This document shows positions 1 to 64,000 of a DNA stretch of 64,000 nucleotides, piece by piece (position 1 is the stretch's first letter; each line of letters starts with the position of its first letter). A program made the position numbers and the translations under genes. Origin of the DNA: Flavobacterium commune (GTDB taxonomy: Bacteria; Bacteroidota; Bacteroidia; Flavobacteriales; Flavobacteriaceae); the NCBI RefSeq assembly GCF_001857965.1, contig NZ_CP017774.1:1984001-2048000 (forward strand). The letters run 5' to 3'. The notes under the pieces were generated by a model, which saw nothing but the letters and a program-made list of their open reading frames with translations, had not been told where the DNA came from and made no database searches.

Positions 1-172
1 GGAGTTTGTGGTTTTCAACAATCATTACAGTGAGTCCGTTAGCTAAGGTAAAACTTTGTGGTTTTTTGATATTGACAACTGGTGGTTTTCCGGCTATAGG
101 TTGTTTGCGTTCTTGTGCTTGCATGATTGCTGAGACTAGTATTAGAATGAGTAATATACTTGATTTTTTCAT
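1..172 (-). CDS. M16 family zinc peptidase, N-terminal fragment (cut by window edge)
   Basis: Only the first 57 codons lie inside the window. The start ATG is the complement of 170-172. The protein opens with a signal peptide (a lysine pair, a hydrophobic run rich in I/L, then MQAQ) and continues with a segment ending FTLANGLTVMIVENHKL, the usual opening of an M16 (pitrilysin) domain. It lies 13 bases downstream of another M16 gene on the same strand. Tandem M16 genes often encode a catalytic and a non-catalytic partner acting in the periplasm. The zinc motif region lies beyond the edge, so I cannot say which partner this is. Confidence 0.75.
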   Translation of the reverse strand, partial: MKKSSILLILILVSAIMQAQERKQPIAGKPPVVNIKKPQSFTLANGLTVMIVENHKL

Positions 173-185
173 GTTTCGAAATAGC

Positions 186-1511
186 TTAGTTTTCGTTTTT
201 TTCAGGGCTAGGAATGTAATCCAATATTAATCGCTGGTTTGGATTTAGGTATTTTTGGGCAACGGCTCTAATTTCTTCTCTGGTAATAGAGTGGTAAATG
301 TCAATATCGGTATTGATAAGATTTACATCGCCATAAAGCAGGTAATATTTGGCTAAATTTTCGGCAATTCCTTCTACACTTGAGTTTTGATTTACATATT
401 GATTCTCAAATTGGTTCAGTAGTTTTTGATAATCTTTTTCAGAAATTAATTCTGTTTGAATTTTTACAATTTCTTCGTCAATTTCTCTAAGTAAATCTTC
501 GTTGGTGAAGTTTGTCATTGGTAAGCCATATAATATGTACATGCCATAATCTTCCTGGTTAAAACCTACGGCGCCAATTTGCAGTGCTTTTTTCTTGTCA
601 TCTACAATTTTTTTATACAATTTCGAACTTTTTCCATCGCTCAGATAAGAAGAGATAAAATCCAAAATGCGTGCATCTCTGGTTTTCATTGACGGAGTTC
701 GGTAAGCAGCAACCAGCATCGGGATTTGAATATTTGGGTCGATGTGAGTTGCTTTGATAGTTTCGGTTATTGGTTTTTCGATAAAAGTTTCTCGTTTTAT
801 TTCATCTCCTTTTTTAATTGGTCCAAAATATTTCTGAATCCATTCTTTCGCTTGTCCTTGTTCGAAATCGCCTGCTACAACTAAAACAGCGTTGTTTGGT
901 ACATAGAATTTTTCGTTAAAAGCTTTAAAGTCTTCCAGTTTTGCGGAATTCAAATGTTCCGTAGAGCCTATAGTTGTCCAGCGGTAAGGATGATTGGTGA
1001 ATAAATTTTCTTTAACAGCTTCAATTATTTTGCCGTAAGGCTGGTTGTCATAGCGCGAATTTTTCTCTTCCTTAATTACTCCTTTTTGGGTGTCAACCCC
1101 AATTTGGTTAATTACAGGGTGCATTAATCTCTCGGATTCCATCCAAAGCGCCAGTTCTAAATTGTTAGAAGGGAAAACTTCGTAATAATAGGTTCGGTCG
1201 TCTGAAGTGTTAGCGTTGTTTACACCGCCGTTTGCCGTAACAATATTAAACCATTCGCCTCTTTTGATGTTTTGGGTTCCTTCGAATAATAAGTGTTCAA
1301 AAAAATGGGCAAAACCTGTTTTGTTTGGGTTTTCGTCTTTAGAGCCTACATGATACATTACCGAAGTAATAACTACAGGAGCGCTGTTGTCCTGATGTAA
1401 GATAACGTGCATGCCATTGTTTAAATCGTACTCTTCGAAAGTTATTTTTTGGGCTGTGGCGACACCGCCAAATAAAAGTGCAGTACTAATTGCCATTATT
1501 GTTTTTTTCAT
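186..1511 (-). CDS. M16 family zinc metallopeptidase
   Basis: A 441-residue exported peptidase. Residues 1-20 form a signal peptide ending in ATAQ. The inverted zinc motif HxxEH is present as HFFEH at residues 69-73, with a downstream acidic cluster (GVIKEEKNSR) that would supply the third ligand, so this copy looks catalytic. Its length fits the roughly 45-kDa two-domain M16B type, which works with a partner. The partial M16 gene 13 bases downstream is probably that partner and co-transcribed. The substrate is unknown; periplasmic degradation or processing of peptides is the family's usual role. Confidence 0.9.
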   Translation of the reverse strand: MKKTIMAISTALLFGGVATAQKITFEEYDLNNGMHVILHQDNSAPVVITSVMYHVGSKDENPNKTGFAHFFEHLLFEGTQNIKRGEWFNIVTANGGVNNANTSDDRTYYYEVFPSNNLELALWMESERLMHPVINQIGVDTQKGVIKEEKNSRYDNQPYGKIIEAVKENLFTNHPYRWTTIGSTEHLNSAKLEDFKAFNEKFYVPNNAVLVVAGDFEQGQAKEWIQKYFGPIKKGDEIKRETFIEKPITETIKATHIDPNIQIPMLVAAYRTPSMKTRDARILDFISSYLSDGKSSKLYKKIVDDKKKALQIGAVGFNQEDYGMYILYGLPMTNFTNEDLLREIDEEIVKIQTELISEKDYQKLLNQFENQYVNQNSSVEGIAENLAKYYLLYGDVNLINTDIDIYHSITREEIRAVAQKYLNPNQRLILDYIPSPEKNEN

Positions 1512-1694
1512 ATAAGATTAGTAAAAAATAAGGTTGCAATACTTAATAGGTAATATTGTTAATCCAAAAATACTTTTTTTTAGTATTGATTTGGTAATCG
1601 AACTTTTTTTAACAAAAATATAAGTTATAATTGGGTTTCTAAAGTATTGAAAATAAAGTAAAAATGAGAAGAAATATTTTTTTAAATTTAGTGA

Positions 1695-1724
1695 TTGCGT
1701 GGTAAAAAAATAATTGTATATTTG
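1695..1724 (+). promoter_or_regulatory. Promoter of rplU-rpmA
   Basis: A Bacteroidota-type promoter: TTG at 1695-1697, a 19-base spacer, then TATATTTG at 1717-1724, matching TAnnTTTG. It lies 30 bases upstream of the rplU start, giving a short leader. The rest of 1512-1694 is AT-rich spacer between divergent genes with no gene that I can support. Confidence 0.75.
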
Positions 1725-1754
1725 CATCCTTAAAAATCAATAAATCAATTTGGT

Positions 1755-2177
1755 ATGTATGCAATCGTAGAGATAGCAGGGCAACAATTTAAAGTAAGCA
1801 AAGACTTAAAGGTTTATGTTCACCGTTTAGCTAGCGAAGAAGGATCAAAAGTTTCTTTTGATAAAGTTCTTTTGTTAGACGATAATGGGAATGTAACTTT
1901 GGGCGCCCCAGCTATAGAAGGTGCTTCAGTAGAAGCTAAAGTGTTACAACACTTAAAAGGAGACAAGGTTATCGTTTTCAAAAAGAAAAGAAGAAAAGGG
2001 TACAAAAAGAGAAATGGTCACAGACAATATCTTACTCAAATTGTAATTGAAGGTATTACTGCAGCAGGTGCTAAGAAAGCAGCTTCTAAGAAAGCAGCAG
2101 TTGAAGCAACTACAGAAGAAGTTGAAGCTCCAAAGAAAAAGGTAGCTAAAGCTAAAAAAGAAGATACTCAAGAGTAA
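1755..2177 (+). CDS. rplU: 50S ribosomal protein L21
   Basis: Large-subunit ribosomal protein of 140 residues that binds 23S rRNA. The N-terminal MYAIVEIAGQQFKV and the basic segment KKKRRKGYKKRNGHRQ are L21 signatures. The core ends near residue 103; the remaining ~37 residues are a Lys/Ala/Glu-rich tail that makes the protein longer than the ~103-residue E. coli form. It is followed after 24 bases by rpmA, the usual L21-L27 pair, and the two share the promoter at 1695-1724 and the terminator after rpmA. Confidence 0.97.
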   Translation: MYAIVEIAGQQFKVSKDLKVYVHRLASEEGSKVSFDKVLLLDDNGNVTLGAPAIEGASVEAKVLQHLKGDKVIVFKKKRRKGYKKRNGHRQYLTQIVIEGITAAGAKKAASKKAAVEATTEEVEAPKKKVAKAKKEDTQE

Positions 2178-2201
2178 TAACAATATTAAAACTAAAACAT
2201 C

Positions 2202-2468
2202 ATGGCTCACAAGAAAGGTGTCGGTAGTTCTAAGAATGGTAGAGAATCAGAATCGAAACGTTTAGGTGTTAAGATTTTTGGAGGACAAGCTGCTATCGCA
2301 GGGAACATCATCGTAAGACAAAGAGGTTCAAAACACAATCCAGGTGAAAATGTTTACATTAGTAAAGATCACACACTACATGCAAAAGTAGATGGAATTG
2401 TTAAGTTCCAAAAGAAAAGAGATAATAAATCATATGTTTCAATCCTTCCATTCGAAGTAGAAGCTTAA
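2202..2468 (+). CDS. rpmA: 50S ribosomal protein L27
   Basis: An 88-residue ribosomal protein whose N-terminal tail reaches the peptidyl transferase centre. [16 protein letters not shown] and the core [16 protein letters not shown] with [15 protein letters not shown] are diagnostic. The start Met is followed directly by AHKKG, so the protein has no processed N-terminal extension of the Firmicutes type. It is second in the rplU-rpmA operon and ends just before a strong hairpin terminator. Confidence 0.97.
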
Positions 2469-2489
2469 TTGATTTTCTCGATTTATTTA

Positions 2490-2522
2490 AAAACCTGTTA
2501 GCTAAGCTAACAGGTTTTTTTG
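2490..2522 (+). terminator. Intrinsic terminator after rpmA
   Basis: A near-perfect inverted repeat, AACCTGTTAGC paired with GCTAACAGGTT around a three-base loop, followed by seven T. It ends the rplU-rpmA transcript. Confidence 0.9.
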
Positions 2523-2593
2523 TGTTTAAAAAAGTGTGATGGATATTTTAGGATACAGATTGATTAATAAAGTTTGAAATAATTATGTAATCT

Positions 2594-2669
2594 GCTTTAG
2601 CCAAAATGGTATTTTACATTTGGCTAAAGCCGAATCTGTATTTGCGTAAAATAGGACTAAAGCCCTATT
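2594..2669. repeat. Two intergenic hairpins sharing CTAAAGCC
   Basis: Inside the 381-base spacer between rpmA and the convergent outer membrane protein gene. The first (2594-2630) pairs GCTTTAGCCAAAATG with CATTTGGCTAAAGC. The second (2650-2669) pairs AATAGG with CCTATT around ACTAAAGC. Both carry the same CTAAAGCC core, which suggests a small dispersed palindromic element rather than a gene. The remainder of the spacer holds the two terminators and nothing else that I can identify. Confidence 0.5.
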
Positions 2670-2781
2670 CTATTCATCTTTTCTATTGAGTAATTATCAA
2701 ATATAAATCGCTATAATATTCTATGAGAATTAGAATAATTAAAATGGTAAATTGATTTGGTCTGTGCGTTTTTGTTTAAAT

Positions 2782-2820
2782 AACAAATCCCCTTACTTCT
2801 TAAAAGTAAGGGGATTTGTT
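2782..2820 (-). terminator. Terminator of the outer membrane protein gene
   Basis: A 17-bp perfect inverted repeat (AACAAATCCCCTTACTT with its complement) around a five-base loop, 30 bases past the stop of the minus-strand gene ending at 2850. The T-tract on the minus side is interrupted (ATTTAAAC), so it may act mainly as an RNA 3'-end stabiliser. Confidence 0.7.
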
Positions 2821-2849
2821 GTCTAAATTGAATTAATAATTGTGTTTGA

Positions 2850-5597
2850 TTAATCCATCATTCTTTGGCCACCACCGCCAAAGCCGCCGCCAAAACCTTC
2901 AGGTCGTTCGCCTCCTCTGTCCATACCTTCCATGTTTCGGTTTCTTCTTCCCGGAGGGTTTTTCATTCCTGAGAAATTCTGGATTTTATAGGTAAGAGAA
3001 AACATAGCATAACGTCTTAGAACAGTATTCTCGCTATCGGTAATTGCTGAAGAGGATATGTTTCTGGTAATGCTTTGGTTTTGGTTTAAAACATCGTATA
3101 TTTTTACTTTGGCTACAAATGCTTTGTCTAAGAAAGTATAGGATAAGCTGGTATTCCACAAGTAGAATTCCTGATTGATAGAATTGTAAGTGTATCCAAA
3201 ATCATTCCCCCAAATCCAATTAGTTGGCCAGTAACTTGTAGTTTGAAGATTTAGTCGGTGTACTACATTGGATCTGGAATTAAGTGTGCTAAGTTCGTAT
3301 TGCGTTTCATTGTATGAGAAATTATAAGAAGGAGCAATAGTGAAAAATTGACCATAATCGTAATTAAGGTAAATTCTTGGTGAAATTCCGGTAGATTTTG
3401 CACCATATAATATGTTGTTAGTAAATTCTTTTGAGTAGGAATAACTGGTGTTTAAAGCTAGTCCATAGCGTAATAAGTTTTCTTCTTTTTTGATGGATTT
3501 ATTCCAGCTACCTCCCCCTGAAAAAGAGTAAATACCGGATACGTTTTCATAGCTGGTTCTTCTGATGTTGTTCTCATCAAAGTTTGAAGTCGCAATTATA
3601 TCATTGTTGTAATAATTAGCTCTAAAGTATAAATTGTAGCCGGATCGGGTGCGGAAATCAAAATTTCTATAGTTGATATTAGCACTGTGGGCTTCTGTAG
3701 GATTCAAATTTGGATTTCCTGTGATGGTATTTAAAGTATTAGATACGTTTTGTATAGGAAGCAATTGAGAGGCTGATGGCAGAGACTGATTATAGTTGTA
3801 TCTAACAGTGAAAAATTTAGATCTGTCGGCTCGGTATCTAATTTGGGCACTACCGTTAGGTAAAACATATTTTTTTCTTAAATCGATTATTTCTCCCAGA
3901 TAGTCTGAATAGTTGTCGTACTGTATGATATTGGTAGAAGAATTAATGTCGAAAGTAAATTTATTTTTTTCAAATCGAATTCCGGCTTTTGGTGTGATGC
4001 TCCTTTGTTTAGAAGTAATGTAAGTGGTTTGTTCATCGTTTAAATCAGTAAAGATTTTATCAGTAATTGTTCCGGTATTGTCAAAGGTTTTATTGTCGTT
4101 AATGGAATTTTGGAAATTGTATTCCATACCTATTCTAAAACGAATCGAATCGGTTACGGGTTCTGTAAATTCAATTTCGGCTGAATACGAATCATTAATC
4201 CCTTTGTTTCGGGTGTTTTGGTCTCTAAAAATAGTGTCGTTTTCCCGGCTGCGAAATGTTTTTGAATCCACAAAACCATTAGAATTGGAACTGTTGTTAT
4301 TGTTGTTAAATACAAAGCTTAAATTTCGGGCTTTTTTCTCGAAGGATTTGTTGAAGTTGATCGAGTTGCTAAAGCTGTTGGATTCGTTTTTATTAGTTGA
4401 TTCTGATGTAAAAGCATTCGTTACTATGTCATCTGTTGTATTGATACTTCTTCTGTTTGAATCTGAAAAATTTTCTGATATAGAAGAGTTGAATCTTGGG
4501 GAGACAAATAATCGCATCGTAGGCGATATTTTGTATTCCAATTCTACATTGGCTTTGTTAGTTGTGTTCCTGTTTTCTGTTTTTCTATCAGAATAATCGT
4601 AGCTGGCAGTAGTTTGAAAATCTTTAAATAATTCGTCAGAATAGTTTATTCCTAATAAATTAGATGTTGTAATGCCATTGGCTTGCCCTCTGTTAATTGT
4701 AGAACCCTGGTTGTTTCGGCCTCCACCCATATTATCAAAAACTTCATCCATAGAGAATCCGGGAGCGTTGATATTGTTAGAAGATCCTAATAAGCTTATT
4801 TTTCTGTTATTGTTAAAAAAGTTTACAATAAAACTGGATTCGTAACGGTCGTCAGTACCGTATCCGCCAAGGAATTTACCAAAATAACCTTTGTTTTTAT
4901 CTTCGTCAATTGTCAGGTTAATGCTGGCGTTATCGGATGCTGCCTGGTCTTTAGAATATTCTTCTTTTTTAGTTTTGAAATCAGAAACCTGAACTTTATT
5001 AATGATTTCGGCAGGAAGGTTTTTTAAGGCCATGGCACCATCACGGTCAAAAAATGGTTTTCCGTTTACTAATACCTGAGTCACTTCTTTACCATTAGCG
5101 GTAATTTTTCCATCACTATCCACTTCCATTCCCGGAAGTTGTTTTAATAATGTTTCCACATTAGCGTCTGGACGAACTTTGAATAAGTTAGCTTTGAATT
5201 CAATAGTGTCATTTTTAATTCGGATTGGAGGATCTTCTCCTTTTATGGTGACTTCCTTAAGTGTGTTTACTGATTCGGCAAGGTAAATGTTGTTGAAATC
5301 TTTGTTGGTATTGATTTCTTTTTGCTCTTCGGCAAAGGTTTCAAATCCTACATAGGTTACTTTTAAAAATACGGGTTTTTCATTTTTTTTAACTGCAAAA
5401 TTGAAATTTCCGTTTTTGTCTGTTAAGGTGTATTCCAAAATAGTAGAATCTTTAACAGTACTGATATACACAGTAGCCGATTCCAAAGGAAGTTGGTTGT
5501 TAATGTTTAGAACTTTTCCTTTTAAGATATAATTGCTTTGCGCAGTAGCATAAAAAGAAAAAGCAAAAAAGAACAGTAATGATAAGTATTTACTCAT
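2850..5597 (-). CDS. Outer membrane beta-barrel protein with carboxypeptidase-like regulatory domain
   Basis: A 915-residue protein of the TonB-receptor superfamily. Residues 1-19 are a signal peptide ending ATAQ. Residues ~22-110 form a carboxypeptidase D regulatory-like beta-sandwich (LKGKVLNINNQLPLESATVY). A plug-like segment follows (VETLLKQLPGMEVDSDGKIT, VLVNGKPFF), then a long beta-strand region ending in NFSG. The last ~30 residues are Gly/Arg/Met-rich, low-complexity and unusual for a barrel, which normally ends at an aromatic residue. The gene is single, convergent with rpmA, and not next to a SusD gene, so it is probably not a glycan importer. The substrate is unknown. Confidence 0.85.
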   Translation of the reverse strand: MSKYLSLLFFFAFSFYATAQSNYILKGKVLNINNQLPLESATVYISTVKDSTILEYTLTDKNGNFNFAVKKNEKPVFLKVTYVGFETFAEEQKEINTNKDFNNIYLAESVNTLKEVTIKGEDPPIRIKNDTIEFKANLFKVRPDANVETLLKQLPGMEVDSDGKITANGKEVTQVLVNGKPFFDRDGAMALKNLPAEIINKVQVSDFKTKKEEYSKDQAASDNASINLTIDEDKNKGYFGKFLGGYGTDDRYESSFIVNFFNNNRKISLLGSSNNINAPGFSMDEVFDNMGGGRNNQGSTINRGQANGITTSNLLGINYSDELFKDFQTTASYDYSDRKTENRNTTNKANVELEYKISPTMRLFVSPRFNSSISENFSDSNRRSINTTDDIVTNAFTSESTNKNESNSFSNSINFNKSFEKKARNLSFVFNNNNNSSNSNGFVDSKTFRSRENDTIFRDQNTRNKGINDSYSAEIEFTEPVTDSIRFRIGMEYNFQNSINDNKTFDNTGTITDKIFTDLNDEQTTYITSKQRSITPKAGIRFEKNKFTFDINSSTNIIQYDNYSDYLGEIIDLRKKYVLPNGSAQIRYRADRSKFFTVRYNYNQSLPSASQLLPIQNVSNTLNTITGNPNLNPTEAHSANINYRNFDFRTRSGYNLYFRANYYNNDIIATSNFDENNIRRTSYENVSGIYSFSGGGSWNKSIKKEENLLRYGLALNTSYSYSKEFTNNILYGAKSTGISPRIYLNYDYGQFFTIAPSYNFSYNETQYELSTLNSRSNVVHRLNLQTTSYWPTNWIWGNDFGYTYNSINQEFYLWNTSLSYTFLDKAFVAKVKIYDVLNQNQSITRNISSSAITDSENTVLRRYAMFSLTYKIQNFSGMKNPPGRRNRNMEGMDRGGERPEGFGGGFGGGGQRMMD

Positions 5598-5702
5598 GAT
5601 AATTTGGTTAAACTTAACATAAGATGTTAATTAAACGAAAAGGTTTAATCAAGAAGTGTGAATTTTATATTTATTTTTTTTAAAAGTAGCTTGCGTTTAA
5701 AC

Positions 5703-5730
5703 AAAAAACCCTCACATTTCTGCAAGGGTT
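5703..5730 (-). terminator. Terminator after ahcY
   Basis: On the minus strand AACCCT pairs with AGGGTT around a 12-base loop and is followed by TTTTTTG, 40 bases past the ahcY stop. Confidence 0.65.
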
Positions 5731-5771
5731 CTAAATCTGAAATCATAAATCGCTAATAAGCAATCTAAAAT

Positions 5772-7088
5772 CTAGTATCTGTAATATTCCGGTTTGAAAG
5801 GACCTTTTACATCAACACCAATGTAAGCAGCTTGATCTTCGCGAAGAACTTCCAATTCAACTCCTAATTTAGCTAAGTGCAAAGCAGCAACTTTTTCATC
5901 TAAATGTTTAGGTAACATGTAAACGTCATTGTTGTAAGCAGCGCTGTTATTCCATAATTCGATTTGAGCCAAAGTTTGGTTTGTAAATGAGTTAGACATT
6001 ACAAAACTTGGGTGACCTGTAGCACAACCAAGGTTTACTAAACGACCTTCAGCCAAAATGATGATGTCATTACCGTTGATAGTATATTTGTCAACCTGAG
6101 GTTTGATTTCGATTTTAGAAGCACCGTGGTTTTTGTTTAACCAAGCCATATCAATTTCGTTGTCGAAGTGACCAATGTTACAAACAACAGTTTTGTCTTT
6201 CATTTGTTCGAAATGACGTCCAAGAACAATATCTTTATTTCCTGTAGTGGTAATGATGATATCAGCATTAGCAATTACAGTATCTAATTTTTTAACTTCA
6301 TAACCGTCCATCGCAGCTTGTAAAGCACAAATTGGGTCAATTTCAGTAACAGTTACAATAGAACCAGCACCTCTGAAAGAAGCAGCAGTTCCTTTTCCAA
6401 CGTCACCGTATCCGCAAACGATAACTCTTTTTCCAGCTAACATTAAGTCAGTTGCACGACGTACGGCATCTACAGCGGATTCTTTACATCCGTATTTGTT
6501 ATCAAATTTAGATTTAGTAACAGAATCGTTAATGTTGATTGCAGGCATTGGTAAAGTTCCGGCTTTTACTCTTTCGTACAATCTGTGAACACCTGTTGTA
6601 GTTTCTTCAGACAATCCTTTGATTCCAGGAACTAATTCAGGGTAACGATCAATAACCATATTAGTTAAATCTCCACCATCATCAAGAATCATGTTCAATG
6701 GTTTTCTATCTTCGCCAAAGAATAAAGTTTGCTCAATACACCAGTCAAATTCTTCTTCATTAAGACCTTTCCATGCATAAACTGAAATTCCGGCAGCAGC
6801 AATTGCAGCAGCAGCCTGATCCTGAGTAGAGAAAATGTTACAAGAAGACCAGGTAACTTCAGCACCAAGAGCAATTAAAGTTTCAATTAAAACTGCAGTC
6901 TGGATCGTCATGTGTAAACATCCTGCAATACGAGCACCTTTAAGCGGTTGCTCGTCTTTATATTCAGCGCGAAGGGCCATTAAACCTGGCATTTCAGCTT
7001 CAGCTAGTTCAATTTCTTTTCTTCCCCAAGCCGCTAGAGAAATGTCTTTTACTTTGAAAGCCACATATGGCGTAGTCGTTGTACTCAT
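5772..7088 (-). CDS. ahcY: S-adenosylhomocysteinase
   Basis: Cytosolic NAD-dependent enzyme of 438 residues that splits S-adenosylhomocysteine into adenosine and homocysteine, keeping methylation reactions running. The NAD-binding loop [17 protein letters not shown], the substrate segment [11 protein letters not shown] (catalytic Lys) and the C-terminal PFKPEYYRY tail that closes the active site are all present. The length is typical of the short bacterial form. It stands alone between a convergent terminator and a divergent phosphopantetheinyl transferase gene. TAAATTTG (complement of 7119-7126) lies 31 bases upstream and is a plausible -7 element, although no good -33 TTG was found. Confidence 0.97.
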
Positions 7089-7284
7089 TTATAGTATATT
7101 TGTATTGTAAAATTTTTGCAAATTTACGTAATAACTTATTATTTAAAAAGCATTCGGGGACATTTATGATTTGTTTAAGTTCCTAATCGAAAGTATTTTA
7201 GATTGTAGATTAACGATTTAGGATTTTTGATTTATGAAAACCAAGCAAAATGGATTTCTTAAATTTAGTTGTGACCCAAATTTG

Positions 7285-7316
7285 AAATCTGAAGTCTGAA
7301 ATCTGAAATCCAGAAT
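7285..7316. repeat. AAATCTGAA-type short tandem repeat before the PPTase gene
   Basis: The 35 bases before the ATG at 7321 consist of imperfect tandem units of TGAAATC. The 19-mer AAATCTGAAGTCTGAAATC at 7285-7303 recurs exactly, on the other strand, inside the polysaccharide deacetylase gene (40942-40960). Similar AATCTAAAATC-type tracts occur at 5735-5775, 7190-7225, 21788-21830 and 35160-35185, mostly in gene boundaries. Confidence 0.7.
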
Positions 7317-7320
7317 CTTT

Positions 7321-7953
7321 ATGCCTTTATTTAAAAAAATACAATTTAATTCCGTAACCGCTATCTACGTTTGGAAGATTGCCGAACCCTTAGAACAATT
7401 ATTTGAAGAAGTAAGTCTCAATCCTAAATGTCAATCTCGAATTGAAGGAATGAAATCTGAATTGCATCAACGTGGTTTTCTAAGTGTACGCAAACTTTTG
7501 AATGAAGCGGGTTACACTGATTTTGACTTGTATTACGACGAATTTGGAAAACCACATCTTCATGATGGAAGGCATATTTCAATAACCCATTCTTATGAAT
7601 TTTCGTCAATAATTATTAGTGATGAAACGGTAGGGATTGATATTGAATTGCAAAGAGAGAAAATTATACGTATTGCCGATAAATTTTGCGATGCCGAATT
7701 TCAATATCTGAATCGTGAAAAAACTGAGGAATATGTTAAAAAACTAACGGTAATTTGGGGAGCCAAAGAAGCGATTTTCAAAATCCGAAACGAAAAAGGA
7801 ATCAGTTTTAAGGACCATATTGCAGTTAGTGAATTTGATTTGAATCAAACCGAAACCACAGCAAGCTTACATTTTAATGGAGTTCATAAAGAATTCAATG
7901 TCTATTTTGAAGAAATAGAACATTTTACTTTAGTGTATGTTTTGGAAAAATAG
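7321..7953 (+). CDS. 4'-phosphopantetheinyl transferase superfamily protein (Sfp-like)
   Basis: A 210-residue enzyme that transfers the phosphopantetheine arm of CoA to a serine of an acyl or peptidyl carrier protein. Visible motifs: ITHS near residue 87, the Mg-binding VGIDIE, and WGAKEAIFK, the (W/F)xxKEA signature. Pseudo-dimeric Sfp-type length, longer than AcpS. No carrier protein or synthase gene is nearby, so its target may be the general fatty-acid ACP or a remote biosynthetic system. It is a single gene on the plus strand, followed by repeats. Confidence 0.85.
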   Translation: MPLFKKIQFNSVTAIYVWKIAEPLEQLFEEVSLNPKCQSRIEGMKSELHQRGFLSVRKLLNEAGYTDFDLYYDEFGKPHLHDGRHISITHSYEFSSIIISDETVGIDIELQREKIIRIADKFCDAEFQYLNREKTEEYVKKLTVIWGAKEAIFKIRNEKGISFKDHIAVSEFDLNQTETTASLHFNGVHKEFNVYFEEIEHFTLVYVLEK

Positions 7954-7962
7954 TTTTGTTTT

Positions 7963-8090
7963 AACCGCAAACCTGTCTGCCGACAGGCAGGCGACAGGCA
8001 GGGAGTGCAAAGTTTTTTCGCAAAGATTCACAAAGAGAATAAAAAGTTACACTAAGAGATTTTTTAAGATTTATAGAATTTCTTTAATCT
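7963..8090. repeat. Dispersed repeat, copy A (AACCGCAAACCTGTCTG family)
   Basis: This ~128-base block aligns along its whole length with copy B at 8151-8268. Both start AACCGCAAACCTGTCTG, carry a CCTGTCTGyCGACAGGCAGG palindrome, then TTTTTTCGCAAAGATT, then TTTTTTAAGATTTA and a final AATTTCTTTA. Short pieces of the same family occur at 22941-23020 and 13500-13516. It contains no reading frame. Confidence 0.8.
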
Positions 8091-8150
8091 CTCTTCTAAA
8101 AAAAAAAACGGTGTTAATCTGTTTAAATCAGTATTATCCGTGTTCCATTT

Positions 8151-8290
8151 AACCGCAAACCTGTCTGTCGACAGGCAGGGAGAGCATAGTTTTTTCGCAA
8201 AGATTTACAAAGAGAACCGCAAAGTCACACGAAGAGAAATTTTTTAAGATTTACATAATTTCTTTAGCCTGCCTGTCGGCAGACAGGTCT
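8151..8290. repeat. Dispersed repeat, copy B, running into the globin gene
   Basis: Second copy of the block at 7963-8090, separated from it by ~60 bases with a TTAATCTG...TATCCGTGTT motif that also recurs near 27676-27725. Its distal end (8268-8290) is a CCTGCCTGTCGGCAGACAGG palindrome lying inside the 3' end of the minus-strand globin gene. The stop codon of that gene (8244-8246) is supplied by the repeat. Confidence 0.8.
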
Positions 8291-8687
8291 GTGTTTCTGT
8301 ATTTTTCGTTCTGTTTTTGAACATATTCAAATAGAGAAAACTACCCATTTTTCGGGCTCTGCGTTTTAGGATTTCCACATTTTCTCCCTCAAAAAGTGAG
8401 TCTAAGGTTTGAAACCAATAGTTAAGCCAAATCCCAAATTCATTTGCGCTGATTTGACCATTAAAATGTTCGTCCATTTTATTGTGAACTTCAATTGGAT
8501 TGCCTTTGAATTTTCGAATACCAAATAAATTGGTTTCCCAAAAATCAGTCAGTTTTTCTAAATGCGAATCCCAGTCCTGAATGAGTTCATTAAAATAAGG
8601 GCTAATTTCTTTATCAGCCCTTATTTTATTATAAAAGGTGTGAACCAAAAGACTAACATCGGTTCTGTTCTCGATGTCTTTTTTCAT
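8244..8687 (-). CDS. Group III truncated hemoglobin
   Basis: A 147-residue heme protein of the 2-on-2 globin fold, a family linked to oxygen or nitric oxide chemistry in microaerobic cells. The family pattern is visible as YFNELIQDWDSHLEKLTDFWE, then GNPIEVH (His68, the likely proximal heme ligand), then WLNYWFQTLDSLFEG. The natural end appears to be near residue 130. The last ~15 residues (TCLPTGRLKKLCKS) are encoded by a dispersed palindromic repeat and look like an acquired tail. It starts one base after the stop of the small membrane protein and shares its promoter, which carries an FNR-like dyad. Confidence 0.85.
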   Translation of the reverse strand: MKKDIENRTDVSLLVHTFYNKIRADKEISPYFNELIQDWDSHLEKLTDFWETNLFGIRKFKGNPIEVHNKMDEHFNGQISANEFGIWLNYWFQTLDSLFEGENVEILKRRARKMGSFLYLNMFKNRTKNTETQTCLPTGRLKKLCKS

Positions 8688-8688
8688 T

Positions 8689-8970
8689 TTATAAAAGATT
8701 TATAACAATAAAAAAGATGCTTGAAACAGTACTTAAAAGCACACAGTTAAAAATAAATTTGTGTGTCATTTGTGCCAGAATAGAGGTGTTTGCAATAATA
8801 CTGATAAATACAATAATGGCCAGTTGTATCATTTGGATTAATGAGGTGCCATTAGCTAAAATACTCATGGCAGCTGCACCGCCTAAACAGCTTTGTACCA
8901 GAATGCTCAAAGTGGCCGATCCGATAAAGTTTTGATGGAATCTTTCGAAGGTAGTGTTGTAAAGTGTCAT
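8689..8970 (-). CDS. Small three-helix membrane protein, unknown function
   Basis: I do not recognise a named family. The start at 8970 (MTLYNTTFERFHQ, 93 residues) is preferred over an upstream GTG at 8991, because a TAAATTTG promoter element occupies 8991-8998. The sequence has three hydrophobic segments, approximately residues 21-40, 47-66 and 74-92, so it should sit in the inner membrane. It lies directly downstream of the Crp/Fnr gene and is translationally coupled (one-base gap) to the truncated globin, which suggests a shared role in the response to low oxygen or nitric oxide. Confidence 0.65.
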   Translation of the reverse strand: MTLYNTTFERFHQNFIGSATLSILVQSCLGGAAAMSILANGTSLIQMIQLAIIVFISIIANTSILAQMTHKFIFNCVLLSTVSSIFFIVINLL

Positions 8971-8990
8971 AATAATTTGTTTTAATACCA

Positions 8991-9035
8991 CAAATTTACA
9001 ACGACACTACAGCAGCATTTTATGACTTAAATCAT
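8991..9035 (-). promoter_or_regulatory. Candidate Crp/Fnr-activated promoter
   Basis: The -7 element TAAATTTG is the complement of 8991-8998; no TTG lies at the -33 position. Instead the dyad ATGACTTAAATCAT (9022-9035) has TGAY-N4-RTCA half-sites, the spacing of FNR boxes. Its centre is ~42 bases upstream of the predicted transcription start (~8986), the classic position for a class II activator. The gene for a Crp/Fnr regulator lies just upstream. Confidence 0.6.
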
Positions 9036-9050
9036 ATGAAATACTATTTT

Positions 9051-9647
9051 TTAGCGATATACTTTTCGGTTAATTATTTTTAAATCGCCTTTTTTTTCCA
9101 GAGATTTTATAGCCCGTATAACGGTTTCGACTCTTAAACCAGTTAAATCTCCTATTTGTTGTCGGGTGAAATTGATTAGAAAACCGGCTTCTTCTTTTTT
9201 AAAATTCAATTGTTCGATTGAATAATCTATTAGTCGCAGTACGCGGTGCTCCGGATCCTGAGAGGAAATTTCGGCAGCCATAACCGATTTGTAATATAGC
9301 CGTTGCGAAAGATTTTTGATGATGTTCAAGCTGATTTCGGAATTGTTTTTTAGTAATTCAAAGAATTTATCTTTTGTAATTATAATCAATTCGGAGTCTG
9401 TTACAGCAACAGCATTCGCCGGATAAACCTGATCGATAAATAAAGGTGGTTCACCAAAACACTGGTTTTTATAGAAAATTCCCTGAATGAATTCTTTGCC
9501 CTCATCATTGTAATTGTTCATCTTTACTTCGCCCGAAATGATTTGGTAATAATGCGTTGGCTGTTTGCCTTCTTCAAAAATAGTATAGCCGCTTTTGTAG
9601 TTTTTTATAATGCCGTTGTATTTTTCGAGCAATTCAATTGCAATCAT
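9051..9647 (-). CDS. Crp/Fnr family transcriptional regulator
   Basis: A 198-residue regulator. The N-terminal cyclic-nucleotide-binding-like beta roll spans ~18-110 (EEGKQPTHYYQIISGEVKM, CFGEPPLF). A dimerisation helix follows, then a winged HTH at ~155-198 with TRQQIGDLTGLRVETVIRAIKSL as the recognition region. It has a single cysteine, so it cannot hold an FNR-type [4Fe-4S] cluster. The cNMP pocket residues of E. coli CRP are not clearly conserved, so the signal is unknown. The best candidate target is the adjacent promoter with the TGAC-TTAA-ATCA dyad. Confidence 0.88.
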   Translation of the reverse strand: MIAIELLEKYNGIIKNYKSGYTIFEEGKQPTHYYQIISGEVKMNNYNDEGKEFIQGIFYKNQCFGEPPLFIDQVYPANAVAVTDSELIIITKDKFFELLKNNSEISLNIIKNLSQRLYYKSVMAAEISSQDPEHRVLRLIDYSIEQLNFKKEEAGFLINFTRQQIGDLTGLRVETVIRAIKSLEKKGDLKIINRKVYR

Positions 9648-9741
9648 GATGAAATGAATTTTGGATTTTTAAAGGGTTAACAAATATAATTCTTTCGAAA
9701 TGGTTTTCTGTACTCTAAAAACTTTTTACTTTTACCTTCTC

Positions 9742-10479
9742 ATGGAAAAAGCATCAATTTACAACGATATACAAATTGCTAAGGCAAATAACCGGAAATT
9801 ATTGGCCATTCTTCTGGATCCGGATAAAGTGGTTTGGGATACATTGGCAAATTTGATTTACAAGATTAATCAATCTCCCGCAACTCATGTTTTTATTGGC
9901 GGAAGCCTTGTTGAAAGTACAATTTTAGACGATTTGATTGTCAGAATTAAACAGAATTGTATTTTGCCAATAGTTCTTTTTCCGGGCGATCCTTCTCAAA
10001 TTTCGAATCATGCCGACGGAATTTTGTTTTTATCTTTATTGTCCGGACGAAATCCTGATTATTTAATAGGACATCAGGTGAATGCAGCACCGATTTTAAA
10101 ACAAACACAACTTGAAATTTTATCTACCGGTTATATTTTAATCGAAAGTGGGAGTGAAACGGCTGTTGAAAGGGTGAGTAAAACCAAACCTTTAGAAAGA
10201 GACAATCTTGATTTGGTTTTAGCAACTGCTCAGGCAGGAGAAATGTTAGGCAGTAAATTAATTTATTTGGAAGCGGGAAGTGGTGCTCAAGAGGCAGTTC
10301 CGCAAGAAATGATTCGGTTAGTTGCTCAAAATATTGAAATTCCATTAATTGTAGGAGGCGGAATTGTAGATGGACAAGGAATTCAAAAAGCGTATGAATC
10401 GGGAGCTGATTTGGTTGTGATAGGAACGGCTTTTGAAAAAGACGCTAATTTTTTTAACACTCAAAAAAAAAGTAAATGA
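9742..10479 (+). CDS. Geranylgeranylglyceryl phosphate synthase family protein
   Basis: A 245-residue TIM-barrel prenyltransferase of the PcrB/GGGPS family, which links a prenyl diphosphate to glycerol-1-phosphate. The motifs LAILLDPDKV, HVFIGGSLV, FPGDPSQIS, FLSLLSGRNPDYLIG, YLEAGSGA and IVGGGI-TAFEKD are all present. The start at 9742 (MEKASIYND) is chosen over 9700 because the 14 extra residues are not family-like. Bacteroidota enzymes of this group are known to make ether-type prenylglyceryl phosphates, although the final lipid role is unclear. Its stop overlaps the pnuC start by four bases (ATGA), so the two are co-translated. Confidence 0.85.
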   Translation: MEKASIYNDIQIAKANNRKLLAILLDPDKVVWDTLANLIYKINQSPATHVFIGGSLVESTILDDLIVRIKQNCILPIVLFPGDPSQISNHADGILFLSLLSGRNPDYLIGHQVNAAPILKQTQLEILSTGYILIESGSETAVERVSKTKPLERDNLDLVLATAQAGEMLGSKLIYLEAGSGAQEAVPQEMIRLVAQNIEIPLIVGGGIVDGQGIQKAYESGADLVVIGTAFEKDANFFNTQKKSK

Positions 10480-11123
10480 TAGATTTCTTTTTTGCTCAAT
10501 ATGCTGATTATCCCACATCGGAAATTGTGTTGGAATTAATAGGAGTGTTTTTTGGATTAGCGAGTGTTTGGTTTGCCAAAAAAGATAATATTTGGGTTTT
10601 TCCAACAGGATTAGTCAATACTTCTATATATGCTTATTTACTTTGGAAATGGGAATTGTTAGGCGATTCGATGATTAATGTATATTATTTTGTAATGAGT
10701 CTTTACGGTTGGTACCATTGGACCAGAAAAAAAGGAGAAGTTGAAGAATTTCCGGTTGCTGTTGCTACAAAAAAAGAACATAAAATTTCGGCATTGATTT
10801 TTGTTATAACTTTGGTTTTTGTGTTTTTGGTCTATCAGTATTTTGATAAATTTACTTCTTGGTATAATTATGTAGATACCTTGTTAACAGCACTGTTTTT
10901 TGTTGGAATGTGGTTGATGGCGAAACGAAAAATTGAAAACTGGATTTTTTGGATTGTAGGAGATTTCATTTCGATACCTTTGTATTTTTTTAAGGGTTAT
11001 ACCTTTACGAGTTTGCAATATTTAATTTTTACAATTCTTGCCATATATGGTTATTTGGAATGGAAGAAAATTTTGAGTAACCAGCGTAAGGAAACCGATG
11101 AAAGAGTAGTTTTAGAGTCGTAA
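10476..11123 (+). CDS. pnuC: PnuC-type vitamin transporter (nicotinamide riboside or thiamine)
   Basis: A 215-residue inner membrane protein with about seven helices. The PnuC signature is visible in WVFPTGLVNTSIYAYLLWKWELLGDSMINVYYF followed by WYHW. It starts four bases inside the GGGPS gene. Family members import nicotinamide riboside by facilitated diffusion, trapped by an intracellular kinase; in Bacteroidota a PnuT subgroup imports thiamine and is usually linked to a TPP-riboswitch-controlled TonB receptor. Such a receptor lies 2.4 kb downstream on the same strand. No riboswitch precedes this gene, so the substrate remains open. Confidence 0.8.
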   Translation: MIDFFFAQYADYPTSEIVLELIGVFFGLASVWFAKKDNIWVFPTGLVNTSIYAYLLWKWELLGDSMINVYYFVMSLYGWYHWTRKKGEVEEFPVAVATKKEHKISALIFVITLVFVFLVYQYFDKFTSWYNYVDTLLTALFFVGMWLMAKRKIENWIFWIVGDFISIPLYFFKGYTFTSLQYLIFTILAIYGYLEWKKILSNQRKETDERVVLES

Positions 11124-11148
11124 TTTTAGAATATTTTATTGCAATTAC

Positions 11149-12768
11149 ATGAGTGAAGTAAAAGATTTGGTGATAGAAAAATCGAAATCAATTGATGATT
11201 TAAATAAAATTAAAAGTATGGGATTGTCAGAACAAGATTTTGAACAAATCAAAGAGCATGGAGTTTCATTAGAAAATATCAAAAAAGAATTGGCTATTTT
11301 TAAGAAAGGAATTGCTAAGATGGAATTACTGGAACCGGCTACTGTTGGTAATGGAATATTGAGATTAACAGAAGAAGAATTTGTAGAAAATGCGAACTTT
11401 TTTGATGAACACAAATCTAATTTAAAGTTGTTGAAATTTGTACCGGCATCAGGAGCAGCCAGTAGAATGTTTAAATTTCTGACGGCTTTTCTGAATGAGT
11501 TTGATATCGAAAAAGAAACTATTAACGCCTATATCAACAGAAAAAAAGATACTAAACTGCCTGTTTTTATCGTAGGAATGGAGAAGTTGCCTTTTTTTGA
11601 TGTTATTTACTCAAAATTAAAAGAGGAATTTCCCGATTTTGACACTTTGTCCCGTGATTATAAAAATTATTATTTTATAAAATTCATGTTGGATTCGAAG
11701 TATTTTGATTTTGCATCCAAGCCTAAAGGGATTTTGCCTTTTCATAAATATGTTAGCAAAATTGCTACACCTATTGAAGAACATTTGTATGAATGTGGTT
11801 ATTATTCCAGTACCAACAATAAATCCTATTTGCATTTTACGGTTTCAGAGTCGCATCAGGAACAGTTCGAGCAAATTATTAATAATGTTAAGGATAAGGT
11901 TGAAAAAGAAACGCATACGAGTATTGAAGTAAGTTATTCTTATCAGGATAAAAGTACCGATACCATTGCTGTCAATATGAATGATAAAGCATTTAGAACT
12001 GAGGATGGAAAATTACTTTTCAGACCAGGAGGTCATGGTGCTTTGATTGGTAATTTGAATCGTTTAGATGCCGATATTATTTTTATCAAAAATATTGATA
12101 ATGTTATTTTGCACAATAATGAAAAAATTGCCCTTTATAAAAAAGCGTTGGCCGGTGTTTTGTTAGAATTGCAACAGCAAATTTTTGCCTGTTTGAATTT
12201 GATTGACCGCTATACGGCAGAGAACAATCAAATTGAGGAGATTAAAAATTTCCTAAAAGTAAAATTGAATGTAGATATCAAGGCTGATTTTGATTTATAT
12301 ACTTTCGAAAATAAAATAAAATTTCTCAAAAACATCTTAGATCGTCCTATCAGAGTTTGTGGGATGGTAAAAAATGAAGGCGAGCCCGGAGGAGGTCCTT
12401 TTTGGGTGAAAAATGCAGAAAAAGAAATTTCGTTACAAATTGTAGAATCTTCGCAAGTGGATTTGAACAATAAAAAGCAGGTTAAAATTATGGCCAATGC
12501 CACTCATTTTAATCCTGTGGATTTAGTTTGTGCGACTAAAAATTATAAAAATGAAAAGTTTAATTTGCATCAGTTTGTGGATGAGAATAGCGGTTTTATA
12601 GTGGAGAAAAATTATCAGGGAAAAGATATCAAAGGCTACGAATTACCAGGTTTGTGGAACGGAGCTATGGCTAATTGGCTGACTGTTTTTGTCGAAGTGC
12701 CTTTGATTACTTTTAATCCGGTGAAAACCGTAAATGATTTGTTGAAAGAAGCCCATCAGTCGTTGTAA
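11149..12768 (+). CDS. DUF4301 domain-containing protein
   Basis: A 539-residue soluble protein recognised as the Bacteroidota DUF4301 family from LKFVPASGAASRMFKFL near residue 98, RPGGHGALIGNLN near 290, and RVCGMVKNEGEPGGGPFWV near 402. The PGGHGAL and SGAASRM segments resemble sugar nucleotidyltransferase loops; that comparison is my inference. No signal peptide or membrane segment is present. It follows pnuC after 25 bases and is followed after two bases by arfB, so it is probably in one transcription unit with both. Confidence 0.75.
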   Translation: MSEVKDLVIEKSKSIDDLNKIKSMGLSEQDFEQIKEHGVSLENIKKELAIFKKGIAKMELLEPATVGNGILRLTEEEFVENANFFDEHKSNLKLLKFVPASGAASRMFKFLTAFLNEFDIEKETINAYINRKKDTKLPVFIVGMEKLPFFDVIYSKLKEEFPDFDTLSRDYKNYYFIKFMLDSKYFDFASKPKGILPFHKYVSKIATPIEEHLYECGYYSSTNNKSYLHFTVSESHQEQFEQIINNVKDKVEKETHTSIEVSYSYQDKSTDTIAVNMNDKAFRTEDGKLLFRPGGHGALIGNLNRLDADIIFIKNIDNVILHNNEKIALYKKALAGVLLELQQQIFACLNLIDRYTAENNQIEEIKNFLKVKLNVDIKADFDLYTFENKIKFLKNILDRPIRVCGMVKNEGEPGGGPFWVKNAEKEISLQIVESSQVDLNNKKQVKIMANATHFNPVDLVCATKNYKNEKFNLHQFVDENSGFIVEKNYQGKDIKGYELPGLWNGAMANWLTVFVEVPLITFNPVKTVNDLLKEAHQSL

Positions 12769-12770
12769 AA

Positions 12771-13175
12771 ATGGAAATTCAAAAAATCATAGCCGAATTA
12801 CAGTATAAAGCGGTTCGAAGCAGTGGAGCCGGAGGACAAAATGTAAATAAGGTTTCGTCAAAAGTGGTGTTGTCTTTTGATTTGAAAAATTCTCAGGCTT
12901 TGTCTGAGGAAGAAAAAGCCTTGTTGGAAACGAATCTTTCCTCAAGATTGACTGCTGATTTAGTTTTGATTCTGAATTGTGATGAAGACAGAAGTCAACT
13001 TAAAAATAAAGAAATTGTCACGAAACGTTTTTTGGAACTGATTAAAAAAGGGCTCCATGTTCCTAAAATCAGAAAGGCTACAAAAGTCCCAAAATCGGTG
13101 ATTAAAAAACGAATTAAGGATAAAAAGAATTTATCTGAAATTAAGCAATCACGTAGAAAACCAAACTTAGATTAA
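12771..13175 (+). CDS. arfB: Alternative ribosome-rescue factor ArfB (peptidyl-tRNA hydrolase)
   Basis: A 134-residue release-factor-like protein that hydrolyses peptidyl-tRNA on ribosomes stalled without a stop codon. The catalytic GGQ is at residues 21-23 within RSSGAGGQNVNKVSSKV. The C-terminal tail is strongly basic (KVPKSVIKKRIKDKKNLSEIKQSRRK), as needed to sense the empty mRNA channel. It lacks the codon-recognition domains of RF1/RF2. It begins two bases after the DUF4301 stop. Confidence 0.92.
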   Translation: MEIQKIIAELQYKAVRSSGAGGQNVNKVSSKVVLSFDLKNSQALSEEEKALLETNLSSRLTADLVLILNCDEDRSQLKNKEIVTKRFLELIKKGLHVPKIRKATKVPKSVIKKRIKDKKNLSEIKQSRRKPNLD

Positions 13176-13229
13176 AATTCCAATAAGAAATCGTCTAAAG
13201 ACTAGTTTTTGGAATTTAGAATTTGTCCC

Positions 13230-13259
13230 TTGGGATTTGATTTTTTAGTGTTACCTTTG
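13230..13259 (+). promoter_or_regulatory. Promoter of the thiamine TonB receptor transcript
   Basis: TTG at 13230-13232, a 19-base spacer and TACCTTTG at 13252-13259. The predicted start (~13264) coincides with the first bases of the TPP aptamer, so the riboswitch occupies the extreme 5' end of the transcript. Confidence 0.8.
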
Positions 13260-13262
13260 CGC

Positions 13263-13342
13263 CGTCTCAAAGGGGTGCTCTAAATAACGAGCTGAGATCA
13301 TACCCAACGAACCTGAGCGAGTAATGTTGCTAAGGGAAAATG
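13263..13342 (+). ncRNA. TPP riboswitch (THI element), plus strand
   Basis: The thi-box core is clear: AGGGGTGCTC, then GAGCTGAGATCATACCC, then GAACCTGAGCGAGTAATG and TAAGGGAA. These give the pyrimidine-binding arm (CTGAGA) and the pyrophosphate-binding arm (ACCTGA...GTAAT) of the TPP aptamer. It precedes the TonB receptor. No T-run follows a downstream hairpin, so control is probably at translation, in contrast to terminator-based switches. Confidence 0.93.
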
Positions 13343-13445
13343 TGATAGATTAATAGTCTAACTATTGATTTATTTCGGTTGAACAAATCTATTTTTAATT
13401 AAACAAAAAGAATAATTCCCCCTTTTATTCGTAAAACAATTACGG

Positions 13446-13529
13446 ATGAATACTATTTTTTCTTGCCACGACCGAGCGACAGCGAACGGACGCAGTAAAG
13501 GCGCAAAGACACAAAGCTCAAAATTTTTG
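13446..13529 (+). repeat. Repeat-derived 5' segment of the TonB receptor reading frame
   Basis: The frame stays open upstream of the likely start and encodes 28 basic and polar residues (HDRATANGRSKGAKTQSS) placed before a complete signal peptide. The DNA contains GGCGCAAAGACACAAAG, matching the repeat family at 22941-23020 (GGCGCAAAGA shared exactly) and 7963-8290. It looks like an inserted repeat between the riboswitch and the gene. Confidence 0.55.
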
Positions 13530-15623
13530 ATGTTTTTTTTCTTTTCTCTATTCTCTTTATTCTCCTTTTCTCAAGTTAAAGACACTACAAAAATTACCCA
13601 ACTTGATGAAGTATTGGTTTCTGCCATTCGGGTTACCACAAAAACACCGGTTAGTTTTTCTAATTTAAACAAAAAAGAAATTGCTCCCCGCAATTTAGGC
13701 CAGGATATTCCGGCTTTGATGAATTACATGCCATCGGTGGTGAGTACTTCTTATGCCGGAAACGGAATTGGTTATGCCGGAATTCGCGTGCGTGGTAGCG
13801 ATGCTACCCGTGTGAATATTACGGTTAATGGAATTCCTTATAATGATTCGGAAAGTCACGGAACTTTTTGGGTAAATATGCCTGATTTTGCATCTTCTGT
13901 AGAGAGCATGCAATTACAACGTGGAGTAGGAACTTCAACAAATGGATCGGGTGCTTTTGGGGCAAGTTTGAACTTATTGACCGATGCTTATTCCAAAAAG
14001 AGCAGCGGCGAAATTGCTAATTCTTTTGGAAGTTTTAATACCAGAAAGCACACTGTAAAATTTAGTTCCGGTTTAATGAACGACCATTTTGAATTAGCAG
14101 GACGTTTGTCGGCTTTAAAGTCTGATGGTTATGTTGATAGAGGAAGTTCGGATTTAAAATCGTATTTCTTGCAGGGAACTTATGTGGGCAAAACTACTTT
14201 GGTTAAAGCCTTAGTTTTTGGAGGAACTGAAAAAACATATCAAGCCTGGAACGGAATTGATGCTGCTACTTTGGGCTCAGATAGAACGTTTAATTTTGGT
14301 GGAATTTATACAGACGAATCGGGTAATACCCGTTTTTATGACAACGAAACCGATAATTACCAACAAGACCACTATCAGTTGCATTGGAATGAAAAATTGT
14401 CCTCTAACTGGAATACCAATTTGGCTTTTCATTATACGAAAGGGAAAGGCTATTATGAAAATTACAAAGAAGATGCTGATTTTTCCGATTACGGTTTAAA
14501 TCCTGTAGGATCAGAGGTTACAACTGATTTAGTGCGTCAAAAATGGTTGGATAATGATTTTTACGGGACTACTTTTTCGGCAAATTATAAAAATGAAACG
14601 CTTGATGTTATTTTAGGCGGAGGCTGGAATAAATATGAAGGCGATCATTTTGGAAAGGTAATTTGGGCACGATTTGCTTCTCAAAGTGAATTAGGAGATC
14701 GCTATTATGACGACTTTGCTTCAAAAACGGATGGAAATGTTTTTGCAAAAATCAATTATCAAATTGGATCTTTTGTTAATGTTTATGTTGATGCACAGCT
14801 GAGAAATGTGCACTATCAAGCTAATAGTGCAGAAACAGGATTGGTAAATGATAATTTCAATTTCTTTAATCCTAAAGCGGGTTTGAATTTTACGCTAAGT
14901 AATAAAAATGCTGTTTACGTTTCATATGCCAGAGCTAATCGTGAGCCTAACAGAACGGATTATGAAGGCGGAAATGTGAAACCGGAAAGAATGGATGATT
15001 TTGAATTGGGTTGGCGATTTGTGGCTCCAAAAACACAGATAAATATCAATGGTTATTACATGAAATACAAAGACCAGTTGGTTTTAACAGGTGAATTGGA
15101 TGATGTAGGAAATCCGGTTCGAACTAATGTTGGGAAAAGTTATCGCTTAGGAATAGAGGTTGATGCCAGTTTTCAATTAGATAAAAAATGGGCAATCCGA
15201 CCTAATTTTACCTTGAGTGACAATAAAAATATTGATTTTGTACTGGATAGCGGAAGCGGTACAGCTAATTTGGGAAATACTAATATTGCTTTTTCTCCTA
15301 AATTAATTGCGGCTAACAGTCTTTTGTTTTCTCCTGTAGCAAATTTGCAGCTGAACCTGTTGTCTAAATTTGTGGGAAGTCAATATTTGAACAATATCAA
15401 TGACGGACAAGGAAAATTAAATGATTATTTTGTAAACGATTTTAATGCTACTTACACTATTTTTCCTAAAAGTGTTTTTAAGTCAATTACAATAAGTGTA
15501 TTGGCAAATAATATTGCTAATAGACATTATGTTTCGGATGGAGCTGATTATGGTGGAGGCTATGTTTATTATTATCCACAAGCCGGAGCTAATTTCTTAG
15601 CGGGATTAACATTGAAGTTTTAA
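13530..15623 (+). CDS. TonB-dependent receptor, probably for thiamine
   Basis: An outer membrane active transporter of 697 residues. The start at 13530 gives a clean signal peptide (a Phe/Leu/Ser-rich run ending FSQ); the frame is open upstream to 13446 through repeat-derived sequence. The TonB box region (QLDEVLVSAIRV), plug (NLGQDIPALMNYMPSVVSTS, GIRVRGSDATRVNITVNGIPYND) and a 22-strand-type barrel ending in FLAGLTLKF follow. The TPP riboswitch upstream points to thiamine or its phosphates as substrate, as known for Bacteroidota OMR1-type receptors. It ends at a bidirectional terminator. Confidence 0.88.
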   Translation: MFFFFSLFSLFSFSQVKDTTKITQLDEVLVSAIRVTTKTPVSFSNLNKKEIAPRNLGQDIPALMNYMPSVVSTSYAGNGIGYAGIRVRGSDATRVNITVNGIPYNDSESHGTFWVNMPDFASSVESMQLQRGVGTSTNGSGAFGASLNLLTDAYSKKSSGEIANSFGSFNTRKHTVKFSSGLMNDHFELAGRLSALKSDGYVDRGSSDLKSYFLQGTYVGKTTLVKALVFGGTEKTYQAWNGIDAATLGSDRTFNFGGIYTDESGNTRFYDNETDNYQQDHYQLHWNEKLSSNWNTNLAFHYTKGKGYYENYKEDADFSDYGLNPVGSEVTTDLVRQKWLDNDFYGTTFSANYKNETLDVILGGGWNKYEGDHFGKVIWARFASQSELGDRYYDDFASKTDGNVFAKINYQIGSFVNVYVDAQLRNVHYQANSAETGLVNDNFNFFNPKAGLNFTLSNKNAVYVSYARANREPNRTDYEGGNVKPERMDDFELGWRFVAPKTQININGYYMKYKDQLVLTGELDDVGNPVRTNVGKSYRLGIEVDASFQLDKKWAIRPNFTLSDNKNIDFVLDSGSGTANLGNTNIAFSPKLIAANSLLFSPVANLQLNLLSKFVGSQYLNNINDGQGKLNDYFVNDFNATYTIFPKSVFKSITISVLANNIANRHYVSDGADYGGGYVYYYPQAGANFLAGLTLKF

Positions 15624-15641
15624 TTTGTAGTTTTTTTATTT

Positions 15642-15682
15642 AAAAAAGCCTGAAAATTTATTTTAAAATTTTCAGGCTTTTT
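15642..15682. terminator. Bidirectional terminator
   Basis: AAAAAGCCTGAAAATTT pairs with its complement around a short loop, with an A-run on the left and a T-run on the right. It serves the TonB receptor (plus) and the lipoprotein gene (minus), which converge here. Confidence 0.9.
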
Positions 15683-15686
15683 GATT

Positions 15687-16106
15687 TTAATTATATACTC
15701 TAAGGATGTTTCCGTTTAGTTCTGCACGATATTGTTTTAAGGGATATTTTAATTTTCCCTGACCTGTAAATAAGCTGTATTCTTCATCATCACAAGGGCA
15801 AACTAAGTTGATGCCATCGCGTGTTAAGGTTGAACAATTGCTCAGAGCCTGATTTGGGCAGGCGGCATCAAAAGCATTGTAGCCGGCTCCAGTATTGAAA
15901 ACATAAATTCCTCTTGGTCCTACTTCGGGACCGGCATAATAAATAGCATTACTTACATAGTTAAGATTCGAATATTGAGGTAAACTCAGGTTGAATGCTA
16001 CCGAAAAATTATAGTTGGGTATGTAGGGGTTGTTATTATTAAAGCCATTATCTGAACAGGAAAAAAACAAAAGACTAATCAGTAAAAGCGGTATGATTTT
16101 TTTCAT
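15687..16106 (-). CDS. Rieske-like lipoprotein with altered cluster ligands
   Basis: A 139-residue lipoprotein: signal peptide and lipobox LLFFSC with the lipidated Cys17. The C-terminal half follows a Rieske [2Fe-2S] layout (YNAFDAACPNQ ... NLVCPCDDEEYSLFTGQG). In true Rieske proteins the motifs are CxH and CxxH; here they are Cys83-Pro-Asn85 and Cys103-Pro-Cys105-Asp106, so both histidines are replaced while both cysteines remain. It may hold a non-standard cluster or have lost it. The gene is single, convergent with the TonB receptor and divergent from greA. Confidence 0.7.
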   Translation of the reverse strand: MKKIIPLLLISLLFFSCSDNGFNNNNPYIPNYNFSVAFNLSLPQYSNLNYVSNAIYYAGPEVGPRGIYVFNTGAGYNAFDAACPNQALSNCSTLTRDGINLVCPCDDEEYSLFTGQGKLKYPLKQYRAELNGNILRVYN

Positions 16107-16206
16107 GTTTTTAATTTTGTAAAAGTATTAGTGAAACAAATTTAATTTATTTACATTTGAAATATCATATGGTTAACATATAATTATAGACTAAAAAAAA
16201 ATATAT

Positions 16207-16248
16207 TATCTTTGTGGAAAGAAATCCCGTTGCGATGGGATTTTTTCT
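16207..16248 (+). promoter_or_regulatory. greA promoter element and promoter-proximal hairpin
   Basis: TATCTTTG (16207-16214) fits the TAnnTTTG -7 element; no clear -33 TTG was seen. A few bases after the predicted start, AAATCCC (16222-16228) pairs with GGGATTT (16237-16243) around an eight-base loop, followed by T-rich TTTTCT. The hairpin lies at the very 5' end of the leader, 20 bases before the greA ATG. No plus-strand gene lies immediately upstream that would need a terminator here. Confidence 0.6.
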
Positions 16249-16269
16249 ATTTTATAAAATGATGAAGTT

Positions 16270-16746
16270 ATGAGTACAGTATCTTATTACACAGCAGAAG
16301 GACTTAAAAAATTAAGAGAAGAATTAGATTATTTAAAAACGGTGATGCGTCCTAAAGCATCTCAAGATATAGCCGATGCAAGAGATAAAGGAGATTTATC
16401 TGAAAATGCAGAATACGATGCTGCTAAAGAAGCACAAGGAATGTTGGAAATGAAAATTGCCAAATTAGAAGAAATTCATGCTAATGCCCGTTTAATTGAC
16501 GAGTCAAATCTTGATTTGTCTAAGGTTTTGGTTTTATCAAGCGTGAAAATAAAAAATCAGGCTAATGGTATGGAAATGAAATATACCTTGGTTGCTGAAA
16601 GTGAAGCCGATTTAAAAACCGGGAAAATATCTGTTACATCCCCAATCGGGAAAGGATTATTAGGAAAATCAATAGGTGAAGTAGCCGAAATTAAAGTCCC
16701 TAACGGTGTTTTGAAATTTGAAATTCTGGAAATCACAAGAGAGTAA
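16270..16746 (+). CDS. greA: Transcription elongation factor GreA
   Basis: A 158-residue factor that enters the RNA polymerase secondary channel and stimulates cleavage of backtracked RNA. The N-terminal coiled coil includes the acidic tip (DARDKGDLSENAEYDAAKEAQ), with the two acidic residues that complete the catalytic site. The C-terminal FKBP-like domain contains SPIGKGLLGKSIGEVAEIKVPNG. The length is standard. It is followed after 24 bases by the HIT gene, and a terminator-like hairpin lies in its short leader. Confidence 0.97.
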   Translation: MSTVSYYTAEGLKKLREELDYLKTVMRPKASQDIADARDKGDLSENAEYDAAKEAQGMLEMKIAKLEEIHANARLIDESNLDLSKVLVLSSVKIKNQANGMEMKYTLVAESEADLKTGKISVTSPIGKGLLGKSIGEVAEIKVPNGVLKFEILEITRE

Positions 16747-16770
16747 ATTTCACCATTAAAAAGTATAAAT

Positions 16771-17160
16771 ATGAGCTCTATATTCACCAAAATAGTAAAC
16801 GGAGATATTCCATGTTATAAAATTGCTGAAGATGATAATTATTTCGCTTTTTTAGATATTAATCCAAATGCTAAAGGACACACCTTGTGTATTCCAAAAG
16901 TAGAAGTCGATAAGATTTTTGATTTGGACGAAGACGTTTATTTAGGATTAATGCAGTTTTCGAGAAAGGTGGCTGTTGCCTTAGAAAAAACTATTCCGTG
17001 TAATCGAATTGCAATTTCGGTTATAGGTATTGAAGTGCCGCATGCTCATGTACATTTGATTCCATTAAATACAATGGAGGATATACGTTTTCAGAAAAAA
17101 GTAGCTTTAAGCAAAGAAGAATTTGAAAAACTGGCTCAGGAAATTAGGGCTAACTTGTAG
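16771..17160 (+). CDS. HIT family nucleotide hydrolase
   Basis: A 129-residue histidine-triad protein. The catalytic motif HAHVHLIPL is near residue 92, and the start SSIFTKIVNGDIPCYKIAEDDNYFAFLD is typical of the HinT branch, whose members hydrolyse purine nucleoside phosphoramidates. It has no zinc-ligand cysteines of the Firmicutes Hit proteins. It is second in a two-gene unit with greA and ends at a strong terminator. Confidence 0.9.
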   Translation: MSSIFTKIVNGDIPCYKIAEDDNYFAFLDINPNAKGHTLCIPKVEVDKIFDLDEDVYLGLMQFSRKVAVALEKTIPCNRIAISVIGIEVPHAHVHLIPLNTMEDIRFQKKVALSKEEFEKLAQEIRANL

Positions 17161-17183
17161 TTTTTTACAATATACAATTTATA

Positions 17184-17222
17184 AAAATCGTTTAGAGAGT
17201 AATTTCTAAACGATTTTTTTTG
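17184..17222 (+). terminator. Terminator after the HIT gene
   Basis: AAATCGTTTAGA pairs with TCTAAACGATTT around GAGTAATT and is followed by T8. It ends the greA-HIT transcript. Confidence 0.9.
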
Positions 17223-17305
17223 TTTAAAAAAAATGAGATTGACGTATCTTGTAGAATTAATCTTATTTTATATATTTGATGTAGTTTAGTACTTTTTAAA
17301 TTTTT

Positions 17306-18502
17306 ATGAGATACACTTTTTTGATATTAGCCTGTTTTTGTTCTTTTTCTGTTTTGGCACAAAAGAAACAGAAAATCCAGAAACATTACGATTTAATTGA
17401 TGACAGAATGGATAAAATGCCGCTTGGTTTCAATCAGTCTATGGATAGTATTAGTTCTTATATCAAAAGCAATTTTCAAACAGAAAATGATAAAATTCGT
17501 GCGGTTTATTATTGGGTTGCTAAAACAATTAGTTATGATGTTGATAATATGTTCGAAGTAAAATTTGATGAAAAATTACAAGATCGAATTGAAAGGACAT
17601 TTAATGATAAAAAAGGAGTTTGTTTTGATTATGCCAGTATTTTTAATCAATTGGCTAATTCAGTTGGAGTAAAATCAATGGTGATTACAGGATATACAAA
17701 GTGGAATAAAGTAAAAGTAGATAATTTATCTCATGCCTGGAATGCTTCCCGAATTGATAATAAATGGTATTTGTTTGACCCAACATGGGGTTCAGGATAT
17801 GTTATTAATGGAATATTTACCAGAAGACTTGATGACAAACACTTTAAGGTAGATCCTGAATTGATGATAAATACGTACATGCCATTTGACTATTTATGGC
17901 AGCTGCGGGATTATCCAATAACTAATCAGGAATTTACTGAAGGAGTTTATGCCGGAGATAATGCAAAGCAAAAGTTTGATTTTGCCAATGAAATAATAAG
18001 ATTCGAAAAATTGCCCAGGATAGAACAATTAAAGGGAGTTGCTGACCGAATCGAAAAGGGAGGGATGAGAAATCAGCATATTTCTCAGGCTTTTGTCCAT
18101 GCAAAAACAGCTTGGCGAAATGAAAGCGAACGTGAAAAAGGAAATAAATTTACCGAAATTGTAAATCAATTTAATAGAGCTAATAAGCAGTTAAACGATT
18201 TTATCAATTATAGGAATAAGAAATTTCAGCCGATAGTTTCCGATGAAGAAATAAAAAGAAAGATTGAAGAGCCGAGAGATAATTTAATGAAATGTCAGGA
18301 GACTCTTTTGGATTTTGAAAAAAATGCAAATAATCTCAATAAAAGCAGTATTGATGATTTAAAACAGGCAATATCCAAAAGACTGGAGAATTCAGAAGAA
18401 CATTTGAAATTTGTTAACTCATATCTTACTAAGCCTGCCTTAGTTAGAAAAACAATGTTTTATACAGTCGTTAAGAGACCTGTATCCAGGGTTATAAATT
18501 AG
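17306..18502 (+). CDS. Secreted transglutaminase-like protein
   Basis: A 398-residue exported protein with a signal peptide ending VLAQ (residue 19). The transglutaminase/cysteine-protease core has the full catalytic triad: Cys106 in KKGVCFDYASIFNQL, His143 in LSHAWNA and Asp158 in WYLFDPTWG. After residue ~250 the chain is charged and helical with coiled-coil character (KQLNDFINYRNKK, EETLLDFEKNANNLNK). Related periplasmic proteins act as proteases or peptide ligases. The substrate is unknown. Its 3' end overlaps the convergent histidine kinase gene by four bases. Confidence 0.82.
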   Translation: MRYTFLILACFCSFSVLAQKKQKIQKHYDLIDDRMDKMPLGFNQSMDSISSYIKSNFQTENDKIRAVYYWVAKTISYDVDNMFEVKFDEKLQDRIERTFNDKKGVCFDYASIFNQLANSVGVKSMVITGYTKWNKVKVDNLSHAWNASRIDNKWYLFDPTWGSGYVINGIFTRRLDDKHFKVDPELMINTYMPFDYLWQLRDYPITNQEFTEGVYAGDNAKQKFDFANEIIRFEKLPRIEQLKGVADRIEKGGMRNQHISQAFVHAKTAWRNESEREKGNKFTEIVNQFNRANKQLNDFINYRNKKFQPIVSDEEIKRKIEEPRDNLMKCQETLLDFEKNANNLNKSSIDDLKQAISKRLENSEEHLKFVNSYLTKPALVRKTMFYTVVKRPVSRVIN

Positions 18503-19644
18503 ATTTTGTTGTATTTGACCTGCATGGTGGTTCCTTTACCAATTTCAGAATGTAAAACTTTGATGTTTCCTTTGTGGTATTCTTTTACGATTCGTTTGGT
18601 TAAAGAAAGTCCTAATCCCCAGCCTCTTTTTTTAGTGGTAAATCCCGGTTCGAAAATGGTATTGAATTGATTTTTAGGGATTCCGCTGCCGCTATCAGTA
18701 ACATTAATTCTTACATACAGTGGTTCTTCTTCTATGGAAACGGCAATTTTTCCTTTTCCTTTCATCGCATCGATGGCATTTTTTATTAAATTTTCTATAG
18801 TCCAGCTGTGCAAAGTAGGATTGAGCATGGTGTAGATTTCGGATTTCGGACTTTCAAAAGAAAATTCAATTTGCTTAGAAAATCGGGATTGTAGGTAGTT
18901 GTAGGTTTTTAAAGTTTCTTCTATAATGTTGCTTTTTTCTAGAACTGGTTCGGAGCCTATTTTTGAAAAACGATCGGTAATGGTTTGCAATCGATCAACA
19001 TCTTTTTCGATTTCGATTGTGGTTGTGGGGTCAATATTCTCTGTTTTTAAGATTTCGACCCAGCCAATTAATGAAGACAGGGGCGTGCCTATTTGATGGG
19101 CAGTTTCTTTTGCCATTCCCGCCCAAAGTTTGTTTTGAGTGGCAATTTTAGTACTGCGATAAAAATAATACATCAGAGCTGAGAATAAGAAAATAATCAG
19201 CAATAAGGCGATAGGGTAATATTTTAGTTTGTTTAGTAAAGCCGAGTTTCCATAATACCATTTCTGGTATTTGTTAGGCGCATATTCAATGATAATTGGG
19301 TCATTTTCTTTCTTTAATTGGGATAAAAAATCCATAGCTTTCGATTTATTTTTTACTATGGCTTCATCAATGTTAATGGTGTTGATAATGCTGTCATTTT
19401 CGGTAAGAATGACAGGAATAGAAGTGTTATTTTTAAAAATTTGAAGCGGAAGTTCCACATCGGTATTTTCATCGGCGTTGATGAGTGTTTTTTGGGCTTT
19501 GGCCAAAAGATTCATCTTGAGACGTTCTTCATTTTTAAAAATCTGAAAAAAAGTATAGGTATTCCATAGGATCAAGGAAATGATAAGAAATGAAGTAAAA
19601 ATAAGTATCCATCTTCCGGTACTTCTTTTGTCAGAAAATTGCAT
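18499..19644 (-). CDS. Membrane sensor histidine kinase (orphan)
   Basis: A 381-residue kinase. Transmembrane helices at ~11-28 and ~143-162 bracket a ~115-residue periplasmic sensor region. The H box holds His183 in AKETAHQIGTPLSSLIG, with Gly-Thr-Pro after the His in place of the more usual xxRTPL. The N box (ENLIKNAIDAM), G1 (DSGSGIP), F (FEPGFTTK) and G2 (GWGLGLSL) are intact, so it should be active. No HAMP domain and no response-regulator gene are adjacent, so its partner is elsewhere. It is monocistronic as far as the window shows. Confidence 0.88.
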   Translation of the reverse strand: MQFSDKRSTGRWILIFTSFLIISLILWNTYTFFQIFKNEERLKMNLLAKAQKTLINADENTDVELPLQIFKNNTSIPVILTENDSIINTINIDEAIVKNKSKAMDFLSQLKKENDPIIIEYAPNKYQKWYYGNSALLNKLKYYPIALLLIIFLFSALMYYFYRSTKIATQNKLWAGMAKETAHQIGTPLSSLIGWVEILKTENIDPTTTIEIEKDVDRLQTITDRFSKIGSEPVLEKSNIIEETLKTYNYLQSRFSKQIEFSFESPKSEIYTMLNPTLHSWTIENLIKNAIDAMKGKGKIAVSIEEEPLYVRINVTDSGSGIPKNQFNTIFEPGFTTKKRGWGLGLSLTKRIVKEYHKGNIKVLHSEIGKGTTMQVKYNKI

Positions 19645-19809
19645 GCGCTATATTTTGAACCATAAATATAACGAAATATACGTACTATTGTTTTAGTTCG
19701 CTTTAAAGTTTTTTATGTGGTTTCTTCTTAAGAAAATATTATAAGTAAAGTCGAAATCTCATTGCTTGACAAGGAATTAAAAATTAAAATTAAAATTGTA
19801 AAACAAACA

Positions 19810-19841
19810 TTGTGGTCAGATAGAAGAAGTTATTATATTTG
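19810..19841 (+). promoter_or_regulatory. Promoter of the DUF3127 gene
   Basis: TTG at 19810-19812, a 21-base spacer and TATATTTG at 19834-19841. The leader to the ATG at 19975 is ~125 bases, long for this genome. The rest of 19645-19974 is AT-rich with no gene or strong hairpin that I can see. Confidence 0.65.
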
Positions 19842-19974
19842 TATATCAAATGTTTTTCTATTGTGTTTTTGCATTCAATTGATTTTGAGCTTGTAAAATT
19901 CGAATGGGAAGCTTGTTTTCTGGTTTAGGAATGCTTTTGAAAAATAATATTATATAACAGTTAAAATAACGAAG

Positions 19975-20343
19975 ATGGAAGTTACAGGGAAAATTAAAGT
20001 TGTTAATCCAGAGCAACAAGTTAGTGCATCATTTAGAAAAAGAGAAGTAGTTGTAACTACAGAGGAGCAATATCCTCAACATATAATGATTGAGTTTACA
20101 CAAGATAAATGTGATTTGTTGAACAATTACAATATTGGTGAAGCAGTAAAAGTATCTATCAATTTAAGAGGTAGAGAATGGGTAAATCCACAAGGAGAAA
20201 CAAGATATTTTAACAGTATCCAAGGTTGGAGAATCGAAAAAATGGCTGCAGAAGCTCCTGCTGCTGCGCCAATGCCTGCTGCTCCTGCATTTGCACCAGC
20301 TACCAACTTAAACGAAGACGAACCGGACGATTTGCCGTTCTAA
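19975..20343 (+). CDS. DUF3127 protein with SSB-like acidic C-terminal tip
   Basis: A 122-residue protein recognised as DUF3127 (MEVTGKIKVV start, FRKREVVVTTEEQYPQHIMIEF, GREWVNPQGETRYFNSIQGWRIE). The ~85-residue N-terminal domain has the strand pattern of an OB fold. It is followed by an Ala/Pro linker and the acidic end NEDEPDDLPF. The DDLPF end is the same kind of tip that SSB uses to recruit replication and repair proteins. The combination suggests a nucleic-acid-binding protein that recruits SSB partners; this is inference from the tip and fold pattern. It is a single gene with its own promoter and terminator structure. Confidence 0.75.
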   Translation: MEVTGKIKVVNPEQQVSASFRKREVVVTTEEQYPQHIMIEFTQDKCDLLNNYNIGEAVKVSINLRGREWVNPQGETRYFNSIQGWRIEKMAAEAPAAAPMPAAPAFAPATNLNEDEPDDLPF

Positions 20344-20349
20344 GAATTA

Positions 20350-20422
20350 AAAAAGTCAGAAGTCCCGATAGCTATCGGGAGAAGTCAGAAGTTTGAGTTT
20401 ACTTGAATTTCTGACTTTTTTG
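20350..20422 (+). terminator. Terminator-like structure with nested palindrome
   Basis: An outer pair (AAAAAGTCAGAA with TTCTGACTTTTTT) encloses a perfect 16-base palindrome CCCGATAGCTATCGGG (20364-20379) and a second AGTCAGAAG. It looks as if a TCCCGA/TCGGGA palindromic element was inserted into the terminator arm together with a duplication of its flank. Confidence 0.65.
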
Positions 20423-20450
20423 TTTTGCCATTGATTTTTGAAATTTAAGC

Positions 20451-21086
20451 ATGTATTATTTATCTCAAGACTTATTTTTTCCGCCTGTTCATTTAGCCCA
20501 TTCCTCTGGAATTATAGGCTTAGGTGGCGATTTGTCTCCTGAGAGATTGCAATTGGCTTATCATAGCGGAATTTTTCCTTGGTTTGAAGATGGGGAACCT
20601 ATTACCTGGTGGTCGCCAAATCCCAGAATGGTTTTGTTTCTGGATGAATTGGTAGTTTCTAAAAGCATGCGTAATATCCTGAACAGGAAAATGTTCAAAG
20701 TGACTTTCAATCAGAATTTCAGGGATGTGATTTCTAATTGTCAAAACATAAAACGGGAGGGTCAAAACGGAACCTGGATTACTAATGACATGATTGAAGC
20801 CTATTGTAAACTCAATGAATTAGGAATAGCCAAATCGGTTGAGGTTTGGCAGAATGATGAACTCGTTGGTGGTTTATATGGAGTCGATTTGGGACACATT
20901 TTTTGTGGAGAAAGTATGTTTTCTTCGGTTTCCAATGCTTCTAAAGTAGCTTTTATAGCCTTAGTTGAGAAACTTAAAAATGAGAATTACAAACTCCTCG
21001 ATTGTCAGGTTTATAATTCTCATCTTGAAAGTTTAGGCTGTCGCGAAATTGAACGCGATGAGTTTATGACAATTTTAAAAAGTTAA
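20451..21086 (+). CDS. aat: Leucyl/phenylalanyl-tRNA--protein transferase
   Basis: A 211-residue enzyme that adds Leu or Phe to proteins with N-terminal Lys or Arg, marking them for ClpS-ClpAP degradation (N-end rule). The family blocks FPWFEDGEPITWWSPNPRMVLF and GGLYGVDLGHIFCGESMFS are present, as is the early GLLAYGGDL-type segment (IIGLGGDLSPERL). The length is slightly short but complete. Its 3' end overlaps the convergent thiF gene by 12 bases. Confidence 0.95.
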   Translation: MYYLSQDLFFPPVHLAHSSGIIGLGGDLSPERLQLAYHSGIFPWFEDGEPITWWSPNPRMVLFLDELVVSKSMRNILNRKMFKVTFNQNFRDVISNCQNIKREGQNGTWITNDMIEAYCKLNELGIAKSVEVWQNDELVGGLYGVDLGHIFCGESMFSSVSNASKVAFIALVEKLKNENYKLLDCQVYNSHLESLGCREIERDEFMTILKS

Positions 21087-21788
21087 TTTAGTAAAACTCC
21101 AATCCAGGGTTTTATATAAGACCAATTCATTTTTTAAACCCGGTAAACCGATAATTAATTTCAAGGTTTCGTGTGCCATCATGGTGCCAATCATCCCCGG
21201 TAAAGTACCAAGCACGCCATTAAAACTACAATTAGGTACATCTTTAGGGTTAGGAGGTTCAGGAAATAAATCACGTAGATTTTTGCTTCCCTGATGATTA
21301 AAAACAGCTAACTGACCTTCGAAACCTAAAATACTGCCATAAACCAAAGGTTTTCCTAAAGTTACGCAATTATCATTCACTAAATAGCGGGTACTAAAAT
21401 TATCAGAACCATCGACTACGATATCAAAATCAGCAATAATTCTGGAAGCATTTTCAGCGGTTAGTTTTTCTTCGAAAGCCAAAACTGTAATTAACGGATT
21501 TAGTTTTTCGATAGTCGCTTTTGCTGTATTGGCTTTGCTTAATCCTAGTTGCTCTTCGGTATATAAAATTTGACGGTGAAGATTATGAATTTCGATAGTG
21601 TCAAAATCTACAATGCCAATGGTTCCAACACCTGCAGGAGCCAGATATTGTAAAATAGGACAGCCTAAACCGCCGGCACCAATAACAAGTACTTTGGCAT
21701 TTTTTAATTTTTCTTGTCCTTCTTCTCCAATTTCAGGTAAAATTACCTGGCGATTGTATCTTAAAAAATCTTGTATTAAGCTCATCAC
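21075..21788 (-). CDS. thiF: ThiF-type ubiquitin-like activating enzyme (ThiS adenylyltransferase)
   Basis: A 237-residue HesA/MoeB/ThiF family enzyme that adenylates the C-terminal glycine of ThiS so sulfur can be attached. The nucleotide loop VIGAGGLGCPILQYLAPAGVG, the Asp in VDFDTIEIHNLHRQ and DGSDNFSTRYLVND are intact. The catalytic-region Cys is present in NCSFNGVLGTLPG. The two CxxC zinc pairs of E. coli ThiF are missing and the protein ends soon after LDWSFTKLTF. MoeB is the alternative, but its place as last gene of the thi operon favours ThiF. It lies 23 bases after thiH. Confidence 0.87.
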   Translation of the reverse strand: MMSLIQDFLRYNRQVILPEIGEEGQEKLKNAKVLVIGAGGLGCPILQYLAPAGVGTIGIVDFDTIEIHNLHRQILYTEEQLGLSKANTAKATIEKLNPLITVLAFEEKLTAENASRIIADFDIVVDGSDNFSTRYLVNDNCVTLGKPLVYGSILGFEGQLAVFNHQGSKNLRDLFPEPPNPKDVPNCSFNGVLGTLPGMIGTMMAHETLKLIIGLPGLKNELVLYKTLDWSFTKLTF

Positions 21789-21811
21789 ATCTGCAATCTA
21801 AAATCGTTAAT

Positions 21812-22933
21812 CTAAAATTTAAAATCAAAAGTTCTATCCCAATCTTTCCAAACAGATTCGTATCCTCTTTCGGTAATAATTTTTGCAATTTCTGCAACAG
21901 AACGTTCATCACTAATTTCAAATTGCTCTAATGATTGTGGGTCAACCACATAACCTCCTGGATTAGTTTTAGAACCGGCACTCATACTGGTAGTTCCAAT
22001 CGGAATAATGTTATCTCTGAATTTTTCATTCTCGCGGGTAGAAATTGAAATTTCCACATCTTCATTCCACAAACGGTAAGCACAAATTAGTTGGGTTAAA
22101 TCCTTATCGTCCATGATAAAATTAGGTTCGATAATTCCTTCGGCAGGACGCAGTCTTGGAAACGAAACTGCGTATTTGGTTCTCCAATAAGTCTTTTGCA
22201 AATAATCCAAATGCAAGGCATTAAAGAAACTGTCAGTGCGCCAATCTTCCAAACCTAATAAAACGCCCAATCCAATTTTGTGAATACCCGCTTTCCCAAT
22301 TCGGTCAGGAGTGTCAAGACGGAAATCAAAATTTGATTTCTTGCCTTTGGTATGGTATTTTTTATATACTTCCTGATGGTAGGTTTCCTGATAGACTAAA
22401 ACCGAATAGACTCCTGCTTCATGCAATCGCTCGTATTCTTCCTGTGAAAGTGGTTGTACTTCGACAGAAATAATAGAGAATTGTTCTCTTATTTGTTCAA
22501 TTGCATTCAGGAAGTAATTGATGTTTACGGTGTAATTGGCTTCGCCGGTAACCAATAAAACATGATCAAATCCTGCTTTTTTCAAGGCTTCGGCTTCGAT
22601 TTTTATTTCCGAATCCGTGAGGGTTTTTCGTTTGATTTTGTTATCCAGACTAAAACCACAATAGGTGCAAATGTTTTGGCATTCATTACTTAGATACAAC
22701 GGAGCATACATCTGAATCGTTTTACCAAATCTTTTTTTGGTCAATTCATGACTTAATTGCGCCATTTGTTCCAAATACGGCTGAGCAGCAGGAGAAATTA
22801 AAGTCAAAAAATCATCAAGATTTCTTTTTGATTTCGACAATGATTGTTCTACTTGCCTGGCTGTAGTAGTATAAATTTTGGATTGAATTTCGTTCCAGTT
22901 GTATTGTTCAAAAACCGATTTAAATGTTGTCAT
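21812..22933 (-). CDS. thiH: 2-iminoacetate synthase (tyrosine lyase) ThiH
   Basis: A radical-SAM enzyme that cleaves tyrosine to dehydroglycine for thiazole formation. The cluster motif CxxxCxxC is in NECQNICTYCGF. The C-terminal SAGSKTNPGGY and DDRSVAEIA-type segments are typical. The start at 22933 (MTTFKSVFEQYNWNEIQ, 373 residues) is chosen over an upstream ATG at 22969 because the extra 12 residues are encoded by the repeat at 22941-23020. It requires SAM, a reductant and ThiG, whose gene is immediately upstream. Confidence 0.93.
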   Translation of the reverse strand: MTTFKSVFEQYNWNEIQSKIYTTTARQVEQSLSKSKRNLDDFLTLISPAAQPYLEQMAQLSHELTKKRFGKTIQMYAPLYLSNECQNICTYCGFSLDNKIKRKTLTDSEIKIEAEALKKAGFDHVLLVTGEANYTVNINYFLNAIEQIREQFSIISVEVQPLSQEEYERLHEAGVYSVLVYQETYHQEVYKKYHTKGKKSNFDFRLDTPDRIGKAGIHKIGLGVLLGLEDWRTDSFFNALHLDYLQKTYWRTKYAVSFPRLRPAEGIIEPNFIMDDKDLTQLICAYRLWNEDVEISISTRENEKFRDNIIPIGTTSMSAGSKTNPGGYVVDPQSLEQFEISDERSVAEIAKIITERGYESVWKDWDRTFDFKF

Positions 22934-22940
22934 AGTTTTT

Positions 22941-23020
22941 AACCGCAAAGGGCGCAAAGATTTACGCAAAGTTCACTAAGCTTTGCGTTCTTGGCGCTTT
23001 GCTTTGCGAACTTTGCGGTT
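22941..23020. repeat. Large imperfect palindrome between thiG and thiH
   Basis: AACCGCAAAG at the left end is the exact complement of CTTTGCGGTT at the right end, and the arms (GGCGCAAAGA.../...TTGGCGCTTTG, CGCAAAG repeated) form a long hairpin. It shares AACCGCAAA and GCGCAAAGA with the repeats at 7963-8290 and 13500-13516. It is transcribed within the thi operon and also creates the false upstream start of thiH. Confidence 0.85.
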
Positions 23021-23026
23021 GAAAAA

Positions 23027-23803
23027 TTATTCATATAAAAACGACGTCAATGGACTTGATGCTATTGCATGCGAGTATTGCTGTCCCAGTTTGGCTTCGT
23101 AGGCTTTTCTTCCTGCAATTACAGCTTCTTTGAATGCTTCAGCCATCATTTTTGGATTTCCGGCTACTGCAATTGCGGTGTTTACTAAAACGGCATCGGC
23201 ACCCAGTTCCATAGCTTTGGCAGCATCTGATGGTGCTCCAATTCCCGCATCAATAATCACAGGAACCTTAGATTGTTCGATGATAATTTCCAGGAAATCG
23301 ATAGTTTTTAGTCCTTTGTTGCTTCCTATTGGTGATCCCAAAGGCATTACAGCTGCTGTTCCGGCATCTTCTAATCTTTTACATAAAACGGGATCGGCGT
23401 GGATGTAAGGCAAAACGATAAATCCTAATTTGGCCAACTCCTCGGTGGCTTTCAAGGTTTCGATTGGATCGGGTAGCAGGTATCTTGGGTCGGGATGAAT
23501 TTCGAGTTTTAACCAATTTGTTTCCAGTGCTTCTCTTGCCAATTGTGCTGCAAAAACGGCTTCCTTAGCATTTCTGGCTCCCGAAGTATTGGGTAATAAA
23601 TTGATTCTGGGATGTTTTAAATGTGATAAAATAGCATCGGTATCGGTTTCTAAATCGACACGTTTTAAGGCAACCGTAACTAATTCGCTCCCAGAAGCCA
23701 AGATAGCTTCTTCCATTTGGAGATTCGAACCAAATTTCCCTGTTCCTAAAAACAAGCGCGATTGCAGTTCTTTATCGCCAATTTTAAACAATGACGTTTC
23801 CAT
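23027..23803 (-). CDS. thiG: Thiazole synthase ThiG
   Basis: A 258-residue TIM-barrel enzyme that builds the thiazole phosphate from deoxyxylulose phosphate, dehydroglycine and ThiS thiocarboxylate. Motifs: [10 protein letters not shown], the Schiff-base Lys region ([11 protein letters not shown]), [52 protein letters not shown] and [28 protein letters not shown]. It overlaps the upstream thiE by 20 bases. The spacing to thiH (~93 bases) is widened by a repeat. Confidence 0.97.
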
Positions 23804-24422
23804 ATAATTTTTCGTTAAGTTCAGTTATTAATTTTGTTTTGCTATCGCTTTCAGTAATCAAACCTGAAACGGCAATACCATGAATTCCTGTTTTGATGAT
23901 GGATTCCACATCGTCAGTCAGGATGCCTCCAATAGCATAAATAGGTGTTTTTATTTGTTGCTCTTGCAGCTGACTCAGGATGTTTTGGTAGCCCTCTAAT
24001 CCTAAAATCGGACTTAATTTTTCTTTGGTTTTTGTGAAACGAAAAGGACCTAAGCCAATATAGTCCGCACCTTGATTGATGTGTTTTTGAATATCCTCAA
24101 AAGTATTTGCTGTGCCACCAATGATTTTTTGGTTACCCAGAATTGCTCTTGCATTGGCTATTTTCATGTCGCTTAGTCCTAAATGAACGCCGTCGGCATC
24201 AATTTCCAGCACTAGTGGTACATTGTCGTTGATGATAAATGTGGCTGAGTATTGGTTGCACAAGATTTTTACGGCTTCCGCCAAAGTAAATGTATCTTCT
24301 GAAGTAGCATTTTTGAAACGCATTTGAATCCATTGACAGCCATGCTCTAAAGCTTGCTGAATGTTGTGCAATTGTGCTTCAATTGTGTTTCCTTGCGATA
24401 TGTATTGTAAACGCTTATACAT
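23784..24422 (-). CDS. thiE: Thiamine phosphate synthase ThiE
   Basis: A 212-residue TIM-barrel enzyme that couples HMP diphosphate with thiazole phosphate. Visible elements: [31 protein letters not shown] (Asp-rich Mg/diphosphate region), [12 protein letters not shown], and [15 protein letters not shown] followed by IYAIGGI. Compared with the second TenI/ThiE-like gene in the operon it keeps the diphosphate-binding set, so it is the more likely true ThiE. It overlaps thiD by eight bases upstream and thiG by 20 bases downstream. Confidence 0.92.
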
Positions 24423-25170
24423 AATGATGTCCTAATTGTGATGGGTTTGACAATAAAAAGTTTTCCGTATAATTTTTGCCGTTTTTGCAGGCAGTTAAAA
24501 GCTCTTGTTCTAAGGCCAGATTAGCGGTTATAGCTGCCGATAATACACAACCCGAACCGTGTTTTGGATATATTTCAGTGTTTTTTGGCGAAAGCCTGAA
24601 AGATTGATTTGGTGTATGCAAATAATCAGTACCAACTTCCGTGGGATGATGTCCTCCTTTTAATAAAATAGAGCAGTTTTTGGATAGTTTTTCAGCAATA
24701 AGTTCGACTGATTTTTCCTTGGAATCCAATTTTAAAATTTCATAATAATTGGGTGTTATCAGTTCTATTTCGTTCAACACTGCAATCAAATCGTTTTGAT
24801 TTTCAATAGTCAAAAAGTCAAATTCAGTAGTAGATCTTAAAACCGTATCCCACACTATTTTGGTTTTTGGCGAAAGCTTTTTTATCGAAAAAACAATCGA
24901 TTTTAAATAGTCTAATGAAGGAACAATTCCGATTTTTACTGCTTTTACAGGATATTTTTGGAATAATACTTCAATACTTCGCAAAACAAAATCAAGAGCC
25001 GTCCATTGCATTTCAAAAAAATCACTCTCGGTTTGAATGGTATTGCCTGTATTAATGGCAAATCCATAAACCCGATGTTGTTCGAATGTTTTGATATCTG
25101 CCAAAACTCCTGCGCCGGCTGAAGGATCAAAACCCGCAATGCTTAATACGAAAGGACGATTTGTTGACAT
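24415..25170 (-). CDS. thiD: Hydroxymethylpyrimidine / phosphomethylpyrimidine kinase
   Basis: A 251-residue ribokinase-like enzyme that phosphorylates HMP to HMP diphosphate. The N-terminal SIAGFDPSAGAGVLADIKTFEQHRVYGFAINTGNTIQT is diagnostic. The anion-hole and catalytic segment near the C-terminus is KHGSGCVLSAAITANLA. It overlaps its neighbours on both sides (28 bases upstream, eight downstream), so translation is tightly coupled within the thi operon. Confidence 0.95.
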   Translation of the reverse strand: MSTNRPFVLSIAGFDPSAGAGVLADIKTFEQHRVYGFAINTGNTIQTESDFFEMQWTALDFVLRSIEVLFQKYPVKAVKIGIVPSLDYLKSIVFSIKKLSPKTKIVWDTVLRSTTEFDFLTIENQNDLIAVLNEIELITPNYYEILKLDSKEKSVELIAEKLSKNCSILLKGGHHPTEVGTDYLHTPNQSFRLSPKNTEIYPKHGSGCVLSAAITANLALEQELLTACKNGKNYTENFLLSNPSQLGHHYV

Positions 25171-25724
25171 GATTCAAAATTTTTAATTGGATTTTCCGTG
25201 TTCCAAATGTTTCCTAAAAGAGCAACATCATCAAAGCCTTTTTCTAGAGTTTGTTTAATATTTGCTGCCGAAATTCCTCCCAAAGCCACTGTTTTTGTGT
25301 TGAAATTAGTTCTGTTTTTAATTTCTTCGAATAAATTTGTTTTTGGGACATAGTTTTCTTTTGAAATAGAAGGAAAAACAGGACTCAAAAAAGCATAATC
25401 AAAATCATCAGACAACACATTAAATTCTTCGATAGAATGTGTTGAAGTAGATACTGTAAAGTCTTCAGATTTTTGAAAGCTGTCAGGTCTATTCGTTGAA
25501 GGAAAATGAATCCGGATAACTCCTAAATCTTCCGCCAATTGATGATGACTGTGTAAAACGAGTTTGCTGCGATATTCTAATCCAATAGCAGTTACAAAAG
25601 CTTTCATTTCCTCCTCTGAAAAATCAGGTTTTCGAACATGAAACAATTCCAATCCACGCTCGAAAAGAGCATGGATGGTATTGATTTCGTTAGATATCGC
25701 TGTTGGATTGGATATTACTATCAT
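25143..25724 (-). CDS. TenI-like / second thiamine phosphate synthase-like protein
   Basis: A 193-residue TIM-barrel paralogue of ThiE. It has the fold markers FHVRKPDFSEEEM, FDYAFLSPVFPSISKENY and TVALGGISAANI, but lacks the NDxxxLA and Asp-rich diphosphate-binding elements of true ThiE. It keeps a His in STSTHSIEE, at the place of the catalytic His of B. subtilis TenI, which isomerises the thiazole product of ThiG before coupling. Thiazole tautomerase is therefore the most likely role. It lies 78 bases downstream of thiC and overlaps thiD. Confidence 0.75.
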   Translation of the reverse strand: MIVISNPTAISNEINTIHALFERGLELFHVRKPDFSEEEMKAFVTAIGLEYRSKLVLHSHHQLAEDLGVIRIHFPSTNRPDSFQKSEDFTVSTSTHSIEEFNVLSDDFDYAFLSPVFPSISKENYVPKTNLFEEIKNRTNFNTKTVALGGISAANIKQTLEKGFDDVALLGNIWNTENPIKNFESCQQIVLSY

Positions 25725-25801
25725 TTTAAGTTAGAAGTTAGAGGTGGGAAGTTAGAAGTGAAGTTTTAACTTCCCTCTTCCAACTCCCAGCTTCCCTCTT
25801 T
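25725..25801. repeat. Dyad-rich spacer between thiC and the tenI-like gene
   Basis: Repeated AGTTAGAAG and GAAGTTAGAGG/GGGAAGTTAGAAG units face CTTCCCTCTTCC and CTTCCCTCTT, so the spacer can fold into a hairpin (GGGAAGTTAGAAGTGAAG with its partial complement). Similar AGTTAGAAAAGAGAA units are tandem at 28179-28209 upstream of the thi riboswitch. Confidence 0.6.
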
Positions 25802-27658
<1,857 letters not shown>

Positions 27659-27675
27659 TTATGGTCAATGGCACA

Positions 27676-27725
27676 CGGATAAGGCGGATTCGCTAAAGCG
27701 AAGACACAGATTGATACGGGTTTTT
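27676..27725. repeat. ATCCGTGT-family repeat fragment
   Basis: In the thiS-thiC spacer. On the minus strand it reads AATCTGTGTC, a TTCGCTTTAGCGAA palindrome, then TTATCCGTGTG. The same AATCTG...TATCCGTGTT arrangement occurs between the repeat copies at 8116-8144. Confidence 0.6.
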
Positions 27726-27793
27726 AGTTCCTGAGTTGGAATTTATCCAGCTTTAGGACTGAAAACCGACTACTGCAGTCTGCAAACTGAATA

Positions 27794-28000
27794 TTATCCT
27801 CCCTGTGTAGCTGAAATAATTAAAATATCGTCAGTTTCGGATAAGTGGTGACTGTCCCAATTGGATTTTGGAATTACGTTACTGTTTACGGCTACAGCAA
27901 TGCCATTTTGTTTTTGGGGAATTTCAATATCGAGCAAGGCTTGAATGCTTAGCGCATCTGCTTGAAATTGTTTGATTTGATTGTTGATTTTTAGTTCCAT
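27794..28000 (-). CDS. thiS: Sulfur carrier protein ThiS
   Basis: A 68-residue ubiquitin-like sulfur carrier for thiazole synthesis, first gene of the thi operon. It ends in the required Gly-Gly (ISATQGG), which ThiF adenylates. The start MELKINNQIKQFQ at 28000 is chosen; the frame is open further upstream but those codons overlap the riboswitch. The leader between aptamer and start is ~78 bases. Confidence 0.93.
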   Translation of the reverse strand: MELKINNQIKQFQADALSIQALLDIEIPQKQNGIAVAVNSNVIPKSNWDSHHLSETDDILIISATQGG

Positions 28001-28078
28001 TCTCGTATTTTTTTTAATAAAAAATACTTTAGGAATGGCTACAAAGTGCCCAAAAAATGGGACCACGGAAGTCATCTT

Positions 28079-28157
28079 ACTTTTCCCTACGCTAGTATGA
28101 ACTAGATCAGGTTCAGAGGGTAAAATCTCAGCCTGCTAATGCAGACACCCCTAAAGT
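28079..28157 (-). ncRNA. TPP riboswitch controlling the thi operon
   Basis: On the minus strand: TTTAGGGGTGTCTGC, GCAGGCTGAGATTTTACCC, CTGAACCTGATCTAG, then CATACTAGCGTAGGGAAAA. These are the CTGAGA and ACCTGA boxes of a TPP aptamer. It lies directly upstream of thiS. A TACATTTG -7 element (complement of 28164-28171) places the transcription start at the aptamer's 5' end. Confidence 0.95.
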
Positions 28158-28249
28158 GTGTGACAAATGTAATTAAAAAGTTAGAAAAGAGAAGTTAGAA
28201 AAGAGAAGTTTAACAATTTTACATTGAATACATCAAAACTGAACACTGC

Positions 28250-28813
28250 TTACTGATTTCTTGTCCAACATTCTTCTATGTGGTCGTTAACCATTCCGGT
28301 TGCCTGCATGTGAGCGTAGACTACGGTGGAACCTACGAACTTGAATCCGCGTTTTTTTAAATCTTTGCTAATAGCATCTGAAAGGGGAGTGGTAGCGGGA
28401 ACTTCTTTGAGTGATTTTGGGTTGTTGTCGATAGGTTTTCCTTCGGTAAAAGCCCAGATGTATTTGGAAAAACTGCCAAATTCTTCCTGAACTTTCATAA
28501 AGGCAAGGGCATTGGAAACGGCAGCACGGATTTTTAACTGGTTGCGGATAATCCCTGGATTGGTCATGAGTTCCTGAATTTTTTCCTCGGAATAAGTAGC
28601 GACTTTTTGATAGTCAAATTGGTCAAAAGCTTCGCGAAAATTTTCTCTTTTTGCCAAAACAGTATACCAACTTAAGCCCGCCTGAAAAGTTTCCAAAATT
28701 AAAAATTCAAATAAAGTTGGGTCGTCATAAACAGGTGTTCCCCATTCTTCATCATGGTATTTACGGTATAAATCGTCTTTTTCGCACCAGGCGCAACGTG
28801 TTTTTGCTTCCAT
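28250..28813 (-). CDS. tag: DNA-3-methyladenine glycosylase I
   Basis: A 187-residue base-excision repair enzyme that removes 3-methyladenine from alkylated DNA. The N-terminal RCAWCEKDDLYRKYHDEEWGTPVYDD and the C-terminal HIEECW supply the zinc-binding Cys and His residues that join the two ends of the protein. ETFQAGLSWYTVLAKRENFREAFDQFD is the helix-hairpin region. It lies two bases after the yhhQ stop, so the two are co-transcribed. Confidence 0.96.
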   Translation of the reverse strand: MEAKTRCAWCEKDDLYRKYHDEEWGTPVYDDPTLFEFLILETFQAGLSWYTVLAKRENFREAFDQFDYQKVATYSEEKIQELMTNPGIIRNQLKIRAAVSNALAFMKVQEEFGSFSKYIWAFTEGKPIDNNPKSLKEVPATTPLSDAISKDLKKRGFKFVGSTVVYAHMQATGMVNDHIEECWTRNQ

Positions 28814-28815
28814 AA

Positions 28816-29463
28816 TTATTTGCTATGAATGTATTTTTCAATCATCGAATGTCCTAAATAGATTAACGGTGTCAATACTATGGCGATTGTTAGTTTGACG
28901 AAATAACCTGTAAATGCTGATGCTATATAGTCGGGAGTGGAGATTTTTCCGGTCATCCAAAAGGCAATTCCCAAAACGATAAAACTATCGAAAAGTTGGG
29001 AAATGACAGTGGAACCGGTACTTCGGAGCCAAATCATTTTGTTGCCTGTTTTTTGTTTGAAAAAATGAAAAATGGTTACGTCGATTAACTGCGAGACCAT
29101 AAAGGCAGTAATGCTTCCGACAATAATCCACATACTTTGCCCAAAAACAGCGTGAAATTGTGCGTCGGTCACTAAACCATCGCCTTTGACAGCTGGAATT
29201 TTTAAGGCAAAAAACAATAAAACAAAACAATACGAAATCAAGCAGGCGGTAATTAAAGAAAGTTTTCGAACCCCATCTTTTCCAAAATATTCATTGATTA
29301 AGTCGGTGGTAAGGAATACAACTGGCCAGGGTAAAATTCCGATACTCATCAAATAAGGGCCAACGTAAATGAGTTTTCCGCCAATCAATTCGGCGACAAC
29401 AGCATTGGTGATAAAAATTCCGGCGAGTATTACGTAAACAAGGTCTTTTTTGGATTGAAACAT
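28816..29463 (-). CDS. yhhQ: Queuosine precursor transporter (YhhQ/DUF165 family)
   Basis: A 215-residue inner membrane protein with about six helices, of the VUT (vitamin uptake) family that imports queuine-pathway bases such as preQ0. Family blocks include LPWPVVFLTTDLINEYFGKDGVR, GSITAFMVSQLIDVTIFHFFKQKTGNKMIWLRSTGSTVISQLFDSFI. The substrate is by family; no que gene or preQ1 riboswitch is seen nearby. It is the first gene of a pair with tag. Confidence 0.87.
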   Translation of the reverse strand: MFQSKKDLVYVILAGIFITNAVVAELIGGKLIYVGPYLMSIGILPWPVVFLTTDLINEYFGKDGVRKLSLITACLISYCFVLLFFALKIPAVKGDGLVTDAQFHAVFGQSMWIIVGSITAFMVSQLIDVTIFHFFKQKTGNKMIWLRSTGSTVISQLFDSFIVLGIAFWMTGKISTPDYIASAFTGYFVKLTIAIVLTPLIYLGHSMIEKYIHSK

Positions 29464-29534
29464 ATTTAGGGATTTGATTCAACCAAATTTAGTTTCTTTA
29501 TTTTGAATTTAGGATTTGAACAAAAGTTAAATTC

Positions 29535-29576
29535 AAAAAAAAATCCCATTTCGTTTTCTCAAACGAGATGGGATTT
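29535..29576 (-). terminator. Terminator after tsf
   Basis: AAATCCCATTTCGTTT pairs with AAACGAGATGGGATTT (one wobble pair) around TCTC; on the minus strand it is followed by TTTTTTT. It ends the rpsB-tsf transcript. Confidence 0.9.
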
Positions 29577-29601
29577 TGTATAAGTATAAAATCTAGTTAG
29601 A

Positions 29602-30564
29602 TTAACCTAAAGTAACTCTTTTGAAACCTGTAATTTCAACATTGAATCCTTTAACGTAATCACCAACTTTTTTACTATCATCTTTGATGAAGTTTTGGTC
29701 TAATAACGCTTTTTCTTGGTCTAAAGTAGTGTTGTCAGAAATGAAACGTTGTACTTTTCCAGGAATAATTTTGTCCCAAATTTGCTCTGGTTTACCTTCA
29801 GCTTTTAATTCAGCTTTAGCATCTTCTTCAGCTTGTTTGATAACTTCAGGAGTTAATTGAGAGAAAGAGATGTATTTAGGAACATTTTTCAAAGTTTTTC
29901 CTAAACGTGCAGCTTCTTCATTGTCTTTTTCTATAACAGCAATACGAGCAGCAAGTTCAGATTCAACGAAAGCTGGATCAAAATCTTTGTAAGATAATGT
30001 ATCAGCTCCCATAGAAGCAACTTGCATAGAGATGTCTTTAGTTAAAACTTCAGCATTAGCGATTGGAGCAGAAATAGCTGTTAAAGCAGCAATTTTGTTA
30101 ACGTGAACATAAGATCCAACGAAAGCACCTTCTAAAATTTCGAAACCACCGATCTCGATTTTTTCACCGATAACACCTGTTTGCTCGATTAATTTCTCAG
30201 CAACAGTAATTCCGTTGAAATCAGAAGCTAAGAATTCTTCTTTAGAAGAGAAGTTAATTGCTTTTTCTACTAGTTCTTTAGCTAAAGTTACGAAAGCTTC
30301 GTTTTTACCTACGAAGTCTGTCTCACAGTTTAAAGTGATGATAGCTCCTTTAGTGTTGTCAGCATTGATGAAAGAAACAGCAGCTCCTTCAGAAGACTCA
30401 CGGTCAGAACGGTTAGCAGCAACTTTTTGTCCTTTTTCTCTAAGGTTTTGTATTGCTTTGTCGAAATCTCCTTCCGCTTCAACTAGAGCTTTTTTACAGT
30501 CCATCATTCCGGCACCTGTAGCTTGTCTTAATTTATTTACGTCTGCAGCAGTAATTGTTGCCAT
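29602..30564 (-). CDS. tsf: Translation elongation factor Ts
   Basis: A 320-residue nucleotide-exchange factor for EF-Tu. The N-terminal UBA-like domain reads VNKLRQATGAGMMDCKKALVEAEGDFDKAI, followed by LNCETDFVGKNEAFVTLA, the EF-Tu contact motif. It is longer than the E. coli protein (283), with the extra length in the central region, typical of the phylum. It is downstream of rpsB, the usual order, separated by a spacer filled with TTGGAATTT repeats. Confidence 0.97.
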   Translation of the reverse strand: MATITAADVNKLRQATGAGMMDCKKALVEAEGDFDKAIQNLREKGQKVAANRSDRESSEGAAVSFINADNTKGAIITLNCETDFVGKNEAFVTLAKELVEKAINFSSKEEFLASDFNGITVAEKLIEQTGVIGEKIEIGGFEILEGAFVGSYVHVNKIAALTAISAPIANAEVLTKDISMQVASMGADTLSYKDFDPAFVESELAARIAVIEKDNEEAARLGKTLKNVPKYISFSQLTPEVIKQAEEDAKAELKAEGKPEQIWDKIIPGKVQRFISDNTTLDQEKALLDQNFIKDDSKKVGDYVKGFNVEITGFKRVTLG

Positions 30565-30599
30565 AATATATCTTGTGTTTTAATGTTAAAAGTAAAAAT

Positions 30600-30690
30600 T
30601 CCAACCTTCAAATCCCAAATTCCAACGTTATCAGATGGTTAAAAAATCTGATTTTGGAATTTGGAATTTAAAATTTGGAATTTAAAAGTT
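30600..30690. repeat. TTGGAATTT inverted and tandem repeats between rpsB and tsf
   Basis: AAATTCCAA units at the left (30598-30632) face TTGGAATTT units in tandem at 30654-30685, so the rpsB-tsf mRNA can fold here. The same TTGGAATTTAGAATTTG text occurs at 13208-13224. Confidence 0.65.
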
Positions 30691-30693
30691 TAT

Positions 30694-31452
30694 TTATTCT
30701 TCAGTTGCAGGAGCAGCTTCAGCAGCCGGAGCTTCTTCAGCTACTTCAACTTCTTTTTCAGAACCTCTTTCAGAAAGTCCTTCGATAACTGATGCAGTTA
30801 CTAAAGATAAAATTTTCTCAATTGATTTAGAAGCATCGTCATTAGCTGGGATAACGTAATCTACTTCACGTGGATCAGAGTTAGTATCAACCATTGCGAA
30901 AACTGGAATGTTTAATTTTTGTGCTTCTTTTATTGCGATGTGCTCAGCTTTGATATCTACTACGAACAATGCAGCTGGAAGTCTAGACATATCAGCGATT
31001 GAACCTAAGTTTTTTTCTAATTTAGCACGAAGACGATCTACTTGTAAACGCTCTTTTTTAGATAGAGTGTTGAAAGTACCATCTTTCTTCATTTTATCAA
31101 TAGAAGACATTTTTTTAACTGCTTTACGGATAGTAACAAAGTTTGTTAACATTCCACCTGGCCATCTTTCAGTGATGTAAGGCATGTTTGCAGCTTTTGC
31201 TTTATCAGCAACGATGTCTTTTGCTTGTTTTTTGGTAGCAACAAATAATATTTTTCTACCTGATGCAGCGATTTTTTTCAAAGCTTCGTTAGCTTCTTCG
31301 ATTTTAGCTGCAGTTTTATATAGGTTGATAATGTGAATACCATTACGCTCCATATAAATGTAAGGAGCCATGTTTGGATCCCATTTTCTAGTCATGTGTC
31401 CAAAGTGAACACCTGCTTCTAGTAATTCTTTTACTTCTACTTTGTTTGACAT
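30694..31452 (-). CDS. rpsB: 30S ribosomal protein S2
   Basis: A 252-residue small-subunit protein. Diagnostic blocks: LLEAGVHFGHMTRKWDPNMAPYIY, ILFVATKKQAKDIV, RWPGGMLTNFVTIRKAVKKM, and PALFVVDIKAEHIAIKEAQKLNIPVFAMVDTNSDPR. The C-terminus has an acidic Ala/Glu tail. It follows rpsI after 171 bases and precedes tsf. Confidence 0.98.
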   Translation of the reverse strand: MSNKVEVKELLEAGVHFGHMTRKWDPNMAPYIYMERNGIHIINLYKTAAKIEEANEALKKIAASGRKILFVATKKQAKDIVADKAKAANMPYITERWPGGMLTNFVTIRKAVKKMSSIDKMKKDGTFNTLSKKERLQVDRLRAKLEKNLGSIADMSRLPAALFVVDIKAEHIAIKEAQKLNIPVFAMVDTNSDPREVDYVIPANDDASKSIEKILSLVTASVIEGLSERGSEKEVEVAEEAPAAEAAPATEE

Positions 31453-31537
31453 TTTTGTACTAGTTTACGTTCTGTTGAGTAAGCAATGTATAAATGGCGA
31501 AATTTCGGCTAAATACATTTAGATGCTAAACTAATTT

Positions 31538-31590
31538 CCCGACGCATCGGGACAACAACAACATTGTTTAAATTCAATAATAAATTCAAT
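31538..31590. repeat. CCCGA/TCGGG palindrome in the rpsI-rpsB spacer
   Basis: CCCGACGCATCGGG at 31538-31551 belongs to the same family as the palindromes at 20364, 35360, 44962 and 50741. Near the rpsI end GTCTTG (31593-31598) can pair with CAAGAC (31609-31614) but no T-run follows on the minus strand. The spacer may be a leader for rpsB. Confidence 0.5.
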
Positions 31591-31623
31591 AAAGTCTTGC
31601 TCCTGTGAACAAGACAGGCAATA

Positions 31624-32010
31624 TTAACGTTTAGAGAATTGGAATCTCTTACGAGCTTTCTTCTGACCGAATTTCTTACGTTCAACCATTCTTGGGTCTC
31701 TAGTTAATAAACCTTCTGGTTTTAAAACACCTCTGTTTTCAGCATTTACTTCACACATTGCGCGAGCGATTGCCATTCTTACAGCTTCTGCCTGACCAGT
31801 TACACCACCTCCGTAAACATTTACTTTTACGTCAAAGTTAGATGCGTTTTCTGTCATAGACATTGGTTGCAATACTTTGTACTGTAAAGTAGCTGTAGGG
31901 AAATAAGTTGCGAATTCTTTTTTGTTAACAGTGATTACTCCTGTTCCTTCTGAAACATAAACACGTGCAACAGCGGTTTTTCTTCTACCGATTTTGTGAA
32001 TAACTCCCAT
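31624..32010 (-). CDS. rpsI: 30S ribosomal protein S9
   Basis: A 128-residue small-subunit protein. [18 protein letters not shown], the [22 protein letters not shown] block and the C-terminal [12 protein letters not shown] tail, which reaches the P-site tRNA, are diagnostic. Its ATG overlaps the rplM stop by one base (TAATG), so it is translationally coupled to L13. Confidence 0.98.
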
Positions 32011-32465
32011 TACTTAAGATCGTTTAGGTTAACAGTTCTTGGTTTTTGAGCCGCTTGTTTGTGCTCAGAACCAACAACAACATTTAAATTTCTGAAAAGT
32101 TCAGCTCCTAATTTGTTCTTAGGTAACATTCCTTTTACTGCTTTTTCAACTAAAGCTGCAGGGTTTTTAGCTTGCAATACTTTAGCAGTTAAAGTTCTTT
32201 GTCCTCCTGGATAACCTGTGTGACGCATGTAAATTTTCTCGTCCATTTTGTTACCTGTAAGGTTGATTTTTTCTGCGTTGATAACAATTACGTTATCTCC
32301 ACAGTCCACGTGTGGGGTATAGCTTGGCTTGTACTTTCCTCTTAAAATCATAGCGACTTTAGAAGCAAGACGTCCTAAGTTATGACCCTCTGCATCTACA
32401 ACGATCCACTCTTTAGTAGAGTTTGCCTTTGTAGCTGAAATTGTCTTGTAGCTTAATGCGTTCAC
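32010..32465 (-). CDS. rplM: 50S ribosomal protein L13
   Basis: A 151-residue large-subunit protein. The blocks [61 protein letters not shown] and [17 protein letters not shown] are diagnostic. First gene of rplM-rpsI, with a strong promoter 45 bases upstream and a GC-rich hairpin in the leader. Confidence 0.98.
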
Positions 32466-32494
32466 AATAAAAATTTTTTAATTAAACATTCCAT

Positions 32495-32541
32495 CCCCAA
32501 TAAAGGGGTTGCAAAAGTACAATTAATTATTTTAAATACAA
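32495..32541 (-). promoter_or_regulatory. rplM promoter and leader hairpin
   Basis: On the minus strand: TTG (complement of 32539-32541), a 19-base spacer, and TACTTTTG (complement of 32512-32519). Immediately after the predicted start the leader contains CCCC-TTTATT-GGGG (32495-32508), a small hairpin without a T-run, so it is not a terminator. It could be the site of autoregulation by L13. Confidence 0.7.
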
Positions 32542-32800
32542 ATACCTTAAATGAATAATTTTTTCAGGTTTTCTGGCTGATAATCAATCGGATATTTGTG
32601 GTGCTCTGAGCTGCTTCTTTTTTGTATTTCTGTAGGTGGCTCAGGTTTTAAAATTATCTTACATTTGATTTGAAAAATAAATTGATTATCTTGCAGTCTT
32701 GCGATGTGAGGAATAAGAGAAATAGGATTTATTTTTTAGAGTTAATCTAGTGTTTTTTATTAATTGCATCTATTCTAAAAACGAAGACAATATTATTAAT
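32542..32800. other. Spacer between divergent rplM and lacI-type gene
   Basis: AT-rich, non-coding. TACATTTG at 32660-32667 could be a -7 element for the regulator, but no TTG lies at the right distance. No dyad that would stand out as a LacI-type operator was recognised. Confidence 0.4.
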
Positions 32801-33853
32801 ATGAAAGTTAAAGCTACACTTAAACAAATTGCCAAAGAACTTAATGTTTCTGTTTCTACGGTTTCTAAAGCACTGAATGATAGTCCGGAGATTAGTAGTC
32901 AGACTAAGGTTAAGATTAAAGAGTATGCTAAACTCAAAAATTACAAGCCTAATATTATAGGTTTGAACTTGAAAAACAGAAAAACTAAAACCATAGGGGT
33001 GATTATCCCGAATATTTTGAATTCTTTTTTTGCCAAAGTATTTAGCGGTATCGAAAAAGTAGCTGACGAAAAAGGGTATAATGTTATTACCTGTATTTCG
33101 AATGAATCGATAGTAAAAGAAATCAATACATTAGAAATGTTGAGTAATGGAACTACCGATGGTTTTATCTTGTCGGTTTCACAGGAAGCTCAAAAACTCC
33201 AGGACTATTCTCATTTTACGGATATTATTAATGAAGGAACGCCAATTGTAATGTTTGACCGCATTGCTGAAGAAGTCGAATGCGATAAAGTAGTGGTAGA
33301 TGACTATGATTCGGCATTGAATGTAACGCAAAGATTAATCGATACGGGGTGTAAAAACATTGCATTGATTTCTTCTGTAGATGATTTAAGTGTTGGGAAA
33401 TTAAGAACAGAAGGTTATTTGAAAGCCCTGGCCGATAATGGAATTCCGGTAAACGAAAATATTATTCTTCGCACCAATTCAGAAGATGATATGAAAAAAA
33501 GAATTGAAGCTATTTTTGAAAACAATACTATTGATGGTGTTTTTGCTTTAGACGAACGCGATTCGGTTGCGGCTTTGAAAGTTGCTATTAAAAAAGGATA
33601 TAAAATTCCGGAAGAGTTATCCATCATAGGTTTTGCTGATGGAATTTTAGCTTCCAGACGATTAACACCAAGCTTGAGTACGGTAAGTCAGCATGGAGTT
33701 GAGATTGGAGAAGTTGCAGCCAAATTACTCATTGATCGCTTAGAAGCAGATGAAGAAAACGAATTGCCTTATCAAACGGTGGTTATCAAAACCAATCTAA
33801 AAGAAAGAGAATCTTCTAAAACGAAAAAAAAATCCATTCTTAAAAATAAATAA
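32801..33853 (+). CDS. LacI family transcriptional regulator
   Basis: A 350-residue repressor or activator. The N-terminal HTH (TLKQIAKELNVSVSTVSKALNDSPEIS) and hinge (YKPNIIGLNLKNRKTKTIGVIIP) are textbook, followed by a periplasmic-binding-protein-like ligand domain with DGFILSVSQE and TPIVMFDRI. The start MKVKATLKQ at 32801 is chosen over 32750 because the latter adds 17 non-family residues. LacI members in Bacteroidota usually sense sugars; no sugar-utilisation gene is adjacent, so the target is unknown. Confidence 0.9.
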   Translation: MKVKATLKQIAKELNVSVSTVSKALNDSPEISSQTKVKIKEYAKLKNYKPNIIGLNLKNRKTKTIGVIIPNILNSFFAKVFSGIEKVADEKGYNVITCISNESIVKEINTLEMLSNGTTDGFILSVSQEAQKLQDYSHFTDIINEGTPIVMFDRIAEEVECDKVVVDDYDSALNVTQRLIDTGCKNIALISSVDDLSVGKLRTEGYLKALADNGIPVNENIILRTNSEDDMKKRIEAIFENNTIDGVFALDERDSVAALKVAIKKGYKIPEELSIIGFADGILASRRLTPSLSTVSQHGVEIGEVAAKLLIDRLEADEENELPYQTVVIKTNLKERESSKTKKKSILKNK

Positions 33854-33866
33854 GAATGGATTTTTT
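33829..33866 (+). terminator. Terminator overlapping the end of the LacI-type gene
   Basis: AAATCCATTCTT pairs with AAGAATGGATTT, the stop codon lying in the loop, followed by T6. The left arm is part of the coding sequence (KSILKNK). Confidence 0.88.
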
Positions 33867-33886
33867 GTTTTGAATGTTTTTATGTT

Positions 33887-35014
33887 CTAATTAAAGCTGT
33901 ATTTAAATTTAGGATTTTTATATTTTTTCAATTTTTCAAACGAAACTAAGAAAGTTTCTTCGCAAGATCCCTTCATTGCATGTGGAAAAGAGGGGGTAAA
34001 TTCGATACCTTTTTCAGAGTAAATCCAAGTTAAAAAATCCCAACGGTTCAAATCAGTCATGTCACAAGGCTCTTCTTCATTATCTTTTGGTTTTTTAAAA
34101 TATTGTTGAGCGTTTACTATGGAAAATAGTTTAGGTGCAAAATGATCATGTCTGTACTTCGAGTAGCTGTCAAAACCACTTTCTTTTTCAGTTGTTACAC
34201 TTTTGTCAAAAGCGATTATATCATCTATTTCATAATTTTTCCCTGTATTTAAATCAATTAAAAAACCTCTAGTTGTATAATCAGGATAAGCCCCTCCGCA
34301 AAACCAATTCATGCTTGTTTTAAATCCTAATAAATTGCTGTTTAAAAAAGTTAAAGAGGTTTCATAAGCTATACCTTCTCCGGTATTATATTCAAAACTC
34401 GATGAACAATTTAATTGGTCTAGAATATTTTCAATATGTATTTTTTCTAAAACTGGATTGACTTTGTTTTTATTGTTTTCAAGAAAATTATCTCCTAATC
34501 TAAAAAAGAGAACGTTACAGTGTTTTTCTGAATACCACTCTATTACTTTGTTTTTATAAGTAGTAGTTTTTTGTTTCTTGAATTCAAGGAATTTCGATTT
34601 TACAAGATTTAATTTTTCATCAATATAGTTTTCTGATAAGTCAGATTTGTAATTGGTAAAATCAATTGGAGAAAGCTTGACGGTAAAGGATTTTCCTTTG
34701 GCATCCCTCCAGATTCCTTCAAAATTATTGTTAGCTACTTTTTTTAGAATAAATTTTTCTCTGATTGTATCATTGTGCTTTACTGTTAAAGTGAATTCAT
34801 TGTTCTTAAAAGATCCTTCTAGCGGAATGTCTTTTAATGAGTTTTGGTAAAAATAAATAGCATTGGTATTAGGTTCCTCGGTAGTAGAGCCAAATAGATT
34901 TATACTCATATAGATTTTACTTTTTGCCAAAGTACCTTCTAAATAATAGCTTTGATTTTGACAAAACACCAATATGGATTGAAATACAAAAAAACACAGG
35001 ATTATTTTCTTCAT
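33887..35014 (-). CDS. Secreted protein of unknown function
   Basis: I do not recognise a named family. The start at 35014 (MKKIILCFFVFQSILVFCQ) gives a clean signal peptide; the frame is open to 35044 but the extra residues precede the signal. The mature ~355 residues are predicted to be largely beta-strand, with motifs KIYMSINLFG, EGIWRDAKGKSFTVKL and, in the C-terminal half, MNWFCGGAYPDYTTRGFLIDLNTGKNYEIDDI, which resembles the DUF3298-type beta region of bacterial exported proteins (inference). Single gene between convergent lacI-type and downstream of polA, on its own strand. Confidence 0.6.
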   Translation of the reverse strand: MKKIILCFFVFQSILVFCQNQSYYLEGTLAKSKIYMSINLFGSTTEEPNTNAIYFYQNSLKDIPLEGSFKNNEFTLTVKHNDTIREKFILKKVANNNFEGIWRDAKGKSFTVKLSPIDFTNYKSDLSENYIDEKLNLVKSKFLEFKKQKTTTYKNKVIEWYSEKHCNVLFFRLGDNFLENNKNKVNPVLEKIHIENILDQLNCSSSFEYNTGEGIAYETSLTFLNSNLLGFKTSMNWFCGGAYPDYTTRGFLIDLNTGKNYEIDDIIAFDKSVTTEKESGFDSYSKYRHDHFAPKLFSIVNAQQYFKKPKDNEEEPCDMTDLNRWDFLTWIYSEKGIEFTPSFPHAMKGSCEETFLVSFEKLKKYKNPKFKYSFN

Positions 35015-35185
35015 AAATTTAGGATTGCTAATGTTAGCTTGCATTCTGTAATAGGAATAGGCTTAACGAAGATACTCAAAGAGGTACAAAAGTGCGCTAA
35101 ATTTCGCATATTTTTGTACCTCTTAGTGAAATAAAGTCTATTCCGGATTACTGCTACTGCATTCTAAATTCTGCAATCTAAAATA

Positions 35186-38044
35186 TTAATGCGCTTCCAG
35201 CCAGTTTTTCCCCATTCCTAAATCGACAACTAGAGGAACTTCTAATTTAAAAGCATTTTCCATTTCGGCTTTAATCATCGGTTGGATTTTTTCTAATTCT
35301 GAGTTGTGTACATCAAACACAAGTTCATCATGTACTTGCAATAACATTTTCGATTTCCATCCCGAACCATCGGGATTCGGCGAAGTCAACTTGTTATGAA
35401 TGTTAATCATTGCAATTTTGATAATATCAGCCGCTGAACCTTGAATAGGTGCATTTACTGCATTACGTTCGGCACCACCGCGAACAATAGCATTTTGCGA
35501 ATTGATGTCTTTTAAATACCTGCGACGTCCTAAAACCGTTTGCACATAACCATGATCTCGGGCAAAATCAATTTGATCGCCGATATACGATTTCAACCTT
35601 GGATACGATTTGTAATAAGCTTCAATCAGTTCGGCGCTTTCAGAACGGGAAAGATTCGTCTGATTCGAAAGTCCAAAAGCCGAAACCCCATAAATAATCC
35701 CGAAGTTAACCGTTTTAGCATGACTACGTTGTTCGCGTGTCACTTCTTCTAAAGGCACATTGAAAACCTTAGAAGCAGTCGATTTATGAATGTCTTCATT
35801 GTTTTGGAAAGCCTTAATCATGTTTTCTTCGCCACTCAAAGCAGCAATTACACGCAATTCTATTTGAGAATAATCCGCAGAAACCAAGGTGTAATTTTCA
35901 TCACGAGCAATAAATGCTTTACGAATCAATCGCCCTCTTTCAGTACGAATAGGAATGTTTTGTAAGTTCGGATTATTAGAACTCAAACGTCCTGTTGCTG
36001 CTACGGTTTGCATATAATCGGTATGCACGCGTCCTGTTTTTGTGTCAACCTGGTTTGGTAAAGCGTCAATATAAGTACTTTGTAATTTCACCATTTGGCG
36101 CCATTCGAGAATGTCACGTACAATTTCGTTGTCATTGGCTAGATAAGATAAAACCTCTTCGCCAGTAGCATATTGTCCTGTTTTGGTTTTCTTTTGTTTG
36201 GCACCGCCAATTTTTAATTTGTCAAATAAAATATCGCCGAGTTGTTTTGGCGAAGCCAGATTGAATTTCTCACCGGCAGTTTCATATATTTTTTGTTCCA
36301 GGGCATTGCTTTCGGCAGCCATTTCCACTGACATGCTTTTCAAAAACGGAACATCAAGTTTGATTCCTTCGGTTTCCATAGCTGCAAGAACAGGAATTAA
36401 CGGAATTTCGATTTCGTCAAATAGTTTTTGAGTGGCTGTTTTTTCCAGTTCTACGGCAAATAATTCTTTCAATTGAAAGGTAACATCGGCATCTTCGGCA
36501 GCATATTCTTTGATATCTTCCAAAGCTACTTCGCGCATCGATTTCTGATTCTTCCCTTTTTTACCAATTAAATCTTCAATGGATTTTGGCGAATATTTCA
36601 AATAAGTCTCCGATAAAATATCCATATTATGACGCATATCAGGATTAATCAAATAATGCGCAATCATGGTGTCGAATAATTTTCCGGCTACGCGAATGCT
36701 ATAATTGGCCAGTATTTTTAAATCGTATTTGATGTTTTGACCAATTTTTTCAATTTCCGCATTTTCGAAAAACGGAATGAATTTTTCTGCCAGAGCTTTG
36801 GCTTCGTCCTGATTTTCGGGAAAGGGAACGTAAAATCCTTTTCCTTTTTCGTAAGAAAATGAGATTCCAACCAGTTCTGCATGCAAAGCATCCAATCCTG
36901 TTGTTTCGGTATCAAAGCAAACGGAAGTCTGTTTTTGTAAATTTTGCAATAACAATTTAATTCCTAAATCGCCTTGAATGATTTGGTAAGAATGCGGCGT
37001 GTTTTCCAGGGTATTGTAAAACTGATGATGAGTTACTTCAGTATCTTGCGCCGGAGTGGTGGCCGAAAACAAATCAAACTGGTCTTCGTTTTTAGGCTGT
37101 GGTTTTTTATATAGTTTAGCGTCAGGTTCCGTGCTTTGAGGGCTGCTTTCTCCAGTAGCTTTTGGTTTGAAAATGGCATCAAATTGTTCGGCCATTCTTC
37201 TAAATTCGAGTTCGTTGAATAAAGCATCCGTTTTTTCTACATCAGGAGTCGAAAGTTCATAGTCTTTTTCACAAAAAGTTACTGGACAATCCAGCAGAAT
37301 AGTCGCTAGTTTTTTAGACAACAATCCCAGTTCGGCATTGGCTTCAATTTTATCTTTGATGGCTCCTTTGAGTTGGTGGGTGTTAGCCAATAAATTTTCG
37401 ATAGAGCCATATTCAGCAAGGAATTTTTTAGCTGTTTTTTCTCCCACACCCGGTAATCCAGGGATATTATCGGCCGAGTCGCCCATCATTCCTAAGTAGT
37501 CAATAACCTGCTCGGGTCTTTCGATTTCAAATTTTTCCAATACTTCAGGGATTCCCCAAATTTCGATTCCGTTACCCATACGGGCGGGTTTGTACATAAA
37601 AATGTTTTCCGAAACCAATTGGGCAAAATCCTTATCAGGTGTAACCATAAAGACTTTGTAGTTTTCTTTTTCAGCTTGTTTGGCAATTGTCCCAATTAAA
37701 TCGTCGGCTTCATAACCCGGCACTTCAATAATCGGAATGTGCATAGCGTTCAATAAGGCTTGGATATAAGGAACGGCAATCTTGATGGCTTCGGGTGTCG
37801 CATCACGATTGGCTTTGTATTCTGGAAACCATTCGTTGCGCAAATCGCTGCCGCCTTTGTCAAAAGCTACCGCCAGATGATCCGGCTTTTCGCGCTTAAT
37901 CACATCCATCAGTGAATTCATAAATCCCATAATGGCCGATGTATCCATGCCCTTAGAGTTGATTCTTGGATTTTTAATAAAGGCATAATAACCTCTAAAA
38001 ATTAAAGCATAGGCATCGAGTAGAAAAAGACGTTTTTGTGACAT
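35186..38044 (-). CDS. polA: DNA polymerase I
   Basis: A 952-residue replication and repair enzyme. Residues ~1-290 are the 5'-3' exonuclease (VAFDKGGSDLRNEW, PDKDFAQLV, LGMMGDSADNIPGLPGVGEKTA). The 3'-5' exonuclease looks active: CFDTETTGLDAL has the DxE pair and EYAAEDADVT the last acidic site. The polymerase motifs A (VSADYSQIELRV), B (RSHAKTVNFGIIYGVSAFGL) and C (QVHDELVFDV) are complete. Between the helix ending NKLTS and KSKMLLQVHDE there are about nine extra residues (PNPDGSGW) encoded by a TCCCGA/TCGGGA palindrome at 35359-35376. Confidence 0.97.
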   Translation of the reverse strand: MSQKRLFLLDAYALIFRGYYAFIKNPRINSKGMDTSAIMGFMNSLMDVIKREKPDHLAVAFDKGGSDLRNEWFPEYKANRDATPEAIKIAVPYIQALLNAMHIPIIEVPGYEADDLIGTIAKQAEKENYKVFMVTPDKDFAQLVSENIFMYKPARMGNGIEIWGIPEVLEKFEIERPEQVIDYLGMMGDSADNIPGLPGVGEKTAKKFLAEYGSIENLLANTHQLKGAIKDKIEANAELGLLSKKLATILLDCPVTFCEKDYELSTPDVEKTDALFNELEFRRMAEQFDAIFKPKATGESSPQSTEPDAKLYKKPQPKNEDQFDLFSATTPAQDTEVTHHQFYNTLENTPHSYQIIQGDLGIKLLLQNLQKQTSVCFDTETTGLDALHAELVGISFSYEKGKGFYVPFPENQDEAKALAEKFIPFFENAEIEKIGQNIKYDLKILANYSIRVAGKLFDTMIAHYLINPDMRHNMDILSETYLKYSPKSIEDLIGKKGKNQKSMREVALEDIKEYAAEDADVTFQLKELFAVELEKTATQKLFDEIEIPLIPVLAAMETEGIKLDVPFLKSMSVEMAAESNALEQKIYETAGEKFNLASPKQLGDILFDKLKIGGAKQKKTKTGQYATGEEVLSYLANDNEIVRDILEWRQMVKLQSTYIDALPNQVDTKTGRVHTDYMQTVAATGRLSSNNPNLQNIPIRTERGRLIRKAFIARDENYTLVSADYSQIELRVIAALSGEENMIKAFQNNEDIHKSTASKVFNVPLEEVTREQRSHAKTVNFGIIYGVSAFGLSNQTNLSRSESAELIEAYYKSYPRLKSYIGDQIDFARDHGYVQTVLGRRRYLKDINSQNAIVRGGAERNAVNAPIQGSAADIIKIAMINIHNKLTSPNPDGSGWKSKMLLQVHDELVFDVHNSELEKIQPMIKAEMENAFKLEVPLVVDLGMGKNWLEAH
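35359..35376. repeat. Palindromic element in frame within polA
   Basis: ATCCCGAACCATCGGGAT, a perfect 7-bp inverted repeat around ACCA. Its outline matches palindromes outside genes at 20364, 31538, 44962 and 50741. It encodes part of a short loop insert just before polymerase motif C. Confidence 0.75.
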
Positions 38045-38219
38045 TGAAGTGTAAATTGAATTTAAAATGTAAAAATATAGAATTCAATTTACTTTATGAT
38101 TATTTCTAATTGCTTTGTTGGGATTGGATATTTCGTAAACTGAGATGTTTTTGCGGATTTTAAAAAGTCAAACTTATTAACATTTATAAAAACCAAATTT
38201 TAGACATGTTCTTTAATTG

Positions 38220-38252
38220 TTGGCTTTTTACAAAATAGATCACTTATTTTTG
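38220..38252 (+). promoter_or_regulatory. Candidate promoter in the 1-kb spacer
   Basis: TTG at 38220-38222, a 22-base spacer and TATTTTTG at 38245-38252. The only plus-strand features downstream before a terminator are a 32-codon frame at 38451 and the hairpin at 38564, so this would drive a ~335-base transcript. Confidence 0.5.
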
Positions 38253-38382
38253 TAATAATTAGCTTTTTTATTTTGGCGAATGATTTTTACTTATGTTAAT
38301 AAGATTCTTTTTGTTGTAGAATACTTATGATTAAATTTGAAATATGAAAGTGATGGAATATCTATCTTCCATCAAAAACAAA

Positions 38383-38404
38383 AACCGAAGCGGTAACTTC
38401 GGTT
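38383..38404 (-). terminator. Orphan minus-strand terminator
   Basis: AACCGAAG pairs perfectly with CTTCGGTT around a six-base loop. On the minus strand it is followed by TTTTTGTTTTT, a good terminator tail; on the plus strand there is no T-run. No minus-strand gene lies upstream of it within the spacer that I can support, so it may end an unannotated RNA. Confidence 0.6.
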
Positions 38405-38450
38405 TCTGAGTGATAGAACAATTAAGTCTAACAATTAATTTTCACGCGAA

Positions 38451-38549
38451 ATGAAAATATTTTATTTGCTATATGGAGCATTTGTAATGTTTTATTTAAC
38501 CAAACTGCTGAAAGAGATAAGAAAGCTAATTTATGTAATTAAACATTAA
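38451..38549 (+). CDS. Candidate 32-residue membrane peptide
   Basis: A short frame from ATG 38451 to TAA 38547-38549. The first ~20 residues (MKIFYLLYGAFVMFYLTKLL) form one hydrophobic helix, followed by a short basic tail (KEIRKLIYVIKH). It has a candidate promoter at 38220-38252 and a strong terminator 15 bases after the stop, so it is framed as a complete transcription unit. I do not recognise a family. Without comparison this remains a candidate; the frame could be incidental within a small RNA. Confidence 0.4.
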   Translation: MKIFYLLYGAFVMFYLTKLLKEIRKLIYVIKH

Positions 38550-38563
38550 TCTCTTTATTATAG

Positions 38564-38592
38564 ACCCATCTGCTGGCGCAGGTGGGTTTTTG
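38564..38592 (+). terminator. Terminator of the small spacer transcript
   Basis: ACCCATCTGC pairs with GCAGGTGGGT (one wobble) around a short loop, followed by TTTTTGTTTGTTTTTT. It points to a plus-strand transcript ending in the spacer. Confidence 0.85.
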
Positions 38593-39040
38593 TTTGTTTT
38601 TTAACTACAAATATACATTAATCAATGTGTTTTCTTTACAGTTTTCGGTAATTAATTATGAACAAGTATTTTGAAAAACTGCTGTATACTACTTGAAAAA
38701 AAAACTCAAAATTGTTGGATGGAAATTTACTGTCATGTCGTTTCTCAAATATATGCTAATTAATTTTTTTTATGTTTTTAGATTTTTTATATTTTTTTTT
38801 AAAAATATTCTTACAAATTTTATTGTGAAATTGAATCATTCTTTTTAGCCCTGATCGCAGCGGCATCCTCTTGTCTCGTTTTTTGGGACGAGACAAGAGA
38901 TAAAGCGGAGAGCAGGAGGAGACGTTATTAAATGTTTTATGGTTCTGCTCCAAAAAAAATAATAGTATCAAGTTAAAATTTAATTAAGTTGTTCTTAATT
39001 AAGCGGTAGATGTTGTTATTTTGTGTAAAAATGTATTACA
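38593..39040. other. Spacer remainder with a Flavobacteria-type dispersed repeat
   Basis: The only structured part is 38844-38925: AGCCCTGATCGCAGCGGCATCCT, then CTCTTGTCTCG pairing with CGAGACAAGAG, then AAAGCGGAGAGCAGGAGG. Elements of this outline (AGCCC-GAT-AGCGGCATCC, inner stem, AGCGGA-AGCAGGA) are common between genes in flavobacteria, from memory. The rest is very AT-rich and shows no gene. Confidence 0.6.
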
Positions 39041-40273
39041 ATGGGGTTTAGGTTGTTGTTTTTTATTATTGTATTGTTAGTTGTTGAAGTCTATGCTTTT
39101 CAGGCTGTTAAGACTAACGTTAAGGATAAATGGTTTTTAGTCGGTTATAGTTTGCTGAGTTTGGCTATTTTGGTTTATATCGTTTATGGTTTTTTTAGCT
39201 TTGACCGTTCGGTGGGGCAAACTAAGTTTACACTGTTTACAATGGGGTTAATGCTGGTGGTTTATCTGCCTAAGATGGTGTTAGCTGTTGTGTTGTTACT
39301 GGAAGATGTTTTTAGAATAGGTGCGGGAGTGCTTAATTATTTTACAGAAAATGACAATGAGAGTTTTCTGGATTCCAGGCGAAAATTTGTTAGCCAAATT
39401 GGATTAGGTCTGGCTGCCATTCCGTTCTTGTCATTACTTTATGGTGTAACCATTGGAAAATACAATTATAAGGTAATTAAACAGCGTATCTTTTTTCCTG
39501 ATTTGCCTGATGCTTTTGATGGTTTTACGATCACTCAAATTTCGGATGTGCATTCGGGAAGTTTTGATAATCCGGAGAAGATTAATTATGCTATTGATTT
39601 GATTAATGAGCAAAATTCGGATATGATTTTGTTTACCGGTGATATTGTGAATACGCATGCTAAGGAGATGCACCCTTGGATTGAAACTTTTAATCGAATT
39701 AAAAAACCGCAATATGGTAAGTTTTCGGTTTTGGGGAATCATGATTATGGCGAATATGTGGCTTGGCCTTCGGAATCTGAAAAAAGTCAAAATTTCAAAG
39801 AGATTAAAGATTTGTACGGTCAGATTGGTTTTAGTTTATTGCTAAATGAACATACCATTATTCAAAAAGGAGAAGATCGAATAGCTGTTGTGGGAGTTGA
39901 AAACTGGGGGCATAATTTTAAGAAAGCAGGCGATTTGAACAAGGCATCTGAGGCTTTGAATGACAAAGATTTTAAAATTTTGATGAGTCACGACCCGAGC
40001 CATTGGGATCATGAAGTTAAAAATCACCAAAAGAATTTTCATTTAACTTTTTCAGGACACACACACGGAATGCAGTTTGGTATAGAGATTCCCGGTTATT
40101 TCAAGTGGAGTTTGGCACAATATGTCTATGCGCAATGGGCTGGTTTGTATGAGCATTTAGGGCGTTATGTGTATGTAAATAGGGGTTTTGGCTTTCATGC
40201 TTACCCTGGCAGAGTAGGAATTATGCCTGAAATTACAGTTATTGAACTAAAAAAAGGAGAGAAAGTAGCATAA
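39041..40273 (+). CDS. Membrane-anchored metallophosphoesterase
   Basis: A 410-residue protein. Up to four hydrophobic segments lie in the first ~135 residues (around 4-20, 33-52, 63-88, 118-136). The C-terminal calcineurin-like domain has all metal motifs: DxH in ISDVHSG (Asp169, His171), GD in FTGDIVN, GNHD in LGNHDYG, and GHTHG in SGHTHGMQF. The layout matches YaeI/YkuE-type phosphoesterases, which act on phospholipid headgroups or related phosphodiesters. The substrate here is unknown. It is followed by its own promoterless spacer and the thioredoxin-like gene. Confidence 0.88.
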   Translation: MGFRLLFFIIVLLVVEVYAFQAVKTNVKDKWFLVGYSLLSLAILVYIVYGFFSFDRSVGQTKFTLFTMGLMLVVYLPKMVLAVVLLLEDVFRIGAGVLNYFTENDNESFLDSRRKFVSQIGLGLAAIPFLSLLYGVTIGKYNYKVIKQRIFFPDLPDAFDGFTITQISDVHSGSFDNPEKINYAIDLINEQNSDMILFTGDIVNTHAKEMHPWIETFNRIKKPQYGKFSVLGNHDYGEYVAWPSESEKSQNFKEIKDLYGQIGFSLLLNEHTIIQKGEDRIAVVGVENWGHNFKKAGDLNKASEALNDKDFKILMSHDPSHWDHEVKNHQKNFHLTFSGHTHGMQFGIEIPGYFKWSLAQYVYAQWAGLYEHLGRYVYVNRGFGFHAYPGRVGIMPEITVIELKKGEKVA

Positions 40274-40287
40274 TTCGTTAAAAATGC

Positions 40288-40295
40288 TACATTTG
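40288..40295 (+). promoter_or_regulatory. -7 element before the thioredoxin-like gene
   Basis: TACATTTG fits TAnnTTTG, 54 bases before the ATG at 40349. No TTG was found at the -33 distance, so this is only a partial promoter match. Confidence 0.4.
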
Positions 40296-40348
40296 TATCA
40301 AAGAAACGCGATTTTTTATTAGATTTAAAAAAAATAATTCGTTGGTTT

Positions 40349-40648
40349 ATGTCAAAATTTGGAGAACTTATAAGTGCAAAAGTGCCTGTGTTGATTGATT
40401 TTTACACAGACTGGAATGAATCTTCTGTTGCTATGCACGAGGTGATTAGAGATGTTGCAGCTGCCTTAGGAGATAAAGCAAAGGTGATAAAAATTGATGT
40501 TGATAAAAATCAAGAGCTTGCTGACGCATTACGAATTAAAGGTTTGCCTACTTTGATGGTGTATAAAGACGGTCAGATGGTTTGGAGAAAATCAGGAGAA
40601 TTAGATGCTAATTCTTTGATTACCATTGTGCAGGAATTGCTGGTTTAG
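40349..40648 (+). CDS. Thioredoxin-fold protein lacking the CxxC active site
   Basis: A 99-residue protein with a full thioredoxin fold outline: PVLIDFYTDW, then the helix EVIRDVAAAL, KVIKIDVDKNQELADALRIKGLPTLMVYKDGQMV and a final helix. The cis-proline is kept (Pro67). The active site normally WCGPC is WNESS (residues 22-26), so there is no cysteine in the protein and it cannot do thiol-disulfide exchange. It may act as a chaperone or binding partner. Its 3' end overlaps the convergent deacetylase gene by four bases. Confidence 0.85.
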   Translation: MSKFGELISAKVPVLIDFYTDWNESSVAMHEVIRDVAAALGDKAKVIKIDVDKNQELADALRIKGLPTLMVYKDGQMVWRKSGELDANSLITIVQELLV

Positions 40649-41298
40649 TCTTTTATAGCTTCGAATGAAAAGTGATTCTCCGTTAAATACCGGAGTGCTT
40701 TAGGGAGTACATATTCCAGATTTTTAAATGCTTTTACACTGTCGTGAAATACTATGATACTTCCCGATGTAGTGTTAGATAATACATTGTTTAAGCATTC
40801 TTCTTTAGAAATGTTTTGGTCAAAATCGGCACTCAAAACATCCCACATGATTATCTTATAGCCTTGTTGTCTGAGCTTTTTAGCCTGGGCGACTTTTACT
40901 TTTCCATAAGGAGGTCTGAAGATTTTAGATTTCAGATCTTTGATTTCAGACTTCAGATTTGAAATAGCATTTTCGCAGGCTTCTATATTTTCTAAATATT
41001 CTTGAGATGTGGTTTTCCATCCATTCAGGTGATTGTAGGTGTGGTTGCCTATGCTGTGTCCTTTTTCAAGGATTTGATTAAAGATTTCGGGATTTGCTGC
41101 AATGTTTTTGCCGATGCAAAAAAAAGTGGCTTTGGCGTTGTATTGTTCTAATTGATTCAAAACCCAATTGGTGATTTCGGGTGTGGGACCATCATCAAAA
41201 GTGAGGTAGATTTTCTTTTCGTTATTAGGAATGTCCCAAATGAAATTAGAAAATAGCATTTTGATGATAGGGTTGGTTTTAATCCAGTAGGGTTTCAT
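40645..41298 (-). CDS. Polysaccharide deacetylase (NodB homology domain)
   Basis: A 217-residue carbohydrate esterase family 4 protein that removes acetyl groups from N-acetylglucosamine polymers or peptidoglycan. The metal motifs are TFDDGPTPE (Asp35, Asp36) and GNHTYNH (His86, His90), with RPPYGK following. No signal peptide is obvious; the N-terminus (MKPYWIKTNPIIKMLF) is weakly hydrophobic. Between CENA and IFRPPYGK there is an insert of ~12 residues (NLKSEIKDLKSK) encoded by an AAATCTGAA-type repeat found between genes elsewhere in the window. Confidence 0.9.
   Translation of the reverse strand: MKPYWIKTNPIIKMLFSNFIWDIPNNEKKIYLTFDDGPTPEITNWVLNQLEQYNAKATFFCIGKNIAANPEIFNQILEKGHSIGNHTYNHLNGWKTTSQEYLENIEACENAISNLKSEIKDLKSKIFRPPYGKVKVAQAKKLRQQGYKIIMWDVLSADFDQNISKEECLNNVLSNTTSGSIIVFHDSVKAFKNLEYVLPKALRYLTENHFSFEAIKD
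40921..40960. repeat. AAATCTGAA-type repeat in frame within the deacetylase gene
   Basis: On the minus strand it reads AAATCTGAAGTCTGAAATC (complement of 40942-40960), exactly the 19-mer at 7285-7303, then further GATCTGAAATCTAAAATC. It encodes the Lys/Leu/Ser-rich insert just before the RPPYG motif. Confidence 0.85.
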
Positions 41299-41330
41299 TT
41301 GAGTTTTGTTTGATATTAAAGATAAAAAAA

Positions 41331-41370
41331 ATGTAGCAATCCTTTTGTGTTGGGATTGCTACATTTTTTT
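41331..41370. terminator. Bidirectional terminator
   Basis: ATGTAGCAATCC pairs with GGATTGCTACAT around TTTTGTGTTG... with an A-run on the left and T-run on the right. It ends the DUF2723 gene (minus) and insulates the deacetylase gene. Confidence 0.88.
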
Positions 41371-41387
41371 ATAAAATAAATTGTTTG

Positions 41388-44300
41388 TTATTCTTTATCA
41401 CGTCCAAAACGTTCGAAAATATCAATATAAGTATTGAAAGTTGCCCGGTTTTTTTGGAAGAAAGCGGTGTCGTTATTTTTCTTCATTACGTCCAGTAAGG
41501 CTCTGTATCGCTCAATATCAGTAACAATATCTATCGCTATGTCCGATTGGTCAGAAGCGCTCATTTTGCTGTAGTAATTTAGATTTTCTTTGTACTTGCC
41601 TATTAATTTAGTAAGTAGTTCATGTGCTTTTGCTTTTTCACCTACCTGGTAATAGTTATTTGCAAATGGTTCCAGTAAAGAATAGTAGCCAAATTTGTCA
41701 ATTGGCATTTTTTGCATAGCCAGATTGATTACTTTTTTAGCCTTGTCTATTTTATTTTCTTTAATTAATTGATCCGTCAATCGAGAAAGATTGGTCCTGT
41801 AGGTGATACTTTCTCTACGGGTTTCCGGATCGTGGTATATATCACCATCGCTATTGCCCCAATCCCATTTCATGATGATGTTGTACATTTTATCAGCATC
41901 AATTTGTCCCATTTCCATAGGGTTTCCGTCTTTAGGAATGGTAGTTTTTACAGGGACTAATTTGTAAACCATACCGTCAAGTTGCAGGTAGTCTTTCATC
42001 CATAAATATTCTTCGTCTTCAAAAGCCCCGCCGCTAAAATAGATTGGTCTTTTCCAGTTGTTGTTAGCAACTAAATCCAGCATCATCAGTCGGTTTTTGT
42101 ATAAGGCACTTCCTTGGATGTCAATATCAATATAAGGAACGATAGAATCGTAATCTTTCTCTGCAACCATTTTGCTTTTGATGATAGCGTTTTTGTCCAC
42201 CGGAATTCTAACCTGATTTGTTGGGTAGAAATGGATGGTTTGTCCGTTCTGCATATCAACAGTAGATTTAGGGTGTTTTATAAAATCCATAAAACTTTTT
42301 ACAGTCCATCGGCTTTTTATTTTTGGAATACTTACTACATAATCCAGTTTATCACCTACATATTGATCGTGAGTAAACGAAATAGGGAGTGGTTCTGATT
42401 CATAGGTTTTTGATTTCATTTGGTCAATGTACCAGTCTGTCATAAAAAGACTAGTGTTGACAATTTTTATGTCAGTTCTGATACCTTCAATTTCCTGAGC
42501 ATACCATAAAGGGAAAGTGTCATTGTCTCCAATGGTAAATAAAATAGCATCCTTGTCGCAAGAGTTTAAGTAGGCTTTAGCCATAGCAAGAGCCGTATAT
42601 TTGTCTGAGCGGTCGTGGTCGTCCCAGTTTTGTGCAGCCATTAATACAGGAGCTGTCAATAAAGAAGCTGCTATGATAACCGGTCCGGCAATTTTTGGGT
42701 TTAGATATTTTTTGGCGCTTTCGTATAATGAATAAACGCCTAATCCAATCCAGATGGCAAAAACATAGAAGGAGCCTACTAAGGCGTAGTCTCTTTCTCG
42801 TGGTTCAAAAGGTCTTTCGTTTAAGTAGATTTTTAATGCTATTCCTGTAAAAAGAAATAAAATAGTTAAAACATAAAAGCTTTTTAAGTTTTTGCTGGCA
42901 TGGTGCATTAGTCCGATAAGTCCCAGAATAAAAGGAATGAAATAATAAACATTACGGCCTTTATTGTTTAAGGCATCGGTAGGCAGATTGTCCTGAGAAC
43001 CTAAATGAATCTCATCTATAAATGGTATTCCGCTTAGCCAGTTTCCGTCCTGATTGTCGTATCTTCCCTGATTGTCGCTTTGACGGCCTACGAAATTCCA
43101 CATTAAATATCTCCAATACATATACCCAAATTGATATTCGACCATGAAACTAAGATTGTCAGTCATGGTAGGTTTTTCAATGATTAGGTAATCGCTGTAG
43201 CTTCTTAAGAATTTTACATAGCCTTCGTTGTCTATTTGTTTTTGAGCATAAGCTTGCCTGAATTCAGTGATTGTTTTTTCTACCTCATTCTTTAATTGAG
43301 CAATGGCACGGTTGTAATCTTCTTCAGAAAGTTTGCTCGCATCCACTCCATATCTGGCTAAATCATTTTCATAAGGATAGTTTGGGTTGATGCTAAATTG
43401 TGGAGGGTTTGTAAAATTGATATAATTTTCAATATTACTTGTGCTCCACATTCTTGGTAAAAACGATTTTTGAGCGTCATCACTGTTTTGTTCGGCGTTT
43501 TTATAATTATTTACAATAACATATTTTCCTGTTTTGTAATCTCTCTCGTAGTTAGGAGCTTTGTCACGATAAGGATTTTCAGGGTCTAGTCCTGCAAAGG
43601 CTTCGGTGTATTGAGGTCCGTAAAACAATGGGTTGGAGCCGTATTGTTCGCGGTTGTAATACGCTAATACTTCTCGGGCATCCGAAGGTCTGTTTTCGTT
43701 AATAATGACATTGGCATTGGCGCGAATTGGCAACATTAACCAGGTTGAGAAACCAATTAGTATAAATAATATGCAAAGTATTAAGGTGTTGTAAGTTATT
43801 AAACCTTTGTTTTTGGTGTATTTTAATCCAAAATAAAAAGCAGCAATTAATGCTAAGGCAGCAAGTATGGTTCCTGAATCAAAAGGCATTCCAAGGCTGT
43901 TAACGGTAAAAACTTCTGTTTTGGCAAAAAAAGCCATGGTTAAAGGGAGTAGTAATTTGAAAATAAATAATAAAACAGATACAACTACTACATTGGCAAT
44001 AATAAAGTTCTTAATGGTTATGGTTTTGTAATTTTTAAAATAATACAGAAACCCTATTGCCGGGATAGTTAATAATGCCATAAAGTGTACACCAAACGAT
44101 AAACCGGTTACTAAACAGATAATTAGTAGCCATTTGTTGCCTCTTGGTTTATCCATGTCTTGCTCCCAACGCAATCCAAGCCAGAAAAGTAAAGCAATAA
44201 GCAGGGATGCCATGGCGTAAACTTCGGCTTCCACGGCGTTGTACCAAAAACTATCGGAAAAAGTATAAGCTAAAGCACCTACAAGTGAACTTCCCAGAAT

Positions 44301-44666
44301 TGCAATGTCATTACTTTTGTTGGCTTCTTCATCCTTATTTACAATTTTTCTCAAAATCATGGTAGAAGACCAAAACATAAAAAGAATAGTAAAAGCACTG
44401 GAGAAAACAGAAGTCATGTTGACCATTAACGCAACATGTTGTGCACTGGCAGCAAACATTGCAAAAAAGGCGCCAATCATTTGGAATAAAGGAGCTCCCG
44501 GTGGGTGACCTACCTCTAGTTTTGCTGCTGTGGCTATATACTCCCCACAGTCCCAAAAGCTCATTGTAGGTTCAACAGTAAGAGAATAGGTTATTAATGC
44601 GATTCCAAAAGCAATCCATCCTATGATAGTATTCCATTTTTTGAAATTGAAAGACTCCTTGTTCAT
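41388..44666 (-). CDS. DUF2723 multi-pass membrane protein (glycosyltransferase-like)
   Basis: A 1092-residue protein. The N-terminal ~330 residues hold about nine helices and the family signature ([29 protein letters not shown]), resembling protein O-mannosyltransferases, with acidic residues in the first loop. Further helices lie at ~580-690. A large soluble domain follows ([34 protein letters not shown]), and the C-terminus is helical with TPR-like character. In Bacteroidota DUF2723 proteins are associated with cell-envelope glycosylation; the exact reaction is not established. It has a single gene and a bidirectional terminator. Confidence 0.85.
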   Translation of the reverse strand: [1092 protein letters not shown]

Positions 44667-44833
44667 GTAGTAAAATTTAGTTAATTTTTTCGAGTTACAA
44701 AGAAAATGTTTTTTTACTTAAGGTTATAGGCATTAACAAAATTTTCTACAAAACAATTAGGTTTTTTAAGGTGTTGATTTTGAGGTAGATTTTGATTTTG
44801 TGAATTTTTTTTCGAAAAAATATCAAAAAAAAT

Positions 44834-44863
44834 TTGCGTAAACTGAAAAACGTTGTAAATTTG
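44834..44863 (+). promoter_or_regulatory. Promoter of tRNA-Gln
   Basis: TTG at 44834-44836, a 19-base spacer and TAAATTTG at 44856-44863; the tRNA begins 20 bases after the element. Confidence 0.8.
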
Positions 44864-44883
44864 CACTCGCAATAAAGCACTGC

Positions 44884-44954
44884 TGGTCTATGGTGTAATG
44901 GTAACACAACTGTTTTTGGTGCAGTCTTTCTAGGTTCGAGTCCTAGTAGACCAA
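44884..44954 (+). tRNA. tRNA-Gln (anticodon TTG)
   Basis: A 71-base cloverleaf. The acceptor stem TGGTCTA pairs with TAGACCA. The anticodon stem ACTGT/GCAGT holds the loop TTTTGGT with anticodon TTG, reading CAA. The T arm is CTAGG-TTCGAGT-CCTAG. The discriminator is A and CCA is not encoded (ACA follows), so CCA is added after transcription. Confidence 0.95.
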
Positions 44955-44958
44955 CATA

Positions 44959-44988
44959 AAAGTCCCGATTTTATCGGGACTTTTTTTA
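44959..44988 (+). terminator. Terminator of tRNA-Gln
   Basis: AAGTCCCGAT pairs with ATCGGGACTT around TTT and is followed by T6. The stem is again of the TCCCGA/TCGGGA type seen in dispersed palindromes here. Confidence 0.92.
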
Positions 44989-45005
44989 TGCAATAAACTT
45001 TCGTT

Positions 45006-45830
45006 TTATATTTTTAATACTAAGAGTGGTTTGGAGGCGTGATTGGCTAAATCTTCACTGATGCTTCCGGTGAAAAAATGAGAAAGACCAGTTCTTCCGT
45101 GTGTGCAGAGGCTGATTAAATCGGCATTTATGTCTTTGGCAAAATGGATAATGCCTTTTTCTATGTTTACGTCATTGTAGATATTGAATGAGTAATTTTT
45201 TATTTCAAATTCGCTGATGAACTTTTTTGCAATTTTGTTGGCAATGGCTGTTGTTTTAAAGCTGTTTGGAGTACATACAGTTACCAGATTTAGTTTAGCG
45301 TCAAAAGAATTAGCGAAATCCAGGATTTTTTGAAACGGTTTTCTTATCTCTTCTGAAAAATCGGAAGCAAAAACAATGTTTTCAGGGTTGAAGTTGTTGA
45401 TTTCTTCCTTAATAACAATTACAGGTGCTGGGGATAATCGGACTACTTTTTCGGTATTTGAGCCTAATATGAGTTCTTCGATTCCTGATACGCCATTGGA
45501 ACCCATTACAACTAAGTCAATTTCTTCTTTATTGATGAAGGAAAGGATTCCGTGAGAGGCTTTTTCCAGCTGAATAAAATCAATTACGGTGAGTTCTTTA
45601 AGGTAGTTTTTTTCTTTAATGAACTGCATTTTTTCTTTTGCTTTTTGTAAAAACAGCATGATTTCCGGTATTGCAGCTCCGCCGGTTATAGCGTCATTCA
45701 TTTGACTTGGAATTTCAAGCATGTGTAAAAGATGAATTTCGCAATTGTTCTTTCGGGCTATTTGAGCGGCTACTTTTAGAGCGTTTTCGGCTCGTGTTGA
45801 GAAATCGGTAGGGACAAGAATTCGTTTCAT
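45006..45830 (-). CDS. Universal stress protein, two Usp domains
   Basis: A 274-residue protein with tandem Usp domains (~1-145 and ~150-274). Both carry the ATP-binding pattern G-x2-G-x9-G(S/T): VMGSNGVSGIEELILGSNTEKVVRL in the first and CTHGRTGLSHFFTGSISEDL in the second. The starts KRILVPTDFSTRAENAL and IVFASDFSEEIRKPF are also family-like. Usp proteins are soluble and respond to starvation or redox stress. Single gene, convergent with tRNA-Gln. Confidence 0.92.
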   Translation of the reverse strand: MKRILVPTDFSTRAENALKVAAQIARKNNCEIHLLHMLEIPSQMNDAITGGAAIPEIMLFLQKAKEKMQFIKEKNYLKELTVIDFIQLEKASHGILSFINKEEIDLVVMGSNGVSGIEELILGSNTEKVVRLSPAPVIVIKEEINNFNPENIVFASDFSEEIRKPFQKILDFANSFDAKLNLVTVCTPNSFKTTAIANKIAKKFISEFEIKNYSFNIYNDVNIEKGIIHFAKDINADLISLCTHGRTGLSHFFTGSISEDLANHASKPLLVLKI

Positions 45831-45914
45831 GGTTTTGTTCTTTGGAGGAGGTTAGGATTTGGTTTTTAAAGTAATAATAAAGGTAAGGAATAATTTTACA
45901 GCAATCAATTATTT

Positions 45915-45943
45915 TTGGTTTATAAAAATAAACACTATATTTG
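45915..45943 (+). promoter_or_regulatory. Promoter of rimP-nusA-infB
   Basis: TTG at 45915-45917, an 18-base spacer and TATATTTG at 45936-45943. The predicted start is ~45948, giving a leader of ~60 bases that contains a strong terminator-like hairpin. Confidence 0.8.
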
Positions 45944-45971
45944 TGCCGTTATTTATTAAAATCTAGATAAT

Positions 45972-45998
45972 GAGGGGACTAAATGTCCCCTCTTTTTA
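45972..45998 (+). terminator. Promoter-proximal terminator in the rimP-nusA-infB leader
   Basis: GAGGGGAC (45972-45979) pairs perfectly with GTCCCCTC (45985-45992) around TAAAT, followed by TTTTTAT. This is a textbook intrinsic terminator ~25 bases into the transcript and ~9 bases before the rimP ATG. No gene upstream on this strand needs it (the neighbour is on the other strand), so it likely regulates the operon. Confidence 0.8.
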
Positions 45999-46006
45999 TA
46001 AAAAAT

Positions 46007-46471
46007 ATGACATTTAAAGAGAAAGTAAATACGTTGTTAGTGGAGGCTCTTGAAGATAGACCTACGCTTTTTTTGATTGATTTAACTATTACTGAAGCAT
46101 TTAAAGTTATGATAACCTTAGATGATGATAATGGTGTAATTTTGCAGGACTGTATTGATGTAAGTCGGGCAATAGAGAGTAAGCTGGATAGAGAAGAACA
46201 GGATTATTCTTTAGAAGTAGCTTCAGTAGGTGTGGGATCTCCGTTAAAAATGGTTCGTCAGTATGTGAAGAATATTGGCAGAACCCTGATTGTGACTACA
46301 AATACTGAAAAAATTGAAGCTGAATTAGTTGATGCTAATGAAGATTTCATAATTTTGTCTTGGAAAGCAAGAGAGCCTAAAAAAGTAGGAAAAGGAAAAG
46401 AAACAGTACAGAAAGAACAACAAATACCTTATACAGAAATTAAAGAGGCAGTTGTTACAGTAACATTTTAA
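46007..46471 (+). CDS. rimP: Ribosome maturation factor RimP
   Basis: A 154-residue protein needed for 30S subunit maturation. Family segments are [60 protein letters not shown]. The start at 46007 ([11 protein letters not shown]) is chosen over 45983 because the upstream codons lie in the terminator hairpin. First gene of rimP-nusA-infB; it is 13 bases from nusA. Confidence 0.95.
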
Positions 46472-46484
46472 TTAAAGAATTCGC

Positions 46485-47738
46485 ATGGAAAATTTAGCAT
46501 TAATCGATTCATTTTCAGAGTTTAAAGATGATAAACTTATTGATCGTGTAACGCTTATGGCAATTTTAGAAGATGTATTTAGAAATGCATTGAAGAAAAA
46601 ATACGGTTCAGATGATAATTTCGATATCATTATCAATCCTGATAAAGGAGATATGGAAATTTGGAGAAGAAGAGTAATTGTTGCTGATGAAGATTTAGAT
46701 TTCGAAAATGAAGAGATTACTTTAACCGAGGCTAGAAAAATCGAAGCTGATTTTGAAATTGGAGAAGAAGTTTCTGAAGAGGTAAAATTGATTGATTTAG
46801 GAAGAAGAGCTATTTTGGCTTTGCGTCAAAATTTGATTTCTAAAATTCATGAACACGATAATACAAATCTTTATAAGCAATTTAAAGATTTAATAGGTGA
46901 TATATACACCGCCGAAGTACACCATGTAAGACCAAGAGTTGTTATTCTTGTTGATGATGAAGGAAATGAAATTGTTTTGCCAAAAGAAAAACAAATTCCA
47001 TCAGATTTTTTCCGTAAAGGAGATAACGTTCGCGGAATTATTGAAAGCGTTGAATTAAAAGGAAATAAACCTCAAATTATTATGTCCAGAACTTCTGAGA
47101 AGTTCTTGGAAAAATTATTTGAACAGGAAATTCCGGAAGTTTTTGACGGTTTAATCATGATCAAAAAAGTAGTGAGAATTCCGGGTGAAAAAGCAAAAGT
47201 AGCGGTGGATTCTTATGATGACAGAATTGACCCGGTAGGGGCTTGTGTGGGGATGAAAGGTTCTCGTATTCACGGAATTGTACGTGAGTTAGGTAATGAA
47301 AACATTGATGTTATTAATTATACTAATAATATTCAACTGTTTATTACAAGAGCATTGAGTCCTGCAAAGGTTTCTTCGATTAAAATCAATGAAGAAGCTA
47401 AAAGAGCTGAGGTATTCCTGAAATTAGAAGAGGTTTCAAAAGCAATTGGTAGAGGAGGACACAACATTAAATTAGCCGGTTTATTAACGGGTTATGAGTT
47501 GGATGTTATCAGAGAAGGAGATGTTGAAGGAACTACAGCAGATGAAGATGATGTTGAATTAACAGAGTTTTCAGATGAAATAGACGAGTGGATTATCGAA
47601 GAATTTGCAAAAATTGGATTAGATACTGCTAAAAGTATATTGAAACATGATGTAGAAGATTTAGTAAGAAGAACAGATTTAGAGGAGGAAACAATTCTGG
47701 ATGTAATGAAAATATTGAAAGAAGAGTTCGATAGTTAG
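46485..47738 (+). CDS. nusA: Transcription termination/antitermination factor NusA
   Basis: A 417-residue RNA-polymerase-binding factor that modulates pausing and termination. N-terminal domain (LIDSFSEFKDDKLIDRVTLMAILEDVFRNALKKKYG), S1 domain (GDIYTAEVHHVRPRVVIL), and two KH domains (VGACVGMKGSRIHGIVRELGNENIDVI and KAIGRGGHNIKLAGLLTGYELDVI) in order. It ends with a short acidic and helical tail without the duplicated acidic repeats of E. coli NusA. NusA could control its own operon through the leader terminator. Confidence 0.97.
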   Translation: MENLALIDSFSEFKDDKLIDRVTLMAILEDVFRNALKKKYGSDDNFDIIINPDKGDMEIWRRRVIVADEDLDFENEEITLTEARKIEADFEIGEEVSEEVKLIDLGRRAILALRQNLISKIHEHDNTNLYKQFKDLIGDIYTAEVHHVRPRVVILVDDEGNEIVLPKEKQIPSDFFRKGDNVRGIIESVELKGNKPQIIMSRTSEKFLEKLFEQEIPEVFDGLIMIKKVVRIPGEKAKVAVDSYDDRIDPVGACVGMKGSRIHGIVRELGNENIDVINYTNNIQLFITRALSPAKVSSIKINEEAKRAEVFLKLEEVSKAIGRGGHNIKLAGLLTGYELDVIREGDVEGTTADEDDVELTEFSDEIDEWIIEEFAKIGLDTAKSILKHDVEDLVRRTDLEEETILDVMKILKEEFDS

Positions 47739-47788
47739 TTCTATACTTCTAAACAACACAACGAAATAGGTAATAATAAAAAGGTTAT

Positions 47789-50713
47789 ATGTCTGAAGAG
47801 AGAGTAATAAGAATAAACAAAGTTTTAAGGGAATTGAATATTTCTTTAGAAAGAGCTGTGGATTATCTTAAAGATAAAGGGATTGCGATAGAGTCCAATC
47901 CAAACACAAAAATTTCTAATGAAGTGTACGATGTCTTGTGCGGTCAGTTTGCGGGTGACAGAGGGAAAAAAGAGGCTTCTAAAGAAGTAAGCGAAGAGAA
48001 AAGGAAAGAAAAAGAAGCTTTACGTATTGAGCGTGATAGAGAGGCGGAAGATAAGCGTAAGCAAGAGGAAGAATTACAAAGACAGCAACAGGAAGTAATT
48101 AAGGCAAGAGCTGTAATTTCAGGTCCTGTTCAAGTTGGGAAAATTGATTTGAATCCTGCAAAACCTGCTGCTGCTCCTGTAGAGGAGAAAGTAGTAGCTC
48201 CTAAACCTGAAGTTGTAGAAGACAAACCGGCTCCTAAAACTAGTGCTCCAGAGAAAATAGAATCAGACAAAAAAGTAGAAAAACCTATCGTTGCCGAAGC
48301 TAGTAAGACTGTTGTTGAAAATGTAGCACCTAAGGAAGAACCTAAAAAAGAGGAGAAGCAAGTTGTTGCAGCGCCTCAGCCTAAAGAAGTAGCTAAGGTT
48401 GAAAAAGAGGTTGTAAAAACCGATGAAGCACCGGTTGAGGAGGCAATTGCTACGCAATATCAAAAACTTTCAGGAGCTAAATTAACTGGTCAGACTATTG
48501 ATTTATCGCAATTCAATAAGCCTAAAAAGAAAAAAGAAGATCCTAAAATTACAGCAAATAAGCCGGGTACTCCTGGTGCTCCCGGAGCTAATGCAAATAA
48601 AAATAAGCGTAAGAGAATTGCGCCTAAACCAGGAACTCCTGCGGCTCCAAATACATCAAATGCTCCCAGAACTCCCGGGACTCCAAATCCAAATAAAATA
48701 ACACCTAATACTGGTGGTGGATTTAATGCTAACAGAGGAGACAGAGGTGCCAGACCTGGATTTGTAAAAGGAAATCGTCCTGCTATTGTGGCTAAAGTTG
48801 AGCCAACAGAAGAGGAAGTTAAAAATCAAATTAGAGAGACTTTAGAGAAACTTCAGGGTAAAAAAGGAGGGAAATCTAAGGCTGCTAAATACAGAAGAGA
48901 TAAAAGAGATACTCACCGTCAGAAATCAGATGATGAACAAAGAGCTTTAGACGAAGAAAGTAAAATTCTTAAAGTAACCGAGTTTGTAACTGTAGGTGAA
49001 ATTGCTATCATGATGGATGTGCCAATTACTAAGGTTATTGGAACTTGTATGTCTCTTGGAATCATGGTTACCATGAACCAGCGTTTGGATGCAGAAACAT
49101 TAACTATTGTTGCTGACGAATTTGGTTATGATGTTGAGTTTATTACTGTAGATATCGAAGAAGCTATCGAGGTAGTTGAAGATAAAGAAGAAGACTTAGT
49201 AAACAGAGCGCCTATTGTTACGGTAATGGGACACGTTGACCACGGTAAAACCTCTTTACTGGATTATATTCGTAAAGAAAATGTTATCGCTGGTGAGTCT
49301 GGAGGAATTACACAACACATCGGTGCTTACGGGGTGAAATTAGAGAATGGTCAAAAAATTGCATTCTTAGATACACCGGGTCACGAGGCGTTTACCGCGA
49401 TGCGTGCACGTGGAGCGCAACTTACCGATATTGTTATTATCGTAATTGCTGCCGATGATGATATCATGCCGCAAACCAAAGAGGCTATCTCTCACGCTCA
49501 GGCGGCTGGGGTGCCAATTATATTTGCAATCAATAAAATAGATAAGCCAAACGCGAATCCGGATAAGATTAAGGAAAGGTTAGCAGGTATGAACTTGCTT
49601 ATCGAAGAATGGGGAGGAAAAATCCAATCTCATGATATTTCTGCTAAGACAGGTCTTGGAGTAAAAGATCTTTTGGAGAAAGTATTGTTAGAGGCTGAAA
49701 TTTTAGATTTAAAATCAAATCCTAATAAGTCAGCTCAGGGTGCTGTTGTTGAAGCTTACTTAGATAAAGGAAAAGGATATGTTTCTACTATTATGGTGCA
49801 ACACGGAACTTTAAAAATTGGAGATTACCTGTTAGCAGGTAAACACCATGGTAAGGTCAAAGCAATGCACGATGAGCGTGGTAACATTGTTACTGTTGCA
49901 GGTCCGTCAACACCGGTATCTATTTTAGGTTTAGATGGAGCTCCTACAGCCGGAGATAAATTCAATGTTTTTGAAGACGAGAAAGAAGCAAAACAAATTG
50001 CTGCTAAACGTTCTCAATTAATGCGTGAGCAATCAGTACGTACACAACGTCATATTACTCTTGACGAAATTGGTCGTCGTATTGCGTTAGGTCAATTTAA
50101 AGAATTGAACGTAATCCTTAAAGGAGACGTGGATGGTTCTGTTGAGGCATTATCTGATTCGTTCTCTAAATTGTCAACTGAAGAAATTCAAATTAATATC
50201 ATTCATAAAGGAGTTGGAGCAATTACTGAAACTGACGTTATGTTGGCTTCTGCATCAGATGCAATCATTATCGGATTTAACGTTCGTCCTGCCGGAAATG
50301 CAAGACAGCTTGCTGATAAAGAAGAAATTGATATCCGTTACTACTCAATCATCTACGCGGCTATTGACGACTTGAAAGATGCAATGGAAGGAATGCTTGC
50401 TCCGGAAATGAAAGAGGAAGTGTTAGGTACTGCAGAGATTAGAGAAATTTTCAAAATTTCTAAAGTAGGTTCTATTGCTGGATGTATGGTTACTGATGGT
50501 AAAATTACCCGTCAGGCAAAAATCAGAGTTATCAGAGCCGGAGTGGTAGTTCACGAAGGAGAATTGGTGGCCTTGAAACGTTTCAAAGACGATGTTAAAG
50601 AAGTTACCAAAGGTTACGATTGTGGTATCCAAATTAAAGGATTTAATGATATTGAAGAATACGATGTTATTGAAGCTTTCCACGAAGTAGCAATCAAGAA
50701 AAAATTGAAATAA
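47789..50713 (+). CDS. infB: Translation initiation factor IF-2
   Basis: A 974-residue GTPase that places initiator tRNA on the 30S subunit. The first ~400 residues are a long, charged, Ala/Pro/Lys/Glu-rich N-domain with an IF2N motif at the start (RINKVLRELNISLERAVDYLKDKG). The G domain follows: G1 GHVDHGKTS, G3 DTPGHEAF, G4 NKIDKP. The C-terminal beta-barrel and fMet-tRNA-binding domains end YDVIEAFHEVAIKKKLK. It is third in rimP-nusA-infB, separated from nusA by 50 bases. Confidence 0.97.
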   Translation: MSEERVIRINKVLRELNISLERAVDYLKDKGIAIESNPNTKISNEVYDVLCGQFAGDRGKKEASKEVSEEKRKEKEALRIERDREAEDKRKQEEELQRQQQEVIKARAVISGPVQVGKIDLNPAKPAAAPVEEKVVAPKPEVVEDKPAPKTSAPEKIESDKKVEKPIVAEASKTVVENVAPKEEPKKEEKQVVAAPQPKEVAKVEKEVVKTDEAPVEEAIATQYQKLSGAKLTGQTIDLSQFNKPKKKKEDPKITANKPGTPGAPGANANKNKRKRIAPKPGTPAAPNTSNAPRTPGTPNPNKITPNTGGGFNANRGDRGARPGFVKGNRPAIVAKVEPTEEEVKNQIRETLEKLQGKKGGKSKAAKYRRDKRDTHRQKSDDEQRALDEESKILKVTEFVTVGEIAIMMDVPITKVIGTCMSLGIMVTMNQRLDAETLTIVADEFGYDVEFITVDIEEAIEVVEDKEEDLVNRAPIVTVMGHVDHGKTSLLDYIRKENVIAGESGGITQHIGAYGVKLENGQKIAFLDTPGHEAFTAMRARGAQLTDIVIIVIAADDDIMPQTKEAISHAQAAGVPIIFAINKIDKPNANPDKIKERLAGMNLLIEEWGGKIQSHDISAKTGLGVKDLLEKVLLEAEILDLKSNPNKSAQGAVVEAYLDKGKGYVSTIMVQHGTLKIGDYLLAGKHHGKVKAMHDERGNIVTVAGPSTPVSILGLDGAPTAGDKFNVFEDEKEAKQIAAKRSQLMREQSVRTQRHITLDEIGRRIALGQFKELNVILKGDVDGSVEALSDSFSKLSTEEIQINIIHKGVGAITETDVMLASASDAIIIGFNVRPAGNARQLADKEEIDIRYYSIIYAAIDDLKDAMEGMLAPEMKEEVLGTAEIREIFKISKVGSIAGCMVTDGKITRQAKIRVIRAGVVVHEGELVALKRFKDDVKEVTKGYDCGIQIKGFNDIEEYDVIEAFHEVAIKKKLK

Positions 50714-50736
50714 TATTTCAAATATAAATTTATAAG

Positions 50737-50764
50737 AAAATCCCGATTCGTCGGGATTTTTTGT
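50737..50764 (+). terminator. Terminator after infB
   Basis: AAAATCCCGA pairs with TCGGGATTTT around TTCG, followed by TTTT; stem of the same TCCCGA/TCGGGA family. It ends the rimP-nusA-infB transcript. Confidence 0.92.
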
Positions 50765-50772
50765 ATTTTTAG

Positions 50773-51699
50773 GGTTTTGGGAATGGTATTGGTATTGTTG
50801 TTAGTTATAATTATAAGTATAACGGAAAAGAACTCCAAGACGAGCTGGGGCTTAATATGACAGCAATGGACTTCCGTCAATATGATATGGCAATTGGTCG
50901 TTTTAATTCGATAGACGCTTTGTCTGAAATGAGTTTTTCAACCTCTCCTTTTGCTTTCGCCAGAAATAATCCAATTTTTTGGATGGATCCAAGCGGATTG
51001 CTTTCACAAGAATTTATAAATTCTCTCTGGAACAATAGTAACAATAGTAGCGGTAAAACAGTTTGGACCAATACAGGTGGTAGCTTTTACTCTGATAATA
51101 TCGGTAACGGTAAAGCAGGAAGTGTAGATAATACTACAAATGAATTCACAGGTCATGATGCTTTAAGTGAAGTTACAATTACAAAAAATAATCGCGGTGA
51201 CGCATCTTATTTAGGACAGCTACAATCTCACGTTTATAGTACAGGTAAATTTTATAGTAGCTGGAGAAGTCAACAAAGAGCAAAGAAATGGAGTGATTTA
51301 GGTCAAGGATTACAAGATATAGGAGATGGTATAGCTGTTGCCGGATACGCCTTGACAGCCACAGGAATTTTTGCAGAAGTTGGCGTGCCTCTTGCAGGTA
51401 TTGGAAATACTATTTCTCTTAGTGGAACTGCTATATCAACAACAGTAGCTACAGTACAGGCATTTAACGGAAATGATCTTTCTAAAAATGGATTTAAAAT
51501 TGCAAAAGCTGCTGCTGTTTACGGAGCTGGAAAGGTTGCGGAACATTATCTAAATAAAGTGCCAGGATTAGAACCCACTTTAAAGAATGTTGATGGAGAA
51601 GAAGTAATGAATTTAGGTAATAAAATTTTACAACAAAATGTAAGTCTTAAAATTATGGGAATAGATAGGTATATCGATGCAAAAACAGAAAAGGAATAA
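50773..51699 (+). pseudogene. RHS-repeat protein, orphan C-terminal end with variable tip
   Basis: The frame opens only after a TAG at 50770-50772 and begins, without a clear start, with YNYKYNGKELQDELGLN, then YDMAIGRFNSIDALSEMSFSTSPFAFARNNPIFWMDPSGL: the RHS-associated core end. The large upstream RHS repeats are absent, so this is a remnant or displaced toxin tip. ATG at 50857 would give 280 residues. After the core, the tip has hydrophobic Gly/Ala-rich segments (GIAVAGYALTATGIFAEVG) and an unrecognised end. The next gene encodes a small two-helix membrane protein, as an immunity gene would. Confidence 0.7.
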
Positions 51700-51702
51700 A
51701 TT

Positions 51703-51909
51703 ATGATACAGGATATTATTTTACCGTTATTAAGCATTATCATCGGCTTTTTTTATTCAAAATGGCTTTATAAAGTTAACAACGGTTTTTTTAGAAAAAA
51801 TGTTGATTTGTTTTCTAATTCAAAAGATTTACAAGGTTGGTTTGCAGCTACACTGCTAATTATAGTTGGTCTTTTATTTCTCCTAAAAGGGATTTCAAAT
51901 TATTTATAA
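51703..51909 (+). CDS. Small two-helix membrane protein, candidate immunity protein
   Basis: A 68-residue protein beginning three bases after the RHS-tip stop (MIQDIILPLLSIIIGFFYSKWLYK). Hydrophobic helices span ~3-20 and ~46-64, joined by a polar loop with NNGFFRKNVDLFSN. It has no recognisable family. The position directly behind an RHS C-terminal tip, the shared strand and the terminator after it suggest it neutralises that tip; this is inference from gene order only. Confidence 0.55.
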   Translation: MIQDIILPLLSIIIGFFYSKWLYKVNNGFFRKNVDLFSNSKDLQGWFAATLLIIVGLLFLLKGISNYL

Positions 51910-51929
51910 TGCACAATTATTAAGCATAA

Positions 51930-51955
51930 AAAACCTCGCAATTTGCGAGGTTTTC
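51930..51955. terminator. Terminator between convergent genes
   Basis: AAAACCTCGCAA pairs with TTGCGAGGTTTT in one continuous palindrome. It separates the RHS-tip unit (plus) from the RelE/ParE gene (minus). Confidence 0.85.
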
Positions 51956-51960
51956 TGTTG

Positions 51961-52254
51961 TTATCTAACAGGATATTTATCAGGATCTTGTGAAGTATGA
52001 AATACAGCGTTTAAGAAAACAGTTTTACTGGGTTCATCCACAATAAAAAAGGAGATGTAAGGAAATTTGCCAAAAGGCAGAAATCGATAATTGTTATCGT
52101 GAAACTGGTAAAAAGGGTTTGTTTGTAGTGCTTTATATGTTTTTCTATAATCTTTCAAAAAATCAAGAGCTACTTTTTTACTGGCTTTGTAAATGTAATA
52201 TTCAACGGCATCTTCAATGTTTTGGGAAGCAATGGGCGAAACAATAACTCCCAC
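51961..52254 (-). CDS. RelE/ParE family toxin without adjacent antitoxin
   Basis: A 97-residue protein resembling ParE-type toxins: ASQNIEDAVEYYIYKASKKVALDFLKDYRKTYKALQTNPFYQ, then NNYRFLPFGKFPYISFFIVDEPSKTVFLNAVFHTSQDP, the usual helical hairpin plus beta-sheet layout with the YRxLxxxxYPY... pattern. The only start codon at this position is GTG (52254); the frame stays open upstream for ~45 bases without ATG. No antitoxin frame precedes it, and the upstream 300 bases are repeat-like, so the cognate antitoxin may have been lost. Confidence 0.75.
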   Translation of the reverse strand: MGVIVSPIASQNIEDAVEYYIYKASKKVALDFLKDYRKTYKALQTNPFYQFHDNNYRFLPFGKFPYISFFIVDEPSKTVFLNAVFHTSQDPDKYPVR

Positions 52255-52564
52255 TCGTCCTCGTTTGTAAATAACTCTGGTGCTTGCCTGTGGCGAGTAT
52301 CTACTTTAAATTAGAAAACAAATCGTAGCGTTTGCAACGCAGTTATATTAACAAGTTACTTTATGATGAATGTTTTTTTTTTTTTTTAATAAGCCACTAC
52401 ATTTTAATGTAAGCTTTTTGAGTTTTATTTGACAGTAATATCAATAAGTTTAAGCGAGTTTAATTTTCGACTTTTGATTTGATTTAACACATAAAAAAAA
52501 GAGTCTAATAAAGCAAAATGACGCTTTATTAGACTCTTTTTTTGTAACAAATAGTGTTAAAATT
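52255..52564. other. Spacer with degraded repeat, T15 tract and terminator
   Basis: Next to the toxin gene, ACTCGCCACAGGCAAGCACCAG (minus) is out of keeping with its surroundings and may be a repeat remnant. A run of 15 T lies at 52373-52387. The terminator at 52493-52543 is listed separately. No antitoxin or other gene is seen. Confidence 0.5.
52493..52543. terminator. Bidirectional terminator of the SPOR gene
   Basis: AAAAAAAAGAGTCTAATAAAGC pairs with GCTTTATTAGACTCTTTTTTT: a perfect 14-bp stem (GAGTCTAATAAAGC) plus A/T runs on both sides. It lies 22 bases past the SPOR gene stop on the minus strand. Confidence 0.92.
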
Positions 52565-52954
52565 TTATTTTTTAGGCTTAATTAAAAAAGCGTTGGGATA
52601 GCTTTTTTTGATTTCGATTAAATTTCGTTCAGCTTCAATGCGGCTTTTAAAATTCCCTATCCAAACTTTGTAATTAGGTGTGTTGAACACGATAGTTCCG
52701 TCTAAATGGGTGAAATTTTGTTTGCAGTCGCTTAAGGTCTTTTTTGCTTTTTCGCTAACGCCACTAAAAACCTGAATTTTATATCGTTCATTTACAGCTA
52801 TTGAGGAGTTGATTTTTCTTTTTTCGCTTAGCAGTTGTTCGAATTTAGGATTTTGCTGAATGTTAATTTTTGTTTCCTGAGCGGATACTTTTAGGCTTAA
52901 AATACTTAGATAGGCAATGTAGAAAATGCTGTTTTGAATAGTTAAAATTCTCAT
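52565..52954 (-). CDS. SPOR domain-containing exported protein
   Basis: A 129-residue protein with an N-terminal signal or anchor (to SVSAQ at ~25) and a C-terminal SPOR domain (~55-129: RYKIQVFSGVSEKAKKTL, NYKVWIGNFKSRIEAERNLIEIKKSYPNAFLIKP), a fold that binds denuded glycan strands of septal peptidoglycan. It lies divergently upstream of the act operon, with ~217 bases between them. Confidence 0.9.
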   Translation of the reverse strand: MRILTIQNSIFYIAYLSILSLKVSAQETKINIQQNPKFEQLLSEKRKINSSIAVNERYKIQVFSGVSEKAKKTLSDCKQNFTHLDGTIVFNTPNYKVWIGNFKSRIEAERNLIEIKKSYPNAFLIKPKK

Positions 52955-53056
52955 AACGTGAAGATTTTTAAGTAAAATTACTAATTATATACTTAATGTG
53001 AAATAAAAAACTTATTTAGAATTGATATAAATTGTTGTTTGGGTTGTTTTAGGGTT

Positions 53057-53085
53057 TTGAGAATAGTTCTTAAGTCGTATTTTTG
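53057..53085 (+). promoter_or_regulatory. Promoter of the act operon
   Basis: TTG at 53057-53059, an 18-base spacer and TATTTTTG at 53078-53085. The start of actA follows after ~85 bases. Confidence 0.7.
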
Positions 53086-53171
53086 TGGCTGTTTAAAATA
53101 AAGGGACGTTTTTATATGAAATTGTTGTATAAAAAATTGTGCCAATTTTTAGTAGATAATCATTATACTTT

Positions 53172-54503
53172 ATGAAAAAGGTGGGTAACCATAATTCGAA
53201 CTCAAGGAAAATGTTTTTAAGTTTAGCGATGATGCTGGCTTTTTCCTTCTCTTCATTTGCGCAAGATGCTGCTCCTGCAGCTCCAACCGAGGCTGCTCCT
53301 GCAGCTGCTACTGCCGGTGGTGATCCGGTAAAAGGTAAGGCGCTTTTTAATTCTAATTGTGCTGCTTGTCATAAGCTTGATGCTAAGTCAACAGGGCCTG
53401 CTTTGAGAGGGGTTGCTGATAAACATGATGCAGAATGGCTTTACAAGTGGATTCATAACAGTTCTGACATGATTAAGTCAGGTGATGCTGCTGCGGTTAA
53501 GTTGTTTGAAGAAAACAATAAGGCAGTAATGACATCTTTCCCTCAGTTGTCTAATGAGGATATTGATAATATTATAGCATATACTTCTGAACCAAAAGCT
53601 GAGCCTGCTGCGGGTGCTGCTACAGGCGCTGCAACTCCTCCGGGAACTGATGTTAGTGGAGGTAACTCTAATAATATGATATTAGGAGTACTTGCGTTGG
53701 TTTTAGTGGTTTTAGTAGTGATGTTGTTTATGGTAAACAATGTCTTGAGAAAAGTTGCTAAAGCAAATGGAATTGAAGTAGCTGCTAAGGCTGAAAGTAC
53801 TCCAATATGGAAGGCTTTTGTTAAAAATCAATTTTTAGTATTGGTTTCTTGTATTTTCTTGTTACTTGCTAGTGGTTATTTTGTGTATGGTTATTTCATG
53901 CAGGTAGGTGTTGATCAAGATTATGCTCCGATTCAGCCAATACATTATTCTCATAAAATTCACGCTGGTGATAATGAGATTAACTGTAAATATTGTCACT
54001 CTGCTGCCAGAGTAAGTAAAAATGCTGGTATCCCTTCTTTAAATGTTTGTATGAACTGTCATAAGAATATTTCAGAAGTTGCTGAAACTACCGCTACTCC
54101 GGAATACAGCAAAGCTTTCTATGATGCTCAAATTCAAAAATTATACGATGCTGTAGGTTGGGATAAAACAACTCAGTCTTATACTGGAAAAACACAGCCG
54201 GTTAAATGGGTTCGTATCCATAATTTACCTGATTTTGTTTATTTCAATCACTCACAACACGTAACTGTTGGTGGAATTGAATGTCAAACATGTCACGGTC
54301 CTGTTGAGACTTATGAAATTCAAAAACAATTTGCTCCATTAACTATGGGTTGGTGTATTGATTGCCACAGAAAAACTGATGTTAAAATGGAAGGAAATGG
54401 GTATTATACTAAGATACATGAAGAACTTTCTAAGAAATATGGTGTGGATAAATTGACTGAAGCACAAATGGGAGGTTTAGAATGTGGAAAATGCCACTAT
54501 TAA
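53172..54503 (+). CDS. actA: ACIII subunit ActA, fused to a monoheme cytochrome c
   Basis: A 443-residue multiheme subunit of Alternative Complex III (menaquinol:cytochrome c oxidoreductase). Six CxxCH heme motifs are visible: CAACH near residue 60 in a separate N-terminal cytochrome c domain, then CKYCH, CMNCH, CQTCH, CIDCH and CGKCH, the pentaheme ActA part. A signal peptide opens the protein (MFLSLAMMLAFSFSSFAQ), an Ala/Pro linker follows, and transmembrane helices lie at ~165-185 and ~215-240. The N-terminal monoheme domain is fused here instead of encoded separately. Confidence 0.93.
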   Translation: MKKVGNHNSNSRKMFLSLAMMLAFSFSSFAQDAAPAAPTEAAPAAATAGGDPVKGKALFNSNCAACHKLDAKSTGPALRGVADKHDAEWLYKWIHNSSDMIKSGDAAAVKLFEENNKAVMTSFPQLSNEDIDNIIAYTSEPKAEPAAGAATGAATPPGTDVSGGNSNNMILGVLALVLVVLVVMLFMVNNVLRKVAKANGIEVAAKAESTPIWKAFVKNQFLVLVSCIFLLLASGYFVYGYFMQVGVDQDYAPIQPIHYSHKIHAGDNEINCKYCHSAARVSKNAGIPSLNVCMNCHKNISEVAETTATPEYSKAFYDAQIQKLYDAVGWDKTTQSYTGKTQPVKWVRIHNLPDFVYFNHSQHVTVGGIECQTCHGPVETYEIQKQFAPLTMGWCIDCHRKTDVKMEGNGYYTKIHEELSKKYGVDKLTEAQMGGLECGKCHY

Positions 54504-54535
54504 TCAAATTATTAAGATTTTAATATATATATACA

Positions 54536-57500
54536 ATGTCATCAAACAAAAAATACTGGAAAAGTGTTGAGGAACTAGAAAATGGTTCTATTGTTGAGGC
54601 GCTTAGAAATAACGAGTTTGTCGAAGAAATTCCTACGGATGAATTTTTAGGGAATGCTGATGCAATGGCATCATCTTCAACATCAAGACGTGATTTTCTA
54701 AAGTACGTTGGGTTCAGTACTGCAGCAGCTACACTTGCAGCATGCGAAGGCCCTGTGAACAAGTCGATTCCTTATGTATTACAACCGGAGCAAATCATTC
54801 CCGGAGTAGCAGATTATTATGCAACTTCTGTTTTTGATGGTTTTGATTTTGCAAATCTACTTGTTAAAACACGTGAAGGGCGTCCTATTAAAATAGATAA
54901 TAATACTATTTCGGGAGCTAAATTTGCTGCAAATGCCAGAATTCATGCCTCAATATTGTCATTGTATGATAATATGCGTTTGAAAGAACCAAAAGTTGAA
55001 GGTAAAGATTCAGCTTGGTCTGTAGTAGATTCAAAAATTAAATCAAGCATTGCTGAAGCGAAAGCTAAAGGTGGTCAGGTGGTTTTCTTAACAAACACTT
55101 TAGCGAGTCCTTCGACAGAAAAATTAATTGCTGATTTTATTGGTTCAAATCCAAATGCAAAACATGTAATTTATGATGCTGTTTCTTCTTCTGAAGCTTT
55201 AGATGCTTTTGAAGCTGTTTATGGAGAAAGAGCTTTAGTAGATTATGATTTCTCAAAAGCATCTCTTATTGTTTCTGTAGGAGCTGATTTCTTAGGAGAT
55301 TGGCAAGGTGGAGGATTTGATGCTGGATATGCACAAGGCAGAATTCCTAAAAACGGAAAAATGTCTCGTCATTTCCAATTAGAAGCTAATATGACTTTGT
55401 CTGGTGCTGCTGCTGATAAGCGTTTGCCTATTTCAGTTGCTAATCAAAAGCAAGCATTAGTACTTATATATAATATCATTACAGGCTCTTCTGTAGCGGT
55501 TAACTTATCACCGGAAATTAAAGCTGAAGTTACTAAGGCTGCTCAGCAATTAAAAGCTGCGGGTTCTAAAGGACTTTTAGTATCAGGTATTCAGGATAAA
55601 AATGCACAATTATTAGTCTTGGCTATCAATCAGGTTTTAGCTAGTGAAGCTTTCTCTACTGTTGGTGCAAGACAAATAAGAAAAGGTTCTGATGCACAAG
55701 TGGCTCAGTTAATCAATGATATGAAAGCGGGAAGTGTTCATACTTTGATTATGAGTGGGGTGAACCCGGTTTATACTTTGGCTGATTCAGCTTCTTTTGT
55801 TGAGGGTCTTAAAAAAGTAAAAACTTCTGTTGCTTTATCTATTAAAGAGGATGAAACTGCTGCTATTGCAACTATTGCTGCTCCGGTTCCTCATTACTTA
55901 GAGGCTTGGGGAGATTTAGTTCTAACTAAAGGAACTTATAGTTTAACACAGCCAACTATCCGTCCATTATTTAAAACAAAACAGTTTCAGGATGTTTTGA
56001 TGTTTATTAATGGTCTTAGCGGAACTTACTACGATTATTTAAAAGCTTATTCTGCATCATTTATTGCAGGTTCAACTTGGAATAAAGTATTGCATGATGG
56101 TGTTTTTGTCGGAGCTCCTGTTGCTTTGTCAGGTGGTACGGCTGATTATGCCGGTGCTGCTGCTGAATTAGCAAAATCAAAAGCTGCTAACGGATTAGAA
56201 TTAGTTTTATATACTAAAACGGGTATGGGTGATGGTCAACAGGCTAACAACCCATGGTTACAAGAGTTCCCGGATCCAATTACAAGAGTATCTTGGGATA
56301 ACTATGTTACAGTTTCTAATGCTGATGCAAAAACATTAGGTTTGTCTAATGAGATAGTTGCTAATGGTGGATTGAACGGTAGTTATGCTACAATTACAAC
56401 TGCTGATGGGGCTAAATTAGAAAATGTACCAGTTATTGTTCAACCAGGTCAGGCTGTTGGAACAGTAGGTTTAGCTTTAGGATATGGTCGTAAAGCGGCT
56501 TTGAAAGAAGAAATGCAGGTAGGTTTAAATGCTTACGCTTTATATAAAGGTTTTAATGATGTTCAATCAGTTGAATTAGTTAAATCTGCCGGAGAACATG
56601 AGTTTGCTTGTGTTCAAGGTCAAAAAACTTTAATGGGTAGAGGAGATATTATTAAAGAGACTTCTTTAGAGATTTTCAATACTAAAGATTCTAAAATCTG
56701 GAACGAAACTCCAAAAGTATCATTAGATCACAAAGAAGTAGAAGCTACTTCTGTTGATTTGTGGGAATCTTTTGATCGTTCTGTAGGTCATCACTTTAAC
56801 CTATCTATCGATTTAAATGCTTGTACAGGTTGTGGAGCTTGTGTGATTGCTTGTCATGCTGAAAACAATGTGCCTGTTGTAGGTAAATCAGAGGTAAGAA
56901 GAAGCCGCGATATGCACTGGTTGCGTATTGACAGATATTATTCTTCTGAAGAAACTTTCGTAGGAGATAACGAAAGAAAAGAAGGAATTGCAGGTTTATC
57001 TAGTTCACTTTCTACTTTCAATGAAATGGAAAAAGCTTCAGATAATCCACAGGTTGCTTTCCAACCGGTAATGTGTCAACACTGTAACCACGCACCTTGT
57101 GAAACAGTTTGTCCAGTTGCTGCAACTTCTCACGGTCGTCAAGGTCAAAATCACATGGCTTATAACAGATGTGTTGGTACTCGTTACTGTGCTAACAACT
57201 GTCCTTATAAAGTACGTCGTTTTAACTGGTTCTTGTACAACAAAAACAGTGAGTTTGATTACCATATGAATGATGATTTAGGACGTATGGTATTGAATCC
57301 TGATGTTAATGTTCGTTCTCGTGGTGTTATGGAGAAATGTTCTATGTGTATCCAAATGACACAAGCCACTATCTTAAATGCTAAGAAAGAAGGTAGAGAA
57401 GTAGTTGATGGTGAATTCCAAACGGCTTGTTCTGCAGCTTGTTCTTCCGGAGCAATGATATTTGGAGATGTTAATGATAAAGCAAGTAAGGTTGCTAAAT

Positions 57501-57589
57501 TAGCTGCTGATGAAAGATCATACCACTTGTTAGAGCATGTTGGAACAAAGCCAAATGTGGTTTATCACGTAAAAGTTAGAAACACTTAA
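54536..57589 (+). CDS. actB: ACIII subunit ActB, iron-sulfur molybdopterin-like protein
   Basis: A 1017-residue subunit. An early Tat-like motif (SRRDFLKYVG, residue ~44) suggests export through the Tat pathway, then a lipobox-like AACEGP. A long domain of the molybdopterin oxidoreductase fold without a visible cofactor ligand follows (~90-720). The C-terminal iron-sulfur part has four cysteine clusters: CTGCGACVIACHAE, CQHCNHAPCETVCP, CVGTRYCANNCPYK and CSMCIQMT...CSAAC, for one 3Fe-4S and three 4Fe-4S centres in ACIII. It is 32 bases after actA. Confidence 0.95.
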   Translation: MSSNKKYWKSVEELENGSIVEALRNNEFVEEIPTDEFLGNADAMASSSTSRRDFLKYVGFSTAAATLAACEGPVNKSIPYVLQPEQIIPGVADYYATSVFDGFDFANLLVKTREGRPIKIDNNTISGAKFAANARIHASILSLYDNMRLKEPKVEGKDSAWSVVDSKIKSSIAEAKAKGGQVVFLTNTLASPSTEKLIADFIGSNPNAKHVIYDAVSSSEALDAFEAVYGERALVDYDFSKASLIVSVGADFLGDWQGGGFDAGYAQGRIPKNGKMSRHFQLEANMTLSGAAADKRLPISVANQKQALVLIYNIITGSSVAVNLSPEIKAEVTKAAQQLKAAGSKGLLVSGIQDKNAQLLVLAINQVLASEAFSTVGARQIRKGSDAQVAQLINDMKAGSVHTLIMSGVNPVYTLADSASFVEGLKKVKTSVALSIKEDETAAIATIAAPVPHYLEAWGDLVLTKGTYSLTQPTIRPLFKTKQFQDVLMFINGLSGTYYDYLKAYSASFIAGSTWNKVLHDGVFVGAPVALSGGTADYAGAAAELAKSKAANGLELVLYTKTGMGDGQQANNPWLQEFPDPITRVSWDNYVTVSNADAKTLGLSNEIVANGGLNGSYATITTADGAKLENVPVIVQPGQAVGTVGLALGYGRKAALKEEMQVGLNAYALYKGFNDVQSVELVKSAGEHEFACVQGQKTLMGRGDIIKETSLEIFNTKDSKIWNETPKVSLDHKEVEATSVDLWESFDRSVGHHFNLSIDLNACTGCGACVIACHAENNVPVVGKSEVRRSRDMHWLRIDRYYSSEETFVGDNERKEGIAGLSSSLSTFNEMEKASDNPQVAFQPVMCQHCNHAPCETVCPVAATSHGRQGQNHMAYNRCVGTRYCANNCPYKVRRFNWFLYNKNSEFDYHMNDDLGRMVLNPDVNVRSRGVMEKCSMCIQMTQATILNAKKEGREVVDGEFQTACSAACSSGAMIFGDVNDKASKVAKLAADERSYHLLEHVGTKPNVVYHVKVRNT

Positions 57590-57619
57590 GAAATAAATTT
57601 AAAATCAATATAAAGGAAT

Positions 57620-59023
57620 ATGTCTCATATATACGACTCTAGTATTAGAAAGCCTTTAGTTATAGGTGATAAATCTTATCACGATGTAACAGTAGATGTG
57701 GCAGCGCCTGTCGAAGGTTTGGCTAATAAACATTGGTGGATTGTATTTTCAATCGCTTTAGCAGCCTTTCTTTGGGGAATAGGATGTATAGTTTATACGA
57801 TATCTACAGGTATTGGAACATGGGGATTAAATAAAACAGTTGGATGGGCTTGGGATATCACTAACTTCGTTTGGTGGGTAGGTATTGGACACGCTGGTAC
57901 ACTTATCTCTGCAGTATTATTGTTGTTCCGTCAAAGATGGAGAATGGCAATTAACCGTTCAGCAGAGGCGATGACAATTTTCTCGGTTGTACAAGCAGGT
58001 TTGTTCCCGATTATTCACATGGGACGTCCTTGGTTAGCTTACTGGGTATTACCTATACCAAATCAATTTGGATCTTTATGGGTTAACTTTAACTCGCCAT
58101 TACTTTGGGACGTATTTGCAATCTCTACCTATTTATCAGTATCATTAGTTTTCTGGTGGACTGGTTTATTGCCTGACTTTGCAATGCTTAGAGATAGAGC
58201 TGTTACTCCATTTAATAAAAGAGTATATTCAATCTTGAGTTTCGGATGGAGTGGTAGAGTAAAAGATTGGCAACGTTTTGAAGAAGTATCTTTGGTACTT
58301 GCCGGTTTAGCAACTCCTCTTGTACTTTCTGTACACACCATTGTATCTATGGACTTTGCTACTTCGGTAATTCCGGGATGGCATACTACAATTTTCCCTC
58401 CTTACTTCGTTGCAGGAGCGGTATTCTCAGGATTTGCGATGGTTAACACCTTGCTTATCATTATGAGAAAAGTTTCTAACCTTGAAGCTTATATTACTTT
58501 ACAACACATCGAGTTGATGAACATTATCATTATGATTACCGGTTCTATCGTAGGTGTGGCTTATATTACTGAGTTATTTGTTGCTTGGTATTCAGGAGTA
58601 GAGTATGAGCAATATGCGTTCTTGAACAGAGCTACCGGACCTTACTGGTGGGCATATTGGGCGATGATGACTTGTAATGTTTTCTCTCCACAATTTATGT
58701 GGTTTAAAAAGTTAAGAACAAGTATCATGTTTTCATTTGTAATTTCGATTGTTGTAAACATAGGAATGTGGTTTGAGCGTTTTGTAATCATTGTAACTTC
58801 TTTACATAGAGATTATTTACCGTCTTCTTGGACAATGTTCTCTCCAACATTTGTAGATATTGGAATTTTCATTGGAACAATAGGTTTCTTCTTTGTGTTG
58901 TTTTTATTGTATTCAAGAACTTTCCCTGTAATTGCACAGGCAGAGGTTAAAACAATCCTTAAAGCAACAGGAGATAATTACATTAGAGAAAGAGAAGCAA
59001 ATAAAGATTCACACCATGAGTAG
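57620..59023 (+). CDS. actC: ACIII subunit ActC, NrfD-type quinol-binding membrane protein
   Basis: A 467-residue membrane protein with ten helices of the NrfD/PsrC type. WWVGIGHAGTLISAVLLLFRQRWRMAINRSAEAMTIFSV and FPIIHMGRPWLAYWVLPIPN are family blocks; ActC houses the menaquinol site and a proton pathway in characterised ACIII. It follows actB after 30 bases. Its stop lies inside the actD start, an overlap of eight bases. Confidence 0.95.
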   Translation: MSHIYDSSIRKPLVIGDKSYHDVTVDVAAPVEGLANKHWWIVFSIALAAFLWGIGCIVYTISTGIGTWGLNKTVGWAWDITNFVWWVGIGHAGTLISAVLLLFRQRWRMAINRSAEAMTIFSVVQAGLFPIIHMGRPWLAYWVLPIPNQFGSLWVNFNSPLLWDVFAISTYLSVSLVFWWTGLLPDFAMLRDRAVTPFNKRVYSILSFGWSGRVKDWQRFEEVSLVLAGLATPLVLSVHTIVSMDFATSVIPGWHTTIFPPYFVAGAVFSGFAMVNTLLIIMRKVSNLEAYITLQHIELMNIIIMITGSIVGVAYITELFVAWYSGVEYEQYAFLNRATGPYWWAYWAMMTCNVFSPQFMWFKKLRTSIMFSFVISIVVNIGMWFERFVIIVTSLHRDYLPSSWTMFSPTFVDIGIFIGTIGFFFVLFLLYSRTFPVIAQAEVKTILKATGDNYIREREANKDSHHE

Positions 59024-59543
59024 TAGTAAAGTAATATACGCCATTTATAATGACGATGATGTATTGATGAATGCGGTTAAGAAAACCAGAGCAGCTCATC
59101 ATCATATTGAAGATGTTTTTTCTCCATTCCCTGTTCATGGTTTGGATAAAGCTATGGGAATAGCACCTACTAGATTAGCAATTTGTGCATTCTTATATGG
59201 ATGTGTTGGTATTTCTGTTGCCACTTTCATGATGAGTTATATTATGATTCATGACTGGCCACAAGACATTGGAGGAAAACCTAGTTTTAGTTATATCCAA
59301 AATATGCCATCTTTTGTGCCAATTATGTTTGAGATGACTGTATTTTTTGCAGCTCACTTAATGGTTATTACTTTTTATATGAGAAGTAGATTGTGGCCTT
59401 TTAAAGAAGCTGAAAATCCTGATGTAAGAACTACTGATGATCATTTCTTAATGGAAGTAGCTATTAAAGACAATGAGGAAGAATTAGTTTCTTTTTTCAA
59501 AAGTACAGGTGCTGTAGAAGTTAAAGTAATAGAAAAGAATTAA
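59016..59543 (+). CDS. actD: ACIII subunit ActD (DUF3341)
   Basis: A 175-residue membrane subunit of the DUF3341 family with helices at ~57-80 and ~95-120. It begins SSSKVIYAIYNDDDVLMNAVKKTRAAHHHIEDVFSPFPVHGLDKAMG. The start at 59016 is chosen; codons upstream are in the actC coding region. The overlap of eight bases with actC indicates coupled translation. Confidence 0.93.
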   Translation: MSSSKVIYAIYNDDDVLMNAVKKTRAAHHHIEDVFSPFPVHGLDKAMGIAPTRLAICAFLYGCVGISVATFMMSYIMIHDWPQDIGGKPSFSYIQNMPSFVPIMFEMTVFFAAHLMVITFYMRSRLWPFKEAENPDVRTTDDHFLMEVAIKDNEEELVSFFKSTGAVEVKVIEKN

Positions 59544-59550
59544 TTTAGAT

Positions 59551-60096
59551 ATGAAAAGGGTATATAAAATAACACTATTGTTAGGCATAACTATTTTAGT
59601 AGCTTCATGTCATAATGATAAAGAGCCGAATTATCAGTATTTTCCAAATATGTATGAGTCAGTAGGCTATGAAACTTATTCAGAATCTAAAGCTTTTCCT
59701 GATGGTAAAGAAGGTTTACTTCCTGCTGAAGGAAGTATTAACAGAGGTTTTGAACCTTATGAGTATCCAAATACTACGGAAGGTTATGAATTAGCTAAAG
59801 CAAATTTAAAATCACCATTGGATTCATTAGATAGAAATTCTGATAAAGGAAAAGAACTTTTCGATATCTATTGTATTAGTTGTCATGGTGCAACTGGTAA
59901 TGGTAAAGGAAAATTAGTTGAGAGAGAGAAATTCCTGGGAGTACCTAGTTATGCTGACAGAGAAATTACTGAAGGAAGTATATTTCACGTTCAGACTTAT
60001 GGTTTAAATTCAATGGGTTCTCATGCCAATCAATTAAGTGTTCATGAACGTTGGTTAATTGCTGACTATGTTCTTAAACTTAAAAGCCAATTATAA
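59551..60096 (+). CDS. actE: ACIII subunit ActE, monoheme cytochrome c lipoprotein
   Basis: A 181-residue subunit. Lipobox ILVASC with the lipidated Cys20. The heme motif is CISCH in IYCISCHGATGNGKGKL, with a likely axial Met near MGSHANQ. It would pass electrons from ActA towards a soluble carrier or straight to the oxidase. It lies eight bases after actD and is followed after 27 bases by actF. Confidence 0.93.
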   Translation: MKRVYKITLLLGITILVASCHNDKEPNYQYFPNMYESVGYETYSESKAFPDGKEGLLPAEGSINRGFEPYEYPNTTEGYELAKANLKSPLDSLDRNSDKGKELFDIYCISCHGATGNGKGKLVEREKFLGVPSYADREITEGSIFHVQTYGLNSMGSHANQLSVHERWLIADYVLKLKSQL

Positions 60097-60123
60097 TTGT
60101 TGAACAAACTGATCGTAATAGAT

Positions 60124-61515
60124 ATGTACACATTTTCAAGTAAATTAAAAACTTTTTCTATCATCTTAATGGCCGTTGGTATATTAGGAATAGCTTATGG
60201 TTTTTTAAACGCACCAAAAGATATTCATGAAGTTGAGAAAATACTCGCTGCTGAATCTCACGGTGGTCACGGAGAAGCACATCATGAAGAAGCTAAAGCA
60301 GGAGGTGCTCACGCAGCAGCCCATGGAGGAGAAGCTCACGCAGCTGTTTCTCATCATGCTAAAGCTGATGAAGCTAAAGAAGCATCAGAACACGAAGAAC
60401 ATTTGACTCATGTTTTGCACCAATTGCAAAATAAGCCTTGGGCAGCCTTATATGTTGCTTGTATTTTCTTTATGCTTGTTGCTATGGGAACTTTAGTGTT
60501 TTATGCAATTCAACAAGTAGCACAGGCTGGATGGTCTCCGGTTTTGTTCAGAGTTATGCAAGGTATTACAGCTTACTTACCTTATGGTTCTGTAATATTC
60601 TTTGTAATATTAGTTTTATCTGGTCTTCACTTTAATCACTTATTCACTTGGTTAGCTGATGGAGTAACTGATCCTAAAAGTGCTAATTATGACGAATTGA
60701 TTGCTGGAAAATCAGGTTATTTAAACTTTGGTTTCTGGATTGTAAGAGCAGCAATTTTCTTGTTGGGTTGGAATTTATACCGTCATTATTCTCAAAAGAA
60801 CTGTTTGGCTCAAGATGAGGCTAATGATAATTCTTTCTACAAAAAGAACTTTAAATTATCAGCAGGATTCTTAGTGTTTTTTATCGTTTCTGAGTCTATT
60901 ATGTCTTGGGATTGGATTATGTCATTTGATCCACACTGGTTTTCTACATTGTTTGGATGGTATGTATTTGCAAGTTTCTTTGTAAGTGGAATTACTATGA
61001 TTGCTATGGTGACTGTTTACTTAAAATCAAGAGGTTACTTAGAATATGTAAACACAAGTCATATTCATGATTTAGCTAAGTTCATGTTTGGTATCAGTAT
61101 CTTTTGGACTTACTTATGGTTCTCTCAATTTATGTTGATTTGGTATGCTAACATTCCTGAGGAGATTACTTATTTTGTAACTAGAATTAACTTATACAAT
61201 CTTCCATTCTTTGGAGCTGTTGTTATGAACTTTGTTTTCCCGATATTGATTCTTATCAATACTGATTTCAAAAGAATTACTTGGGTAATTGTTATGGCTG
61301 GTATTGTTATTTTAGCAGGTCACTATATTGATTTCTTTAATATGATTATGCCTGGTACTGTAGGAGATCAATGGTTTATTGGTGTTCCTGAAATCTCATC
61401 AGTTCTTTTCTTCCTTGGGTTGTTTATTTTTACTGTATTTACAGCATTAACTAAAACTCCTTTATTAGCAAAAAGAAATCCTTATATCGAAGAAAGTAAA
61501 CATTTCCATTATTAA
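60124..61515 (+). CDS. actF: ACIII subunit ActF, with His-rich loop
   Basis: A 463-residue NrfD-like subunit with about ten helices, in a topology similar to ActC but without the quinol site known in ActC. Residues ~42-95 form a hydrophilic loop rich in His, Glu and Ala (SHGGHGEAHHEE, HAAAHGGEAHAAVSHHAK), which looks like a metal-binding stretch. The start at 60124 (MYTFSSKLKTF) is chosen over 60097 because the upstream codons begin with TTG. It is followed by coxB after 19 bases, so the oxidase genes are in the same unit. Confidence 0.93.
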   Translation: MYTFSSKLKTFSIILMAVGILGIAYGFLNAPKDIHEVEKILAAESHGGHGEAHHEEAKAGGAHAAAHGGEAHAAVSHHAKADEAKEASEHEEHLTHVLHQLQNKPWAALYVACIFFMLVAMGTLVFYAIQQVAQAGWSPVLFRVMQGITAYLPYGSVIFFVILVLSGLHFNHLFTWLADGVTDPKSANYDELIAGKSGYLNFGFWIVRAAIFLLGWNLYRHYSQKNCLAQDEANDNSFYKKNFKLSAGFLVFFIVSESIMSWDWIMSFDPHWFSTLFGWYVFASFFVSGITMIAMVTVYLKSRGYLEYVNTSHIHDLAKFMFGISIFWTYLWFSQFMLIWYANIPEEITYFVTRINLYNLPFFGAVVMNFVFPILILINTDFKRITWVIVMAGIVILAGHYIDFFNMIMPGTVGDQWFIGVPEISSVLFFLGLFIFTVFTALTKTPLLAKRNPYIEESKHFHY

Positions 61516-61534
61516 TTTTTAAAGAGATAAACAG

Positions 61535-62683
61535 ATGACAAGTTTGTTGGTAATTATAGTTTTAGTTTTATTAGCTGTTGCTTTATGGCAATTGACTAAA
61601 ATATTTGACCTTACTCAAGTGGGTTCTTCTTCAGATAGTTCTCAGGTAGCTAATGATAAAGACAATAATATTCAAGGATATTTGATGTTTGGTTTTTTAG
61701 CATTCTTATATGTATTTACTATATATGGTTTGCTTACTTGGGGTAATTTACCTCTTCATACTCCTGCTTCTGAGCACGGAACAGAAGTTGACAGATTAAT
61801 GAATATTACTTGGGTTTTAATTTTTGTTGTTCAGGCAATTACTCAGTTATTATTACACTACTTTGCTTTTAAATACAAAGGTAAAAAAGATCAAAAGGCT
61901 TTATATTTTGCTGATAACAATAAGTTAGAAGCTTTATGGAGTATCATTCCTGCAGTTACATTAGCCGGTTTAATTCTTTACGGATTATATGCTTGGACTA
62001 ATATTATGTTTGTTGATGAAGATGAGGATACTATTGTAATCGAATTATACGCTCAACAATTTAAATGGACTGCCAGATTAGCTGGAGAAGATAACGTTCT
62101 TGGGAAAGCTAATGTTAGATATATTGAAGGTGTAAATACTTTAGGAGTTGATTTAGCTGATCCTAATGCACAGGATGATATTGTTGTAACTGAATTACAC
62201 ATTCCAAAAGGTAAAAAAGTACAATTCAAATTCCGTTCTCAGGATGTTTTACACTCAGCTTATTTTCCTCATTTTAGAGCACAAATGAACTGTGTACCTG
62301 GTATGGTTACTGAATTTGCTTTTACTCCTACTTACACAACTGCTGAGTATAGAGAATTGCCTTATATGATTGAAAAAGTAGCTCATATCAATGAGTTAAG
62401 AGCTAAGCAAAGCCTTGATTTAATTGCTAAAGGTCAGCCTGGTTTAGATCCTTATACTTTTGATTATTTGTTGCTTTGTAATAAAATTTGTGGTTCTTCT
62501 CACTATAATATGCAAATGAAGGTTGTGGTTGATACACCTGAAGATTACAAAAAATGGTTAGCAGATAAAACTACTTTAGTTAATGAGGTGAAAGCTTCAT
62601 TAGAAAAACCTGCTGATGACGCATCAGGAGAAGCTAAAAGCAATGATACACTAGCAGCTGCTAATGAAGTTGCTGTTAAATAA
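61535..62683 (+). CDS. coxB: Cytochrome c oxidase subunit II
   Basis: A 382-residue subunit with helices at ~2-22, ~49-69 and ~85-105 (the last two being the usual pair), and a periplasmic CuA domain. The CuA segment is DVLHSAYFPHFRAQMNCVPGM ... LLCNKICGSSHYNMQM, which holds the His, two Cys, His and Met. In most subunits the spacer is CxExC; here it is Cys-Asn-Lys-Ile-Cys, with Lys in place of Glu. A long acidic tail follows. It is 29 bases before coxA. Confidence 0.94.
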   Translation: MTSLLVIIVLVLLAVALWQLTKIFDLTQVGSSSDSSQVANDKDNNIQGYLMFGFLAFLYVFTIYGLLTWGNLPLHTPASEHGTEVDRLMNITWVLIFVVQAITQLLLHYFAFKYKGKKDQKALYFADNNKLEALWSIIPAVTLAGLILYGLYAWTNIMFVDEDEDTIVIELYAQQFKWTARLAGEDNVLGKANVRYIEGVNTLGVDLADPNAQDDIVVTELHIPKGKKVQFKFRSQDVLHSAYFPHFRAQMNCVPGMVTEFAFTPTYTTAEYRELPYMIEKVAHINELRAKQSLDLIAKGQPGLDPYTFDYLLLCNKICGSSHYNMQMKVVVDTPEDYKKWLADKTTLVNEVKASLEKPADDASGEAKSNDTLAAANEVAVK

Positions 62684-62711
62684 TTTATTAAGAAAATTTA
62701 AAGTTTAATAT

Positions 62712-64000
62712 ATGTCAGCAGAAGGTCACGATCACGCTCACGATCACGAACACGAACACCACCATAAAGAGACATTCATTACTAAATACATTTTTAGTAT
62801 TGATCACAAAATGATTGCTAAGCAATACCTTATTACAGGTATTATTATGGGAGTTATTGGTATTAGTATGTCTTTGCTTTTTAGAATGCAATTAGCATGG
62901 CCAGAAGAGTCTTTTAAAATTTTTAATGTTTTATTAGGTGATAAATTTGCTCCTGAAGGTGTAATGGCTAATGATGTTTATCTTGCCTTAGTTACAATAC
63001 ACGGTACCATCATGGTATTCTTTGTATTGACAGCCGGATTGAGTGGTACGTTTAGTAACTTGCTTATTCCGCTTCAAATTGGTGCAAGAGATATGGCATC
63101 CGGATTTATGAATATGATTTCTTACTGGTTGTTCTTCTTATCAGCAGTAGTGATGTTAAGTTCATTATTTGTAGAAGCTGGTCCTGCATCAGCAGGTTGG
63201 ACAATCTATCCGCCTTTAAGTGCTTTACCACAGGCAATTCCTGGATCAGGTGCTGGTATGACTCTTTGGTTAGTATCGATGGCTTTATTCATTGCTTCTT
63301 CTTTGATGGGATCTTTAAATTACATCGTAACTGTAATCAACTTAAGAACTAAAGGAATGTCTATGACAAGACTTCCTCTTACTATCTGGACATTCTTCGT
63401 GACAGCAATTATTGGTGTTATTTCGTTCCCGGTATTATTGTCTGCAGCTTTATTGTTGATTTTCGATAGAAGTTTTGGTACTTCATTCTTCTTATCCGAT
63501 ATTTATATTGCTGGTGAAGTTTTACATTACCAAGGTGGTTCTCCTGTATTGTTCGAACACTTATTCTGGTTCCTAGGTCACCCTGAGGTTTATATCGTAA
63601 TCTTGCCTGCAATGGGTCTTGTATCTGAAATTATGGCGACCAACTCTCGTAAACCAATCTTTGGTTACAGAGCGATGATTATGTCAGTTCTTGCAATTGC
63701 ATTTTTATCTACAATTGTATGGGGTCACCACATGTTTATCTCAGGTATGAATCCTTTCTTAGGTTCTGTATTTACATTTACTACTTTATTAATTGCAATT
63801 CCATCTGCTGTAAAAGCGTTCAACTGGATTACAACTTTGTGGAAAGGTAACTTACAATTAAACCCTGCTATGTTGTTCTCAATCGGGATGGTTTCAACTT
63901 TCATCACAGGAGGTTTAACAGGAATCATTTTAGGAGATAGTACATTAGATATTAACGTTCACGATACTTACTTTGTAATTGCTCACTTTCACTTAGTAAT
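62712..64000 (+). CDS. coxA: Cytochrome c oxidase subunit I (cut by window edge)
   Basis: The first 429 codons of the heme-copper oxidase catalytic subunit. It starts with a His/Asp/Glu-rich stretch (residues 5-18, HDHAHDHEHEHHHK). Then come the heme a ligand in TIHGTIMVFF, the CuB His-Tyr pair in HPEVYIVILP, the CuB His pair in WGHHMF, and the heme a3 and a ligands in HDTYFVIAHFHLV at the edge. The HPEVY motif indicates an A-type oxidase. The C-terminal part lies beyond the window. Confidence 0.95.
   Translation, partial: MSAEGHDHAHDHEHEHHHKETFITKYIFSIDHKMIAKQYLITGIIMGVIGISMSLLFRMQLAWPEESFKIFNVLLGDKFAPEGVMANDVYLALVTIHGTIMVFFVLTAGLSGTFSNLLIPLQIGARDMASGFMNMISYWLFFLSAVVMLSSLFVEAGPASAGWTIYPPLSALPQAIPGSGAGMTLWLVSMALFIASSLMGSLNYIVTVINLRTKGMSMTRLPLTIWTFFVTAIIGVISFPVLLSAALLLIFDRSFGTSFFLSDIYIAGEVLHYQGGSPVLFEHLFWFLGHPEVYIVILPAMGLVSEIMATNSRKPIFGYRAMIMSVLAIAFLSTIVWGHHMFISGMNPFLGSVFTFTTLLIAIPSAVKAFNWITTLWKGNLQLNPAMLFSIGMVSTFITGGLTGIILGDSTLDINVHDTYFVIAHFHLV

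Follow-up and report, generated by a model that had tools for sequence, protein, structure and literature searches.

A short palindrome of Flavobacterium, probably a dispersed mobile hairpin, lies in frame within DNA polymerase I and other genes

Results

A 16-bp palindrome within polA

The window, by which we mean the whole stretch of 64,000 nucleotides analysed here, corresponds to positions 1984001-2048000 of a single-contig genome of 3.85 Mb (G000); judged by PolA, its close relatives belong to Flavobacterium. Its polA gene contains a 16-bp palindrome (Table 1); on the minus strand, positions 35360-35374 read CCC GAT GGT TCG GGA, which encodes PDGSG, seven residues ahead of the sequence QVHDE that we take to be motif C of PolA. 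The original prediction had described an extra loop of eight residues just before motif C, and had listed four places between genes at which the same TCCCGA-N-TCGGGA outline recurs. The loop is present, with a length of five residues (15 bp, PDGSG) rather than eight, and the outline is found at all five named places.

Table 1. Positions of the features of the window that are discussed in the text
Feature	Position	Strand	Basis
Intergenic copy TCCCGATAGCTATCGGGA	20363..20380	.	Outline match
TPP riboswitch	28067..28162	-	Rfam RF00059
Intergenic copy TCCCGACGCATCGGGA	31537..31552	.	Outline match
polA, DNA polymerase I, 952 aa	35186..38044	-	ORF; PDB DNA polymerase I chains match; homologues so named
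16-bp palindrome TCCCGAACCATCGGGA inside polA	35360..35375	.	Sequence, shuffles, PolA comparison
Flavo-1 RNA	38843..38923	+	Rfam RF01705, 67 bits
tRNA-Gln	44884..44955		
Hairpin TCCCGATTTTATCGGGA, then CTTTTTTT	44963..44979	+	Terminator-like by eye
Hairpin TCCCGATTCGTCGGGA between AAAA and TTTTTT	50741..50756	+	Listed as terminator-like by consensus scan

Between QGSAAD and QVHDE, 75/80 PolA rows have a loop of 24 residues and the other five have one of 29 (the rows are 79 of 80 homologous loci plus the window; L089 was left out, as it could not be parsed). The 29-residue loops are those of the window, L036 and L061, with an intact palindrome, and of L029 and L079, with a changed one; the PolA proteins of L016, L017 and L018, at 91-92% identity, have no insert. 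Among the 120 closest database PolA sequences, six have the long loop, namely the window's own (P0002), P0003-P0005 (93-96% identity) and P0067 and P0075 (85%); the 114 with the short loop include P0006-P0009, at 93-94% identity. The insert is thus common to the closest PolA sequences and missing from the next closest. An equal-length loop was not found in distant PolA: the Myroides protein (L091) lacks the insert, and the solved Pol I sequences 8oo6 (presumably E. coli Klenow) and 6vde have a five-residue gap at this point in the two alignments printed. A search pattern for the filled site matched 9/398 genus genomes, our own counted; such a pattern would overlook inserts that have diverged further. 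The 16-mer is intact in 7/10 bearers of the PolA loop insert and changed in the other three; these 10 bearers among 86 PolA sequences do not give a frequency, because five of the genomes were fetched for bearing the insert.

In a predicted PolA model, of low confidence (mean pLDDT 46.5) and consulted only on how helix, coil and strand follow one another locally, the insert falls in coil between a helix (871-887) and a strand (899-904), such that the polA copy is predicted to insert five codons between the helix and the strand that leads to motif C. A second polA site lies in the linker joining the N-terminal part to the Klenow part. Here, L083 and L092, which occupy separate parts of the PolA tree, carry the 18-mer TCCCGA-N6-TCGGGA, which encodes LPKAFGT or LPTAFGT. 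In L085 the site holds a 16-mer that encodes HPDASGQ. Linker inserts of the 18-mer type (the LPKAFGT/LPTAFGT kind) occur in 3/120 database PolA sequences.

The palindrome is dispersed across Flavobacterium genomes

Many genome-wide copies had been predicted, and a search of G000 for TCCCGAN{2,14}TCGGGA gave 71 forward matches, compared with 3 for the reversed control. When up to one mismatch is allowed, the window contains TCCCGANNNNTCGGGA 3 times, whereas 100 dinucleotide shuffles gave a mean of 0.05. All of 150 sampled genus genomes contain the outline, in 1 to 267 copies, with counts in some of them not above the reversed control (G018, 1 vs 6; G145, 13 vs 17). The maximum belongs to G120, which has 267 outline copies, 181 of them the 16-mer, in 6.5 Mb. 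For the 16-mer alone, five chosen genomes gave 181, 85, 84, 68 and 12 copies, with a control of 0-1. Across the order, 67/119 genomes have at least one copy, many at control level, and some genomes outside the family reach 66 or 81 copies.

From 60 listed of the 71 places in G000 we obtained 55 distinct contexts, 52 of which lie outside recognised genes (with ORFs of at least 150 aa as the criterion); 19/55 are 16-mers. Among the G000 contexts examined, the commonest loop is TAGCTA (14/52), which is the loop of TCCCGATAGCTATCGGGA. TAGCTA also leads in G006, and AGCC leads in G015, whose stretches were chosen around 16-mers; that loop subfamilies differ between the examined stretches suggests spread from source copies. 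The TAGCTA 18-mer was also seen in 37 stretches of viral contigs, in a few cases within ORFs as PDSYR; the IMG/VR contigs L256, L257, L258, L261 and L280 carry it, and some of the ORFs read PDSYRD or PDSYRE.

Empty sites have three to six bases in place of the palindrome

We aligned 77 palindromes in stretches of three related genomes, G015, G006 and G008, with their counterparts, anchoring the two 40-base flanks separately. A clear empty counterpart was found for 25; 10 were always filled, 13 were unclear (poor flanks), and 29 had no counterpart in the compared stretches. Empty sites have 3-6 bases in the palindrome's place in 25/25 cases, with a mode of 4, and in these clear cases the palindrome alone distinguishes filled from empty sites. 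Of the 16-mers, 12 replaced 4 bp, five replaced 5 bp and one replaced 3 bp; for 18-mers the replaced length was 3 (one site), 4 (two), 5 (two) or 6 (two). These lengths may move by about one base with the flank alignment, and 3/25 sites had alternative lengths of equal score. As a control, 400 random 16-base stretches of G015 gave 316 usable comparisons, of which 311 returned 16 and none returned 3-6. No target-site duplication, a criterion for MITEs, was found at the 25 clear empty sites, which have the 3-6 bp instead; adjacent direct repeats of at least 3 bp were seen in 6/52 G000 contexts.

All seven sites in large ORFs (six G015 genes and a 464-aa ORF of G008) replace 4 bases, and the other 18 replace 3-6. 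Since sites outside large ORFs also lose 3-6 bases, the loss is not due to selection on reading frame alone. Replaced words include AATT in purL, AAAC in a sigma-54 regulator gene and AATC in the gene of an Omp85-like protein, and, outside genes, CAGT, AGTC and AATCC. Post hoc, we noted recurring target words: AGTC/GACT within a GAGCG-N-AGTC-GAAG repeat at L309, L312 and L315 (and likewise at L412, but there the alignment is unclear), AATC, and GA-AAAY-TGG in the polA of G319 and the sigma-54 regulator gene.

Copies inside other genes

Three of the 55 G000 contexts lie within genes, those of PolA, a methyltransferase-like protein (named by eye, with no NCBIfam hit) and an HI0933-like flavoprotein, and all three copies are 16-mers. 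The latter two genes are 12 bp longer than their empty relatives. The methyltransferase-like insert is also present in G015 (intact) and in G007 and G019 (changed), and the flavoprotein insert in G005 (changed). In G015, for which only 16-mers were searched (68 places, 50 listed, 49 looked at), 10 of the 49 lie in recognisable genes. These encode methylmalonyl-CoA mutase (near the N-terminus), an E2 acyltransferase (in a linker), an Omp85-like protein (under the NCBIfam cut-off and with no Pfam hit), PurL, PabB, a cyclase-like protein, a sigma-54 regulator, a glycosyltransferase-9 (heptosyltransferase-like) and, twice, the methyltransferase-like protein. For six of these G015 genes, G006 or G008 offers a clear empty counterpart, with 4 bases replaced in each; the PabB copy lacks a sharp boundary. 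A leucyl-tRNA synthetase (leuS) copy lies at L244, in another of the five genomes with 16-mer counts. Our counts leave out L120:5466 and L288:1501, which are near the start of open frames and probably upstream of the true gene start, and L438:9651, at residue 20 of an open frame and upstream of a later ATG.

Exchanging 16 bases for 4 gives a net gain of 12 bp, and hence four added codons in any frame. All eight 16-mers with an AGYN loop are stop-free in six frames; in the TAGCTA 18-mer, one frame on either strand is interrupted by a stop.

Other repeats were observed in the same kinds of place. Genes also contain, in frame, a longer repeat made up of CTTCGACTCCGCTCAG and then TGACA, seen at L401 and L413 (cyclase-like gene) and in the L412 region; in G015, the GACT of this longer repeat is where the 16-bp palindrome is nested. 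In some relatives, PurL, PabB and the methyltransferase-like protein contain other short tandem-like repeats in the same variable loops, for example ACTTTCGACTTTCGAC and CAATTCACAATTCACAATT (L333, L340, L362, L363 and the methyltransferase relatives L149-L157). It looks as though these PurL, PabB and methyltransferase-like loops were open to invasion by several families of repeats.

Terminator-like hairpins account for a minority of copies

The palindromes might instead be transcription terminators, or protein sites under selection, rather than mobile units. T-runs stand behind the hairpins at 44963 and 50741, and the former starts 8 bases past the end of tRNA-Gln. It is not among the sites of our terminator consensus scan, which found 3 sites over 44600-51000 compared with 3.6 in shuffles. 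With the T-runs behind them, these two hairpins are more plausibly intrinsic terminators than mobile copies, and the hairpin at 44963 is probably no mobile copy; thus, while all four intergenic places have the predicted outline, two are better explained in another way. A hairpin before a T-run occupies the same place in G015, G006 and G008 (L318:1501), and the palindromes filled in every counterpart found (10/77) also fit a terminator. Nonetheless, T-tracts lie beside just 6/52 contexts in G000 and 2/50 in G015, the stem of the polA copy is not followed by a T-run, and in-gene copies are unlikely to serve as terminators. We regard termination or protein binding as an improbable account of the family as a whole; it fits a minority of copies.

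No Rfam family was found at the window palindromes at gathering scores. Elsewhere in the window, Rfam identifies a TPP riboswitch and a Flavo-1 RNA; the latter is located about 0.8 kb past the start of polA, where no ORF of at least 100 aa is listed.

One or several origins of the PolA insert

We mapped insert bearers on a PolA tree of 85 rows, built with the loop removed and L089 left out. At least 8 changes are needed, 6 of them forced by well-supported branches, and a single clade of bearers is rejected (p-AU 1e-38, on a quick tree). Shuffled labels need 9.7 changes on average, with 24/500 shuffles needing as few as the 8 observed. The insert had been expected to be restricted to one lineage. 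It is missing from most flavobacterial PolA, as that expectation requires, yet among the sequences compared it is not confined to one lineage and appears patchy over the genus.

The scatter bears on whether the insert arose repeatedly or in a single ancestral in-frame insertion that some lineages kept and others lost or received by recombination, the site having been hit only once. We give the single origin a little under an even chance. Every loop insert is (N)PDGSG or an altered form of it, with near-identical DNA; G000 and G005 have both the polA and the flavoprotein inserts in common; and the bearer label is somewhat clustered, as the shuffles indicate. Beside the polA insert, the window and G005 are mutually closest (0.907, 0.911), but further upstream, in columns 300-600, they are not (0.797), which is the pattern expected from local exchange. 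Weighing against a single origin are the scattered bearers and the forced changes, the rejection of one clade, and the insert in the polA of G319, which has its own junction and a net length of +12 bp rather than +15. Moreover, among six bearers, the alignment segments beside the insert do not join bearers across clades. For this reason, and also because the window and G005, which are closest beside the insert, belong to one clade, we rejected the idea that the insert passed from clade to clade by local recombination of the polA C-terminus. Taken by itself, the common PDGSG peptide is more suggestive of a single origin, followed by exchange or loss, than of repeated fresh insertion. The net length of the window's insert, +15 and not +12, means that one further codon needs explaining.

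A further possibility is an ordinary indel in the PolA loop: PDGSG would be a favoured turn, and codon choice would have produced the palindrome by coincidence. L029 and L079 largely keep the peptide with the palindrome lost, as this would allow. However, the 6-bp arms recur in three reading frames of unrelated proteins (PEASG, SRSLG, LPKAFG), and recur between genes too, at numbers exceeding the reversed and shuffled controls. We consider a coincidence of this kind very improbable.

Discussion

We think it likely that Flavobacterium carries a dispersed mobile hairpin, REP-like in kind, whose copies are TCCCGA-N4-TCGGGA (16 bp) and TCCCGA-N6-TCGGGA (18 bp). Comparison between genomes shows its dispersion, lineage-limited presence, empty sites of 3-6 bases, in-frame retention and decay, with some in-gene copies altered by point mutation. 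Its mobility is suggested by presence and absence between species, and we infer that the palindrome is the derived state in every case. A mobile palindrome inside polA, as originally predicted, is supported both by the loop's absence from most PolA sequences and by the copies elsewhere in the genome.

We propose that source copies would seed the spread through a putative trans-acting activity on single-stranded hairpin DNA, with certain short target words perhaps preferred. At the sites compared, the hairpin stands in place of a short stretch, mostly of 4-5 bases, with no target duplication; in genes, the 16-for-4 form adds exactly four codons whatever the frame. Retention in genes could simply reflect the tolerance of loops and linkers for inserts, and no benefit to PolA is assumed. 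More speculatively, and with somewhat less confidence than even odds would imply, these copies may represent a class of ultra-small hairpins that take about 4 bases out and put 16 in at preferred words, by an undescribed activity on single-stranded DNA; such a frame-neutral inserter would repeatedly remodel the loops of core enzymes.

The filled and empty sites in related species argue that a mobile palindrome adds codons to core enzymes of Flavobacterium, PolA and PurL among them. The replacement of about 4 bases by 16 is a concrete signature with which the moving mechanism could be traced. Where a flavobacterial protein has a short loop peculiar to its lineage, that loop may be a scar of the palindrome and not an adaptation.

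The hairpin could alternatively be a REP element in the strict sense, mobilised by a RAYT/Y1 transposase. Y1_Tnp (PF01797) is found in 108/150 genus genomes, with three in G000, and copy numbers of palindrome and transposase are weakly correlated (Spearman 0.29, p 0.0004, with genome size and kinship ignored). On the other hand, 7 genomes with at least 40 palindromes have no Y1 match, flanks inspected by eye show no constant tetranucleotide at the foot of the hairpin, and target bases get replaced. The palindrome is also absent from each of 30 Y1 loci examined (98.8 kb), a weak point given that about one occurrence is expected by chance. We consider Y1 mobilisation unlikely.

Several known systems resemble the Flavobacterium palindrome. 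Rickettsia palindromic elements, as described in the portions of the reports that we draw on, lie both between genes and, in frame, within conserved protein genes, are about 105-150 bp long and encode a longer peptide (PMC10969869, PMC2229807). The predicted kinship with these elements holds for in-frame insertion, seen here in polA, purL and the genes of the methyltransferase-like protein, flavoprotein and sigma-54 regulator. It does not extend to size, as the Flavobacterium palindrome is far shorter, at 16-18 bp and four or five codons, or to phylum. GTAG/CGTC REPs, defined by their tag and 20-40 bp long, have also been reported within ORFs, with targets that include DNA polymerase I and uvr and rec genes; in the sections of that work covered here, more than half of in-gene inserts are dimers or groups, and CGTC repeats occur in Bacteroidetes also (PMC3733652, 2013). 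The word Flavobacter is absent from the main text of that paper. Like these REPs, our palindrome is short, high in copy number and mainly intergenic (71 copies; 52/55 contexts outside recognised genes); unlike them, it has no GTAG/CGTC tetranucleotide, by eye, in the flanks listed for G000 and G015. Subclass 2.6 of the REP-associated tyrosine transposases is likewise from Bacteroidetes and, in the portion of the source used, has hairpins that flank the gene, with copies elsewhere in the host genome (PMC6006769); the Flavobacterium Y1 loci differ in having no palindrome (0/30, chance expectation as above). The RepRanger survey of REPs includes two Flavobacterium species in its genome table, and no in-gene insertion or target replacement was found in the excerpts available from it (PMC12306157). 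In open PubMed Central, the exact sequence TCCCGATAGCTATCGGGA had no match, and no report of in-gene palindromes in Flavobacterium was among the matches listed. By the tests made, the Flavobacterium palindrome is a member of neither group, being too short for a Rickettsia element and having no tag seen for a REP. In the way it works it resembles both Rickettsia palindromic elements and intragenic REPs, and is set apart from them by its shorter length, by the lack of a visible tag and by the replacement of target bases.
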